DNA of 64,000 nt from Dongia rigui (lineage in GTDB: Bacteria; Pseudomonadota; Alphaproteobacteria; Dongiales; Dongiaceae). Shown one piece after another: positions 1 to 64,000 of this stretch. Location: positions 1 to 64,000 of the forward strand of contig NZ_JAXCLX010000004.1 of assembly GCF_034044635.1 (NCBI RefSeq). The letters are read 5' to 3'. Below the pieces are notes generated by a model that did not search any database, was not told the DNA's origin, and saw nothing but the letters and a program-made list of their open reading frames with translations. The stretch's first letter is position 1; every line of letters starts with the position of its first letter. Made by a program: the position numbers and the translations under genes.

Positions 1-1
1 T

Positions 2-76
<75 letters not shown>

Positions 77-185
77 GTTCGGCGGCGAAAGCCGCCGAAT
101 AAGGCCTGAAAATGCTGCTCCGGCGGCTGCGAAGAGCGGTCGCCGGATCGGCGTTAGAAAGGCCCAGAGTTGTCTGGAAGCGGAT

Positions 186-261
186 AGGGGCATAGCTCAA
201 CTGGTAGAGCGTCGGTCTCCAAAACCGAAGGTTGCGGGTTCGATCCCTGCTGCCCCTGCCA
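186..261 (+). tRNA. trpT: tRNA-Trp (anticodon CCA)
   Basis: A 76-base cloverleaf can be drawn. The acceptor stem is 186-192 paired with 251-257, the anticodon stem 212-216 with 224-228, the loop is 217-223 with anticodon CCA at 219-221, and the T loop is TTCGATC. The discriminator base is G258 and the 3' CCA is encoded at 259-261. It sits between tuf and secE, the standard position for tRNA-Trp in bacteria, and is probably cotranscribed with them. Confidence 0.97.
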
Positions 262-307
262 ACTAGGCAATGCGTGATTTTAGTAGCTGATTTCGGGTTT
301 CGAAACG

Positions 308-505
308 ATGGCGAAGACAAGTCCGATCGAGTTTTTCCGGCAGGTCCGGCAAGAGGTGGCGAAAGTCACCTGGCCGAGCCGCAAGGAAACGACCGTCACC
401 ACCTCGATGGTGTTCCTGATGGTGGTCGTGGCCTCCGTCTTCTTCCTCGCGGTTGATGCGATCCTGTCATGGGGCATCACCTCGGTCCTGGGTCTGGGGA
501 GCTGA
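308..505 (+). CDS. secE: Preprotein translocase subunit SecE
   Basis: A 65-residue protein of the short, single-span type of SecE. The conserved amphipathic segment [16 protein letters not shown] (about residues 13-28) is followed by one membrane helix at about residues 33-55. SecE clamps SecY in the SecYEG channel of the inner membrane. It lies 46 bases after the tRNA and five bases before nusG, so the two genes are almost certainly cotranscribed. Length and position match the family; there is nothing unusual. Confidence 0.96.
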
Positions 506-510
506 GCGCC

Positions 511-1041
511 ATGGCGCATCGTTGGTACGTGGTCCACGTCTATTCCGGCTTCGAGCGCAAGATCGCTGAATCGATCCGCGATCAGGCCAAGCAGAAGGGC
601 ATGGAAGAGTTGCTGACGGACGTGCTGGTGCCGACCGAAGAAGTGGTCGAAGTCCGGCGCGGTTCGAAGGTGAATGCCGAGCGCAAGTTCTTCCCAGGCT
701 ATGTCCTGGTGCGCATGGAACTCACCGACGAGTCCTGGCACTTGATCATGAACACGCCGAAGGTCACCGGTTTCCTCGGCGGCAAGGGGAAGCCCAGCCC
801 GATCTCGGAAGCTGAAGCGCAGCGCATCCTGCACCAGGTGCAAGAGGGCATCGAGCGCCCCAAGCGCGCGATTATTTTCGAAGTGGGCGAGCAGGTCCGT
901 GTCAACGACGGTCCGTTCACCTCCTTCACCGGCCATGTCGAGGAAGTCGACGAAGAAAAGGGCCGCCTGAAAGTGGCGGTGTCGATCTTCGGTCGTGCCA
1001 CCCCGGTCGAGCTTGAATATTCGCAGGTCGAGAAGGTCTGA
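511..1041 (+). CDS. nusG: Transcription termination/antitermination protein NusG
   Basis: A 176-residue protein. The N-terminal NGN domain starts [15 protein letters not shown] and includes the [10 protein letters not shown] strand. It is followed by a KOW domain from about residue 125 ([16 protein letters not shown]). NusG binds the RNA polymerase clamp, increases processivity and couples to Rho or ribosomal protein S10. An in-frame upstream ATG at 469 would overlap secE; the ATG at 511 is preceded by GGGGAG at the end of secE and gives the normal family N-terminus, so it was chosen. Confidence 0.97.
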
Positions 1042-1168
1042 GGACCCGGTCGACTTGTTTATCCGCCCGGTGACGGTTTCGCCGGAATGAGAAGTGTGGG
1101 AGGCCAGCCAGGGCCGGACCACAGAACCCAAAGGGGCCGGGTAAAGGCCCCCGAAATGAGGTTAGATC
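1042..1168 (+). promoter_or_regulatory. Leader region of the rplK-rplA unit
   Basis: The 127-base gap between nusG and rplK is rich in GGCC blocks that can pair, for example GGGGCC at 1133-1138 with GGCCCC at 1147-1152. In well-studied bacteria L1 represses this unit by binding the leader RNA before rplK. That the same happens here is inference from position; no specific L1 site was proved. The end of the gap carries a GAGG ribosome binding site before the ATG at 1169. Confidence 0.35.
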
Positions 1169-1603
1169 ATGGCAAAGAAGATCGAAGGCTACATTAAGCT
1201 GCAGATCCCGGCCGGTAAGGCGAATCCGTCTCCGCCGGTGGGTCCGGCGCTCGGTCAGCGTGGCTTGAACATCATGCAGTTCTGCAAGGAGTTCAACGCA
1301 GCGACCCAGCAGATGGAAGCGGGCATGCCGATTCCGGTGGTCATCACCGCGTATAGCGACCGTTCCTTCACGTTCGTCACCAAGACTCCGCCGGCCAGCT
1401 ACTTCCTGAAGAAGGCCGCGAAGATCGACAAGGGTTCGAAGACGACCGGCATCGGCGCGTTCGTCGGAAAGGTGACGATGACCCAGTGCCGCGAGATCGC
1501 CAAGCAGAAGATGGCCGATCTCAATGCGCACGACATCGAAGCCGCCGCCCAGATGATCAAGGGCTCGGCGCGTTCGATGGGCCTGCAGGTTGTGGAGGAC
1601 TAA
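1169..1603 (+). CDS. rplK: 50S ribosomal protein L11
   Basis: A 144-residue protein of standard length. The N-terminal domain contains [20 protein letters not shown], the signature proline-rich segment contacting the GTPase-associated region of 23S rRNA. The C-terminal RNA-binding domain includes [16 protein letters not shown] and ends in the usual [14 protein letters not shown]11 forms the stalk base with L10. It is separated from rplA by three bases, so the two are translated from one message. Confidence 0.98.
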
Positions 1604-1606
1604 ATC

Positions 1607-2299
1607 ATGACCGGTAAGCGCATTAAGAAGGCCTATGAAGGCATCGACGCGACCAAGTTCTATTCGCTGCAGGACGCAGTGAAGGAGATCAAGTCGCGTT
1701 CCAAGACCAAGTTCGACGAGACCGTCGAGATCGCCATGAACCTCGGCATCGATCCGAAGCATGCCGATCAGAACGTCCGCGGCGTTGTCTCGCTCCCGGC
1801 GGGTACCGGCAAGAGCGTGCGCGTTGCCGTGTTCGCCAAGGGCGACAAGGCCGAGGCCGCGAAGAAGGCCGGCGCCGATATCGTCGGCGCTGACGATCTG
1901 GCTGAGCTGGTTCAGGCCGGCAAGATGGATTTCGACCGCGTCATCGCGACGCCCGACATGATGGTCACCGTCGGCAAGCTGGGCAAGGTTCTGGGTCCGC
2001 GCGGCCTGATGCCGAACCCCAAGCTCGGCACCGTGACCGCCGACGTCGCCGAAGCCGTGAAAGCGGCCAAGGGCGGCCAGGTTGAATTCCGCGCCGAGAA
2101 GGCCGGCATCATCCAGGCCGGTGTTGGCAAGGTCAGCTTCTCGGAAGCCGATCTCGTCAACAACGTGAAGGCGTTCGTCAATGCCATCACCAAAGCCAAG
2201 CCCGCCGGCGCCAAGGGCACCTACATTCAGAAGGTGTCGCTGGCTTCGACGATGGGCCCGGGCTTGAAGCTCGACGTCGCGACGCTCGCGGCGGAGTAA
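1607..2299 (+). CDS. rplA: 50S ribosomal protein L1
   Basis: A 230-residue protein. It contains the conserved L1 segment [20 protein letters not shown] (about residues 125-144) and the C-terminal [20 protein letters not shown]1 builds the mobile L1 stalk near the E site and acts as a translational repressor of rplK-rplA in other bacteria. The GTGGAGGA at the end of rplK serves as its ribosome binding site. After it comes a 345-base gap that carries hairpins before rplJ. Confidence 0.98.
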
Positions 2300-2644
2300 A
2301 GGATTTGGCGGGGTCCGGTTCGCCGGACCCTGTCGAAGGATGGACGAGCAATCGTCCATCTCCCTGTCCGAGACTGCAGGTCCCCAAGGCGTCGGGGACT
2401 AATGGAAGGCCGCTCCGCCTTTCGCCTGCAATAGACAGAGGTGAACCGAATTTGGCGAAAGCCCATGTGGCGGACGTCGTGTTCGGAGCGAACTTCTGGG
2501 ACAGGTCAACCGGGGCTTCCGGTTCTGTCTTCGACGCTTTCCCCCAAAGGGAAGGCTGCTGAGATGGGTCGGAAGGTCCAATTGTAACCGGTCCCGCGCT
2601 CTGCTTTTAGTGGAGCAAGGGGTCACAAGTATCGGAGACGAAAC
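2300..2644 (+). promoter_or_regulatory. L10 leader: hairpin-rich region before rplJ
   Basis: A 345-base non-coding stretch with three successive hairpins. The first is an 8-bp stem at 2311-2318/2323-2330 capped by TTCG. The second is a 9-bp perfect stem at 2339-2347/2352-2360 capped by the GNRA loop GCAA. The third is a 6-bp stem at 2380-2385/2394-2399. None is followed by a T tract, so they do not look like terminators. In many bacteria the L10-L12 complex binds this leader and represses rplJ-rplL; that role here is inferred from position and structure. A GGAGA ribosome binding site lies at 2635-2639. Confidence 0.6.
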
Positions 2645-3160
2645 GTGGACCGATCTGGCAAAGAGAAGCTGGTCACGGAACTCCAGGAAACGCTGAATGC
2701 CGCAAATCTGGTGGTTGTTACCCAGCAGAACGGCCTGAGCGTTGCTGAAGTATCCGACCTGCGTCGCAAGATGCGGGCGGCCGGAGCCGGCTTCAAAGTC
2801 GCCAAAAATCGGCTGGCAACGCTCGCTCTGAAGGGTACCAAGCACGAAGACCTGGGGACGTTCCTCAAGGGCCCGACGGCAATCGCCTATTCGGCGGATC
2901 CGATCGCGGCCGCAAAGGTCGCCGTGCTGTACGCCAAAACAAACGACAAGCTCAAGATCGTCGGCGGCTCGATGGGCACGCAGACGTTGAACGCTGCAGG
3001 GATCACGGCCTTGGCCACCCTGCCGTCGCTCGATGAGCTTCGCGCACGTCTTGTCGGCATGCTGCAGACCCCGGCCACGCGTTTGGCCGTTGTCACTGGA
3101 GCCCCTGCTGGCCAGCTGGCGCGTGTGTTTGGCGCTTACGCCCGGAAGGGTGAGGCCTAA
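2645..3160 (+). CDS. rplJ: 50S ribosomal protein L10
   Basis: A 171-residue protein that starts with GTG at 2645, giving MDRSGKEKLVTELQETL. The start is supported by GGAGA five bases upstream and by the normal L10 N-terminus. L10 anchors the L7/L12 dimers through its C-terminal helix and binds 23S rRNA with L11. Typical blocks are VVVTQQNGLSVAEV and FKVAKNRLA. It is followed by rplL after 64 bases, the usual pairing. Confidence 0.97.
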   Translation: MDRSGKEKLVTELQETLNAANLVVVTQQNGLSVAEVSDLRRKMRAAGAGFKVAKNRLATLALKGTKHEDLGTFLKGPTAIAYSADPIAAAKVAVLYAKTNDKLKIVGGSMGTQTLNAAGITALATLPSLDELRARLVGMLQTPATRLAVVTGAPAGQLARVFGAYARKGEA

Positions 3161-3224
3161 CGGCCGATCCGCGACCCAATAACTGAAGTTCGAACCTAAC
3201 AAGACTTAAGCCTAGGAGAATAAA

Positions 3225-3599
3225 ATGGCTGATTTGCAGAAGCTGGTTGACGAGCTCTCGAAGCTCACCGTGCTCGAGGCTGCTGAGCTTTCGAAGAAGC
3301 TCGAAGAAGCCTGGGGCGTGTCGGCTGCGGCCCCGGTGGCCGTTGCTGCTGCTGGTGGTGGCGCTGCCGCCCCGGCTGCCGAGGAAAAGACCGAATTCAA
3401 CGTCGTTCTCGTTGATGGCGGCGCCAACAAGATCAACGTGATCAAGGAAGTGCGTGCCATCACCGGTCTCGGCCTGAAGGAAGCCAAGGACCTCGTCGAA
3501 GGCGCGCCGAAGCCGGTGAAGGAAGGCGTTGGCAAAGCGGAAGCCGAAGAGCTGAAGAAGAAGCTCGAAGCTGCCGGCGCCAAGGTCGAGCTGAAGTAA
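3225..3599 (+). CDS. rplL: 50S ribosomal protein L7/L12
   Basis: A 124-residue acidic protein of family length. The N-terminal dimerisation domain ([20 protein letters not shown]) is joined by an alanine-rich hinge (about residues 38-52) to a C-terminal domain. The latter contains [10 protein letters not shown] and [15 protein letters not shown], the face that recruits translational GTPases. An AGGAG ribosome binding site sits at 3213-3217. The gene is separated from rpoB by a 290-base gap with a strong hairpin. Confidence 0.98.
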
Positions 3600-3623
3600 G
3601 CTCGAACGCCGTTTTTGGGGTGA

Positions 3624-3654
3624 GGAAGCGCCGGCCGCAAGGCTCGGCGCTTCC
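3624..3654 (+). promoter_or_regulatory. Hairpin between rplL and rpoB
   Basis: A perfect 10-bp stem, 3624-3633 paired with 3645-3654, with an 11-base loop and no T tract behind it. In other bacteria the rplL-rpoB gap contains an attenuator or RNase III site that lowers rpoB expression relative to L7/L12. A similar role is likely but inferred. The rest of the 3600-3889 gap shows no gene and no clear promoter. Confidence 0.55.
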
Positions 3655-3889
3655 GTGCCTCCGGAGATACGGTGATTTTCGGGTGAATTGACTTTCCACC
3701 CCCGGCGCTGAAGCCGGAAAATGCGAAGACAGCGGCTCATCCGCGAGCCGTGCCGGTGCCGATCGATGAAGTTGGCAGGCGAAAGTTCCGAAGTTCCGGC
3801 AACGAAATTCGGGATCGTGCGGATTGAGATTTGAGCGGGCAGCCGTTGCCAGTTGTCCGCTGGCCCCACAGTTGAGACGAGGGATGTCA

Positions 3890-8080
<4,191 letters not shown>

Positions 8081-8088
8081 TCGGATAG

Positions 8089-12321
<4,233 letters not shown>

Positions 12322-12350
12322 GGCGAACGAAACCATCGAAGAATGAGGAA

Positions 12351-12383
12351 CCCCACTGCTTCGGCAGTGGGGTTTTTCTTTTT
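12351..12383 (+). terminator. Rho-independent terminator of the rpoBC operon
   Basis: A 9-bp perfect stem, 12351-12359 paired with 12364-12372, with a TTCG tetraloop, followed by TTTTTCTTTTT. It is placed 30 bases after the rpoC stop and ends the ribosomal protein/RNA polymerase operon before the convergent kinase gene. Confidence 0.95.
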
Positions 12384-12404
12384 GGCCACCGAGCGGGTGT
12401 GTCG

Positions 12405-13607
12405 TTACGGATGCCAGCGACCATCGTAGCGCCGCGGAAACTGCAACGTCGCCGTGGTGCCGAGATTTGGTGCGCTGGAGAGCGACAGCTTGCCGCCGAT
12501 CAAATGCAGGAAGGCACCGCACAAGGACAGCCCACCATTCGTGCCGTGCTGGTTGGTGTCGATGGAGCTTTGCACGCGGCGCAATTGGTCGGCCTGGAAA
12601 CCGGGCCCGTTATCGGCCACCGTCAGGACGACCTGCGCCGCCTCGCCGTCCTGGGCTTGTTCGATGGTTGCGCCGATCTCGACCTTGCCGCCAAAGCGGT
12701 TGTACTTGATGGCGTTTTCCACCACATGGCCGATCATTTTTTCAAGCGCTTCGTCGTCCAGCACGACGGGCATGCTGCCACGGCGCAAGGTATGGGTCAT
12801 GCGCACACCTTGAACGGCTGCGGCACCGGCATGGGCGGCGAGGACATGCTCCACTATCTCGGCAAGATCCGCGGTGCGCGCATGGGCGACAGCCATGCTG
12901 CCTTCAAGGCGCGTGACGTCGATGATGCGTTCCACCACGTCGGTCAGTTGTCGTCCGCTCTTGCAGATGTCGGCAGCATAGGTGCGATAGATCTTGACGC
13001 CAATCGGCCCGAACATCTCGTCGCGCATGACTTCGGCAAAGCCGATCACCGTCGCAAGCGGCGTGCGCAGTTCGTGGGACAATTGGCCGAGGAATTCGAG
13101 CTTCGTGAAATTGGCGCGTTCGGCCTGTTCCTTGGCCTTCGTGAGAACCCGCTCGCTTTGCTTGCGATGGGTGATGTCGCGGATGGCGGCAACGATCACG
13201 GCCGGACCGGGCTTGGAAATCTCTGGTTGGTGCAGAACCAGGCTGGTGATCTCGACCGGCACGCTGTCGCCGTTGAGTTTATGAGCGACAGTCTCGATCG
13301 GGCGACCGTCGAAGCCGGCGAGAGCGTCGAGCAAGAGGGCAATGGAGGGTTTGCCGTCGCCGTCGGGCAGACCTTCGAGAAAGGCCCCGACATGCGCGCC
13401 GATCAGGAGGCGACCATGACAGTTGAGCATTTCGGTGGCGCGGTCGTTGGCGTCGATGATCGCGCCATCGGGGAGCAGGGCGAGAAGCGGGTCGGGCGAC
13501 AGCGTCCCGGCAAGGCCGCCGATCTGCGCCAGCCCGGGATGACCACTTCCATTGTCGCCGACTGGATCACTCAAACGCAGATGTCGCGCGGGGTCGTGGT
13601 TGGTCAC
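12405..13607 (-). CDS. Soluble PAS-domain sensor histidine kinase (PleC/DivJ/PdhS-like)
   Basis: About 400 residues with no membrane segment or signal peptide. A PAS domain covers about residues 38-148, then comes the H-box SHELRTPLATVIGFAEVM with phospho-acceptor His178. The stretch after it (EMFGPIG, then YAADICKSGRQL) is typical of the PleC/DivJ/PdhS kinases that act on DivK in alphaproteobacteria. The ATPase domain has ENAIKYN (N box) and DNGPGF (G1), but the second glycine box reads GTNGGLSLCGA and the F-box segment is short. The GTG at 13607 has AAGGA seven bases upstream; a TTG at 13736 would add 43 residues of poor quality. The partner response regulator is not in the window. Confidence 0.85.
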   Translation of the reverse strand: MTNHDPARHLRLSDPVGDNGSGHPGLAQIGGLAGTLSPDPLLALLPDGAIIDANDRATEMLNCHGRLLIGAHVGAFLEGLPDGDGKPSIALLLDALAGFDGRPIETVAHKLNGDSVPVEITSLVLHQPEISKPGPAVIVAAIRDITHRKQSERVLTKAKEQAERANFTKLEFLGQLSHELRTPLATVIGFAEVMRDEMFGPIGVKIYRTYAADICKSGRQLTDVVERIIDVTRLEGSMAVAHARTADLAEIVEHVLAAHAGAAAVQGVRMTHTLRRGSMPVVLDDEALEKMIGHVVENAIKYNRFGGKVEIGATIEQAQDGEAAQVVLTVADNGPGFQADQLRRVQSSIDTNQHGTNGGLSLCGAFLHLIGGKLSLSSAPNLGTTATLQFPRRYDGRWHP

Positions 13608-13893
13608 GTCTGTGTCCTTCCACCGGCCGCCCGGGCGGCGCGCCGCCCGCGACCAGTTACCAAAACCGCTGCGTCGCCCCGCAGCAGCGATGCCCCCAAT
13701 GGCATCCATCATTGGCCATAACGTCTGCCGCCGCAAGCAAGCTTCACCAGTCTCTCAGGGAAGCGAATCCTGACGGGGCAGTAAGTATTCAAAATCAGTG
13801 TCTTATCGGACGAAATCCAAGGCCATTGCGCGGGGTTCGGGCGCGCCGAGTTAGGGGGTGGCATGCCTGCGCTGTTCCGGCTATAGGAACGCC
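13608..13893. other. Divergent intergenic region between the kinase and hpnB
   Basis: A 286-base stretch between two divergent genes that should hold promoters for both. No convincing -35/-10 pair, operator or RNA structure could be assigned by eye. The AGGA at 13885-13888 is the ribosome binding site of hpnB. Confidence 0.4.
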
Positions 13894-15078
13894 ATGTCCG
13901 AATTCCTCATCGTCCTTGCCGGCCTTCCCGCCGGTATCTGGCTCTATCTTCTGCTGTTTCGCGGCGCTTTCTGGCGGGAGCGGCCGGAGGCGGGGATCGT
14001 CGTCGCATCCGAAAACCTGGCATGTCCCGACGTCGTGGCGATCGTGCCGGCGCGCAACGAGGCTGGCGTGGTTGGCCAGGCGGTGACCGCCCTGCTGCAC
14101 CAGAACTATGCCGGCAAGCTCACGGTCGTCCTGGTCGATGACAACAGCGAAGACGGAACAGCCGCAGAAGCGACCGAAGCCGCCAAGGTGGCAACTGCCG
14201 CCGGCGGCGCGCATCGCCTGCGGGTCATCGCGGGCAAGAAGCTGGCCGCAGGCTGGACGGGGAAGCTGTGGGCGGTCAACCAGGGGCTGGCAGAGGCGCA
14301 GCGTGCGGTACCTGGCGCCGCGTTTTATCTGCTGACCGATGCCGACATTCTCCATGCGCCCGATAGCCTGACGCGGCTGGTCGAAAGGGCGCAGCAGGGT
14401 TCGTTCAACATGGTGTCGCTGATGGCGAAGCTGCGGACCGATACTTTTGCCGAAAAGGCGTTGATCCCGGCCTATATCTTCTTTTTTCAGAAGCTCTATC
14501 CCTTCAACTGGGTGCGCGATCCCAAGCATAAATTGGGCGCGGCGGCCGGTGGTTGCATGCTGGTGCGCGCATCGGCCCTGCGCAAGATCGGTGGTATCGC
14601 GGCGATCCGCGGCAGCCTGATCGACGATTGCGCCCTGGGACGTGCGATCAAGGCCACCGGACCGATCTGGCTTGGGCTCGCCAGCAATGTGAGTTCGCTG
14701 CGCGGCTATCCTGCCTGGCGCGATATCTGGAACCTCGTCGCTCGTTCCGCCTTCACGCAGCTCAATCATTCCGCCGCGCTGCTGATCGGCTCGGTACTGG
14801 GCATGGTGCTGACCTATCTGTTGCCACCGCTCATCACCATCAGCCCGGATCCGGGCATTCGGCCGCTTGGGATCATTGCCTGGGCGGCGATGGCCTTTGC
14901 TTATCTGCCGACCCTTGCCAATTACCAGCGCTCGCCGCTCTGGGCGCCGTTCCTCCCGCTGGTCGCCTTGTTCTATACGCTTGCCACCATCGCCTCGGCG
15001 ATCCGCTATTGGACGGGGAAAGGCGGGCAGTGGAAGGGGCGCGCGCAGGCCGAACACATCAAGAAGAGTGCGGCATGA
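13894..15078 (+). CDS. hpnB: Hopene-associated glycosyltransferase HpnB
   Basis: A 394-residue family 2 glycosyltransferase. An N-terminal membrane helix (about residues 4-22) precedes the GT-A domain with VVAIVPARNEAGVVGQAV, VVLVDDNSEDGTA and the metal-binding TDADI motif. Three to four membrane helices form the C-terminal third. This architecture and the position directly before hpnC identify HpnB, a protein of hopanoid gene clusters whose exact sugar-transfer reaction is not established. ATG 13894 follows AGGA at a 5-base distance; an earlier start at 13858 lacks support. Its stop overlaps the hpnC start (ATGA). Confidence 0.9.
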   Translation: MSEFLIVLAGLPAGIWLYLLLFRGAFWRERPEAGIVVASENLACPDVVAIVPARNEAGVVGQAVTALLHQNYAGKLTVVLVDDNSEDGTAAEATEAAKVATAAGGAHRLRVIAGKKLAAGWTGKLWAVNQGLAEAQRAVPGAAFYLLTDADILHAPDSLTRLVERAQQGSFNMVSLMAKLRTDTFAEKALIPAYIFFFQKLYPFNWVRDPKHKLGAAAGGCMLVRASALRKIGGIAAIRGSLIDDCALGRAIKATGPIWLGLASNVSSLRGYPAWRDIWNLVARSAFTQLNHSAALLIGSVLGMVLTYLLPPLITISPDPGIRPLGIIAWAAMAFAYLPTLANYQRSPLWAPFLPLVALFYTLATIASAIRYWTGKGGQWKGRAQAEHIKKSAA

Positions 15079-15944
15079 ACAAGGCCTCACCCGAAATCGC
15101 CAAGGCGGGGATCGCGACGCCGTCTGGCAAGAACGCAACGAACGAGAATTTCCCTGTCGGGTCCGCGCTGATCCGGGCCGACCTGCGTCCCCATGTGCAC
15201 GCCTTCTATCGCTTCGCTCGCATGGGCGACGACATTGCCGACAACAATGCCTTGTCGCCGCAGGACAAGGTGGCGCGCCTCGACATGATGGAAGCAGTGT
15301 TGCTCGATTCAATGCGGGAAGACATTCGCGAGGCGGCCGATCTGCGCCGGTCGTTGGCCCAGACACATGTCGCGCCGATCAATTCGACCGAGCTCCTGAA
15401 GGCCTTCCGCATGGATGCCACCAAGCAGCGCTATGCGGATTGGGAGGAGCTGATGACCTATTGCCGCTATTCCGCCGCACCGGTCGGCCGGCAATTGCTC
15501 GATCTGCACGGCGAGCCGGTGGCTGCCCGCGGTCCCTCGGACGCGCTGTGTGCCGCACTTCAGGTAATCAATCATCTGCAGGATTGCGGTGTCGACTATC
15601 TCGAGATGGACCGGGTCTATTTCCCGCAAGATCACCTGGCGAGGCATGGTGCCGCGACCAAAGACTTGTCAGAGCGCGGTTCCAGCCCGGCCGTCGCCAA
15701 GGCATTGAACGAGGCGCTCGACAAGACCGACGCGTTGATGGTGGAGGCGCGGCAATTGCCTGGGCGCCTGAAGGATTTTCGCCTGCGAGCTGAATCGGCC
15801 ACCATTGTCCGTCTTGCAGACAAGATGATCGGCCAGCTGCGGCGCAACGATCCGCTCGCCGGCCGGGTGAAGCCGACCAAGATGTTCTTTTTGACGGCGA
15901 TGCTGGAAGGCATTGCCTGGGCCTGTTTCGCGCGGGGGAAATGA
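15075..15944 (+). CDS. hpnC: Hydroxysqualene synthase HpnC
   Basis: A 289-residue member of the squalene/phytoene synthase family. It has NFPVGSALIRADLRPHVHAF, the first aspartate-rich motif RMGDDIADN, and the second region INHLQDCGVDYLEMDRVYFP. In characterised systems HpnC converts presqualene diphosphate made by HpnD into hydroxysqualene, which HpnE reduces to squalene. The NFPVxS start distinguishes HpnC from HpnD. The gene overlaps hpnB and hpnD by four bases each, so translation is coupled. Confidence 0.93.
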   Translation: MNKASPEIAKAGIATPSGKNATNENFPVGSALIRADLRPHVHAFYRFARMGDDIADNNALSPQDKVARLDMMEAVLLDSMREDIREAADLRRSLAQTHVAPINSTELLKAFRMDATKQRYADWEELMTYCRYSAAPVGRQLLDLHGEPVAARGPSDALCAALQVINHLQDCGVDYLEMDRVYFPQDHLARHGAATKDLSERGSSPAVAKALNEALDKTDALMVEARQLPGRLKDFRLRAESATIVRLADKMIGQLRRNDPLAGRVKPTKMFFLTAMLEGIAWACFARGK

Positions 15945-16789
15945 TGGACGCCACTCAGGCAAATACGGGGGCCATTGCCGCGCAGGTCAAAGCGTCGGGC
16001 ACCTCGTTCTATGCGGCGATGCGCTTGCTGCCTGAGGCGCGGCGCGATGCGATGTTCGCGATCTACGCCTTCTGTCGCGAAGTTGACGATATCGCCGATG
16101 AAGAGGGATCGCAGGAGGAGAAGCGGCGCGGGCTTGCCGAATGGCGTGCCGAAATCGACCGGCTCTATGCCGGTGAGCCGAGTGGTCCGATCGCGCAGGC
16201 GCTGTTGAAGCCGGTGCGCGAGTTCAAGTTGCGGCGTGACGATTTCATTGCCGTGATCGACGGCATGGAGATGGATGCGACCGACGCGATCCAGGCGCCG
16301 GATATGGCGCTGCTTGATCTCTATTGCGACCGTGTCGCCTCGGCCGTCGGCCGCCTGTCGGTGCGGGCCTTTGGTGCGACTGAGGCGATCGCCGACGATG
16401 TTGCCTATCATCTGGGGCGTGCCCTGCAGCTGACCAATATCCTGCGCGATATCGAGGAAGATGCCGGCCGCGGCCGGCTCTATCTGCCACGCGATCTTCT
16501 CGCCAGGCATGGCATCGTCAGCGACGATCTGGGCGTCATTCGGGCGCACCCGCATCTGCCGCGCGTATGCCGCGATCTAGCCGCGACGGCGAAGGAGCAT
16601 TTTGCCAAGGCCGATGCGGCAATGCGCCAATGCGCCAAGGAACCGATGCGGCCGGCGCGCATCATGGGGGCCGTTTACGGCGCGCTGCTCGATAAGCTGA
16701 TCGCCTGGGATTGGCGCGATCTCACCACCGAAATCAAGGTGCCGAAATGGCGCAAGATCTGGCTGGCCGTCCGCTATGGCTTCCTCTGA
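15941..16789 (+). CDS. hpnD: Presqualene diphosphate synthase HpnD
   Basis: A 282-residue squalene/phytoene synthase family protein. Both substrate-magnesium motifs are intact: CREVDDIADE near residue 45 and LTNILRDIEEDAGRGRLYLP near residue 165. HpnD joins two farnesyl diphosphates to presqualene diphosphate, the first step of the HpnDCE route to squalene. The start overlaps the hpnC stop as ATGA; a second ATG at 15944 would shorten it by one residue. The end overlaps hpnE by 14 bases. Confidence 0.93.
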   Translation: MMDATQANTGAIAAQVKASGTSFYAAMRLLPEARRDAMFAIYAFCREVDDIADEEGSQEEKRRGLAEWRAEIDRLYAGEPSGPIAQALLKPVREFKLRRDDFIAVIDGMEMDATDAIQAPDMALLDLYCDRVASAVGRLSVRAFGATEAIADDVAYHLGRALQLTNILRDIEEDAGRGRLYLPRDLLARHGIVSDDLGVIRAHPHLPRVCRDLAATAKEHFAKADAAMRQCAKEPMRPARIMGAVYGALLDKLIAWDWRDLTTEIKVPKWRKIWLAVRYGFL

Positions 16790-18041
16790 TCAGACGAATC
16801 CGGGCCGCGTCCATGTGATTGGCGCGGGCCTTGCGGGCCTTGCCGCGGCGACGCGCCTCGTGCGCGCCGGGCGGCAGGTGACGCTCTATGAGGCGGCAAG
16901 CCAGGCCGGGGGGCGCTGCCGCTCCTATGACGACGCCGAGTTGGGCTGCCGCATCGATAACGGCAACCATTTGATCGTCAGCGGCAATGTCGCGGCAATG
17001 GCGTATATCTCGGAGATCGGTGCCGCCTCGACCTTCGCGTCGGAAGACAAGGCGATCTACCCGTTTGTCGACCTTGCCAGCAACGAGCGCTGGTCGGTGC
17101 GTCCAACCGAAGGCTTGATGCCGTGGTGGCTGCTGGTGCCGAGCCGCCGCACCAAGGGCACGTCGTTGCTGGACTATCTCGACGCCGAGAAACTGGCGCG
17201 GGCCAGCGAGCATGCCGTCGTCACTGACATCGTCGACAAGCGCAAGGTCGCCTTCCGCCGACTGTGGGCACCGCTCTGTGTGGCGGCCCTCAACACGGCG
17301 CCGGAGGAAGCGTCGGCGCAGCTGCTGGGCCGGCTGTTCAAGGATACATTCGGGCAGGGCGGGGCAGCATTGCATCCGCTTTTCCCGCATGTGGGGCTGT
17401 CCGAAAGCCTGGTTGACCCCGCCTTGGCGCAGCTGTCTGCGAAGGGTGCTGAAGTCATGTTCGGTCATCGGCTGCGCAGCTTGACGTTCAGCAATGACGC
17501 GGTGACCCATCTCGATTTCGGCAAGACGGAAGTGACCTTGGCGCCAGGCGACGAGGTGGTACTGGCCGTCACCGCGCCTGTCGCCACGGATCTGCTGCCG
17601 GGGCTTACCGCACCGGATTCCTTCCGCGCCATCGTCAACGCGCATTTCCGCTGGTCAGGTGTCGTGCCGCCGCGGCCCTTCATCGGCGTGATCGGTGGGA
17701 CGGCGGAATGGGTCTTCGTGAAGCCGGGCATTCTCTCCACCACGACGTCTGCCGCCGAGGCGATCATCGACCTCCCGGCCGAGGAACTCGCGGCGCGGCT
17801 GTGGCGCGACGTTGCGGCCGCGTGCGATCTGGGCAACGCAGCCTTGCCAACCTGGCGCGTGGTGAAGGAAAAGCGCGCGACTTTCGCGGCAACCCCAGTG
17901 CAGCTGCGCCGGCGACCAGGCCCCAAGACGTCTTGGTCCAACCTTGTACTGGCGGGGGATTGGACCGATACCGGTTGGCCCTCGACCATCGAGGGCGCCA
18001 TTCAATCCGGCTTCACCGCCGCGGCGGCTCTCGCTGCATGA
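16776..18041 (+). CDS. hpnE: Hydroxysqualene dehydroxylase HpnE
   Basis: A 421-residue FAD-dependent enzyme of the carotenoid desaturase type. The dinucleotide-binding motif VHVIGAGLAGLAAATRLVRA is at residues 12-31, followed by YEAASQAGGRCRSY. The C-terminal FAD motif reads LVLAGDWTDTGWPSTIEGAI. HpnE removes the hydroxyl of hydroxysqualene to give squalene. The start lies inside the end of hpnD, and the stop overlaps the next gene as ATGA. No squalene-hopene cyclase gene (shc/hpnF) follows in this window, so hopene formation must be encoded elsewhere. Confidence 0.93.
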   Translation: MASSDQTNPGRVHVIGAGLAGLAAATRLVRAGRQVTLYEAASQAGGRCRSYDDAELGCRIDNGNHLIVSGNVAAMAYISEIGAASTFASEDKAIYPFVDLASNERWSVRPTEGLMPWWLLVPSRRTKGTSLLDYLDAEKLARASEHAVVTDIVDKRKVAFRRLWAPLCVAALNTAPEEASAQLLGRLFKDTFGQGGAALHPLFPHVGLSESLVDPALAQLSAKGAEVMFGHRLRSLTFSNDAVTHLDFGKTEVTLAPGDEVVLAVTAPVATDLLPGLTAPDSFRAIVNAHFRWSGVVPPRPFIGVIGGTAEWVFVKPGILSTTTSAAEAIIDLPAEELAARLWRDVAAACDLGNAALPTWRVVKEKRATFAATPVQLRRRPGPKTSWSNLVLAGDWTDTGWPSTIEGAIQSGFTAAAALAA

Positions 18042-18817
18042 GCCTGCGACCGCTCTCCCGCCTCTCCCCGGCGGAGCGGGAGGTCGTGGGAAAGATGCTG
18101 AAAGGGGATCCGGTATTGTCGCTCTACTGGGCGGCTGGCATGGAAGATCTGGCGCGCGGCATCGACAACCGTCTTGTTCATCTGGCGCAGGAAGAGGGTG
18201 GCATCATCCTGGGCGCCACTTTCGGCGATCTCTCGGTCTTCTCCTTCTGCGGCAGGCTGGCGGATGCCGACATCGCGCATTGCATTGCCCTTCCGGGCGC
18301 CGTCGAACTGCATGCGCCGGAAGCGGATACTGTGCGCTATGCGACGATTGCCGGCCGACGATTGAAGCAGTCGCGCGGGATGCTGCTGATGGCGTCACCC
18401 ACGACGCATCTCGATGAATTCCCGGTTGATTGTCTGGATTTGCACGCGGCACATGCCAGGGACGTTGCGGCTTTCTATCGCAGCCACTACCCGGAGACCG
18501 TCTTCGATGACTATATGCTGTCCATGCCGTTCGTGGGCGGCTTCGCCAGCGACCAGTTGGTCGCCTGCGCCGGAACCATCGCCGTCTCGCGCGAGCTGCG
18601 TTCTGCGCTTGTCGGGCATTTCGCAACGGCGCCGGATTTTCGCGGGCAGGGCTTTGCCGCGAGGCTTGGCGGCTTGTTGCTGGATCGTCTGGGGCGGCAT
18701 GGCTTCGACCTGGCCTATTTGGCGACGACAACGGAGAATGCCGCCGCCATCAGGACCTATGAAAAGCTCGGTTTTGTGCCCATCGAACGGCTTGTGCAAC
18801 TCGATCTAATGCCCTGA
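18038..18817 (+). CDS. GNAT family N-acetyltransferase coupled to the hpn operon
   Basis: A 259-residue protein. The C-terminal half carries a GNAT fold with the acetyl-CoA loop PDFRGQGFAARLGGLLLDRL and the later segment TENAAAIRTYEKLGFVPIER. The N-terminal half (about 120 residues) matches no domain that I recognise but may be a second, degenerate GNAT repeat. The ATG overlaps the hpnE stop (ATGA), so it is translated with hpnB-E. The substrate is unknown; a link to hopanoid or membrane lipid metabolism is inferred from coupling only. Confidence 0.8.
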   Translation: MSLRPLSRLSPAEREVVGKMLKGDPVLSLYWAAGMEDLARGIDNRLVHLAQEEGGIILGATFGDLSVFSFCGRLADADIAHCIALPGAVELHAPEADTVRYATIAGRRLKQSRGMLLMASPTTHLDEFPVDCLDLHAAHARDVAAFYRSHYPETVFDDYMLSMPFVGGFASDQLVACAGTIAVSRELRSALVGHFATAPDFRGQGFAARLGGLLLDRLGRHGFDLAYLATTTENAAAIRTYEKLGFVPIERLVQLDLMP

Positions 18818-18926
18818 TTTAACGAGGTTATTGGCCAGGCTTCTACCCCATTGGTGATACTTTCAATCGCCCCATGTGGCGCGTATACTCCGGCCGAATT
18901 TGCAACACCAGCAAGGATTTCCCATC

Positions 18927-20414
18927 ATGACCCAAGCCGCTATGAAGGCGCAGAAATTCGTCCTGCCGATCAAAGACCAGGGCCTGTTCCGGCAGCAATG
19001 CTACATCAACGGCCAGTGGGTCGATGCGGATTCGGGCAAGACGATCGAGGTCACCAATCCGGCGACGGGTGAAGTGATCGGCACGGTCCCGCAGATGGGT
19101 GCTGCCGAAACGAAACGCGCCATCGACGCGGCCAATGCCGCCTGGGGTGCCTGGCGCAAAAAGACCGCCAAGGAACGCGCCAATCTGCTGCGCCAGTGGT
19201 TCAACCTGATGATGGCGGCGCAGGAGGATCTGGCGATCATTCTGACCGCGGAACAAGGCAAGCCGCTCGCCGAAGCCAAGGGCGAGATCGCCTATGGCGC
19301 CTCATACATCGAATGGTTCGCCGAGGAAGCCAAGCGCATCTATGGCGACATCATCCCGCCGCACCAGGGCGACAAGCGCATCGTCGTCACCAAGGAGCCG
19401 GTCGGCGTCGTCGCCGCGATCACGCCCTGGAACTTCCCCAACGCGATGGGCACCCGCAAGGCAGCGCCGGCCATGGCCGCGGGCTGCCCGGTGGTCATGA
19501 AGCCCGCGTCGCAGACGCCGTTCTCGACGCTGGCGATTGCCGTGCTGGCGGAGCGCGCCGGCATTCCCGCAGGCGTTCTCAACATCGTGACGGGTTCGGC
19601 GTCGGCTATCGGCGGTGAAATGACCAGTAACCCGATCGTGCGCAAGCTGACCTTCACCGGCTCGACCGAGATCGGCAAGTTGCTGATGCAGCAATGCGCC
19701 GCCACGGTGAAGAAGACCTCGATGGAACTGGGTGGCAATGCGCCGTTCATCGTGTTCGACGATGCCGATCTCGACGCCGCTGTCGAAGGCGCCATGATGT
19801 CCAAGTTCCGCAACACCGGCCAGACCTGCGTTTGCGCCAACCGCATCTATGTGCAGGACGCGGTCTATGATGCTTTCGCCGAGAAGCTGAAGGCGGCGGT
19901 CGCCAAGATGAAGATCGGCGACGGCCTCAAGGGCGAAACGCAGCAGGGTCCGCTCATCGACATGAAGGCGGTGGAGAAGGTCGAGGAACACATTGCCGAT
20001 GCCGTTGGCAAGGGCGCCAAGGTCGCCCTGGGCGGCAAGCGCCACGCGCTGGGTGGCAGCTTCTTCGAGCCCACCATTCTGACCGGGGTCACGTCGCAGA
20101 TGGCGGTGGCCAAGGAAGAAACATTCGGCCCGCTGGCGCCGCTCTTCCGCTTCAAGACGGAAGAAGAGGTGATCAAGATGGCCAACGATACCGAGTTCGG
20201 CCTGGCCTCCTATTTCTACGCCCGTGACCTCGGCCGCGTCTGGCGTGTCGCCGAGGCCGTGGAATACGGCATCGTCGGCATCAACACCGGCATCATCTCC
20301 AGCGAAGTCGCTCCCTTCGGCGGCGTCAAGGAATCGGGCAACGGCCGCGAAGGGTCGAAATACGGCATCGAGGATTATCTCGAGATCAAATACATGTGCA
20401 TGGGCGGCATCTGA
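18927..20414 (+). CDS. gabD: NAD(P)-dependent succinate-semialdehyde dehydrogenase
   Basis: A 495-residue aldehyde dehydrogenase. It has the N-terminal GabD-like CYINGQWVDADSGKTIEV, the catalytic glutamate E267 in MELGGNAPF and the catalytic cysteine C301 in NTGQTCVCANRIYV. The C-terminus FGGVKESGNGREGSKYGIED is typical of succinate/glutarate-semialdehyde dehydrogenases. It oxidises succinate semialdehyde to succinate in 4-aminobutyrate breakdown. The ATG at 18927 has AAGGA nine bases upstream; a start at 18876 would add a basic, non-homologous stretch. No GABA transaminase gene is next to it. A bidirectional terminator follows. Confidence 0.92.
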   Translation: MTQAAMKAQKFVLPIKDQGLFRQQCYINGQWVDADSGKTIEVTNPATGEVIGTVPQMGAAETKRAIDAANAAWGAWRKKTAKERANLLRQWFNLMMAAQEDLAIILTAEQGKPLAEAKGEIAYGASYIEWFAEEAKRIYGDIIPPHQGDKRIVVTKEPVGVVAAITPWNFPNAMGTRKAAPAMAAGCPVVMKPASQTPFSTLAIAVLAERAGIPAGVLNIVTGSASAIGGEMTSNPIVRKLTFTGSTEIGKLLMQQCAATVKKTSMELGGNAPFIVFDDADLDAAVEGAMMSKFRNTGQTCVCANRIYVQDAVYDAFAEKLKAAVAKMKIGDGLKGETQQGPLIDMKAVEKVEEHIADAVGKGAKVALGGKRHALGGSFFEPTILTGVTSQMAVAKEETFGPLAPLFRFKTEEEVIKMANDTEFGLASYFYARDLGRVWRVAEAVEYGIVGINTGIISSEVAPFGGVKESGNGREGSKYGIEDYLEIKYMCMGGI

Positions 20415-20438
20415 CGCCGCATCGGGCTGAAACGAAAA

Positions 20439-20469
20439 CCCCGCCTCAAGCGATTGAGGCGGGGTTTTT
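20439..20469. terminator. Bidirectional terminator between gabD and gltX
   Basis: A perfect 11-bp stem, 20439-20449 paired with 20454-20464, with a GCGA tetraloop, followed by TTTTT on the plus strand and preceded by AAAA, which gives a T run on the minus strand. It lies between the convergent gabD and gltX stops and probably ends both. Confidence 0.93.
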
Positions 20470-20471
20470 CT

Positions 20472-21866
20472 TTACCCGAGCGGGGCGTCTTTCAGCCGCG
20501 CCATCGCCTCGTCCTTGCCGAGGATCTCCATGACCTCGAAGATCGGCGGCGACTGGGTCGAACCGGTGAGTGCCGCCCGCAGGGGCTGCGCCGCAGCACC
20601 GAGCTTCACGCCGTTGCTCTCGGCAAAGGTGCGCGCCTTCTCTTCAAGCGGTGCGGCAGCCCATGTGTCGGCACCGGCATAAGCCTCGATCAGCTTGGGC
20701 ATCAGGCCGACCGTTTCCGGGGCGGAGAGGATCGCCTTCGCCTTGTCAGTAAAGGGCAGGGGACGCGCCTGCAGATAGAACGCCGAATTCTCGGCAAGCT
20801 CCTTGAGGTTCTTGGCGCGACTCTTCAATCCCGGCATGGCGCGGGTCAGTAGGGCGATGCCGCTCGCGTCGCTGGCTTTGCCGAGGCGATCGGCCACGGC
20901 CTTCGCCAATTCGCCGTCATCCGACTGGCGCATGTAATGGCCGTTGAGATTGTCGAGCTTGGCGAAGTCGAAGCGCGAGGGCGAGCGGCCGATACCCGAT
21001 AGCTCGAACCACTCAATCGCCTGCTCGGTCGAGATGATCTCGTCATCGCCATGACCCCAGCCGAGGCGCAGCAGGTAGTTGCGCAAGGCGATCGGCAGAT
21101 AGCCCATGTCGCGATAGGCCTCGACGCCGAGCGCGCCGTGGCGCTTGGAGAGCTTGGCACCGTCCGGCCCGTGAATGAGGGGGATGTGGCTGAAATGCGG
21201 CGCCTCCCAGCCCATCGAGTCATAGATCTGGCGCTGGCGGAAGGTGTTGGTGAGGTGGTCGTCGCCGCGGATCACATGGGTGATGCCCATGTCGTGATCA
21301 TCCACCACCACAGACAGCATATAGGTCGGCGTCCCGTCGGAGCGCAGCAGCACCATATCGTCGAGCTGTTCGTTGGCAACCCGCACTTCCCCCTGCACGC
21401 CGTCGACCACGATGGTCTCGCCAATCTGCGGCGCCTTCAAGCGGATCACGGGCTTCACACCGGCCGGCGCGTCCTTGGGGTCGCGGTCGCGCCAGCGGCC
21501 GTCATACTTCATCGGCTTGCCAGCCGCCTGGGCGGCCTTGCGCATCTCGTCCAGTTCCTCGGGCGAGCAATAGCAGCGGTAAGCCTTGCCGGCCTCCAGC
21601 ATCTGCAACGCTACCTCGGCATGACGCGGTGCGCGGGCGAACTGATAGGTGATGTCGCCATCCCAGCCCAGGCCCAGCCATTTCAGGCCGTCGATGATCG
21701 CCTCGATCGCAGCGTCGGTTGAACGCACCCGGTCGGTGTCCTCGATGCGCAGATGGAAGATGCCCTTGTGGTGGCGTGCATAGAGCCAGTTAAAGAGGGC
21801 CGTGCGGGCGCCACCGATGTGGAGGAAGCCGGTCGGCGAGGGGGCAAAACGGGTAACGACGGTCAT
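20472..21866 (-). CDS. gltX: Glutamate--tRNA ligase
   Basis: A 464-residue class I aminoacyl-tRNA synthetase. The HIGH signature is within [20 protein letters not shown] at the N-terminus, and the KMSKS loop reads [12 protein letters not shown]. The tRNA-binding C-terminal domain is present, so length is normal. It charges tRNA-Glu (and, in bacteria that use GatCAB, often tRNA-Gln as well). ATG 21866 gives [13 protein letters not shown]; a longer frame to 21944 adds 26 residues without family support. It is divergent from comEC. Confidence 0.96.
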
Positions 21867-22033
21867 GATGTGGATCCGATGGAGGTGTTGATTTTGGCAG
21901 GGTTCTAACACGAAAAGCGACTGCCCAGGCAATGCTTCCGGCACCGCCCAGTACCGCCCGGGCTAGATCAGGCTACCCAGCCGTGAGGCGATCTGATACG
22001 AGGGATATACAACTTATCGAAGATTAGAAAGCC

Positions 22034-24343
22034 ATGCCCGGCCTGTCCTGGGAACGTATTGAGGAGTTTATCGCCGCACAGCGCCCCAATTGGCCGGGCT
22101 GGGCCGCGGTCGCCCTTGGTGCCGGGATCGCAGTCTATTTTGGCCTGCCGATAGAGCCGGCGCTTTGGGTCGGTCCTTGTTTGATCTTGGCTTCAGTCGC
22201 GTTGGCCGTTCTGGCCCGCCGGCGGCCCCTGGCGCTGATCATCGTCGGGGCGCTACTGACGGGCAGCCTCGGATTTGCTGTTGCCTCTTGGCGCGCCGAT
22301 TGGGTGGGGGCACCCCAGCTCAGTCGGTCCCTCTACCGGGCCGATGTGACCGGGCGGGTGGTTGAGGTCGAGCTTTATCCCGGCAGCCTGCGCGTGACAC
22401 TCGACGGACTCGCGATCTCGACTGCCAAAGACGGCGTTCTCGATGCCGCCATTTTACCGGCGCAGGTCCGGATCAAGCTCGCCAAGGCCAGCGAAGAGAT
22501 CCAGATCGGCGATTGGATCAAGGTCGTGGCCGATCTGCAGCCGCCAGCCCCGCCGGCCATGCCGGGCGCGTTCGACTTTCGACGTCAGGCTTTTTTCGAA
22601 CGACTGGGCGGTGTCGGTTTTTCACTGCAACCGGCGGTGAAGATCGAAGGCGGACAGGCCCATGCCTCTCCCATCGCAGGCCTGCTCGATTGGTTCGATG
22701 CCCTGCGCCTCACTATCGGGCGGCGCATCCAGGCGGAACTGCCGGGCGCCACCGGTGCGATGGCAATGGCGCTGATCGTCGGCAACCAGACGGCCTTGCG
22801 GGCCGATGATGTCCAGGCCATGCGGGATTCGGGCCTTGCGCATCTCACCTCGATCTCCGGGCTTCATATCGGTCTTGCCGCCGGCATCTTTTTTTTCGGC
22901 GTGCGCGCCCTGCTGGCCTTGGTGCCGCCGGTGGCGCTGCGCTTCGATATCAAGAAATGGGCGGCTGTGCTGGCCCTCGGCGGCGCCTTCTTCTACGCAG
23001 GTCTTGCCGGCATGCCGGTGCCTACCGAGCGCGCATTGGTCATGACCGGTGTGTTCTTTTGCGCCATCCTGCTGGACCGCTCGCCGATATCGATGCGGGT
23101 CATCGCTTTTGCGGCCATCGTCGTGCTGCTGCTGGCACCGGAAGCCCTGATCGGTGCCAGCTTCCAGATGTCCTTTGCGGCCGTCCTGGGATTGGTGCGC
23201 GTCTTTGACGGCGGGCGCGCGCAGTTCTCGGCGCTGCGCCGTGTCGGCCGCGACGCGCCGGATTTCTTTGGCCGCGTCATCGGTGTGGCCGAGCGGGGTG
23301 GCGTCTGGCTCGGCACCCTGATGGTGACCAGCCTCATCGCCAGCCTGATGACGGCGCCTTACGCCGCCTATCACTTCAACCGGCTGACCCTCTACGGCAT
23401 CGCCGCCAACATGCTGGCCGTACCGCTGACCGGTTTCTGGATCATGCCGCTGGCTGTCCTGGCCTTGCTGGCGATGCCGTTCGGGTTGGAGCATTGGCCC
23501 CTGGTCGCAATGGGATGGGGCTGTGATGTCATCATCGCCATCGCGCATTGGGTGGCGGATTGGCCCGGGGCGGTCTTTCTCATTCCTGCTATGCCGATTA
23601 TCGGCCTGTTGACCGCGAGCCTGGGTCTCGTCTGGCTCTGCCTTGTCATCGGCCGATGGAAATGGCTGGGCCTCGCCTTGCTCTTGATTGGTTGCCTGTC
23701 GCCGGCGACGCAGCGCCCGCCGGAAATCCTCGCCTTCGCCGGCGGGCAAAGCAGCCGCTTGGTGGCGATTCTGGAGCCGGACGGCCTCTATCACTTCAGC
23801 TCGATACGTTCGGCCAAGATCTCGGCGGAAACCTGGATGCGCCGAAACGCGCAGGAGAAGCGCCTGCCATTTCCACAGCCGCCGCTGCCGGAGATGCCCC
23901 TGAACACGCACCAGGCGCGCATTGACGCGATGCGCGCACCAAAACAGATCGCCGCGGCGGACATGCCAGGCTCTGGCGACTGCACGGCGGATTGGTGCCG
24001 CTTCGACACGCGGATGGGTTATATCGCCGTGGCGCTGACGGAAGCAGGTGCAGGGCCTGCCTGCCTGACGGCGCGGCTCGTCATCAGTCTGGAGCCGATC
24101 GAAGACGGCTGCCGTTCGGCCGAGCGCGTCATCGATTTCTTCGACCTGTGGCGGCATGGAACACATGCCATCACGATCAACGCCGACGGTTCATTCGTGG
24201 TAACGCGCGCTTTCGATACGGGCGAGCGGCCCTGGACCCTGCAACGCTTTGCAAAAACGGCGCAGCCGATGGAGGCCGCGCCGTCTGCAGAAAGCGGGAT
24301 CAGTACTGGCGCATCAGGCCAATCAGACGACCCTGGATCTTGA
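22034..24343 (+). CDS. comEC: ComEC/Rec2-like DNA-uptake channel protein with degenerate C-terminal domain
   Basis: A 769-residue membrane protein. Residues about 20-90 form helices, then comes a DUF4131-like soluble segment (about 100-200) with [19 protein letters not shown]. The competence domain (about 230-560) follows, with [35 protein letters not shown] and several membrane helices. The last 160 residues stand where ComEC proteins carry a metallo-beta-lactamase-like nuclease domain, but no HxHxDH motif is present. ComEC takes up single-stranded DNA in natural transformation. No other competence gene is visible here. Its end overlaps the convergent lexA end by 44 bases. Confidence 0.88.
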
Positions 24344-25034
24344 CCCGATCGGGGCCAAAAATCCGCGTCTTGTGATTGGGATTGGCCGGCTCGAGTGCGA
24401 TGGAATCGCCTTTGCGGCGCAGGCGCTTCAGCGTGACTTCATTGTTGTCGACCAGTGCCACGACGATGGTGCCGTTCTCGGCATTCTCGCAGCGCTCGAT
24501 GAGGACGGTGTCGCCCTCATGGATGCCGGCGTCGATCATGGAATCGCCTTCGACAGAGAGCGCATAATGCTCACCACGGCCGAGCATGCCCGCGGGCACG
24601 TCGACGGCATTGCTGTTGTCGCGCAAGGCTTCGATCGGCGTGCCGGCCGCGATCTTGCCATAGAGCGGCAGTTGCACGGTGTGGCCGGCCTGCGCCACGA
24701 CAGCGCCGGGCAGGGTGGGGGTGAAATCGCCTTGAATCACGCTGGGAGTGAAACCGCGGCGCGCGGGTTCGCGATCGGCCGCAGCCGGCGTCGCCGGTGC
24801 TGGCTTGCCGCCCACTTGATCCTCGGCCAGACGCATCACTTCGAGCGCACGGGCCCGATGCGGCAGGCGGCGAATGAAGCCGCGTTCCTCAAGGCCGGTA
24901 ATCAGGCGATGCACGCCCGATTTCGACTTCAGGCCCAGCGCATCCTTCATTTCATCGAACGACGGCGACACGCCGGTCTCGCCGAGGCGGTCCTGGATGA
25001 ACTGCAGCAATTCGCGCTGTTTTCTGGTCAACAT
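24300..25034 (-). CDS. lexA: LexA repressor (SOS regulator)
   Basis: A 244-residue protein. The N-terminal winged helix starts [17 protein letters not shown] and includes [21 protein letters not shown] long linker of about 30 residues leads to the S24 peptidase domain with the scissile Ala130-Gly131 ([10 protein letters not shown]), catalytic Ser165 ([10 protein letters not shown]) and Lys203 ([13 protein letters not shown]). All residues needed for RecA-stimulated self-cleavage are present. A canonical alphaproteobacterial SOS box lies 150 bases upstream, implying autoregulation. The gene is convergent with and overlaps comEC. Confidence 0.97.
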
Positions 25035-25352
25035 GCCCGTACTACCCCCTCAAAAAGGTGCTGCCGAACACCGCCCCCTCGTGGGCATCCGGCTGGTTTC
25101 AACGGGACCGCTTGCTCCTGCGACCGACCAATCTTGGCGCTTAGCCGACATGTTGGGCCGGAACAAACGATCAACAACTACATATGTTCTAGTTTAGTTC
25201 ATGATAAAGTCAAGACCCTACCTGACACTTGGTCAAGATGACGCCGCGGCGCAGCGGGCCCGGTGCAATCCCAAGTTGAGAATCGGCCGGGGTTTTGCGA
25301 GGCTCACCACCGGATCGGCCGAGCCGGCCGCGTCACGAAATGGGGAGCAATG
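25035..25352. other. Divergent intergenic region with lexA control site
   Basis: 318 bases between lexA and a small secreted-protein gene. Besides the SOS box at 25186-25200, a weaker second copy is visible on the minus strand at 25161-25175 (GTTG-N7-GTTC). The part between 25035 and 25160 would be the lexA leader and shows no clear structure. The region 25210-25340 shows nothing beyond the GGGGAG ribosome binding site at 25342-25347. Confidence 0.5.
25186..25200. promoter_or_regulatory. SOS box (LexA operator, GTTC-N7-GTTC)
   Basis: The direct repeat GTTC-TAGTTTA-GTTC is an exact match to the alphaproteobacterial LexA operator, GTTC, seven bases, GTTC. It lies 152 bases upstream of the lexA start codon and also upstream of the divergent gene at 25353. 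Control of lexA by its own product is expected; control of the other gene is possible. Confidence 0.93.
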
Positions 25353-25745
25353 ATGAGTCTTTTCAAAGGTCTGGGTGCCGCCGCGATTGTGTTGGCAGCG
25401 ATAACATGGGGCGGCCAGGCGAAAGCGGATTGCGAAGACCCGAAGAACGCCTTTGACGACGTCTATTGCTACTCCAAGCTCTATATCGAAGCAGATGGCG
25501 ATCTCAACAAGGCCTATGGCGAACTTACGAAGCTGCTCTCCAAAGACGAAAAGGCGACGCTGAAGAAGGGCGAGCTGGCCTGGATGCGGGCGCGCAATGG
25601 CAAATGCAGCAAGCAGGAAGGCGACGACAACTTCGTCGACCTCGATTGCGCCGTCGAAGAAACGCGGCATCGCATCGCCTTCCTCGAAGAACGTACCCAG
25701 GAATGCAAGGCGAGCAAGTGCCAGTCAAGCAAGCTCGGGGATTAA
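25353..25745 (+). CDS. Small secreted protein of the LprI/DUF1311 type
   Basis: A 130-residue protein with a signal peptide (MSLFKGLGAAAIVLAAITWG, then cleavage after about QAKA). The mature part has the pattern of DUF1311, the lysozyme inhibitor LprI N-terminal domain: an early cysteine pair (CEDP and VYCYS), LNKAYGELTKLLSKDEKATL, then LAWMRARNGKC. Homologues are periplasmic or surface proteins, some of which inhibit lysozyme. Two further cysteines near the end suggest another disulfide. ATG 25353 is favoured over 25350 by its spacing from GGGGAG. It ends 12 bases from the convergent moeA stop. Confidence 0.75.
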   Translation: MSLFKGLGAAAIVLAAITWGGQAKADCEDPKNAFDDVYCYSKLYIEADGDLNKAYGELTKLLSKDEKATLKKGELAWMRARNGKCSKQEGDDNFVDLDCAVEETRHRIAFLEERTQECKASKCQSSKLGD

Positions 25746-25757
25746 GGCCCTAACGCT

Positions 25758-26975
25758 TCAGATTCCCAAGCATCCACCGCTGAGCGGAAGAATCTCGGTA
25801 ACATCGCCTTCCTTGGCCGCCGGTGCATGTGGCGGGCGGATGATGAGGGCGTCGGCTTTGGCGATGAGGGACAGCATCGCGCTGTCCTGCTTCGGGAAGG
25901 GGCTTGCGACCACGCTGCCGTCCGCGCCGCGGGTGAGCGTCGCGCGCAGGTAGTCCTGGCGCTGGTCGTTGGCTTTGAGGGCCGTACCCAAACGGGCGAA
26001 GACGGGTTGCGTATCGATCCCTTTCTGACCCAGCAGGTGCTGGATAAGAGGGCGCAGGAACAGCGTCGCCGTGACGATGGCCGAAACCGGATTGCCGGGG
26101 AGACCCAGGACCGGCAGGGCGCCCAGTGTTCCGAACATCACGGGCTTGCCCGGGCGCATCGCGATCTTCCAGAAATCGAGCTTGGCCCCCTTGTCCTTCA
26201 ATGCCTGCTGGATGAGATCGAGCTCGCCAACCGAGGCACCGCCGGTGGTGACCAGCACATCGGCGCCGCGCGCACCATCGAGGGCGCGGTGGAGATCGGC
26301 CATGTTGTCGCGGGCGATGCCGAGATTGATGGGTTCGCCGCCGCAAGCGGTCACGAAGGCGGCGAGGCCGATGCCGTTCGAGGCGATGATCTGGGCCGGT
26401 CCCAGCGGCTCGCCCGGATGCTGCAATTCATCGCCGGTTGAGAGCAATGCGACGCGCGGGCGGCGCGTGACGCTGAGGCTCGGCCAGTTCATGGCAGCTG
26501 CCAGGGCGATGTCGCGGGCGCTCAGCAGCCGGCCGGCTTCGAGCCCGACTTCACCGAGGCGAAAATCATTGCCGCCAGCGCGGACATGCTGGCCAAGCGT
26601 GGTGCTGCCTTCGCGCACAGTGACATGATCGCCGTCGCGGTCGCAGTTTTCCTGGATGACGATCGTGTCGCTGGCACCCGGCAGGATGGCACCCGTGAAG
26701 ATGCGTGCCGCCTGGCCGGGCTTGAGCGTGACGGCCGGCGCGATGCCGGCAGCGATGGTGCCGATCACGCGGAGCTTCACCGGCAGGGCACCAAGGTCGG
26801 CCGCCCGCACGGCATAGCCGTCCATGGCAGAGACGGCGGCCGGCGGCTGCGACAGGCGCGCCACGACGGGTGCAGAAAGGACGCGGCCAACGGCGCGGTC
26901 AATACCGACCACTTCGCCGACGAGCGGTGCGAAGGTGCTGAGGATGCGTTGCTGCGCTTCGGCGACCGGCAGCAT
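25758..26975 (-). CDS. moeA: Molybdopterin molybdenumtransferase MoeA
   Basis: A 405-residue protein with all MoeA domains: the N-terminal SAMDGYAVRAAD, RIFTGAILPGASDTIVIQE, the MoCF-binding domain with STGDEL, GGASVGELDLIQQAL and LPGNPVSAIVT, and a C-terminal beta barrel. It inserts molybdate into adenylylated molybdopterin. Its start overlaps the moaC stop by one base, so the two are translationally coupled. The gene belongs to a minus-strand run trpG-trpD-trpC-moaC-moeA that leads towards lexA, a conserved alphaproteobacterial order. Confidence 0.96.
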   Translation of the reverse strand: MLPVAEAQQRILSTFAPLVGEVVGIDRAVGRVLSAPVVARLSQPPAAVSAMDGYAVRAADLGALPVKLRVIGTIAAGIAPAVTLKPGQAARIFTGAILPGASDTIVIQENCDRDGDHVTVREGSTTLGQHVRAGGNDFRLGEVGLEAGRLLSARDIALAAAMNWPSLSVTRRPRVALLSTGDELQHPGEPLGPAQIIASNGIGLAAFVTACGGEPINLGIARDNMADLHRALDGARGADVLVTTGGASVGELDLIQQALKDKGAKLDFWKIAMRPGKPVMFGTLGALPVLGLPGNPVSAIVTATLFLRPLIQHLLGQKGIDTQPVFARLGTALKANDQRQDYLRATLTRGADGSVVASPFPKQDSAMLSLIAKADALIIRPPHAPAAKEGDVTEILPLSGGCLGI

Positions 26976-27451
26976 CAGAGCGCCTCGTAGGTCCCGGACT
27001 TGCCGCCGCTCTTGTGCACCAGGCGAATGTCGCCGATGCGCATGCTCTTATCGGCCGCCTTCACCATGTCGTAGACGGTAAGGGCGGCGACCGAGACGGC
27101 GGTCAGGGCCTCCATCTCGACACCCGTCTTGCCAACCAGCTTGCAGGTGGCGGTGATGTCGACGGCATTGCGTGCGGCATCCAACTGCAGCTCGACCTTC
27201 ACCGAGGTAAGCGCCAGGGGATGGCAGAGCGGAATGAGATCGGGCGTGCGCTTGGCGCCCATGATACCGGCAAGCTGCGCCACCGTCAGCACGTCGCCTT
27301 TCTTGACCTCGCGATCGCGGATGAGCGCCAGTGTCGTAGGTGACATGTAGACCGAGCCCTTGGCTGTCGCCGATCGTTCGGTCGCATCCTTGTCGGACAC
27401 ATCGACCATGCGGGCATTGCCGGACTCATCGAAATGGGTGAGCGTCGACAT
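26975..27451 (-). CDS. moaC: Cyclic pyranopterin monophosphate synthase MoaC
   Basis: A 158-residue protein of normal length. It has [18 protein letters not shown], the conserved [15 protein letters not shown] segment and [20 protein letters not shown], which contain the active-site residues of MoaC. With MoaA it makes cyclic pyranopterin monophosphate from GTP, the first stage of molybdenum cofactor synthesis. The start codon directly abuts the trpC stop and the stop overlaps the moeA start. MoaA is not in the window. Confidence 0.97.
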
Positions 27452-28276
27452 TCAGGCGGCCGAATTGAGCGGCGTGCGGGCACCAAGCAATGCCCGGGTG
27501 GCGGCGGTGACATCGGCCTGGCGCATCAGGCTTTCGCCGACCAGGAAGATCGAGGCGCCGATGCGGTTCATGCGTTCGAGGTCGGTGGTGGTGTAGAGCC
27601 CGCTTTCGGCCACCAGCAACTTGTCCTTCGGTGCCATGGCGGCGAGCTGTTCTGTGGTCGCGAGATCGATGGCGAGCGTCTTAAGGTTGCGGTTATTGAC
27701 GCCGAGCAGCCGCGATTTCAGCTGCAAGGCGCGCGTCATCTCCGCCGCATCATGCACTTCAACCAGCACATCCATGCCGAGGGAGAAGGCGAGGGCCTCC
27801 AACTCGGCAGCCTGCGCATCGTCGAGGCAGGCCATGATGAGAAGAATGCAATCGGCGCCCAGAGCGCGCGCTTCATAGATCTGGTAGGGCACCAGCATGA
27901 AATCCTTGCGCAGCGCCGGCAAATCGACTGCTGCCCGGGCCTGCTGCAGATAGGCATCGGCGCCCTGGAAATAGGGCATGTCGGTCAGCACCGAAAGACA
28001 GGTGGCACCGCCGGCCTTGTAAGCCTTGGCAAGAGTCGCGGGATCGAAATCGGCGCGGATCAGGCCCTTCGAGGGCGAGGCTTTCTTGATCTCGGCAATG
28101 AGGCCGAAATGCCCGTCCTGCACGGCCTTCTCAAGGCGCGCTGCGAAGCCACGCGGCGGGTCGCTGCGTTGGCTCTCTTCGGCACGGCGGCGGATCTCGG
28201 CCAGCGGCACCGCCTTTTCGCACGCGGTCACATGCACGCGCTTGTCATCGCAGATTTGGGCAAGTACGTCGCTCAT
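27452..28276 (-). CDS. trpC: Indole-3-glycerol phosphate synthase
   Basis: A 274-residue TIM-barrel enzyme. Signature segments are [52 protein letters not shown] and VAESGLYT. It closes the indole ring of tryptophan from carboxyphenylaminodeoxyribulose phosphate. It is the stand-alone form, not fused to TrpF. It overlaps the trpD stop by four bases (ATGA), so trpG-trpD-trpC are a coupled unit. The gene order trpGDC-moaC-moeA is characteristic of alphaproteobacteria. Confidence 0.96.
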
Positions 28277-29316
28277 TGCAGCACGTCTTCGGTGTTCTCG
28301 GTGGTGAAACGGACCAGCGCCTTGAGCTTCGCCTTGGCTTTGCCGGAATCGAGCGCGTCTGCCGCCAGCGCCAAACCTTGCGGGATGTCGGCGACCTTGC
28401 CGGCCACCAGCAATGCGGCAGCCGCATTGAGGCGGACGATGTCGCGATAGGGGCCGACGACGCCATCGAACAATCCGCGCAGGGCCTCGGCATTCTGACC
28501 CGGATCGCCGCCCTTCAACTCCGCCGCCGTGCTGCGCGACAGGCCGAACTGCTCTGGCGAGATTTCGAATTCGCGCAACTGACCGTCGCGCAATTCGACG
28601 ACATGGGTCGGGCCGGTGGTGGTGATCTCATCGAGGCCGTCACTGCCATGCACCAGCCAGGCGTGCTCGGTGCCGAGGGCGCGCAGGGCATCGGCCATCG
28701 GCGTCAGCCATTGCCGCGAATAGACGCCGATCAATTGGCGCTTGACGCCGGCCGGGTTCGACATCGGCCCCATCAGGTTGAAGATGGTACGCGTGCCAAG
28801 CTCGACCCGGGCAGGGCCGACATGGCGCATGGCGCTGTGGTGCTTCTGCGCCCACAGGAAACTGGTGCCGACCTCGAACAGCGCCGCTTCCAGCACCTTC
28901 ATGTCGGCATCGATATTGACACCGAGCGAGGTGAGGATATCGGCGGCGCCGCTTTTCGAGGAGGCTGCTTTGTTGCCGTGCTTGGCGACAGTGACGCCGC
29001 TGGCGGCACAGACGAAGGCGACCGCGGTCGAGATGTTGAGCGTGCCGGCACCATCGCCGCCGGTACCGCAGACATCAATGGCACCCTGCGGCGCCTGGAT
29101 GCGGGTCATCTTTTCGCGCATCACGCTGACGGCGCCGGTGATCTCGTCGACGGTTTCGCCGCGCACGCGCAGCGCCATCAGGAAGGCGCCGATCTGGGCC
29201 GGCGTCGCTTCGCCGGTCATGATGATGTTGAAGGCCGTCTCGGCTTGTGCGCGCGACAGGGCCTTTCCTTGTGCCACTACGCCGATGAGGGCCTTGAGGT
29301 CGGTTGCGGCGCTCAC
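28273..29316 (-). CDS. trpD: Anthranilate phosphoribosyltransferase
   Basis: A 347-residue protein that starts with GTG at 29316, overlapping the trpG stop as GTGA. A longer frame upstream lies antisense-like within trpG and was not used. The phosphoribosyl-diphosphate loop [18 protein letters not shown] is intact, followed by [17 protein letters not shown] and [11 protein letters not shown]. It transfers phosphoribosyl to anthranilate in tryptophan synthesis. Length is typical and nothing odd was seen. Confidence 0.96.
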
Positions 29317-29924
29317 TGCACGGCCTTCGCACTTGCCGGGGCCTTGAGCTTGTTGAGGCCGGCGGAGGTCAGGAAATTGCCGAGCAGCTTGTGGCCATGC
29401 TCCGAGGCGATGCTTTCGGGATGAAACTGGACGCCGGCAATGGGCAGGGTCTTGTGGGCGAGGCCCATGATGGTGCCGTCTTCGGTCTCTGCCGTGATCT
29501 CGAGATCGGCTGGCAGTGTTTCCCTGTCGACAACCAGCGAGTGGTAGCGGGTCGCCGCGAAATCGTTGGGCAGGTCCTGGAACACGCTCTTGTTGCCATG
29601 ATGCACATGGGACATCTTGCCATGCATCGGCTTGCCGGCGCGAACCACTTTGCCGCCAAAGGCTTGGCCGATCGCCTGGTGGCCCAGGCATACCCCCAGC
29701 ACCGGAATCTTGCCAGCCGCCGTCTTGATGAGGTCGAGGCAGATGCCGGCGCGGTCGGGGTCGCAGGGGCCGGGCGACAGGATGATGCCCTGGGGCGCCT
29801 TTGCCATCACCGCGTCCACCGTGATCTGATCGTTGCGGTAGACTTCGATCTCGGCGCCGAGCTCGCCCAGGTAATGATACAGGTTGTAGGTGAAGCTGTC
29901 GTAATTATCGATTAGTATGAACAT
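29313..29924 (-). CDS. trpG: Anthranilate synthase component II (glutamine amidotransferase)
   Basis: A 203-residue class I glutamine amidotransferase. [20 protein letters not shown] is the classical TrpG/PabA start, [12 protein letters not shown] follows, the nucleophile Cys is in [13 protein letters not shown], and the His/Glu pair is in [14 protein letters not shown]. It supplies ammonia to TrpE and may also serve PabB. A start at 30035 would add residues without family support. Its partner trpE is not adjacent: it lies 4.2 kb away on the same strand, separated by genes on both strands. Confidence 0.95.
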
Positions 29925-30006
29925 CTTAGTAATCCCCGGGCACGGCGTTCGCCGGAGTTTAGCAGGGGTGTTGCTGGAACGGAAGATTCGGAGGCTGAAG
30001 GATCCC

Positions 30007-31893
30007 ATGCGTTGGCAGGGCGTACGTGCGAACATGACGCTGGTTGATGTCCTGCGCCTGCCATGGCTGCTGGCGCCGCTGCTGGTGCTGGGGCTGACCG
30101 GGACCTGGTGGGGCTTGTCGCCACTGAAGCCGGTGCTGGATTACACGGGGCTGGTGCTGGCCGCTGCCGGCGCGATCCAGTTCGGCATCGGTCTGCCGGT
30201 CTATCAACGTGCGCTTGGCAAGCTTATGCGCCTGCGCATCGATAGCGACACGCTGCTCGTCACCGGGGCGAGTGCGGCCTTCGCGCTCAGCCTGTGGCGC
30301 TTCCATCACCTGCCGATGGAAGTCCAAATCGACCAACAATTGGTCATCTGGCGGGATGCGGCGTTCGGCGCCAGCCTCGTCGCGGTCGCCATGCTGGGCG
30401 GCATGATCCTGCGTCAGGCGCGGCGGTCTTCGCTGGTCCCGCTGCCCCGTCCGCCTGCCGGCCGCATCGTGGTGGCGCCAGGCAATCTCATTCCCGCCGA
30501 TGGCGTGGTGGTCGACGGCATCAGCGAGATCCAGGATCCGGTCGGAGCGGACGATGTTTTCCCCATCGTCGTGTCAGCCGGGGCGCGGGTGCATCTGGGT
30601 GCCCGCAATGGCGATGGCACGCTGACGATCGAGGTGCAGCGGCCGGCAGAGGCTGCCGCCGCGCGCCGGGTTGTGACGGCTGACGGATTGCAACGCATCC
30701 TGGACTGGATCGCGCGCGGGACCCTGGGGCTGGTGCTGATCGTCATCGGTGTCCGGCTTTGGCAATGGCAGGAGGCGGGCGATCCCATCGCCGCGTCCTT
30801 GCGCATGCTGTCCCTGGCAGCGCCGCTGGGCCTGGGCTTTGTCATGACAGCGCCGTCCTCGGAAGTGCTTGCGGCGGCACGCCGGCTGGGGCTCGAGATC
30901 CGGGATATCGCCGTGGTTGACCGCTTGCGGCGCATTGGCGGTGTCGTCATCGGGCATCGCGGCGTGCTGGTGCCGGACCGCCTGCGCTTCATCACCGCGA
31001 CGCCGGTCGAGGGCATGGCCGCCACCGACCTGATCCGGCGTGCGGCAGCCGTGGCCGAGCTGGGCTACGATCCCTGGGGCAAGGCGATCCTCGATTTTGC
31101 TGTCGGCTATCGCATGCGGCTCAAGCCGGCCAGGGATTATCACAGCAAGATCGGCGCCGGCATGATGGCCATGACCGAGGGCCAGCAGATCCTGATCGGC
31201 ACGCGCGAATTCCTTGAGGAGCACGGCATCGATTGCACCGCACTGGCGCCGGCGGCGGACAAGGCGCGTGAGCAGGGGCGCCGGCTACGCTGGGTGGGCA
31301 CCGCTCTCCCAGCACGCCAGGTGCTCGGCCTGCTGGTGTTCGGCGCGCCGTCGGTGACGGGGGCTGTCGAGGCTGTGCGCAACCTGGATCGGCTGGGGCT
31401 GGCGACCGCCTGGCTTGCCAATCAAAATGACGCCGGCCATGTGGCCCTGGGCAAGCATCTGAAGATCGGCCGCCTGCTGTCGGATCAGCCCGAAACCGTC
31501 GCCGAGGAACTGCATCGGATGCGGGACGAGAGCGGTGCGCTGCTGGTCGTCGCGGCCGACGCGCCGCCGGCGGGCCTGGCGGCGGAAGATGTCGTACTGC
31601 CGTTCGGCCGGCGCCTGATGGAGCAGACTCCGGACGCCCGCGTGGCGACGACGCGGAATGACCCGCGCGTCATCGTCGACCTGCTGCGGCTGGCCGCGCG
31701 TCACCGGCAATTGGTCCTGGCGAATGCAGCGATCGCCTACATCTCGGCGCTGCTGTTCGCCTTTGCGCCATTCTGGCTGGGGCGACGCACCGATCTTGGC
31801 AGCTATGAGGTCGGCGTCGTCCTTTTCCTGGCGCTGTCCTCGCTCGGCTTGCGTGCCATGCCCACGACCGCTAATGAGGTCGATGAGGAATAG
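30007..31893 (+). CDS. P-type-ATPase-like membrane protein lacking all catalytic motifs (pseudo-ATPase)
   Basis: A 628-residue protein with eight likely membrane helices (about 20-38, 44-62, 84-98, 117-134, 238-256, 263-283, 571-591, 600-617), the layout of a heavy-metal (P1B) pump without N-terminal metal domains. The actuator domain keeps [14 protein letters not shown] (158-171), but the TGE loop reads GADDVFP. The membrane CPx motif is AAPLG (271-275). The phosphorylation loop DKTGT aligns with GHRGV (316-320), the HP motif with DP (355-356), TGDN with ANQN (471-474) and GDGxND with AADAPP (516-521). It therefore should not hydrolyse ATP by the P-type cycle. ATG 30007 follows AAGGA at 29998; a start at 29917 would run into trpG. 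The next gene starts two bases on. Confidence 0.8.
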
Positions 31894-31894
31894 C

Positions 31895-33106
31895 ATGGCA
31901 AAGCGCAAGCAAAAGTCCCGCAAGCGGACACCGGCCGGACGATCGCGACGCAAGGGCGCCGGCGCGGCATGGCGGGGGCTGATCGGATCGCTGGCGGGGG
32001 CTGGCGGCGCACTGCGCAAGGGCACGCTGCTGTTTACTGCGGGCATTGTCCTTGGCCTTGCTATCGGCTTGGCGATAACGCTCCTGGCGCCGGCCTTGCT
32101 GCAGAAACCGCCATCGCCCATGACGGTCGCCGAGGCACCGGCGACGCTGCCCAAATCAACCCCGGCCGCCAGCAAAGCCAAGCCCGCGGCGCAGACCCCC
32201 GCGGTCGCCCCAGATTTTGTCGAGAAGACGCCGGCAACGCCGGTTCCGGCGCCGTCCGCGCCTGCCGACATCCCGGCCCAGGCCGAAGAAGGTGCGCATC
32301 AATCCGCCCCGGATATCGTGTTGCCGGCCGAGGACGACGCGGCGGCGCTGCCCTCGCGCAGCGACAAGGAACCGGCGGCGGCGCAATGGCTCGAGAACTC
32401 GGTCGCGGTCCGGGATCCCGGAAACCGGCCGATGATCACGATCGTGCTCGACGACGTCGGTGTAGCACCTCAGCATGCGGAAATGGCGGTGGCGTTGCCG
32501 GCACCCATCGTCCTCTCCATCATGACTTACGCCAAGAATTCGGCGGCACTGGCGCGCGAGGCGCGGGCAAAGGGGCATGAGATCATGGTCCATATGCCGA
32601 TGCAGCCGGTGAACCCGGCGGTCAATCCCGGACCCAACGCGCTCGATGTCGGCATGGACGGCGACGAATTGCTGCGTCGGATCGTTTGGGGGCTGGGGCG
32701 TTTCAAGGGCTATGTCGGGTTCAACAACCACATGGGCAGCCGTTTCACCCAGGACGCCGCCGGCATGCGCATCGTGCTGCAGGAGGCAAAGCGCCGGGGC
32801 CTGCTGTTCCTCGATTCAAAGACCATCGCCGGCAGCGTGGGTGACAAGCTGGCGGCTGAGATGGGGGTCACCCATATCGCCCGCGACATTTTCCTCGACG
32901 ACGATATGAGCGAGGCGGCGGTGGCGCGGCAGTTGGCGGCGGCAGAGGCGGTGGCCATTCGGCAAGGTTATGCCGTGGCGATCGGGCATCCGCATCCAGG
33001 TACGATTGCCGTCCTGAAGCGCTGGCTGCCTGAGGCCAAGGCGAGAGGCTTTGCTATCGTGCCCTTGACCACCATCATCAAGAAGCGCGAGGGTGTTGCC
33101 GGCTGA
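31895..33106 (+). CDS. Divergent polysaccharide deacetylase family protein (YibQ-like)
   Basis: A 403-residue protein. A very basic N-terminus (MAKRKQKSRKRTPAGRSRRK) precedes one membrane helix at about 45-68 and a Pro/Ala-rich linker to about residue 160. The C-terminal domain belongs to the divergent polysaccharide deacetylase family: ITIVLDDVGVAPQHAEMAV, EIMVHMPMQPVNP, GYVGFNNHMGSRFTQ, LLFLDSKTI and AIGHPHPGTI. It is probably anchored in the inner membrane with the enzyme domain in the periplasm; the substrate is unknown. GAGGA five bases upstream fixes the start. Only one base separates it from the preceding pseudo-ATPase stop. Confidence 0.88.
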   Translation: MAKRKQKSRKRTPAGRSRRKGAGAAWRGLIGSLAGAGGALRKGTLLFTAGIVLGLAIGLAITLLAPALLQKPPSPMTVAEAPATLPKSTPAASKAKPAAQTPAVAPDFVEKTPATPVPAPSAPADIPAQAEEGAHQSAPDIVLPAEDDAAALPSRSDKEPAAAQWLENSVAVRDPGNRPMITIVLDDVGVAPQHAEMAVALPAPIVLSIMTYAKNSAALAREARAKGHEIMVHMPMQPVNPAVNPGPNALDVGMDGDELLRRIVWGLGRFKGYVGFNNHMGSRFTQDAAGMRIVLQEAKRRGLLFLDSKTIAGSVGDKLAAEMGVTHIARDIFLDDDMSEAAVARQLAAAEAVAIRQGYAVAIGHPHPGTIAVLKRWLPEAKARGFAIVPLTTIIKKREGVAG

Positions 33107-33122
33107 AGAAGGAACAGTGCGA

Positions 33123-33623
33123 ATGCAGTTCGACCATGAATATTATCCGGGTGTCGTCGCGGATATCGTTGGTGCCCATGCGCGCTATTATGCCCAGGCA
33201 TGGTCCTTCGGCATGAAATTCGAGGTCAAGGTATCGGCCGATCTCGCCGGATTCGTGCTCAATATGAACCGTGACCGTGACCTGCTGCTGGTCGCCAGAC
33301 GGCCGGACGAACGCTTTCTGGGATCGATCGCCATCGACGGCATCGACCATGCAGGGCGGGGCGCACACCTGCGCTGGTTCATCGTGGCACCGGAAGCGCA
33401 GCGCACGGGGCTTGGCAGGCAATTGCTCGACCGGGCGATCGGCTTTTGCCGCGAGCGCGACTATCGCCACGTCTATCTCTACACCTTTGCCGGGCTGGAC
33501 TCGGCGCGGCGCCTTTATGAGCAGACGGGCTTCACGCTGGGTGAAGAGCAGGACGCCAATACCTGGGGTCGCCCCATGCGCGAGCAGCGCTTTGACCTCA
33601 CGCTTGAACCGGCAGCCGGCTGA
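33123..33623 (+). CDS. GNAT family N-acetyltransferase
   Basis: A 166-residue GNAT protein. The core strand LRWFIVAPEAQRTGLGRQLL contains the acetyl-CoA binding Q-R-T-G-L-G motif, followed by LDSARRLYEQTGFTLGEE. The N-terminal half has a helix-rich region with YYPGVVADIVGAHARYYAQ, found in some regulator-associated acetyltransferases. The ATG at 33123 has AAGGA nine bases upstream; a start at 33093 would overlap the deacetylase gene. It is the third gene of the plus-strand unit starting at 30007. The substrate is unknown. It ends 13 bases from a convergent gene. Confidence 0.85.
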   Translation: MQFDHEYYPGVVADIVGAHARYYAQAWSFGMKFEVKVSADLAGFVLNMNRDRDLLLVARRPDERFLGSIAIDGIDHAGRGAHLRWFIVAPEAQRTGLGRQLLDRAIGFCRERDYRHVYLYTFAGLDSARRLYEQTGFTLGEEQDANTWGRPMREQRFDLTLEPAAG

Positions 33624-33636
33624 ACTTGCGGCCTCC

Positions 33637-34158
33637 TCACTCCGCTTTCTTGCCGTATCCCTTGCCGGTATCGGCCTCGGCGATGTCGTCCGGCCGGGTG
33701 CCGTCGTAATCCTCGATGGCGATACAGCGGTCGACCGTGGTGCCGTCGCTCGACAAGGGAAAAATCGAACCGGAAAAGGTGATCGCATGGCCGAACGTGG
33801 TGGTCAGGATATCCCGTGAGAAAGTTGGTCGCCGCTGGTGGCAGGCGAGCCGGTACTCGGCCGCCAATTCCGCGCGCACGTCGTCGGGGAATTCGGTGAT
33901 CTGATCCAGATAGCGGCCGGTCAATTCGTGGCGGAAGCTGGCGGCCTTCGTGCCGATCAGGCGGTAAAAAACGCGGAATGGGTCATGCTCGATCGAGACG
34001 ACGATCATGTTGGGCAACAGGCCGCGCATTTGGGCCGGGTCGAAGTCAGCCCAAGCCGGCATTGGCCGATCACCACGTTTCTGGTCCCAGATCTGATAGA
34101 AGGCGCGCACCAGCGGGGAAGTCACTTTGTCGAACGGGATGTCGAGTTCGACAATCAT
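33637..34158 (-). CDS. PAS-like domain protein (PAS_5 type)
   Basis: A 173-residue soluble protein. The pattern YQIWDQKRGDRPMPAWADFD, then LLPNMIVVSIEHDPFRVFYR, LIGTKAA and LTGRYLDQI, is that of the alphaproteobacterial PAS-like family often listed as PAS_5 or DUF1488-type regulators; the PAS_5 assignment is from memory. No output domain is attached, so its role is unknown. It follows trpE with a seven-base gap on the same strand and is probably cotranscribed with ppiD and trpE. Confidence 0.75.
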   Translation of the reverse strand: MIVELDIPFDKVTSPLVRAFYQIWDQKRGDRPMPAWADFDPAQMRGLLPNMIVVSIEHDPFRVFYRLIGTKAASFRHELTGRYLDQITEFPDDVRAELAAEYRLACHQRRPTFSRDILTTTFGHAITFSGSIFPLSSDGTTVDRCIAIEDYDGTRPDDIAEADTGKGYGKKAE

Positions 34159-34165
34159 CGCCCGG

Positions 34166-35680
34166 CTACCGATTTCGACTGCCGCTTTGGGCGAAGAGCA
34201 CCGCTTCCTGCGCGGCGCGTATCAATGCGCGCGCCTTGTGATGGGTTTCCTGAAATTCGCTCTCCGGCACGGAATCGTGCACGATGCCTGCACCGGCCTG
34301 AACGTACATGGTGCCGTCCTTGATGACCGTGGTGCGCAACGCGATGCAGGTGTCCATCGACCCGTCAGCGGCAAAGTAACCGACAGCGCCGCCATAGACG
34401 CCGCGCCGCTCCGGCTCCAGTTCCTCGATGATCTCCATGGCGCGCACCTTGGGCGCGCCGGACACCGTGCCGGCCGGGAAACCTGCCATCAGCGCATCCA
34501 TCGCATCGTGCTTGCCGTCGATCTTGCCTTCGACGTTGGAGACGATGTGCATGACGTGGCTGTAATTCTCGATCGTGAACTTCTCCGTCACCTTGACCGA
34601 GCCAATCGCAGCAACGCGGCCGACATCGTTGCGCCCCAGATCGAGCAGCATCAGATGCTCGGCCAGTTCCTTTTCATCGCCGAGCAGGCTGGCGGCATTG
34701 GCCTTGTCTTCTTCCGGCGTCTTGCCGCGTGGACGGGTGCCGGCGATGGGGCGGATCGTCACCTTCTCGTCGCGCAGGCGCACCAGAATCTCCGGGCTGG
34801 AACCGATGATGGTAAAGCCGCCGAGATCGAGGAAGAACAGGAAAGGCGAGGGGTTGAGGCGCCGTAGCGAGCGATAGAGTGCAAAGGGCGGCAGCTTGAA
34901 CGGCAAGGAGAAGCGCTGCGACAGCACGACCTGGAAGATATCACCGGCCAGGATGTAGTCCTTGGCCTTGGCGACCATCTCGCCGAAATAGTCCCGCGTC
35001 ATGTTGGATTGCGGTTCCGGCAGGCTGGCCATGTCGACGGCCCCACCTTGCTGCGGCAGGCCGCGATCAAGATCCGCGACGATATCGTTGATGCGCTCCA
35101 AGGCCTGATTATAGGCCGCGCGCGCGTTGAGCCCGTCCGTATTCCAGACCGGCGTCACGATGGTCAGCGAATCCTCGACATTGTCGAAGATGACGATGAG
35201 GGTTGGACGCAGGAAAATGCTGTCATGAAGGCCGAGCTTGTCGGGCTTGAGCTCCGGCAGCTTTTCGACCTGCCGCACCATGTCATAGCCGAGATAGCCG
35301 AACAGGCCCGAGGCCATGGGCGGCAGGCCGGCCGGCACGTCGATCCTGCTTTCCTTGATGAGGGCGCGCAAGGAATCAAGCGCCGGCAGCTTTTCGGCCG
35401 AGAACTTCTCCGGCTCGAATCGGGCATTGCGGTTGATCTCAGCCGCATTGCCCCGGCAGCGCCAGATCACGTCGGGCTTCAAGCCGATGATGGAATAGCG
35501 GCCCCGGACGGCGCCACCTTCGACCGATTCCAAAAGGATGGAATTGGTGCGGCCGTCGGCCAGCTTCAGCATCACCGAAATGGTGGTTTCCAGATCGGCG
35601 ATCAGCCGGGTCCAGACCAGCTGCGGTTTTCCCGCTTCGTGGCCACTGGCAAATCGCTCGAAATCCGGTTCCACTTTCAT
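34166..35680 (-). CDS. trpE: Anthranilate synthase component I
   Basis: A 504-residue chorismate-binding enzyme. The N-terminal domain holds the feedback-tryptophan segment SILLESVEGG. The C-terminal catalytic part has IFQVVLSQRFS, FFLDLGGFTIIGSSPEILVR, PIAGTRPRGKTPEED, LDLGRNDVGRVA, AGFPAGTVSGAPKVRAMEII and QAGAGIVHDSVPE. It makes anthranilate from chorismate with ammonia from TrpG. ATG 35680 gives MKVEPDFERFASG; a longer frame to 35740 would overlap ppiD. It sits 26 bases after ppiD and has no leader peptide or attenuator of its own, so it appears to be transcribed from the ppiD promoter. Confidence 0.96.
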   Translation of the reverse strand: MKVEPDFERFASGHEAGKPQLVWTRLIADLETTISVMLKLADGRTNSILLESVEGGAVRGRYSIIGLKPDVIWRCRGNAAEINRNARFEPEKFSAEKLPALDSLRALIKESRIDVPAGLPPMASGLFGYLGYDMVRQVEKLPELKPDKLGLHDSIFLRPTLIVIFDNVEDSLTIVTPVWNTDGLNARAAYNQALERINDIVADLDRGLPQQGGAVDMASLPEPQSNMTRDYFGEMVAKAKDYILAGDIFQVVLSQRFSLPFKLPPFALYRSLRRLNPSPFLFFLDLGGFTIIGSSPEILVRLRDEKVTIRPIAGTRPRGKTPEEDKANAASLLGDEKELAEHLMLLDLGRNDVGRVAAIGSVKVTEKFTIENYSHVMHIVSNVEGKIDGKHDAMDALMAGFPAGTVSGAPKVRAMEIIEELEPERRGVYGGAVGYFAADGSMDTCIALRTTVIKDGTMYVQAGAGIVHDSVPESEFQETHHKARALIRAAQEAVLFAQSGSRNR

Positions 35681-35706
35681 GATCGATATCCCCGCAGTTT
35701 TGGCAT

Positions 35707-37593
35707 TTATTGATCGGCTTGCTCGATCAGCTTTTGCCACTGCGTGTCATCGCGCTCGACGGGGATCTCAGCTTTCAACGCCTCATAGAATTGCTGCTGC
35801 ACATCGCTGGCGAGCGACTGCGCTACCCGCTCGGAGAGCTGCTTCAAATCGTCGGCATGGGTTTCCGGCGAGGCGGGTGTAATGCCTGTGAGGCGTGCCA
35901 CGACCGGTCCCTCGGCGCTTTCACCCTGGGTCATCTCGCCCACCTTCAACTTGAAGAGGGCCTGGGCGATGACGGGGTTCACGCCGTTGTCCGGATCGCC
36001 TTCGCCGCGATAGAACGGCTTGCTGATCTTGAGCGTCAGGCCCATGGCGGTCGCCTCGGCATTGAGGTCACCGCCGCCTTTCAGCTTCTCCATCAAAGCC
36101 TTGGCCTTGGCAGTCGCAAGTTCCAATTGCTTGGCCGCGATCCAATCCTGCGTCACCTGGTCCTTGACCTGGTCGAGCGGCTTGACGACCGGCGCGGTGA
36201 CGTCAGTCACCTGGGCCACGGCATAGGAACCGTCATTGAGGGCGGAGATGTCGCTGGGGTCGCCCGGCTCGGTGCTGAAGATCAGGTTCACGGCATCCGG
36301 TGACAGGGCCAGATCGGTACCGGCAGCATCCTTGCCCGTTGCGTCGATGGCGTCGATCTTCTGGGTGTGAAGCTGCAGCTTCTTGGCGGCATCTTCCAGC
36401 GTGGCGCCGCCGGCCAGTTCGTCCTGCAGCTGTTCGCGCACGCTTTCCATGGCATCGGCGGCACGGCCAAGGGCGAGGCTGTTGCGGATCTCGCCTTTCA
36501 CATCCTCAAGCGTCTTTGTGGAGCCGGGGATGATCGATTGCACATGCGCGACGTGAATGCCGAAAGGGCTCTTCAGCGGCTCCGACACACCATCGGCTGG
36601 CAGGGCGAAGACGGCGTCAGCGATATCCGTCGGCAACTTGTCCTTCGTGACCTGGCCCAGCGCGACCGGGTCGCCCTGCGTTTCGGCCTTCACGGCGTCG
36701 GCGAAGGTCTGGCCGCCTTTGACGTCGGCCACAATCTTGTCGGCGACAGCTTGGTCCTGCACAACCACCTGCTGCACGTCGCGCACTTCAGGTGTCGAGA
36801 ACTCCGCCTTGCGCGTATCATACTCCGCCTGGATCTCGTCGTCCGTGACGGTCACGTCCTGGACGAAATCAGCCGGCGCCATCTGGATGAGGGTCGCAGC
36901 ACGGTATTCCGGCGCCTTGTACTTGTCGGCATGGTCTTCATGCCACTTTTTGAGTGCGGCATCGTCCGGTGTGCCGGCATCGGTGATGCTGGCGGTTGGG
37001 ATGGTGAGCAGCTCGGCGCTGCGCTGTTCCTGGGTGTAGTGGTAAACGGCCGTCACAAGGGGATCCGGCGCCTCGAGCGCCCCCATCATGGCCACCAGGA
37101 CCTGATTGGCGCGGAGCTGCCCGCGAATGCTCTCGACATACTGCGCTTCGCTCTGGCCGAGCTGGCGCAGGAAGTATTCGAACCGCGCGCGGTCGAACTG
37201 GCCAGTGGCCCCGGCGAAATTGGGGTCGCCCTGGATCGTCTGGACGGCAGCCGCCTGCGGCACGTCGATGCCGAGCTTCTCGCCATAGGCTTGCAGCAGG
37301 CCCTTGTTTTCGGCCTGCTCGACCAGGCGTTGGGCGCCGCCAAAGGCCGCGAACATCTGCGGTGTCACCTGAACGCCCTGGATCTGCGAAACGCGTTGCA
37401 GGGCCAGCTTCAATTCGCGATCAAAATCGGTCTGGGTGTATTCGAAGTTCTTGCCGATTTTCAGGATCGGTTGACCAACCTGGGCCTTGTTGAAGATGTC
37501 ATTGATACCCCAAAAGCCAAACGACGCGATTAGGAAGACAAAGAGCGCCTTCGCGATCCAAGACTGCGTGTGTTTGCGAATGGAGCTAAGCAT
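35707..37593 (-). CDS. ppiD: Membrane-anchored peptidyl-prolyl isomerase/chaperone PpiD
   Basis: A 628-residue protein. It begins MLSSIRKHTQSWIAKALFVF with one membrane helix at about 12-32, typical of PpiD, followed by a SurA-type N-terminal chaperone domain. A parvulin (PpiC) domain lies around residues 265-365 (FSTPEVRDVQQVVVQDQ to SPFGIHVAHVQSI). A second, degenerate parvulin-like part is at about 480-590. It assists folding of proteins leaving the Sec channel in the periplasm. Position before trpE and divergent from tpiA is common in alphaproteobacteria. A frame extension to 37743 has no support. Confidence 0.9.
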   Translation of the reverse strand: MLSSIRKHTQSWIAKALFVFLIASFGFWGINDIFNKAQVGQPILKIGKNFEYTQTDFDRELKLALQRVSQIQGVQVTPQMFAAFGGAQRLVEQAENKGLLQAYGEKLGIDVPQAAAVQTIQGDPNFAGATGQFDRARFEYFLRQLGQSEAQYVESIRGQLRANQVLVAMMGALEAPDPLVTAVYHYTQEQRSAELLTIPTASITDAGTPDDAALKKWHEDHADKYKAPEYRAATLIQMAPADFVQDVTVTDDEIQAEYDTRKAEFSTPEVRDVQQVVVQDQAVADKIVADVKGGQTFADAVKAETQGDPVALGQVTKDKLPTDIADAVFALPADGVSEPLKSPFGIHVAHVQSIIPGSTKTLEDVKGEIRNSLALGRAADAMESVREQLQDELAGGATLEDAAKKLQLHTQKIDAIDATGKDAAGTDLALSPDAVNLIFSTEPGDPSDISALNDGSYAVAQVTDVTAPVVKPLDQVKDQVTQDWIAAKQLELATAKAKALMEKLKGGGDLNAEATAMGLTLKISKPFYRGEGDPDNGVNPVIAQALFKLKVGEMTQGESAEGPVVARLTGITPASPETHADDLKQLSERVAQSLASDVQQQFYEALKAEIPVERDDTQWQKLIEQADQ

Positions 37594-37653
37594 GTTCCCC
37601 GATAAACCTATTTTACGCCGGTAAACCCACTGGGCTAACCCTGGCCGGCCTTG

Positions 37654-37688
37654 ATGATGCGCCCGTTTTTTAGAGCGGCGCGCATCAT
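37654..37688. repeat. Inverted repeat between ppiD and tpiA
   Basis: Perfect 9-bp arms ATGATGCGC (37654-37662) and GCGCATCAT (37680-37688), with an inner CCG/CGG pair. On the plus strand a run of six T lies in the loop, not after the stem, so it is not a terminator. It lies in the divergent promoter region, 61 bases from the ppiD start and 116 bases from tpiA. It could be an operator; no regulator is known. Confidence 0.55.
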
Positions 37689-37804
37689 AGGGAGGGGGCA
37701 GGGGGCGGGCAAGGGCTGGAATCCGCCAGATTGGCGGCCACATAGGGGGCGTGTTATAGGCCCTGCGAAGCTCAATTCGGGGCAGCAGGAAGGGAAGTCA
37801 GAAT

Positions 37805-38563
37805 ATGGCAACGCCGGGAATTCGGCCCTTGGTGGCCGGCAACTGGAAGATGAACGGCAGCCTTGCCATGGCAAGCGCCCTGGTTGGTGCCCTCAAAGGT
37901 CGCCAAGGCAATGTCGATCTGCTGGTCTGCCCGCCCTTTCCATACCTGGCCGCCGTCGGCGCCGCGCTGGCGGGATCCAAGCTGGCCCTGGGCGCCCAGG
38001 ACTGCCATGCCGATGCGAGCGGCGCCCACACGGGCGATGTTGCCGCCCCGATGCTGGCCGATCTTGGCTGCAGCTACGTGATTTTGGGGCATTCCGAGCG
38101 CCGCACGGACCATGGCGAGACCTCAGGCATGGTCGCTGCCAAGGCCCAGGCGGCGCTGGCGGCCGGTTTGACCGCCATCATCTGCGTGGGCGAAACAGAA
38201 GCGCAGCGCAATGCCGGTGAAGAGCTCAAAATCGTTGAAAAACAGATCGTTGAATCCGTTCCTTCAGGGGCAAATGCCGGCAATACGGTGATCGCCTACG
38301 AGCCGGTCTGGGCGATCGGGACCGGCAAGACGCCAACGGCGGCCGATGTCGAGGCCATGCACCGCCATATCCGGGCGTTGCTCAAAAGCCGGGTCACTGG
38401 CGGCGCCGGCATGCGCATCCTGTATGGTGGGTCGGTGAAGCCATCGAACGCGGCTGAACTGATGGCGGTGGCCGAGGTTAACGGCGCCCTTGTCGGTGGT
38501 GCCAGCCTAAAAGCCGAGGATTTCTGGGGCATTGCCGAAGGGGCGGCCAAATCCGCTGGCTGA
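37805..38563 (+). CDS. tpiA: Triose-phosphate isomerase
   Basis: A 252-residue TIM barrel. The active site is complete: Asn/Lys in [10 protein letters not shown], His in [15 protein letters not shown], Glu in [14 protein letters not shown] and the phosphate loop [10 protein letters not shown]. It interconverts dihydroxyacetone phosphate and glyceraldehyde 3-phosphate. A ribosome binding site AGGAAGG is found at 37788-37794. secG follows after 88 bases, as in many alphaproteobacteria. Confidence 0.97.
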
Positions 38564-38651
38564 CACGCTTAAATTGGCGCTGGTCATTCCGGCGGAAAAC
38601 CGCTAGAACCCGCGCCGAATTTCGACATTTCAAGAACTTGCGAGTACGTCC

Positions 38652-39038
38652 ATGCTGGGAGCCCTGTTCCCGATCGTCCTGGCGATTCACGTCATCATCA
38701 CGATCTTCCTTATCGGTATCATCCTGACCCAGAAGAATGAGGGTGGGATGGGTGGCCTTGGCGGCGGTGCCGCCGGCGGCATGGCCGGCTTCCTGTCGGG
38801 TCGCCAGCAGGCCAATCTGCTGACCAAAGCGACGCGCTGGCTGGCTGTCGGCTTCTTTTGCACGAGCCTGTTCCTGGCCTATTCGGACAGCCACCGGGCA
38901 GCGAAATCGACCATCGTCGGCGCGACGCCCGTGACGACCACCCCGGCGGCGCCGGCGGGTGATCTGCCCGCCGACTCGGGCGTCACGAACACGACGCCGA
39001 CCGCACCGGCCCAGCCGGCGGCTCCCTCCGGCCAATAA
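38652..39038 (+). CDS. secG: Preprotein translocase subunit SecG
   Basis: A 128-residue protein. Two membrane helices (about 5-25 and 57-78) are separated by the glycine-rich cytoplasmic loop GGMGGLGGGAAGGMAGFLSG that marks SecG. The C-terminal tail of about 45 residues is rich in Pro, Ala and Thr, a common alphaproteobacterial extension. SecG assists SecYEG during protein export. It stands between tpiA and pyrG, a conserved order. Confidence 0.94.
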   Translation: MLGALFPIVLAIHVIITIFLIGIILTQKNEGGMGGLGGGAAGGMAGFLSGRQQANLLTKATRWLAVGFFCTSLFLAYSDSHRAAKSTIVGATPVTTTPAAPAGDLPADSGVTNTTPTAPAQPAAPSGQ

Positions 39039-39110
39039 ACCGTGATCCATCAGGACCTTCCGACCGGCAAGCACACAGCGCTTGCCGGACTACCCCGACT
39101 CGTTCCATAA

Positions 39111-41610
<2,500 letters not shown>

Positions 41611-41627
41611 GCCGACCTAACTCATCG

Positions 41628-41690
41628 CGTCATGCCCGGGCTTGACCCGGGCATCCACTCTCGAAGACGGCATTCGCCCGGGGGTGACGG
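41628..41690. repeat. Palindromic intergenic repeat, copy A
   Basis: The left part is a perfect 9-bp hairpin ATGCCCGGG-CTTGA-CCCGGGCAT (41632-41654) framed by GTC and CCA. The right part (41671-41690) contains ATTCGCCCGGGGGTGACGG, the usual partner half of this repeat type in alphaproteobacteria. It lies after kdsA and may end or stabilise that transcript. Related copies are at 42959-43056 and 53508-53610. Confidence 0.8.
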
Positions 41691-41768
41691 CTCAGAGTGA
41701 CCCCGTTGCCGCGGAAAATGCGGCCCTCTATGATCCTATTAAACAAGTGGTCAAGGGGAGCCTTAGTC

Positions 41769-42938
41769 ATGGATTTCAAGCTGAGCGCCGCCGATCTCGA
41801 AGTTCAGGCGCGTGCGCGCGCGTTTTCCGAGCAGCATCTCTTTCCGAACGAGATCGCCTGCGACGAGCGCAAGCTGACGAAGGAGAAGCTCGCCGAGATT
41901 CGACAGCAGGTCATCGCCCATAAGCTCAACGGCTATATCCATAGCAAGACCGATGGCGGGCAGGGCTACACGCCCATGCAGCAGATTCTGGTCGCAGAGG
42001 AGATCGGCAAAGCGACCTGTGGCATGTGGACGGTGGTGTGGAAGGCGTCGACGCCGCTGCGCCGTGGCACGCAATGGCAGCGCGATACTTTCCTGTTGCC
42101 CTTCAATGCCGGGAAGGGCCGCTCTTGCTTTGCGATCACGGAAGAAGGCGCCGGTTCCGACCCGTCGCTGGTGAAGACCAGTGCCGTGATGCGCAACGGC
42201 AAATGGGTCATCAATGGCGAAAAATGGTTCGTGACTTCAGCCGATGCGTCGACCGTGGTCATCGTCCATGCCCATGTCGATGGCGATGCGGCGAAGCCGA
42301 CGCTCTTCATCGTCGACATGGATCAGCCGGGGGTGAAGATCAAACGCATCCCGCAATTCATGCATTCCTATCTTTATGAACACTACGAAATGGTGTTCGA
42401 CAATGTCGAGGTCGAGGACAATCGCCGCTTAGGGGAGGTGGGGCAAGGCTTCGACCTCACCAAGGAGTGGTTCACCGAGACTCGCGTCGAGATCGCGGCG
42501 CACTGCCTGGGTGCCGCCATCCGGGCCACCGAGATCGCCAATGACTATGCAGCGGGGCGCATCCAATTCGGCAAGCCGATCCGCGACTTCCAGGCGATCG
42601 AGTTCATGCTGGCCGACATGGCGGTCGAGATCATGGCCGCGAAATCCTTCCTCTACCGCGTTGGTGCCGAACTCAACGAGGGTATGGACCCCAAGCTGAT
42701 GCATGCCAAGGCCTCGGCGCTGAAACTCTATAATTCCGAGATGGCCGGCCGCGTCGTCGACAAGGCTTTGCAGATCTTAGGTGGCCGCGGCTATATGCGC
42801 GAGAACCCCGTCGAACGCCTCTACCGCGATGTCCGTGTCGACCGCATCTGGGAAGGTACGTCCGAGATCCAGCGCGTCATCATCGCCGGCCAGATCAAGA
42901 AGCGGGGCCTCGGAATCTATACTGGGTGGACGGCGTAG
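41769..42938 (+). CDS. Acyl-CoA dehydrogenase family protein
   Basis: A 389-residue flavoenzyme. The FAD-contact segment CFAITEEGAGSDPSLVKTSA, IQFGKPIRDFQAIEFMLADM, and LQILGGRGYMRENPVERLYR followed by the catalytic-base region IWEGTSEIQR (Glu362) are all present. It should oxidise an acyl-CoA at the alpha-beta position using an electron-transfer flavoprotein; the acyl chain cannot be told. ATG 41769 has GGGGAG eight bases upstream; a start at 41697 is unsupported. It lies alone between two repeat copies, with no CoA ligase or hydratase nearby. Confidence 0.88.
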   Translation: MDFKLSAADLEVQARARAFSEQHLFPNEIACDERKLTKEKLAEIRQQVIAHKLNGYIHSKTDGGQGYTPMQQILVAEEIGKATCGMWTVVWKASTPLRRGTQWQRDTFLLPFNAGKGRSCFAITEEGAGSDPSLVKTSAVMRNGKWVINGEKWFVTSADASTVVIVHAHVDGDAAKPTLFIVDMDQPGVKIKRIPQFMHSYLYEHYEMVFDNVEVEDNRRLGEVGQGFDLTKEWFTETRVEIAAHCLGAAIRATEIANDYAAGRIQFGKPIRDFQAIEFMLADMAVEIMAAKSFLYRVGAELNEGMDPKLMHAKASALKLYNSEMAGRVVDKALQILGGRGYMRENPVERLYRDVRVDRIWEGTSEIQRVIIAGQIKKRGLGIYTGWTA

Positions 42939-42958
42939 TTCGCCAGCTTTCATTACCC

Positions 42959-43056
42959 CGTCATGGTCGGCGAAGGCCGACCATCCACGAATTTGCCTGC
43001 GACTGCGCTGCCGCCTGATAGAAACTCATGGATGGTCGGCCTTCGTCGGCCATGAC
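42959..43056. repeat. Palindromic intergenic repeat, copy B (two inverted units)
   Basis: Unit B1 (42959-42987) contains the perfect hairpin ATGGTCGGC-GAAG-GCCGACCAT. Unit B2 (43028-43056) is nearly the reverse complement of B1, with two differences in 29 bases. Together they could form one long stem over a 40-base spacer. The pair fills the gap between two convergent genes and may serve as a bidirectional transcription end or mRNA stabiliser. Confidence 0.85.
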
Positions 43057-43069
43057 GATTAGGCTTATG

Positions 43070-45388
43070 TCAGAGCCTCGCAAGCGCCCGATCCAGCGCA
43101 GCCACCGCAATATCCGCGTGCTCTTTCTTGAAAACAATTGGCGGGCGGATCTTCAGGATGTTACCGAGGATACCTTCGCTGCCGATCAGCACACCTTCAT
43201 CGCGCATTGAATTGACGATCCGCTTGGTTTCAGTGGCCGCGGGTGCCAGGGTCTGGCGATTGGTGACCAGCTCAACGCCGAGTGCAAGACCCGTGCCGCG
43301 CACATCGCCAATGAGTGCGTGTTTCGACATCAGCCCCTTGATTCCGGCTTTGAAATAGTCGCCGACGACGCGGGCGCTTTCCACCAACCCCTCGCGCTCG
43401 ATCACGTCGAGGACAGCGAGCCCGGCGGCACAGGAGACGTTGTTGCCGCCGAAGGTCGAGAAGAACGCATATTCCTTCAGGAGGGCTTCCATGATCTCTG
43501 GCGTCGTGATCACGACACCCAGTGGATGACCATTGCCCGCCGGCTTGCCGATGGTGACGATATCCGGCACCACGTCATGATGCGTGTGGCCCCACATATG
43601 GGTGCCCATGCGGCCGAAGCCTGACTGGACCTCATCGCCGATGCAGAGGCCACCGGCAGCGCGGATCTTCCTGAAGACCTCCGCCACATATCCCGGCTGA
43701 GGCTCCAGCACACCATTGGTCATCAGCGCGGAATCGATCATGAAGGCCGCAGGTTTCATCCCCGCATCGGCCAGCGAGGCAATCGCCCGGTCGGCGTCGG
43801 CGGCATATTTGCGCCCCCAATCCGGCGTGCCATAGCGATATTCGCCGCGATAGCCGTCGGGCGGCGTCAGGGCGCGCATATGCGGCGGCAGGCTGTTGCG
43901 GTGATTGCCGCTGGGCGAGAAGGCGTCGACGGCATCGGTGATGCCGTGATAGGCGAAATCCATCGTGATGCCGCCGTTGTTCCCGGTATAGGTCTTGGCC
44001 ATGCGCCAGGCGATGTCGTTGGCTTCCGACCCGGAATTGACGAAGGCGCAGACCTTGAGCTTGCCGGGCAGCGTGGCGCCCAGGCGCTCGCTGTACTCAA
44101 GTACCTGCTCGCCCAGATAGCGGGTGTTGGTGTTGAGTGTGCGGATCTGGCGGGTCAAGGCGTCGACCACATGCGGGTGGCAATGGCCGACATGCGGCAC
44201 ATTGTTGTAGCAATCGAGGAAGCGGCGGCCCGAGGCGTCGGTCAGCCAGACGCCGTCACCTTTCACCATGTGCAGCGGCGGATCGTAGAAGACATAAAGC
44301 TTGGAGCCCATCGTCGCCTTGCGCCGCGCGATCAAGCCGTCGACATCCGTCATTGCTGGCAAAGTTGTGAGGCCGCACACCCGCCGCATGCGGTCGGTAA
44401 ACGCGGGGCGCCCGATCTTCTCCAAGGCGAGGCAGACGTCGATCGCATGCTCGCCATATTCGGCCATGTAATTGGGCTCATCCGGCGTCTCATGGGCACG
44501 GACGGCGTTGGTGAGCGGCGTCAGCAGCAGGCGCGCGCTGATGAGATCAAAAAGCAGATCGATCTCGGCCTCTTCGAGCGGGGTCACGGCATGATAAGCG
44601 GCAACGATCGCCTCCGGCACCACGGCAAGGCGGGCGGGATCAAGGGCGAAATCGGCAATCACGTTGGCGACGTCGAAGACCAGCGGCCCATGAATCATGT
44701 CACCAAAATCGATGATGCCGGCAATGCCGTCGTCACCCAGGATCAGATTGTGTTCGTGAACGTCGGCATGAACCAGCTGGGCCCGTAAGCTGTCGAGGTG
44801 CGGAACGACCACGTCACGCAAATGAGTGAGGATCTGCTGCGCGACGCGGCGATGCTCCGGTTTTTGCAACAGGTCTACATGCGGCAGGAATTGCGGTGCC
44901 ATGCGAACGTCCCACAGCAGTTCGCGATTACCCGCCGCCGGGTGAAACAGACCGCGCATGGCGCGGCCGAGGCGCGCCACCATGGCGCCGATGCCCCGAT
45001 AGAGCGCCGCATTCTGGTCGCCAGTCCCGGCGATACGCCCGTCGAGATAGGAAAGAACGAAGAAGATGTGCGACGCGCCGTCTTCGGCCGTCACGCGCAC
45101 CGTCGTCGCACCATCCATGGTCAGCCGCACCCGAGGAACGGGCAGCGACGGATCGACGCGGGCGATGTGGCGCAGTGTTTCGATCTGGCAATCGATGATG
45201 GCCGGGTCTTCGGCGACGTTGGCGATCTTCAAGACCCAGGCGGCACCACTCTTCTCGCGCAAGCGCAGGTTCTGATCGCGCTCGCTGTAGAGGGGCGTCA
45301 CCTCTCCTTCGAGACCAAAATGCTGTCGCGCCAGCTGTTCCACCAGCGATGTGTCAAGATGTGGTGCGTTGGTGCGCAGAAATTTCAT
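43070..45388 (-). CDS. Fusion: APH-family kinase + class III aminotransferase/phospho-lyase
   Basis: A 772-residue fusion. Residues about 1-340 form an aminoglycoside/choline-kinase-like domain with LVHADVHEHN (catalytic Asp209, Asn214) and the metal-binding IIDFGDM (Asp227), closest in layout to hydroxylysine kinase. Residues about 365-772 form a PLP enzyme with SGSEANDIAWRMAKTY, CIGDEVQSGFGRMGTHMW and the PLP lysine K615 in IGKPAGNGHPLG, resembling ethanolamine-phosphate and phosphohydroxylysine phospho-lyases. Kinase plus phospho-lyase would phosphorylate an amino alcohol, then eliminate phosphate and ammonia. The substrate is unknown. ATG 45388 follows GGGGAG; an extension to 45445 is unsupported. 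Confidence 0.85.
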   Translation of the reverse strand: MKFLRTNAPHLDTSLVEQLARQHFGLEGEVTPLYSERDQNLRLREKSGAAWVLKIANVAEDPAIIDCQIETLRHIARVDPSLPVPRVRLTMDGATTVRVTAEDGASHIFFVLSYLDGRIAGTGDQNAALYRGIGAMVARLGRAMRGLFHPAAGNRELLWDVRMAPQFLPHVDLLQKPEHRRVAQQILTHLRDVVVPHLDSLRAQLVHADVHEHNLILGDDGIAGIIDFGDMIHGPLVFDVANVIADFALDPARLAVVPEAIVAAYHAVTPLEEAEIDLLFDLISARLLLTPLTNAVRAHETPDEPNYMAEYGEHAIDVCLALEKIGRPAFTDRMRRVCGLTTLPAMTDVDGLIARRKATMGSKLYVFYDPPLHMVKGDGVWLTDASGRRFLDCYNNVPHVGHCHPHVVDALTRQIRTLNTNTRYLGEQVLEYSERLGATLPGKLKVCAFVNSGSEANDIAWRMAKTYTGNNGGITMDFAYHGITDAVDAFSPSGNHRNSLPPHMRALTPPDGYRGEYRYGTPDWGRKYAADADRAIASLADAGMKPAAFMIDSALMTNGVLEPQPGYVAEVFRKIRAAGGLCIGDEVQSGFGRMGTHMWGHTHHDVVPDIVTIGKPAGNGHPLGVVITTPEIMEALLKEYAFFSTFGGNNVSCAAGLAVLDVIEREGLVESARVVGDYFKAGIKGLMSKHALIGDVRGTGLALGVELVTNRQTLAPAATETKRIVNSMRDEGVLIGSEGILGNILKIRPPIVFKKEHADIAVAALDRALARL

Positions 45389-45518
45389 GATGCCGTGCTC
45401 CCCGATTGGTGGCGAAAGGTAAGGGGCAGCCCGCAGGCGCGTCAATGTGCGACGAAGGGGGAGGGGGTGGGATCAAAGCGCATGGCGGAAAACGGCGTGG
45501 AATGCGGCGCACCGGATG

Positions 45519-46004
45519 TCAGAGGCACTTATCCATCAGGCCGTCGAGCTTCTCAGCGGCATTGGTGTAGTCATAGCTGCCGCGCCAGCCGATTGCGGCG
45601 ATGCCCATCTGCAGGCGATTGCTGGCCTTCACCGCATCATAGAGCCGCGCCAGCGTCAGCTGCTGGCTGAGGTCGTTGGCCTCGTACCACAATTCGATAT
45701 CCTTGGCCTTCAAGGTGACGCTGTCGCGCGCCCCGTCGATGACGATGTTAAGCGAATAGCTCTCCTCGTCACGGATCAGCGTGTGGAAGACCGGCATCTT
45801 CATCACCATGCCGCCGACGAACTTGTTGTCCACCTTGCGACAGAAGAATCCGAAGAGATCGGCGACGCCTGATTGCATGTTGGCATAATCGATTCCCTTG
45901 GCGGAACCGCGTACCCATTCGGCCGCCTGCTGTGCATTGGCCGGTGCGGCGGCCAGCAAGGCCAGGCACAGGGCGAGAAGACTAACCCGCATTGCGGCCA
46001 TCAT
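45519..46004 (-). CDS. Secreted protein of unknown function
   Basis: A 161-residue protein that I do not recognise. It has a clear signal peptide (RVSLLALCLALLAAAPANAQ, cleavage after ANA). The mature part is about 135 residues with two cysteines, one in FFCRKVDN and one in the final DKCL, that could form a disulfide. It should be periplasmic or secreted. ATG 46004 has GGAG seven bases upstream. Its 5' end overlaps the 3' end of the LysR gene by 23 bases on the same strand, so it is likely cotranscribed with that regulator. Confidence 0.75.
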   Translation of the reverse strand: MMAAMRVSLLALCLALLAAAPANAQQAAEWVRGSAKGIDYANMQSGVADLFGFFCRKVDNKFVGGMVMKMPVFHTLIRDEESYSLNIVIDGARDSVTLKAKDIELWYEANDLSQQLTLARLYDAVKASNRLQMGIAAIGWRGSYDYTNAAEKLDGLMDKCL

Positions 46005-46875
46005 TCGAACTCTCCCGCGCGACATCGAGGAAGGCTTTGACGAGCGGCGTGCCGCGCCGGTCGGCGAGACACGCCACGAATTCCGTTGATTTGATGCGTG
46101 GCCCCTCGAATTCCAGGGCCTTCAGCCGCATGTCGTCGCCAAATTCCGAACGCGCAACGATGCCGATGCCAAGACCGGCCGCAACCGCCTCGCGGATCGC
46201 TTCGCGGCTGCCGATCTCGAGCACTTCGCCGGTCTGGATATTGGCCTTGCCGATCGCGGCGTCGAAGGCGCGCCGTGTCGTCGAGGCCGGCTCACGCAGA
46301 ACCAGGCGATGCCCGGCCAGTTCCTCCAGCTTGATCTTGCGCTTCCTGGCCCAGGGATGCGCCCGGTCAACAAAGGCGATGAGGTAGTCCTCCTGGAAGG
46401 GAAAGGCGTGCAGCTTCGCATCGCCCCCGATATCGGCGGCAATGACGACGTCGAAACGCTGGTCGATCAGGTCGGCCTTCAAGCCCAGCGAATTGCCGAT
46501 CGACATGGAAAGACGCACATTGGGATAGCGCCGGTTGAAGGCGGCGAGGAAGGGGATCGAGTGATAGGGGGCGTCGGCACCGATCCGCAGGTGCCCGCGC
46601 TTGAGGCCCTTGGCGGCGGTGAGGACCTGCTCGGCCTCGGCTTCCAGCCCGAACATGCGCCAGGTGATGTCGAGGAGATTGCGCCCGATATCGGTGAGTT
46701 CGATCTTGCGCTTGCGCCGGTCGAACAGCCTGACGCCGAACTGTTCCTCTAACCCTTTGACCTGGCCTGATAAAGTTGGCTGAGTCACATTGAGGGTGCG
46801 GGCTGCTTTGGTGAAGCTGCCTTCGGTCGCGACCGCATGAAAGGCCCTGAGGGCAGAGTGACTTATCGACGTCAT
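45982..46875 (-). CDS. LysR-type regulator of the phosphonate operon (PhnR-like)
   Basis: A 297-residue LysR regulator. The N-terminal winged helix reads MTSISHSALRAFHAVATEGS and AARTLNVTQPTLSGQVKGLE. The effector-binding domain includes KGLKRGHLRIGADAPYH and AVAAGLGIGIVARSEF. It is divergent from phnW with a 112-base gap, the arrangement of LysR regulators that activate phnWAY operons in response to 2-aminoethylphosphonate or phosphonoacetaldehyde. The assignment to phosphonates rests on this context and on a general resemblance to that subfamily. Confidence 0.88.
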   Translation of the reverse strand: MTSISHSALRAFHAVATEGSFTKAARTLNVTQPTLSGQVKGLEEQFGVRLFDRRKRKIELTDIGRNLLDITWRMFGLEAEAEQVLTAAKGLKRGHLRIGADAPYHSIPFLAAFNRRYPNVRLSMSIGNSLGLKADLIDQRFDVVIAADIGGDAKLHAFPFQEDYLIAFVDRAHPWARKRKIKLEELAGHRLVLREPASTTRRAFDAAIGKANIQTGEVLEIGSREAIREAVAAGLGIGIVARSEFGDDMRLKALEFEGPRIKSTEFVACLADRRGTPLVKAFLDVARESSNDGRNAG

Positions 46876-46901
46876 CTATAGATCGGATCGTATATAGCGA
46901 T
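46876..46901. promoter_or_regulatory. Candidate LysR operator between lysR and phnW
   Basis: Two interleaved imperfect dyads are visible: CTATA (46876-46880) with TATAG (46893-46897), and ATCG (46887-46890) with CGAT (46898-46901) around TATATAG. They start right at the LysR start codon, which fits autorepression and activation of phnW. The ribosome binding site of phnW is GAGGA at 46975-46979. This is a candidate only. Confidence 0.45.
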
Positions 46902-46987
46902 TGGACTTATGGTAGGGGCCGGCGCATGTTCCTGCAACATGAATCGGCGACGCTCTCTCGCCCTTAAGTTCTTCGAGGATGAAATCC

Positions 46988-49373
<2,386 letters not shown>

Positions 49374-49385
49374 GGAACACGCGTC

Positions 49386-50813
49386 ATGGGTATCTTGCGC
49401 AAAGAGAAGATGCGGACCGTCAACAGCTCGACCGCCGGCGATCGGCATTTCGAGGTCTTCAACCCCTATACCAATGAAGTGATCGGCACCTGCCCGAAGG
49501 CGAGCCTCGATGATATCGCCGGCGCCTTCAGGACGGCGAAGAACTACAAGGCCAGCTTGAGCCGCGCCGAACGCAGCCAGATCCTGCGCAAGACCGCCGA
49601 CATCCTGGTCAGTCGCCGTCAGGAGATCGCCGAGCTGATCACGGCTGAGTCAGGCCTGTGCCTCAAGGATTCCACCTACGAAGTGGGCCGCGCCTATGAC
49701 GTGTTTCATCTGGCCTCCAGCATCGTGCTGAAGGACGATGGCGAGATCTTCTCCTGCGATATCACGCCCCATGGCAAGAAGCGCCGCATCTACACCCAGC
49801 GCGATCCGCTGTTGAACGCGATCTCGGCCATCACGCCGTTCAACCATCCGCTCAACCAGGTGGCGCATAAGGTGGCGCCGTCGATCGCCACCAACAACCG
49901 CATGGTGCTGAAGCCCAGCGAAAAGACGCCGCTCACCGCTTTGGTGCTGGCCGACGTGCTCTACGAAGCCGGCCTGCCCAGGGAAATGTTCCAGGTCGTC
50001 ACCGGCGATCCGCGCGAGATTGCGGACGCACTGCTGACCGACCCCAATATCGATCTCATCACCTTCACCGGCGGCGTCTCGGTCGGCAAATACATTTCGG
50101 CTCATATGGGTTATCGCCGCGCCGTGCTGGAACTCGGCGGGAACGATCCGCTCATTGTCATGGAAGATGCCGATATCGAGGAAGCGGCGACCTTGGCCGT
50201 GGCCGGTTCCTATAAGAATTCCGGCCAGCGTTGCACGGCGGTGAAGCGCATGATCGTGGTCGAAAGTGTCGCTGATAAATTCGTCGAGTTGCTGCTCGAG
50301 AAAACCAAGAAGATCAAATACGGCGACCCGATGGATCCGGAAATGGATATGGGCACCGTCATCGACGAAGCCTTGGCCAAGTATTGCGAGGACAAGGTCA
50401 ACGATGCCGTCGCCCACGGCGCCAAGCTGCTCTATGGCAATATCCGCAAGGGCGCGCTCTATTCGCCGACCGTGGTCGATCACGTGCCGTTCGATTGCGA
50501 TTTGGTGCGCATCGAGACCTTCGGCCCGGTATCGCCGGTCATCCGCGTCAAGAACATCGACGAGGCGATCCGCGTCTCCAATTCGACGGCCTACGGCCTT
50601 TCGTCCGGTGTCTGCACCAACCGGCTCGACTACGTCACGCGATTTGTGAAGGAGCTCGAGGTCGGCACGGTCAATGTGCGCGAAGTGCCGGGTTACCGTA
50701 TCGAAATGTCGCCCTTTGGCGGCATCAAGGATTCCGGCCTCGGCTACAAGGAAGGCGTCATCGAAGCGATGAAGTGCTTCACGAACGTGAAGACCTACTC
50801 CTTGCCGTGGTAA
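49386..50813 (+). CDS. phnY: Phosphonoacetaldehyde dehydrogenase
   Basis: A 475-residue aldehyde dehydrogenase. It has NAISAITPFNHPLNQVAHKV, the general-base region AVLELGGNDPLIVMEDAD, and the catalytic Cys283 in NSGQRCTAVKRMIV. The family is the PhnY dehydrogenase that oxidises phosphonoacetaldehyde to phosphonoacetate with NAD. Position directly after phnW and phnA confirms the role. GAGGA overlapping the phnA stop supports ATG 49386; ATG 49410 is an alternative. The end overlaps the convergent LysR gene by 35 bases. Note that the unrelated AEP dioxygenase is also called PhnY in the literature. Confidence 0.94.
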   Translation: MGILRKEKMRTVNSSTAGDRHFEVFNPYTNEVIGTCPKASLDDIAGAFRTAKNYKASLSRAERSQILRKTADILVSRRQEIAELITAESGLCLKDSTYEVGRAYDVFHLASSIVLKDDGEIFSCDITPHGKKRRIYTQRDPLLNAISAITPFNHPLNQVAHKVAPSIATNNRMVLKPSEKTPLTALVLADVLYEAGLPREMFQVVTGDPREIADALLTDPNIDLITFTGGVSVGKYISAHMGYRRAVLELGGNDPLIVMEDADIEEAATLAVAGSYKNSGQRCTAVKRMIVVESVADKFVELLLEKTKKIKYGDPMDPEMDMGTVIDEALAKYCEDKVNDAVAHGAKLLYGNIRKGALYSPTVVDHVPFDCDLVRIETFGPVSPVIRVKNIDEAIRVSNSTAYGLSSGVCTNRLDYVTRFVKELEVGTVNVREVPGYRIEMSPFGGIKDSGLGYKEGVIEAMKCFTNVKTYSLPW

Positions 50814-51696
50814 GGCCCCCTTGCGCAAGGAGCCAGGCCTTGAAGGCCAGCACCTTGCGCGGTTCGCCGTTGCGGCGCCGGTGAACGACCCAGTAGCCGG
50901 CGCTGGTCTTGAGTTTACGCGGGAAGGGCGCCACCAGGCGCCCTTCCTTCAACTCTCGCTGGATCAGCGGTGATCGTCCCAGGGCGACGCCACGGCCATC
51001 GAGGGCCAGTTGAATCGCCATCACCGATTGATCGACGGCAATGCGATGCCTCATCCAGTCGAACGATACCTTTGCGCTTCGCAGCCAATCGGACCAGCCT
51101 TGCGGATATCCCGGAACATCGATCAAGTCGAACTTCGCCAGGTCCTTCGCTGCCTTCAGGCCGGGCTTGCGTTTGAGCAGATCGGGGTGGCAGACCGGAA
51201 AGATGCTCTCTTCCGCCAGCAGCGCGGCCTCAAGATCGGGCCAGTCTCCGGTGCCGTAGCGGATCTCGATATCGGCTGCCGACCGGTCGCTCTCGATCGG
51301 CTCGGCGGTTGCCGATATCTGGACGGTGATGCCGGGATGGCGGGTGCGGAAGTCGTCGAGGCGCGCCATCAGCCATTGGCTGCCGAAGGACGTCGTGACC
51401 TTCACGGTGAGAGACTGCGGGCGTCGCGCGGGGAGGGAATCATCGACCGCCTCATGCAGCAGATTAAGTGCGTTGCTGAGCTTAGGCGCCATCAAGGCGC
51501 CGGTGGCCGTCAAGGTCAGGCGCCGGTTGGCGCGCCGGAACAACGGCCGCCCCAGATAGGCCTCCAGCGAGGTGATCTGCTGGCTGACAGCCGAGGCGCT
51601 GATGTTCAGTTCGGCCCCAGCCTTGGTCATGCTCAAATGCCGCGCCGTCGCTTCGAAGGCGCGCAGCCAGGGAAAGGGCGGCGGAGCAGGGCGCAT
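50779..51696 (-). CDS. LysR-type regulator (GcvA-like) of the tmpAB pair
   Basis: A 305-residue LysR regulator. It begins MRPAPPPFPWLRAFEATARH, with HLSMTKAGAELNISASAVSQ typical of the GcvA/AmpR branch. The effector domain includes TVKVTTSFGSQWLMARLDDF and DGRGVALGRSPLI. It is divergent from the tmpA-like gene and convergent with phnY. A GTG at 51717 would extend it by seven residues, but that codon lies inside a perfect palindrome, and the shorter start gives the normal N-terminus. A role in controlling tmpAB is inferred from divergence and the palindromes between them. Confidence 0.87.
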   Translation of the reverse strand: MRPAPPPFPWLRAFEATARHLSMTKAGAELNISASAVSQQITSLEAYLGRPLFRRANRRLTLTATGALMAPKLSNALNLLHEAVDDSLPARRPQSLTVKVTTSFGSQWLMARLDDFRTRHPGITVQISATAEPIESDRSAADIEIRYGTGDWPDLEAALLAEESIFPVCHPDLLKRKPGLKAAKDLAKFDLIDVPGYPQGWSDWLRSAKVSFDWMRHRIAVDQSVMAIQLALDGRGVALGRSPLIQRELKEGRLVAPFPRKLKTSAGYWVVHRRRNGEPRKVLAFKAWLLAQGGLTTARSRSSRS

Positions 51697-51706
51697 GATG
51701 CCATCT

Positions 51707-51721
51707 TTAAGTGCCACTTAA
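51707..51721. promoter_or_regulatory. Perfect palindrome, candidate operator 1
   Basis: TTAAGTG-C-CACTTAA is a perfect 15-base dyad just upstream of the LysR ATG at 51696. Together with the dyad at 51724-51743 it fills the proximal part of the divergent promoter region. It probably binds the LysR regulator or another dimeric protein; no experimental match is known to me. Confidence 0.6.
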
Positions 51722-51723
51722 CG

Positions 51724-51743
51724 ATGAGCCAGGCTAGGCTCAT
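51724..51743. promoter_or_regulatory. Perfect inverted repeat, candidate operator 2
   Basis: ATGAGCC-AGGCTA-GGCTCAT has perfect 7-bp arms with a 6-base spacer. It lies 58 bases upstream of the tmpA-like start, a position suited to activation by a LysR protein. Confidence 0.6.
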
Positions 51744-51801
51744 TTGTGGCAGGGTTCAACCTCGTTCATGATATCGGCATTGCACATATTTTGAGGCAGC
51801 C

Positions 51802-52944
51802 ATGATCGCCAACTTCACCAGCACGGGTTATTCCATCGCCATCACCTGGGCCGACAAGGTGGCCGCGGTATTTCCGGCCATCTGGTTGCGCGACAATTGC
51901 CGCTGCGCCGCTTGCCGGCATCCTGGCAACGGCCAGCGCCTCTACGAGATCACCGACCTGCCGGAAGATGTGCGGATCGCGGAAGCCGTGCAACTGGGGG
52001 ACGGCGCCATCCGCATCACCTTTGCACCGGAGAACCATGTCAGCACCTTCTCCGAAAGCTGGCTCGCCGAGCACAACCTGGCGGCAAATGCACGCAAGGC
52101 CCGCAAGCCGCAACGCAGCTTGTGGAACGGCAGCATCGGCAACGCCATGCCGGTCGGCGATTGGCGCCAGATGGTGGCGGACCCGGCCGCGGAGCTTGCG
52201 TTTCTTGATGCCTATCATGCCCACGGCTTCGGGTTGATCAAGCATTCACCGACCCAGTCGGAAACGGTTCTGGCCATCGGCAACCGTCTGGGCTTCGTGC
52301 GCGTCACCAATTACGGCGCCTATTTTGATGTGATGTCGGTGCCCAACCCGACCAATCTGGCCTACACGCCGATCGGTCTGGGTGTTCACTCTGATAATCC
52401 CTATCGCGACCCAACGCCGGGCGTGCAGCTGCTGCATTGCCTGCTGTCGGATGCGCCGGGCGGTGACACCTTGCTGGTCGACGGCTTCCGCGCCGCCTCG
52501 CTACTGCGCGCCGAAGATCCTGCGGCCTTCGATCTGCTGACCCGCATTCCGGTCAATTTCAAATTCCGCTCGAACGATGCCGAGCTGGTGGCGCGCCAGA
52601 CCATGATCTCGGTCGACGAGGATGGCGACATCGTCGGCGTGCATTTCAACAACCGGTCGCTGGATTGGCTCGATGCGCCGGCCGAGGTCATCGAGCCCTG
52701 GTTTGCGGCCTACCGGAAATATGCCGAGGTCCTGCACCGCCCCGAGGGCGAGCTGATCTTCCGCCTGGAACCCGGCGATTGCGTTGTCATGCAGAATGAC
52801 CGGGCGCTCCATGGGCGGACTGCCTTCGATCCGTCACGCGGTCGTCGTCATTTGCAGGGATGCTACGTGGACAAAGACGGGCTGGAAAGCCGAGCGCGGG
52901 TCTTGCGCCGCAATCTTGCTGAAAAGAAGGGAGCGGCAGCATGA
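51802..52944 (+). CDS. tmpA: Fe(II)/2-oxoglutarate dioxygenase, TmpA-like (gamma-butyrobetaine hydroxylase family)
   Basis: A 380-residue enzyme. The N-terminal DUF971-like domain has a cysteine cluster in WLRDNCRCAACRHPGNGQRL, the zinc site of gamma-butyrobetaine hydroxylases. The catalytic jelly-roll has the iron ligands His196 and Asp198 in GVHSDNPYRDPTPG and His337 in NDRALHGRTAF. TmpA hydroxylates 2-(trimethylamino)ethylphosphonate; this call rests on the coupled PhnZ/TmpB-like gene and the phosphonate context. A role in carnitine synthesis is the alternative but fits the neighbours less well. The stop overlaps the next start (ATGA). Confidence 0.8.
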   Translation: MIANFTSTGYSIAITWADKVAAVFPAIWLRDNCRCAACRHPGNGQRLYEITDLPEDVRIAEAVQLGDGAIRITFAPENHVSTFSESWLAEHNLAANARKARKPQRSLWNGSIGNAMPVGDWRQMVADPAAELAFLDAYHAHGFGLIKHSPTQSETVLAIGNRLGFVRVTNYGAYFDVMSVPNPTNLAYTPIGLGVHSDNPYRDPTPGVQLLHCLLSDAPGGDTLLVDGFRAASLLRAEDPAAFDLLTRIPVNFKFRSNDAELVARQTMISVDEDGDIVGVHFNNRSLDWLDAPAEVIEPWFAAYRKYAEVLHRPEGELIFRLEPGDCVVMQNDRALHGRTAFDPSRGRRHLQGCYVDKDGLESRARVLRRNLAEKKGAAA

Positions 52945-53483
52945 ACCCCATCCGCGCCATCCAGGCGGCGTTCGACAAGCGCGGACAGGACAGCTATGGC
53001 GAAGGCGTCAACCAGCTCGACCATGCGCTGCAATGCGGCTATTGCGCTGAGCGCGACGGTGCCACACCGGCGCTGATCGTGGCGACTTTGCTCCACGACA
53101 TCGGCCACCTGCTGCACGATTTGCCCGACGACATCGCCGACCAGGGCATCGACACACAGCATGAGAGCCTTGGCTCTGCCTGGCTGTCGCAGCATTTCGG
53201 CCCGGAGGTATCGGAGCCGGTGCGGCTCCATGTTCCGGCCAAGCGCTACCTCGCGACGGTGGAGAAGGGCTATTACGATCTGCTGTCCGAGGCCTCGATC
53301 CTGTCGCTCAAGCTGCAGGGCGGCCTGATGTCGGAAACCGAAGTGAAGGCGTTCGAAAAGGAACCCTATTACCGCGATGGCATCCAGCTCCGCCGTTGGG
53401 ACGATGAGGGCAAGATTGCCGGCTGGGAGGTACCCGATCTCGGGCATTTCCAGAAGTACATCGAAGCCTGCGTGGCGCGGTAA
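52941..53483 (+). CDS. tmpB: HD-domain mixed-valence diiron oxygenase, TmpB/PhnZ-like
   Basis: A 180-residue HD-domain protein. Metal ligands fall at His28, His52-Asp53, His74, His97 and Asp154, with His56 next to the site; this spacing agrees with what I recall for PhnZ. The substrate-gating segment DSYGEGVNQLDHALQC near the N-terminus and SLKLQGGLMS are family hallmarks. PhnZ and TmpB cleave the C-P bond of 1-hydroxy-2-aminoethylphosphonates oxidatively, giving glycine or glycine betaine and phosphate. Coupling to the dioxygenase gene by a four-base overlap supports a two-step pathway. Which of the two substrates is used cannot be told by eye. Confidence 0.85.
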   Translation: MNPIRAIQAAFDKRGQDSYGEGVNQLDHALQCGYCAERDGATPALIVATLLHDIGHLLHDLPDDIADQGIDTQHESLGSAWLSQHFGPEVSEPVRLHVPAKRYLATVEKGYYDLLSEASILSLKLQGGLMSETEVKAFEKEPYYRDGIQLRRWDDEGKIAGWEVPDLGHFQKYIEACVAR

Positions 53484-53507
53484 CGCGTCCGATCTCGGTT
53501 TTATAGC

Positions 53508-53610
53508 TGTCATGCCCGCGAACGCGGGCATCCATGGATCGGTTCGCTTGATGAATGGATTCCCCCGCCGGCGCATGTCGGCATTCGCCGATTGGCGTGG
53601 GGGACGACAG
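53508..53610. repeat. Palindromic intergenic repeat, copy C
   Basis: The left half carries the 8-bp hairpin ATGCCCGC-GAAC-GCGGGCAT (53512-53531) followed by CCATGGATC. The right half pairs imperfectly ATTCCCCCGCC (53559-53569) with GGCGTGGGGGACGAC (53594-53608). It fills the gap between two convergent genes, tmpB and the Zur-type gene, and belongs to the same repeat class as copies A and B. Confidence 0.8.
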
Positions 53611-53617
53611 CAGAGGC

Positions 53618-54109
53618 TCAGGCCGCGACCTTCCCGCAAGTCGGGCACAGCCCCTGCAATTCGATCGTGAGGCGGCTGACCGAGAACCCGGCGGCGGCCG
53701 CACTCTTTTTGACCGCACTTGAAATGCCGGAATCCTGGATTTCGACGGCCGAGCCACATTTGGTGCAGATCAGGAACTGGCTGACATGCCGGTTTTCCGG
53801 GTGGTCGCAGCCGATGAAGGCATTGAGGCTTTCCAGCTTGTGGATCAGTCCCTGTTCCATCAGGAAATCGAGGGCGCGATAGACCGTGGGCGGCGCCGCC
53901 CCGCGATCGCCTTCGCGCAGGTGATCGAGGATCGCATAGGCGCCGACCGGCTGGTGGCTGTTCCAGATTAGTTCGAGCACCTTGCGGCGCAATGGCGTCA
54001 GGCGCGCGCCACGTTCCTCGCACAGGCTTTCCGCCCGCGACAGCGCCTCGCTCTGGCAGTGGGCATGGTCGTGTGGCGCGGTGGCTCGGCTGGCGGATTT
54101 GTCCATCAT
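53618..54109 (-). CDS. zur: Fur-family zinc uptake regulator (Zur-like)
   Basis: A 163-residue Fur-family protein. Its His/Cys-rich start HDHAHCQSEALSRAESLC and the CxxC pairs ICTKC and CPTC (structural zinc site) are typical of Zur. The DNA-binding helix region is RLTPLRRKVLELIWNSHQPV, followed by PPTVYRALDFLMEQGLIHKL. Zur represses zinc transporters when zinc is sufficient; no zinc transporter gene is adjacent here. Peroxide- or iron-sensing relatives are less likely because of the N-terminal motif. It is divergent from the siroheme operon. Confidence 0.88.
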   Translation of the reverse strand: MMDKSASRATAPHDHAHCQSEALSRAESLCEERGARLTPLRRKVLELIWNSHQPVGAYAILDHLREGDRGAAPPTVYRALDFLMEQGLIHKLESLNAFIGCDHPENRHVSQFLICTKCGSAVEIQDSGISSAVKKSAAAAGFSVSRLTIELQGLCPTCGKVAA

Positions 54110-54222
54110 TTCAAGGTCCGTGGCATCGATTCCGGTGCATTATAGCGAGTCCGTCGCAACCGGTCCTGCTGTTAAATTATCTCACGCCAGTGTGAATAAT
54201 AATTCCACAGTGTAGAAATGCG

Positions 54223-54250
54223 TTGACGCCTTAACAGTCCGGTATATATC
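54223..54250 (+). promoter_or_regulatory. Candidate promoter of the siroheme/sulfite operon
   Basis: TTGACG (54223-54228) and TATATC (54245-54250) are separated by 16 bases in an AT-rich stretch, 66 bases before the first gene of the operon. The region between zur and this operon is unusually AT-rich for the window. No repressor site was recognised. Confidence 0.5.
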
Positions 54251-54315
54251 CAGAACTTAATGGCGCAGGGGTAGCTCTGCAGATATCCCACTTCACTTGT
54301 GTGAATAGGCTGATT

Positions 54316-55149
54316 ATGCGTTCGTTTCCGTTGTTCATGCGTCTCCAAGGGCGACCGGTGCTGCTGGTCGGGCAGGGCGATATGGCTGCGGCGAAGGCGC
54401 GCTTGTTGACCGCCGCCGGTGCTTCGGTCATTGAGCGCACAGCCGTTGAATTCAAATCAAGCGACGTTGCCGGCATGGCGCTGGTGGTCAGTGCTATCGG
54501 CGACGATGCGCGTGATGCCGAAGTCTCGGCCGCTGCTCGCGACGCCCACGTGCCGGTCAACGTCGTCGATCGGCCGGAGCTTTCCGACTTTACGATGCCC
54601 GCCATCGTCGATCGCGGCGAGATTGTGGTGGCGATCTCGACCCATGGCGGCTCGCCGGTCCTGGCACAGCGCGTCCGGTCGGCCGTTGAGGCGGCACTGC
54701 CGCATGGTATCGAGCGCCTGGTGAGCTTTGCGCGCCGTTTCCGCAGCGCGGTTCATGCCCGCATCGACGACCACGACCGCCGCCGCCATTTCTGGGCCGG
54801 TTTCTTCGACGGCCCCATCGCCAAGGCATTGCTGGCTGGCCGCGAACGTGACGCGGCACGCGAGGTGATCCGCGCCATCAATGGCGATTTGGCACCCGAA
54901 CATGGCGCCGTCGTCGAATTGCTGGTCGATGCGCAAGATGCCGACCAGATCACGCTCGGCGATCTGCGTGCGCTGCAACAGGCCGATGTCGTCTTGTTCG
55001 ATGCCGATATTGCCCCGGAAATCGTTGACCTTGCGCGGCGCGACGCTGTGCGCGCGGTGTGGCAGGGTCAGGAAATCGTTGCTGGCCAACGTGTCGTGCG
55101 CCTGAAGGCGCGGACGCGAGCGAGCCACGGCCAATTCAAGGTGATGTGA
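54316..55149 (+). CDS. cysG: Siroheme synthase N-terminal enzyme (precorrin-2 dehydrogenase/ferrochelatase) with a methyltransferase remnant
   Basis: 277 residues. Residues 1-200 match the precorrin-2 dehydrogenase/sirohydrochlorin ferrochelatase domain: FPLFMRLQGRPVLLVGQGDM, NVVDRPELSDFTMPAIVDRG, and ISTHGGSPVLAQRVRSAVE. The last 75 residues resemble the start of the uroporphyrinogen methyltransferase domain (DADQITLGDLRALQQADVVL, then EIVDLARRDAVRA) and a trace of its RVVRLK strand. The GxGPGD SAM loop and the rest of the domain are missing, so methylation must come from another enzyme. ATG 54316 was preferred to GTG 54301 on homology. It starts the sulfite operon. Confidence 0.87.
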   Translation: MRSFPLFMRLQGRPVLLVGQGDMAAAKARLLTAAGASVIERTAVEFKSSDVAGMALVVSAIGDDARDAEVSAAARDAHVPVNVVDRPELSDFTMPAIVDRGEIVVAISTHGGSPVLAQRVRSAVEAALPHGIERLVSFARRFRSAVHARIDDHDRRRHFWAGFFDGPIAKALLAGRERDAAREVIRAINGDLAPEHGAVVELLVDAQDADQITLGDLRALQQADVVLFDADIAPEIVDLARRDAVRAVWQGQEIVAGQRVVRLKARTRASHGQFKVM

Positions 55150-55454
55150 TGAACCAGATGGTAACGGCGCAGTGGTTGCTGGGGGGTGAGTCCATCTATT
55201 GGACTGCCGCAGGCAACTGGTCTGAATCCTTCGCCGACGGCGCGGTTTTCGCGCAGCAGGCCGATGCCGACGCGGCCCTCGCGGCGGCACAGGAATTCGT
55301 GAAGCAGCGCGTTGTCGTCGGCCCCTATCTCATCGACGTCGAGGTCGATGCCGCAGGCCCGAAGCCGACATCGGCGCGTGAGCGCATTCGCGCCGCGCAC
55401 AACGCGACATTTGATATTGATCACGGGTCGTGGACGGCCCGTATTTCCGACTGA
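55149..55454 (+). CDS. DUF2849 protein of the sulfite reductase operon
   Basis: A 101-residue protein of the DUF2849 family (MNQMVTAQWLLGGESIYWTA, then WSESFADGAVFAQQADADAA). Its function is not established, but the gene is almost always found between cysG and the sulfite reductase gene in alphaproteobacteria. Its start overlaps the preceding stop by one base (TGATG), and the next gene begins eight bases later, so it is a member of the operon. Confidence 0.88.
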   Translation: MNQMVTAQWLLGGESIYWTAAGNWSESFADGAVFAQQADADAALAAAQEFVKQRVVVGPYLIDVEVDAAGPKPTSARERIRAAHNATFDIDHGSWTARISD

Positions 55455-55461
55455 GGCAGCG

Positions 55462-57144
55462 ATGTACCGCTACGACCAATTCGACGCCACCTTCGTGCGC
55501 GAGCGGACCGAACAGTTTCGCGGCCAGGTGGTGCGCCGTCTTGCCGGTGAATTGACGGAGGAAGAGTTCCGTCCCTTGCGCCTCAAGAACGGCCTCTATC
55601 TGCAGCTGCACGCCTATATGCTGCGCGTCGCCATTCCCTATGGCGAACTCAATTCCAAGCAGATGCGCAAGCTGGCTTTTATCGCGCGGCGTTATGACAA
55701 GGGCTATGGCCATTTCACGACGCGCCAGAACATCCAGTACAACTGGCCGCGCCTCGATGACGTGCCCGACATCCTGAAGCATCTGGCTGAGGTCGAGATG
55801 CACGCCATCCAGACCAGCGGCAATTGCATCCGCAACGTGACCGCCGATCATCTGGCTGGTGTCGCTGCGGACGAGATCGAGGACCCCCGCGTCTGGGGCG
55901 AGATCATCCGCCAATGGTCGACGCTGCACCCGGAATTCAGCTACCTGCCGCGCAAGTTCAAGATCGCAATCATCGCCGCCGATCAGGACCGCGCCGCCAT
56001 GCGGACGCATGACATCGGGCTGAAGATCGTCCGCAATGACGCGGGCGAGGTTGGCTTTGCCTTCTATACCGGCGGTGGCCAGGGTCGCACGCCGATCATC
56101 GGCCCGCTGGTCAAAGCCTTCGTGAAGAAGGAAGACCTGCTCTCCTATCTCGACGCCACCTTGCGCGTCTACAACATGCATGGCCGTCGCGACAACATCT
56201 ACAAGGCACGCATCAAGATCCTGGTGCAGGCATTGGGCCCAGAGGAATTCGGCCGCCAGGTCGAAGAAGAATGGCTGCGCATCAAGGATACGGTGCTGAA
56301 GCTTCCCGAGGCCGAAGTGGCGCGCATCCGTGCTTATTTTGCCGATCCCGATTACGAGAAGCTGCCGGCCTTCTGGCCGGAATTCGAGACGCAGAAGAAG
56401 AACGATGCCGAGTTCGGCCGTTGGATCCGCGCCAATATCGATCCACATAAGGTCGATGGCTATTCTGCGGTCACCATTTCCTTGAAGCCGGTGGGCATGG
56501 CGCCGGGCGACATCACAGCCGACCAGATGGACGTGGTCGCCGATCTTGCCGACGAATACAGCTTTGGTGAAGTGCGGGCCACGCATCGCCAGAACCTGCT
56601 GCTGCCGCATGTCCGCAAGCAGGACCTCTACCATCTCTGGCAGCGCCTCAAGGCAGTTAAGCTGGCCGAACCGAATATCGGGCTTGTCACCGACATGATT
56701 GCCTGCCCGGGCCTCGATTATTGCAACCTCGCCAACGCCCGCTCGGTCCCGGTGGCGCAGCGCATTTCCCGCCGCTTCAGCGACCCGAAGCGTCTGGCCG
56801 ATATCGGCGAGCTGCGCCTCAACATCTCCGGCTGCATCAACGCCTGCGGTCACCACCATGTCGGTCATATCGGCATTCTGGGCGTCGACAAGAAGGGCGA
56901 GGAGTTCTACCAGGTCACGTTGGGGGGCTCGTCGGCTGAAGACATTTCGATCGGCAGGATCTTGGGTCCCGCATTCTCGTATGACGAGATTCCCGACGCG
57001 ATCGAAACCGTGATCGATATCTATCTCGATTTGCGCAGCGATGCGTCCGAACGTTTCATCGACACCTATCGCCGTGTCGGTATCGAACCCTTCAAGGAGA
57101 AGGTCTATGGTCGTCTTAAAGAACGGCGTTCCGCAGCCGAATGA
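55462..57144 (+). CDS. cysI: Sulfite reductase (hemoprotein), nitrite/sulfite reductase family
   Basis: A 560-residue siroheme enzyme. It begins MYRYDQFDATFVRERTEQFR and has the two ferredoxin-like and two siroheme domains. The 4Fe-4S/siroheme ligands are Cys415 and Cys421 (ACPGLDYCNLA) and Cys458 and Cys462 (SGCINACGHH). In this operon type it reduces sulfite to sulfide for cysteine synthesis. An assimilatory nitrite reductase function is less likely because the neighbours are DUF2849 and DUF934 genes. An earlier start at 55312 would overlap the DUF2849 gene and lacks support. Confidence 0.92.
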   Translation: MYRYDQFDATFVRERTEQFRGQVVRRLAGELTEEEFRPLRLKNGLYLQLHAYMLRVAIPYGELNSKQMRKLAFIARRYDKGYGHFTTRQNIQYNWPRLDDVPDILKHLAEVEMHAIQTSGNCIRNVTADHLAGVAADEIEDPRVWGEIIRQWSTLHPEFSYLPRKFKIAIIAADQDRAAMRTHDIGLKIVRNDAGEVGFAFYTGGGQGRTPIIGPLVKAFVKKEDLLSYLDATLRVYNMHGRRDNIYKARIKILVQALGPEEFGRQVEEEWLRIKDTVLKLPEAEVARIRAYFADPDYEKLPAFWPEFETQKKNDAEFGRWIRANIDPHKVDGYSAVTISLKPVGMAPGDITADQMDVVADLADEYSFGEVRATHRQNLLLPHVRKQDLYHLWQRLKAVKLAEPNIGLVTDMIACPGLDYCNLANARSVPVAQRISRRFSDPKRLADIGELRLNISGCINACGHHHVGHIGILGVDKKGEEFYQVTLGGSSAEDISIGRILGPAFSYDEIPDAIETVIDIYLDLRSDASERFIDTYRRVGIEPFKEKVYGRLKERRSAAE

Positions 57145-57616
57145 GTGGGTGCGGGTGGCGGATGACGCCACCTTGCCGGACGGTGCCAAGGTCATCGTCT
57201 CGCTGGAGCGCTGGCAGGCCGAGCGTGACACATTGCGTCAGCGCAATGCCGCGGTCGGTATCTCACTGAAGAGCGACCAGTCGCCCTTGCTGATCAAGGA
57301 CGATCTCGATCACTTGTCGCTGGTGGCGCTGGAATTCCCGAAATTCACCGACGGCCGTGCTTTCTCTTACGCCCGCGTATTGCGGGATCGCCTCGGCTAT
57401 CGTGGTGAGATCCGCGCCTTCGGCCAGGTTTTGCGCGATCAGTATCTCTTCATGCTTCGCTGCGGCATCGACACGATCGAGCCGCCGGCCGAAAAGCGTG
57501 TCGAAGGTTACGCCGAGGCGTTGAAGGAGTTCTCTGTCTTCTACCAGCCGACCAACGATCAGCGCGAAACGGCGTTGCGGTTGCGGCACGGCCTGGCGAA
57601 ATCAGCCGCCGCCTGA
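57107..57616 (+). CDS. DUF934 protein of the sulfite reductase operon
   Basis: A 169-residue DUF934 protein. Typical segments are LDHLSLVALEFPKFTDGRAF, RVLRDRLGYRGEIRAFGQVL, and RDQYLFMLRCGIDTIE. It is a constant partner of this type of sulfite reductase and is thought to be an oxidoreductase-associated or electron-transfer accessory protein; its role is unproven. The start ATG 57107 lies inside cysI (38-base overlap) and is preceded by AAGGAGAAGG. In many relatives cysH (phosphoadenylylsulfate reductase) follows; here the operon stops. Confidence 0.9.
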   Translation: MVVLKNGVPQPNEWVRVADDATLPDGAKVIVSLERWQAERDTLRQRNAAVGISLKSDQSPLLIKDDLDHLSLVALEFPKFTDGRAFSYARVLRDRLGYRGEIRAFGQVLRDQYLFMLRCGIDTIEPPAEKRVEGYAEALKEFSVFYQPTNDQRETALRLRHGLAKSAAA

Positions 57617-57639
57617 ACTTCTATACGAACAAAAAGAAA

Positions 57640-57669
57640 GCCCGCGACCTTTCGGTGGCGGGCTTTTTT
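57640..57669. terminator. Terminator between the sulfite operon and ompW
   Basis: The stem 57640-57645/57658-57663, extended by 57647-57649/57654-57656 around a G-G mismatch, has a TTTC loop and is followed by TTTTTT. Upstream A runs (57631-57639) give a T-rich tail on the minus strand too, so it probably ends both convergent transcripts. Confidence 0.92.
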
Positions 57670-57683
57670 GTTAGGGCTACGAC

Positions 57684-58337
57684 TCAGAATTTGTAGCCGA
57701 TACCCATACCGAAGATCCACGGATCGACATTGACATCGGCTTTGACCGCGCCGTGGTTGATGTTGACATCAGTATCGAGGAACAGGCGCTTCACGTCGGC
57801 GTTGACATACCAGTTGTCGGCGATGCGCACATCGACGCCGGCCTGCAAGGCCCAGCCCAGGCTGTTCTCGTAATCGACATCGGTCACGACGCCATGGTTG
57901 GGGTTGTCGACAGCGTAGAAGATCGAATAGTTGATGCCAGCGCCGACATAGGGGCTGACCACGCCCTTGCTGAGGAAGTGGTACTGCAGCAGAAGTGTGG
58001 GCGGTAACAGCCAGACATCACCCAGATCAACGTCCCCGAGATCGGTGTTCTTCGCTTTGACGTCGTGATGCGTTGTCGCCGCAATCAGTTCCAGGGCGAT
58101 GTTGTCGGTGATGAAATAGCTGATATCGATTTCAGGCGTCGCCGTATTCGAAAGGTCGGTATCGCCGCCGATCGGATCGATGTCGGCATTGTCGGCCGGC
58201 ACGACGCCGAGCGCGCGCAAGCGCACCAGGAAATCGCCGGCAGTCTTGCCGGGCGCTTCCTGCGCCATCGCGGCATCCGCCGCAAAGAGTGAGCCTGCGG
58301 CGATGATGCCAGCAAGCCAGAGGCTTTTCTTGATCAT
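57684..58337 (-). CDS. ompW: OmpW family outer membrane protein
   Basis: A 217-residue protein with a signal peptide (MIKKSLWLAGIIAAGSLFAA, cleavage after AMA) and an eight-stranded beta-barrel pattern. Family features are FLVRLRALGVVPAD, ISYFITDNIALELIAATTHH, LLPPTLLLQYHF, PYVGAGINYSIFY and the final WIFGMGIGYKF, which ends in phenylalanine as outer-membrane barrels do. OmpW forms a narrow hydrophobic channel in the outer membrane. Length is normal. Confidence 0.93.
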   Translation of the reverse strand: MIKKSLWLAGIIAAGSLFAADAAMAQEAPGKTAGDFLVRLRALGVVPADNADIDPIGGDTDLSNTATPEIDISYFITDNIALELIAATTHHDVKAKNTDLGDVDLGDVWLLPPTLLLQYHFLSKGVVSPYVGAGINYSIFYAVDNPNHGVVTDVDYENSLGWALQAGVDVRIADNWYVNADVKRLFLDTDVNINHGAVKADVNVDPWIFGMGIGYKF

Positions 58338-58476
58338 TGTTTTTCATCCCGGAAAAGAACGCGAACGGATGTCGATGCCATCGGTGACGACGGGCGCCGG
58401 TATCCACCACGAACATGGGGGGATGGCAGGATACTGTCAGCGGTGCAGAATGACGCGTGACAGGCTGGCACAGAAC

Positions 58477-59943
58477 CTAGATCAGGTTCGGGGAATTCTG
58501 TCTTGACGAGACGTCGGTGGTGGCCAGTTCTGCAGCCGCAGCTGTGCCCAGCGCCTTGAGCGTCGCCAGCGCCCGCAGGCGCGCCTTGGCGTGGTCGACC
58601 AACGGCAACGGGTAGCTGCGTCCCAAGGAGACATGCGCTGCCGACAATTCTGAGAGCGATGCCGTCGACGGCTCGTGAATGGCGTGCGTTGGCAGCTTAG
58701 CCAGTTCCGGCAGCCAGCGCCGAACATAGGTACCTTCTGGGTCGAATTTGATTCCCTGCGTGATGGGATTGAATACCCGGAAGTAGGGTGCGGCATCCGC
58801 GCCCGATCCAGCGACCCACTGCCAATTGCCGGCGTTCTGCGCGAGGTCGGCATCGACCAGCGTATCCCAGAACCATTTCTCGCCGTCGCGCCAATCGAGC
58901 AGCAGATCCTTGATCAGGAAGGATGCGGTGATCATGCGGACGCGGTTGTGCATCCACCCCGTGGTCCACAATTCGCGCATGCCGGCATCGACGATCGGAT
59001 AGCCGGTCAGGCCCTTCTGCCAAGCGGCCAACTGTGTCGGTGCAGAGCGATAGGGAAAGGCATCGAACTGCCGGTTCCAATTGTCCACGGGCAGGCGGGG
59101 GAAGTGATAGAGCAGGTGGCTATTGAAATCGCGCCAACCCAGTTCGCGCAGGTATCCGTTTTGGCTCGGTGAGCCTTCCTGGCTCAGCTGCCGCCACAAT
59201 GCGTGCACGCTGATCTCGCCCCAGGCGAGATGCGGGCTGAGGCGCGATGTTCCCTCGATATCCGGCCGATCACGCGCGGTGCCATAGTCCGCGAGCTTCT
59301 CCGGCAGGCGCTGCAGCATCGCCTGCGCGCCGGCTTCCCCCGGGCGCCACTGTGTGGTCATGCCGGCCGTCCAAGGTGCATGCTCCTCCAAGGCAGCGAG
59401 GTCGCTCGCCCCCGGCCATGTCGATGGTGCAGTTAGTGCTGTAGGCGCCGGGCAGGGTGCCGGTGGTTGGTAACTCTCGGCAAGGCGGCGCCAGAACGGC
59501 GTGAAGACGCGAAAAGGGTCGCCCTTCAGCGTCTTCAGCGTCCAAGGGTCGTGCAGGCGATTGCCGTGATGCTCGACAATCTCGATGCCGGCGGCGCGCG
59601 CAGCGGTGACCACCTTGGCATCGATGGCAAGTCCGCGCGGTTCCAGGCGGCGATTGAAGTGCAGCGCCGTGGCGCCGCTTTCCTGCGCCAGGCTCATGAC
59701 CTGGTCGAGGGCATCGCCGCGACGCACGACCAGGTGCGAACCAAGCGATCGCAGCGCCGAATCCAGCGCCAGCAGGCTGCGTCCCCGCCACCAGCGCGCA
59801 GCGCCACCCAGGTGCTTGTCGTCGTCAACGAAGAACGGGATGACCGGTCGGCCGGTCTTGGCGGCATGGAAGATGGCCGGATTGTCGTCCAGCCGAAGGT
59901 CACGCCGCAGCCAGATGAGGATCGGTGGATGTGTTCTGTTCAT
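58477..59943 (-). CDS. phrB: Cryptochrome/DNA photolyase family protein (class I CPD photolyase)
   Basis: A 488-residue protein. The N-terminal antenna domain begins ILIWLRRDLRLDDNPAIFHA. The FAD-binding domain has TSRLSPHLAWGEISVHALWR, REFGW-like LRELGWRDFNSHLLYHF, and PIVDAGMRELWTTGWMHNRV with WLIDxxDAD-like WFWDTLVDADLAQNAGNWQW. The order and tryptophans fit a class I CPD photolyase that repairs UV dimers with blue light. A cryptochrome role cannot be excluded by eye. It starts 126 bases from the divergent nucleosidase gene. Confidence 0.93.
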   Translation of the reverse strand: MNRTHPPILIWLRRDLRLDDNPAIFHAAKTGRPVIPFFVDDDKHLGGAARWWRGRSLLALDSALRSLGSHLVVRRGDALDQVMSLAQESGATALHFNRRLEPRGLAIDAKVVTAARAAGIEIVEHHGNRLHDPWTLKTLKGDPFRVFTPFWRRLAESYQPPAPCPAPTALTAPSTWPGASDLAALEEHAPWTAGMTTQWRPGEAGAQAMLQRLPEKLADYGTARDRPDIEGTSRLSPHLAWGEISVHALWRQLSQEGSPSQNGYLRELGWRDFNSHLLYHFPRLPVDNWNRQFDAFPYRSAPTQLAAWQKGLTGYPIVDAGMRELWTTGWMHNRVRMITASFLIKDLLLDWRDGEKWFWDTLVDADLAQNAGNWQWVAGSGADAAPYFRVFNPITQGIKFDPEGTYVRRWLPELAKLPTHAIHEPSTASLSELSAAHVSLGRSYPLPLVDHAKARLRALATLKALGTAAAAELATTDVSSRQNSPNLI

Positions 59944-60069
59944 TTACGCTGCGCCATCGATTGCGCTCCATTATACGTGGAGACTGGCGTTTGGGATCAT
60001 TGCCAGTGCTGGACGTCAGGGTTTTCCCCATTTAACCTCTTTTCGCAGCAACCAAGCATTAGACGAAGC

Positions 60070-60849
60070 ATGACCACAAAAAATGCCCCCTTGGCCGTCA
60101 TCTGTGCGATGGCGGCGGAGAAAGCCGCTCTCAGGGAGCATATGTCCCATATCGAGGTTCGGGAACTGCTGGGACGCCCGGTGACGCTGGGGCGGTTGGA
60201 AGATCATGACGTCGTGGTGGCGGAGAGCGGTGTGGGCAAGGTGGCCTCGGCCGTGACCGCTGCCTTGCTGGCGCGGGAATTCTCCTGCCGCGGTTTGGTC
60301 GTCAGCGGGGTGGCGGGTGGTCTCGACCCCGCCCTCAACATCGGGGACACGGTCATCGCGCAGTCGCTGGTCCAGCACGATTATGGCCATCTGCATGACG
60401 CCGCCTTGACGCCCTTCCGCCCGGGTGTCCCGCCTTTGGGCGATCATCGCCATGACTTTTCCTTCGACCTGCCAGCGGCGCTGGCCGAGAAGCTGGGGCG
60501 CCTCGCTGCCGAAATAGCGTTGCCGGATCTGCCGGCGGATCTGCTGCCGACCCAAAGCGCAGAAGCGCCGCCGCGTCGGGTCTTGATGGGCCGCATCCTC
60601 TCGGGCGATCAGTTCATCAACAGTGAGGCGGTCCGTGACCGCCTGCACCGCGCGTTCTCGGCCCATGCAGTCGAGATGGAAGGGGCGGCGGTCGCCCAGG
60701 TCGGTGCCTTGCTCGGGCTGCCGGTTGTCGTGGTGCGCTGTCTCAGCGATCTCGCCGGCGCCGACAGCCATCTCGATTTTCCCCGCTTCGTAAGCGCGGT
60801 GGCACCGGGTGCGGCCTTGGTCCTGCGCCGCATCATCCGCGCGCTTTGA
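60070..60849 (+). CDS. 5'-methylthioadenosine/S-adenosylhomocysteine nucleosidase-like phosphorylase family protein
   Basis: A 259-residue protein of the purine nucleoside phosphorylase/MTAN fold. It begins AVICAMAAEKAALREHM, has the glycine-rich VVSGVAGGLDPALNIGDTVI, SGDQFINSEAV, the substrate-binding VEMEGAAVAQVG and the catalytic Asp in VRCLSDLAGADS. These are the MTAN motifs; it should hydrolyse methylthioadenosine or S-adenosylhomocysteine. It is longer than the 230 residues of the usual enzyme because of an insertion around residues 145-175 (PADLLPTQSAEAPPRR), so its substrate could differ. Confidence 0.85.
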   Translation: MTTKNAPLAVICAMAAEKAALREHMSHIEVRELLGRPVTLGRLEDHDVVVAESGVGKVASAVTAALLAREFSCRGLVVSGVAGGLDPALNIGDTVIAQSLVQHDYGHLHDAALTPFRPGVPPLGDHRHDFSFDLPAALAEKLGRLAAEIALPDLPADLLPTQSAEAPPRRVLMGRILSGDQFINSEAVRDRLHRAFSAHAVEMEGAAVAQVGALLGLPVVVVRCLSDLAGADSHLDFPRFVSAVAPGAALVLRRIIRAL

Positions 60850-60851
60850 AC

Positions 60852-61076
60852 ATGCCCGGTGGTCCCGGCATTCTGACGAGCAGTATCGTTCTGGCCGTCG
60901 CCCTCGCTCTGGGCGTCCTTGCCAATCTGCAGACGCGTCGCCCCTATGAGAGGCGCATCCACGGCGTGCCCTGGGTCGCTGTTCAGTTCATGGCGGTGGT
61001 GATCTCTGCCATTCTCATCATGCATATCGCCGGTCTGGTGACCGGGCACGCCTTCACCGGTCGCGCACCTTACTGA
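60852..61076 (+). CDS. Small membrane protein of unknown function
   Basis: A 74-residue protein with two predicted membrane helices (about 7-26 and 44-65) joined by a short basic loop (QTRRPYERRIHGVPWVAV). It follows the nucleosidase gene by two bases and so is likely cotranscribed. I recognise no characterised family; similar short proteins are common in alphaproteobacteria. ATG 60852 was preferred to TTG 60846. Its end overlaps the convergent HIT gene by seven bases. Confidence 0.7.
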   Translation: MPGGPGILTSSIVLAVALALGVLANLQTRRPYERRIHGVPWVAVQFMAVVISAILIMHIAGLVTGHAFTGRAPY

Positions 61077-61489
61077 AAGGGGCCGAAGGCGGGGCGCAGT
61101 TTGGCCAACTCGGCCTCGGCATCGCCGCCAAGGGCCACGGTCGGTTGCACGCCCCAGATCGGGCGCGGCCAGGCCGCATCCGTTTTATACCGCGCGATGA
61201 TGTGGACATGGAGCTGCGGCACCGCGTTGCCGAGGGCCGCGACATTCAGCTTGTCCGGGGACAGCAACGCCTTCAGGGCGCGGCTTGCCCGGCTGATCTC
61301 GCCCATCAATTGCTGTTGCTGCGCTTCGGCAAGGTCGATGATCTCGCGGACATCCGGCACGCACGGCACCAGGATGAGCCAGGGATAGGCCCGGTCATTC
61401 ATGCGCAGGACGCGGCACAGCGGCCAGTCACCGAGCGTGAAAGTGTCTGCAGACAATTGCGCATGCAGTGCGAATGTGTTGGCGCTCAC
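61070..61489 (-). CDS. HIT family protein
   Basis: A 139-residue histidine triad protein. The signature is in NAVPQLHVHIIARYKTDAAW, with the triad histidines in HVHIIAR and the usual preceding NVAALGN. HIT proteins hydrolyse or transfer nucleotides from dinucleoside polyphosphates or AMP-linked compounds; the substrate here is unknown. The N-terminal half (LGDWPLCRVLRMNDRAYPWL, ILVP) is typical of the short HIT branch with a diadenosine-polyphosphate hydrolase annotation. Confidence 0.9.
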   Translation of the reverse strand: MSANTFALHAQLSADTFTLGDWPLCRVLRMNDRAYPWLILVPCVPDVREIIDLAEAQQQQLMGEISRASRALKALLSPDKLNVAALGNAVPQLHVHIIARYKTDAAWPRPIWGVQPTVALGGDAEAELAKLRPAFGPFQ

Positions 61490-61589
61490 ATTCTCTCTCC
61501 TTGTTCAAAGGTCGGGGCGGCCCAGCCTTGTCATCGAATCCGGAACCGGGGCAAAGTAGCACAGATTTGCACCCCGCTGGGGACAGGTG

Positions 61590-62480
61590 ATGAAACCGGT
61601 ACATATTGCATTGGCGCTCCTGGTGGCGGCCCTGTGGGGCATCAATTTCGTTGCCATCAAGATCGGGCTGAAGGACTTCCCACCCTTTCTGTTGTCGGCG
61701 CTGCGTTTTGCAGCCGTTGCCATGCCGATGCTGTTTTTCGTCGGCAGGCCCTGTGTCAGCTGGCGCTGGATTTTGTCGATCGGCTTTGTTCTCGGCGTCG
61801 TCAAATTCGGGCTGCTGTTCCTCGGTATGGATCTCGGCATGCCGGCCGGGCTTTCCTCCCTGGTGCTGCAGGCGCAGGCGCTATTCACCGTTGTCTTTGC
61901 GATGCTGTTCCTGGGCGAGCGGCTGCGCACGGTCCAGGCCATCGGCATTGCGCTTGCTGCCGGCGGCCTCATTCTGATCGGGATCGAGCGCGCGCAGGAG
62001 ACAAGCCTTGTCGGCCTGGTCCTGGTGGTTGCCGCCGCCTGTGCCTGGGGCTACGCCAATATCCTGATGAAGCAGGCCAAGGCGCCGAACATGCTGAACC
62101 TGATCATTTGGGTCGCGGTCATCCCGCCGCTGCCGATGGCATTGTTGTCCTGGACCTTCGAGGGGACCGAGCGCATCGCTGCCTCTCTCACCGCCCTGTC
62201 TTGGAGCGGGGTCCTATCCGTGCTCTACATTGCCTGGGCCTCGACCATCGTCGCGTTCACGCTTTGGGTCTATTTGCTGCGACTCTATTCGGCCAGCGTC
62301 GTGGCACCGTTCTCCCTGATGGTGCCGATTTTCGGGATCGCAGCTTCGGCGTTGGTTCTGGGCGAAAAATTGTCGCTGCTGGAGGTTGCGGCGGGCGTTC
62401 TGACGCTTATAGGGTTACTGTGCGTCGTTCGCGCTCCCAAAACACTTACTCAGGTTGCCGCCAGTGCTGCTCGTTCTTAG
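61590..62480 (+). CDS. eamA: EamA-type exporter of the drug/metabolite transporter family
   Basis: A 296-residue protein with ten predicted membrane helices in two EamA repeats. The stretches ALWGINFVAIKIGLKDFPPF, LGMPAGLSSLVLQAQALFTV and PFSLMVPIFGIAASALVLGE closely follow E. coli EamA, an exporter of O-acetylserine and cysteine. The substrate here is therefore plausible but unproven. GGGGA six bases upstream supports ATG 61590 over GTG 61587. The next gene overlaps the end by 17 bases. Confidence 0.85.
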   Translation: MKPVHIALALLVAALWGINFVAIKIGLKDFPPFLLSALRFAAVAMPMLFFVGRPCVSWRWILSIGFVLGVVKFGLLFLGMDLGMPAGLSSLVLQAQALFTVVFAMLFLGERLRTVQAIGIALAAGGLILIGIERAQETSLVGLVLVVAAACAWGYANILMKQAKAPNMLNLIIWVAVIPPLPMALLSWTFEGTERIAASLTALSWSGVLSVLYIAWASTIVAFTLWVYLLRLYSASVVAPFSLMVPIFGIAASALVLGEKLSLLEVAAGVLTLIGLLCVVRAPKTLTQVAASAARS

Positions 62481-63738
62481 GCCCGTCTTCTCGCTTCTAT
62501 TCGGCTGCGGTCTGCTGGTTTTGGGCAACGGCCTGATCGGCATTCTTCTGCCCGTGCGCTTAGGCATCGAACAGGTCTCGGCCGATATCTCCGGCCTCGT
62601 CATGTCGGCCTATTACCTGGGCTTCATGATGGGCAGCGTCTCTGGCCAGGGCATCATCCGGCGCGTCGGGCATATCCGCGCCTTCGCGGCTTTTGCGGCG
62701 CTGGCCACCGCCACGTCCCTCGTGCATGCCCTGGTCTTCAACGTGGCCCTCTGGGCGGTGCTGCGCATCCTGACCGGTTTCTGCATCGCGGCCCTCTATG
62801 CGACGATCGAGAGCTGGCTCAATGTGAAGGCCAGCAATGAAGGGCGCGGCCAGATTCTCTCGATCTATCTGGTGACGACCTATCTCGCCTCGCTGATCGG
62901 CCAGCTGCTGATCAATGCCATCGAGATCGAAGGGCTGGGCCTCTTCTGCCTCGGTGCCTTGCTGATGGCGCTGTCGCTGGTCCCCGTGGTGTTGACGCGC
63001 GTCGCCGGGCCGGAACTCGGCGGCGTCAAGCGGCTGGGCCTGCGCGTTCTTTACAAGGCATCGCCGCTGGGTGTCGTGGCGACCTGGGGTGCCGGCATGC
63101 TGTCCGGCGCCTTCTATGCTTTGGGCGCCATCTATGCCGGCAGTCTGCATCTCAGTGTCTTGCAGATATCGCTTTTCATGGGCGTGCCGATCTTCGGCGG
63201 GCTCGTGCTGCAATGGCCGATCGGGCGCTTGTCCGATCGCTATGACCGCCGCACCGTTCTGCTGGGCGTGCTGGTGATGTGCGTGCTCTCAAGTGTCGTC
63301 TTGAGCATCTTCAGCTTCGGCGGCGCATCGCTGACCACCTTGTTGATCGCCGTCGTGTTCCTAGGTGGTGCGCTCGCCACGATCTATCCGATCGCGGTGG
63401 CGCAGGCCTATGACTATGTCGATCGCTCCGACATGGTGGGCGCTTCCGGCGGGCTGCTGCTGGTCTGGGCCATCGGCGGTACGGTCGGCCCGCTGGTGGC
63501 ATCGTTCTTCATGGGGCGTTTCGGGCCGTCGGCGTTGTTCGTCTATTTGGCTGTCGTCGGCTCCGCCATTGCCGCCTTCACCGCCTATCGTATGCTCCGC
63601 CGCCAGGCACTGCCGTCTGCCGAGCAGACGAATTTCGTGCCGATGCAGACGACCTCCGCCATCGCCAACGCGCTCGACCCGCGCACTGATCCGTTGCCGG
63701 AGTTCTATTACAACGACGAAGACCCGGGCGACCGTTAG
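62464..63738 (+). CDS. MFS transporter (YcaD-like)
   Basis: A 424-residue major facilitator protein with twelve predicted helices. Typical features are the FxLxLGNGLxGxLLPVRL start, MSAYYLGFMMGSVSGQGIIR (motif A region) and the second-half motif PIGRLSDRYDRRTVLLGV. The layout resembles E. coli YcaD and related transporters of unknown substrate. It starts with GTG 62464 inside the eamA-like gene (an alternative TTG is at 62455), so the two exporters are coupled. The C-terminal 40 residues are hydrophilic. A terminator overlaps its stop. Confidence 0.85.
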   Translation: MLLVLRPVFSLLFGCGLLVLGNGLIGILLPVRLGIEQVSADISGLVMSAYYLGFMMGSVSGQGIIRRVGHIRAFAAFAALATATSLVHALVFNVALWAVLRILTGFCIAALYATIESWLNVKASNEGRGQILSIYLVTTYLASLIGQLLINAIEIEGLGLFCLGALLMALSLVPVVLTRVAGPELGGVKRLGLRVLYKASPLGVVATWGAGMLSGAFYALGAIYAGSLHLSVLQISLFMGVPIFGGLVLQWPIGRLSDRYDRRTVLLGVLVMCVLSSVVLSIFSFGGASLTTLLIAVVFLGGALATIYPIAVAQAYDYVDRSDMVGASGGLLLVWAIGGTVGPLVASFFMGRFGPSALFVYLAVVGSAIAAFTAYRMLRRQALPSAEQTNFVPMQTTSAIANALDPRTDPLPEFYYNDEDPGDR

Positions 63739-63755
63739 GCCGCCCGGGACTTTTT
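63723..63755 (+). terminator. Terminator overlapping the MFS gene end
   Basis: Stem CCCGGGCG (63723-63730) paired with CGCCCGGG (63741-63748), a 10-base loop containing the stop codon, then AC and TTTTT. It ends the eamA-MFS transcript before the convergent betA-like gene. Confidence 0.85.
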
Positions 63756-64000
63756 CAGCGTTGCGACGTCTGCCAGTTCGGCGACTGCCAGACCGGCGCG
63801 TTGGCCGGGGGCAGGGGTGTTTTGCCGCGGATCATGTCGCTGCACTTCTCCGCCATCATGATGGTCGGCGCGTTGAGGTTGCCGCTGACGATCGAGGGCA
63901 TGATCGAGGCATCCGCGACTCGCAGGTTCTCGATGCCGTGTACGCGCGCTTGCGGATCGACCACCGCCATCTCGTCCGTGCCCATCTTGCATGAGCAGGA
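63755..64000 (-). CDS. betA: Choline dehydrogenase (GMC oxidoreductase), C-terminal end (partial)
   Basis: Only the last 81 residues are in the window. They read SCKMG, then [40 protein letters not shown], and [19 protein letters not shown], which is the conserved C-terminal part of choline dehydrogenase and its close GMC relatives. The GMC catalytic histidine would lie outside the window. BetA oxidises choline to betaine aldehyde. Related alcohol dehydrogenases of the same family cannot be excluded from this fragment. Confidence 0.88.

Follow-up and report, generated by a model that had tools for sequence, protein, structure and literature searches.

Among kinases and proteases, pseudoenzymes are a familiar phenomenon. 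In a literature search judged from titles and listings, no bacterial P-type pseudo-ATPase was found. The nearest known parallel is human TMEM94 (ERMA), which has the P-type fold and has lost TGES and GDGxND. One group found no ATPase activity for TMEM94, a P-type fold without TGES (PMC12134183), and in 2026 the protein was defended as a Mg2+ ATPase working through its aspartate (PMC13322241); its status as a pseudo-ATPase is disputed. A second point of reference is SddA of E. coli, through which Gram-negative peptidoglycan deacetylases were first characterised in 2025; the enzyme deacetylates denuded glycan strands (PMC12440217).

In the window, the whole stretch of 64,000 nucleotides of Dongia rigui DNA that was analysed, a protein of the P1B-ATPase fold, here called pseudo-CopA, is encoded directly upstream of a deacetylase gene of the SddA/YibQ family. 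The locus comprises the following features.

29313-29921, minus strand: trpG, the divergent neighbour and synteny anchor
29976-29991, plus strand: 16-nt element 5′ of the pseudo-CopA start, from the alignment of six genus loci
30007-31893, plus strand: pseudo-CopA, a P1B-ATPase fold without catalytic or metal-site motifs, 628 aa, from family search, alignment and model
30463-30684, plus strand: degenerate actuator domain, about residues 153-226, with borders judged by eye from the secondary-structure listing of the model
30547-30555, plus strand: former TGE, now ADD, residues 181-183, from the alignment with intact CopA
30820-30828, plus strand: former CPC metal motif of M4, now APL, residues 272-274, from the alignment
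30952-30966, plus strand: former DKTGT phosphorylation loop, now GHRGV, residues 316-320, from the alignment
31870-31893, plus strand: conserved 3′ end, encoding the tail ANEVDEE and the stop, with a Shine-Dalgarno-like GAGGAA for the next gene
31895-33106, plus strand: divergent polysaccharide deacetylase (PF04748, SddA/YibQ type), 403 aa, beginning 1 nt past the pseudo-CopA stop

The pseudo-CopA gene is an open frame of 628 codons that encodes 628 residues, intact over its 1.9 kb as originally predicted. A longer reading from the ATG at 29917 is also present; 30007 is the better start, because the DNA before it is conserved at the nucleotide level and not as protein. The third-position GC content of approximately 0.8 is the same as that of the deacetylase gene and trpE, in agreement with the earlier claim that codon use resembles that of the neighbours. 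The 16-nt element is invariant in the six genus loci aligned (6/6), the seventh (G005) lying outside the alignment, and is possibly a promoter or operator of trpG or of pseudo-CopA. Between the deacetylase gene and trpE lie genes for a GNAT acetyltransferase (33093-33623, plus strand), found in five of the six other genus loci, and for a PAS_5 protein (33637-34158, minus strand), found in three of those six with one further weak match.

Pseudo-CopA matches the NCBIfam model of heavy-metal P-type ATPases (TIGR01525) with an E-value of 8.3e-26, at a score of 90.9 bits that lies below the curated cut-off of 346.25, and its score of 27.5 against Pfam PF00122 likewise lies below the cut-off of 28.1. 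In a sequence search of solved structures, copper ATPases are nearest (CopA, PDB entry 3rfu, E=7.9e-15). By these sequence comparisons homology is clear, and the P1B ancestry is not a chance resemblance. The AlphaFold model, computed with 12 orthologues as input, has a mean pLDDT of 82 (70.5-82 across five models) and a pTM of 0.73. It places eight long helices at the positions of the P1B membrane helices, together with A, P and N domains, and its best Foldseek match in the PDB is CopA in the E2P state (4bbj, TMq 0.78); the eight-helix P-type fold with A, N and P domains, as first proposed for this protein, is thereby supported. A short form from the g4 group of genomes gives a poor model (pLDDT 55). 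Judged on sequence and predicted fold, pseudo-CopA is a member of the P1B lineage in its descent and its architecture but is not an active P1B-ATPase, because every defining motif tested is absent.

The motifs were compared in an alignment of the pseudo-CopA orthologues with intact CopA proteins. In the window protein, DKTGT is replaced by GHRGV, the A-domain TGE by ADD, and the CPC of M4 by APL; in the N domain HP reads DP, with the histidine replaced, and in the P domain TGDN reads ANQN and GDGVND reads AADAPP, the last with a shifted gap in the alignment. The replacements listed in the original prediction are correct apart from a single-residue offset: the counterpart of TGE is ADD, and the GAD named there begins one residue earlier. 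Two further losses were absent from that list: the metal ligands YN/FN of M5 are replaced by SA, and the N-terminal CxxC metal-binding domain is gone. The catalytic aspartate is missing from its column in 12 of 12 orthologues, as is the glutamate of TGE, although in the four g4 rows, which lack the A domain, the alignment at TGE is due to chance. Retained are the GxG of the N domain, the glycine of ILGT and the proline of M4; the N-domain glycines are kept throughout the genus and in G012, and the g4 forms have lost both the A domain and GxG. The alignment of intact pumps has 45 rows, of which 44 are intact pumps (the same gene being repeated in some) and one is the G012 pseudo-ATPase. DKTGT is present in 44/44 intact-pump rows, and single patterns fail in three of them (TGE in L026, TGD in L030 and L055). 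In the working Dongia CopA proteins L002, L059, L060 and L063, HP reads HA, with loss of the proline, and the other motifs are intact.

A search of 17 Dongiaceae genomes, with loci read by synteny, places pseudo-CopA between trpG and the deacetylase gene in 12 (7/7 of the genus, the Dongia group; 4/4 of g4; 1/1 of g7). The five orthologues outside the genus are shorter and more diverged, at the same spot. None of the 12 syntenic copies is interrupted, and they are between 76% and 22% identical to the pseudo-CopA of the window; the four g4 copies have lost the A domain and match the profile weakly or not at all. The deacetylase gene adjoins pseudo-CopA in every case (12/12), and the orthologue search proposed with the original prediction thus finds both the loss of the aspartate and the adjacent deacetylase conserved throughout. 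The interval between trpG and the deacetylase gene holds no pseudo-ATPase in G007, G008, G010 and G014, in which the trp-linked deacetylase is present. In G011 the family-genome search gave no pseudo-ATPase match, and the locus read there is a remote deacetylase copy rather than the trp locus. No intact pump was seen at the pseudo-CopA position in the Dongiaceae genomes whose locus was read. A fused pseudo-ATPase was considered for G007 and rejected: the long frame there is of implausible make-up and probably antisense to another frame. A frame of 534 aa on the minus strand of G007, between trpG and the deacetylase gene (L094:7439-9040), has no NCBIfam match at E<=1. A scan of named genomes with the single pseudo-CopA protein found no relative; with the alignment as query it found six loci, two from Dongia mobilis, one from an uncultured Dongia sp., one from a Proteobacteria bacterium and two from Rhodospirillaceae bacteria.

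On the two closest pairs, dN/dS of pseudo-CopA is 0.17 and 0.16, compared with 0.13 and 0.16 for the deacetylase, 0.12 and 0.12 for intact CopA, and 0.05 and 0.04 for TrpE. For more distant pairs the ratio is 0.29-0.47, at dS values approaching saturation. Each of the seven protein regions has a value of 0.04-0.28 in the two close pairs; the lowest values, 0.04 and 0.06, belong to residues 294-325, a stretch of only 32 codons in which dS of the second pair is saturated at 2.25. In a neutral simulation over half the G000-G001 synonymous distance, a mean of 13 stops accumulated and none of 1,000 runs was stop-free. On the low dN/dS and the simulation, a recent pseudogene was rejected. It is therefore well supported that pseudo-CopA has lost its phosphorylation, dephosphorylation, nucleotide and metal sites, has kept its fold and is held by purifying selection. 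A conserved protein whose catalytic residues are lost and which is under purifying selection qualifies, at the level of sequence, as a pseudoenzyme, and the original reading of a maintained pseudoenzyme rather than a decaying gene holds: 12 of 12 copies are open without the aspartate, approximately 13 stops would be expected under neutrality, and the close-pair dN/dS of 0.16-0.17 is far from the value near 1 that had been named as the mark of a recent pseudogene.

The probable origin of pseudo-CopA is visible at the corresponding position of other genomes. Twelve selected loci were read: seven in which the pump and deacetylase genes had already been observed near each other, and five with a deacetylase match but no nearby pump. 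In each of the seven, which come from seven other alphaproteobacterial families, an intact P1B pump precedes that deacetylase gene, within or close to trp genes; the other five have no pump upstream of the deacetylase. A cueR gene lies between pump and deacetylase in six of the seven (three confirmed by profile), and the three locus pumps that were scanned pass the copper-ATPase model TIGR01511. Descent from FixI/CcoI, a first guess from the locus, was rejected on these two grounds. The divergent neighbour detected is trpG in four of the seven pump loci; in L128 and L131 the nearest trp gene detected is trpD, and in L130 trpG lies approximately 6 kb away. In the locus pump L133 no TGD was found by pattern. 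Intact DKTGT motifs at the same locus, which had been named in advance as evidence against the pseudoenzyme, do occur in these other families, but the inactivation inside Dongiaceae stands. Since intact pumps occupy the same locus elsewhere, the likely ancestor is CopA.

A profile of the pseudo-ATPases was also run against 385 genomes of the class, with the best three candidates per genome scored, and gave matches at E<=1e-30 in 200 of them. The best 25 matches outside the family all carry DKTGT, TGE, CPC and GDGxND. By raw count, the 1.5-kb flank contains the deacetylase gene for nine of the top ten and 11 of the best 25 of these matches; the remaining member of the top ten sits close to the end of its contig and is accompanied by cueR. 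In the genome from which the window comes, contig C3 encodes an intact CopA, directly followed by a cueR-like gene whose frame is open as far as its own stop codon. An intact CopA of this related clade is present in six of the seven genus genomes, the copA-cueR pair lying elsewhere than the pseudo-CopA locus. G005, which has the pseudo-ATPase, gave no CopA of that clade and no match to cueR.

In a tree of 47 proteins, from which the four A-domain-less sequences were left out, eight pseudo-ATPases form one clade (support 100/99) on a very long branch. The G012 row is nearest by path to the locus-type CopA proteins; the tree program warns of long branches meeting, the locus-type pumps are not a single clade, and the place of the pseudo-ATPases among the CopA proteins is unsure. 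Pseudo-CopA is probably the copy left behind at the old locus. On the simplest reading, a working copA-cueR pair would have ended up at another site, and the gene remaining at the original locus would have lost its pumping function. Given G005, "moved elsewhere" is not valid for every genome; there the working pair would have been lost later.

The neighbouring deacetylase matches PF04748 with an E-value of 9.9e-77. Its LDD, VHMP and NNHMGS segments align with the metal-site residues of the zinc-bearing structure 2nly, and the DD, H and H metal residues are present; by order, they correspond in type to the residues that E. coli SddA requires (PMC12440217). In 11 of 12 genomes only 1-7 nt separate the pseudo-CopA stop from the deacetylase ATG. 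The final codons of pseudo-CopA contain GAGGAA or a near form, likely the ribosome site for the deacetylase. The 24-base end pattern (31870-31893) is found in eight of 12 loci, in the genus and g4 alike, which is more than the protein body suggests, as the genus and g4 proteins that share it are less than 25% identical. Synonymous constancy is also somewhat raised at this end, where three of eight codons are identical in six genus genomes, against 13 of 155 (Fisher p=0.03). The 1-7-nt spacing and the conserved 3′ end indicate that production of pseudo-CopA is probably coupled to that of the deacetylase.

Probable joint production with a deacetylase that keeps its metal-site residues favours a role as membrane partner or regulator. 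Our leading reading, held tentatively and at slightly less than even confidence, is that pseudo-CopA descended from a deacetylase-linked copper-exporting P1B-ATPase and is now a non-catalytic inner-membrane partner of the deacetylase, which it would position or regulate there. Against a partner role, G007, G008, G010 and G014 keep the deacetylase alone, so the enzyme does not need the pseudo-ATPase. A bacterial copper pump may even have been converted in situ into a membrane subunit that no longer pumps and serves a peptidoglycan deacetylase exclusively, and we advance this with added caution. An unlikely alternative, drawn by analogy with TMEM94, is that the protein would bind or move a lipid, nucleotide or ion without a phosphorylation cycle. 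The retained fold, M4 proline and, in the genus and G012, N-domain glycines are in its favour, and TMEM94, which shares the fold, was described as containing a lipid and binding AMPPCP at micromolar affinity without ATPase activity (PMC12134183); the replaced HP histidine and the g4 forms, which lack the A domain and GxG, speak against it.

Inactive paralogues often regulate their active counterpart, and pseudo-CopA could act on the working CopA, by pairing or copper sensing, with the deacetylase adjacency being historical. This is improbable: an intact CopA of the related clade does occur in six of seven genus genomes, but the copper ligands (CPC, M5 YN, CxxC) are gone, the deacetylase linkage is complete (12/12), and the two proteins occur apart: in G005 the pseudo-ATPase is present and that CopA is missing, whereas G010 and G014 have that CopA but no pseudo-ATPase at the locus. 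The 1-7-nt stop-start gap in 11 of 12 genomes and the Shine-Dalgarno-like last codons with their synonymous conservation would also suit a relic retained chiefly as a coding leader, whose read-through sets transcription and translation of the deacetylase. We rate this just as improbable, as a leader does not need 628 conserved codons, dN/dS is low (0.04-0.28) in all seven regions of both close pairs, and four family genomes have the deacetylase without the pseudo-ATPase. Almost no weight is left for a recent pseudogene or an annotation artefact, as the loss of all motifs and the scores under the family cut-offs might suggest; it is already contradicted by 12 of 12 open copies at identities down to 22% and by the neutral simulation (mean 13 stops, 0/1,000 runs stop-free).

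If the partner reading is true, the pseudo-CopA proteins would be a family of bacterial P-type pseudo-ATPases whose active ancestor can be traced, the fold would have gained a new role, and the family would be a lead on the control of Gram-negative peptidoglycan deacetylases. One locus offers the probable active ancestor in other families, an all-domain form in the genus and an A-domain-less form in g4, so a non-cycling role of the P-type fold can be asked about directly.

Compared with CopA (TIGR01511/TIGR01525), pseudo-CopA shares the fold, the eight helices, the A, P and N domains and the chromosomal position in other Alphaproteobacteria, but lacks DKTGT, TGE, CPC, HP, TGD, GDGxND, the M5 YN and the CxxC domain. 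TMEM94 is eukaryotic, has ten helices and keeps its aspartate (DKQGI), whereas the Dongia protein has lost the aspartate too. The downstream neighbour of pseudo-CopA is of the same family as SddA/YibQ (PF04748); however, sddA of E. coli and most of its homologues are linked to envC (according to PMC12440217), and here the neighbour is a P-type ATPase fold.
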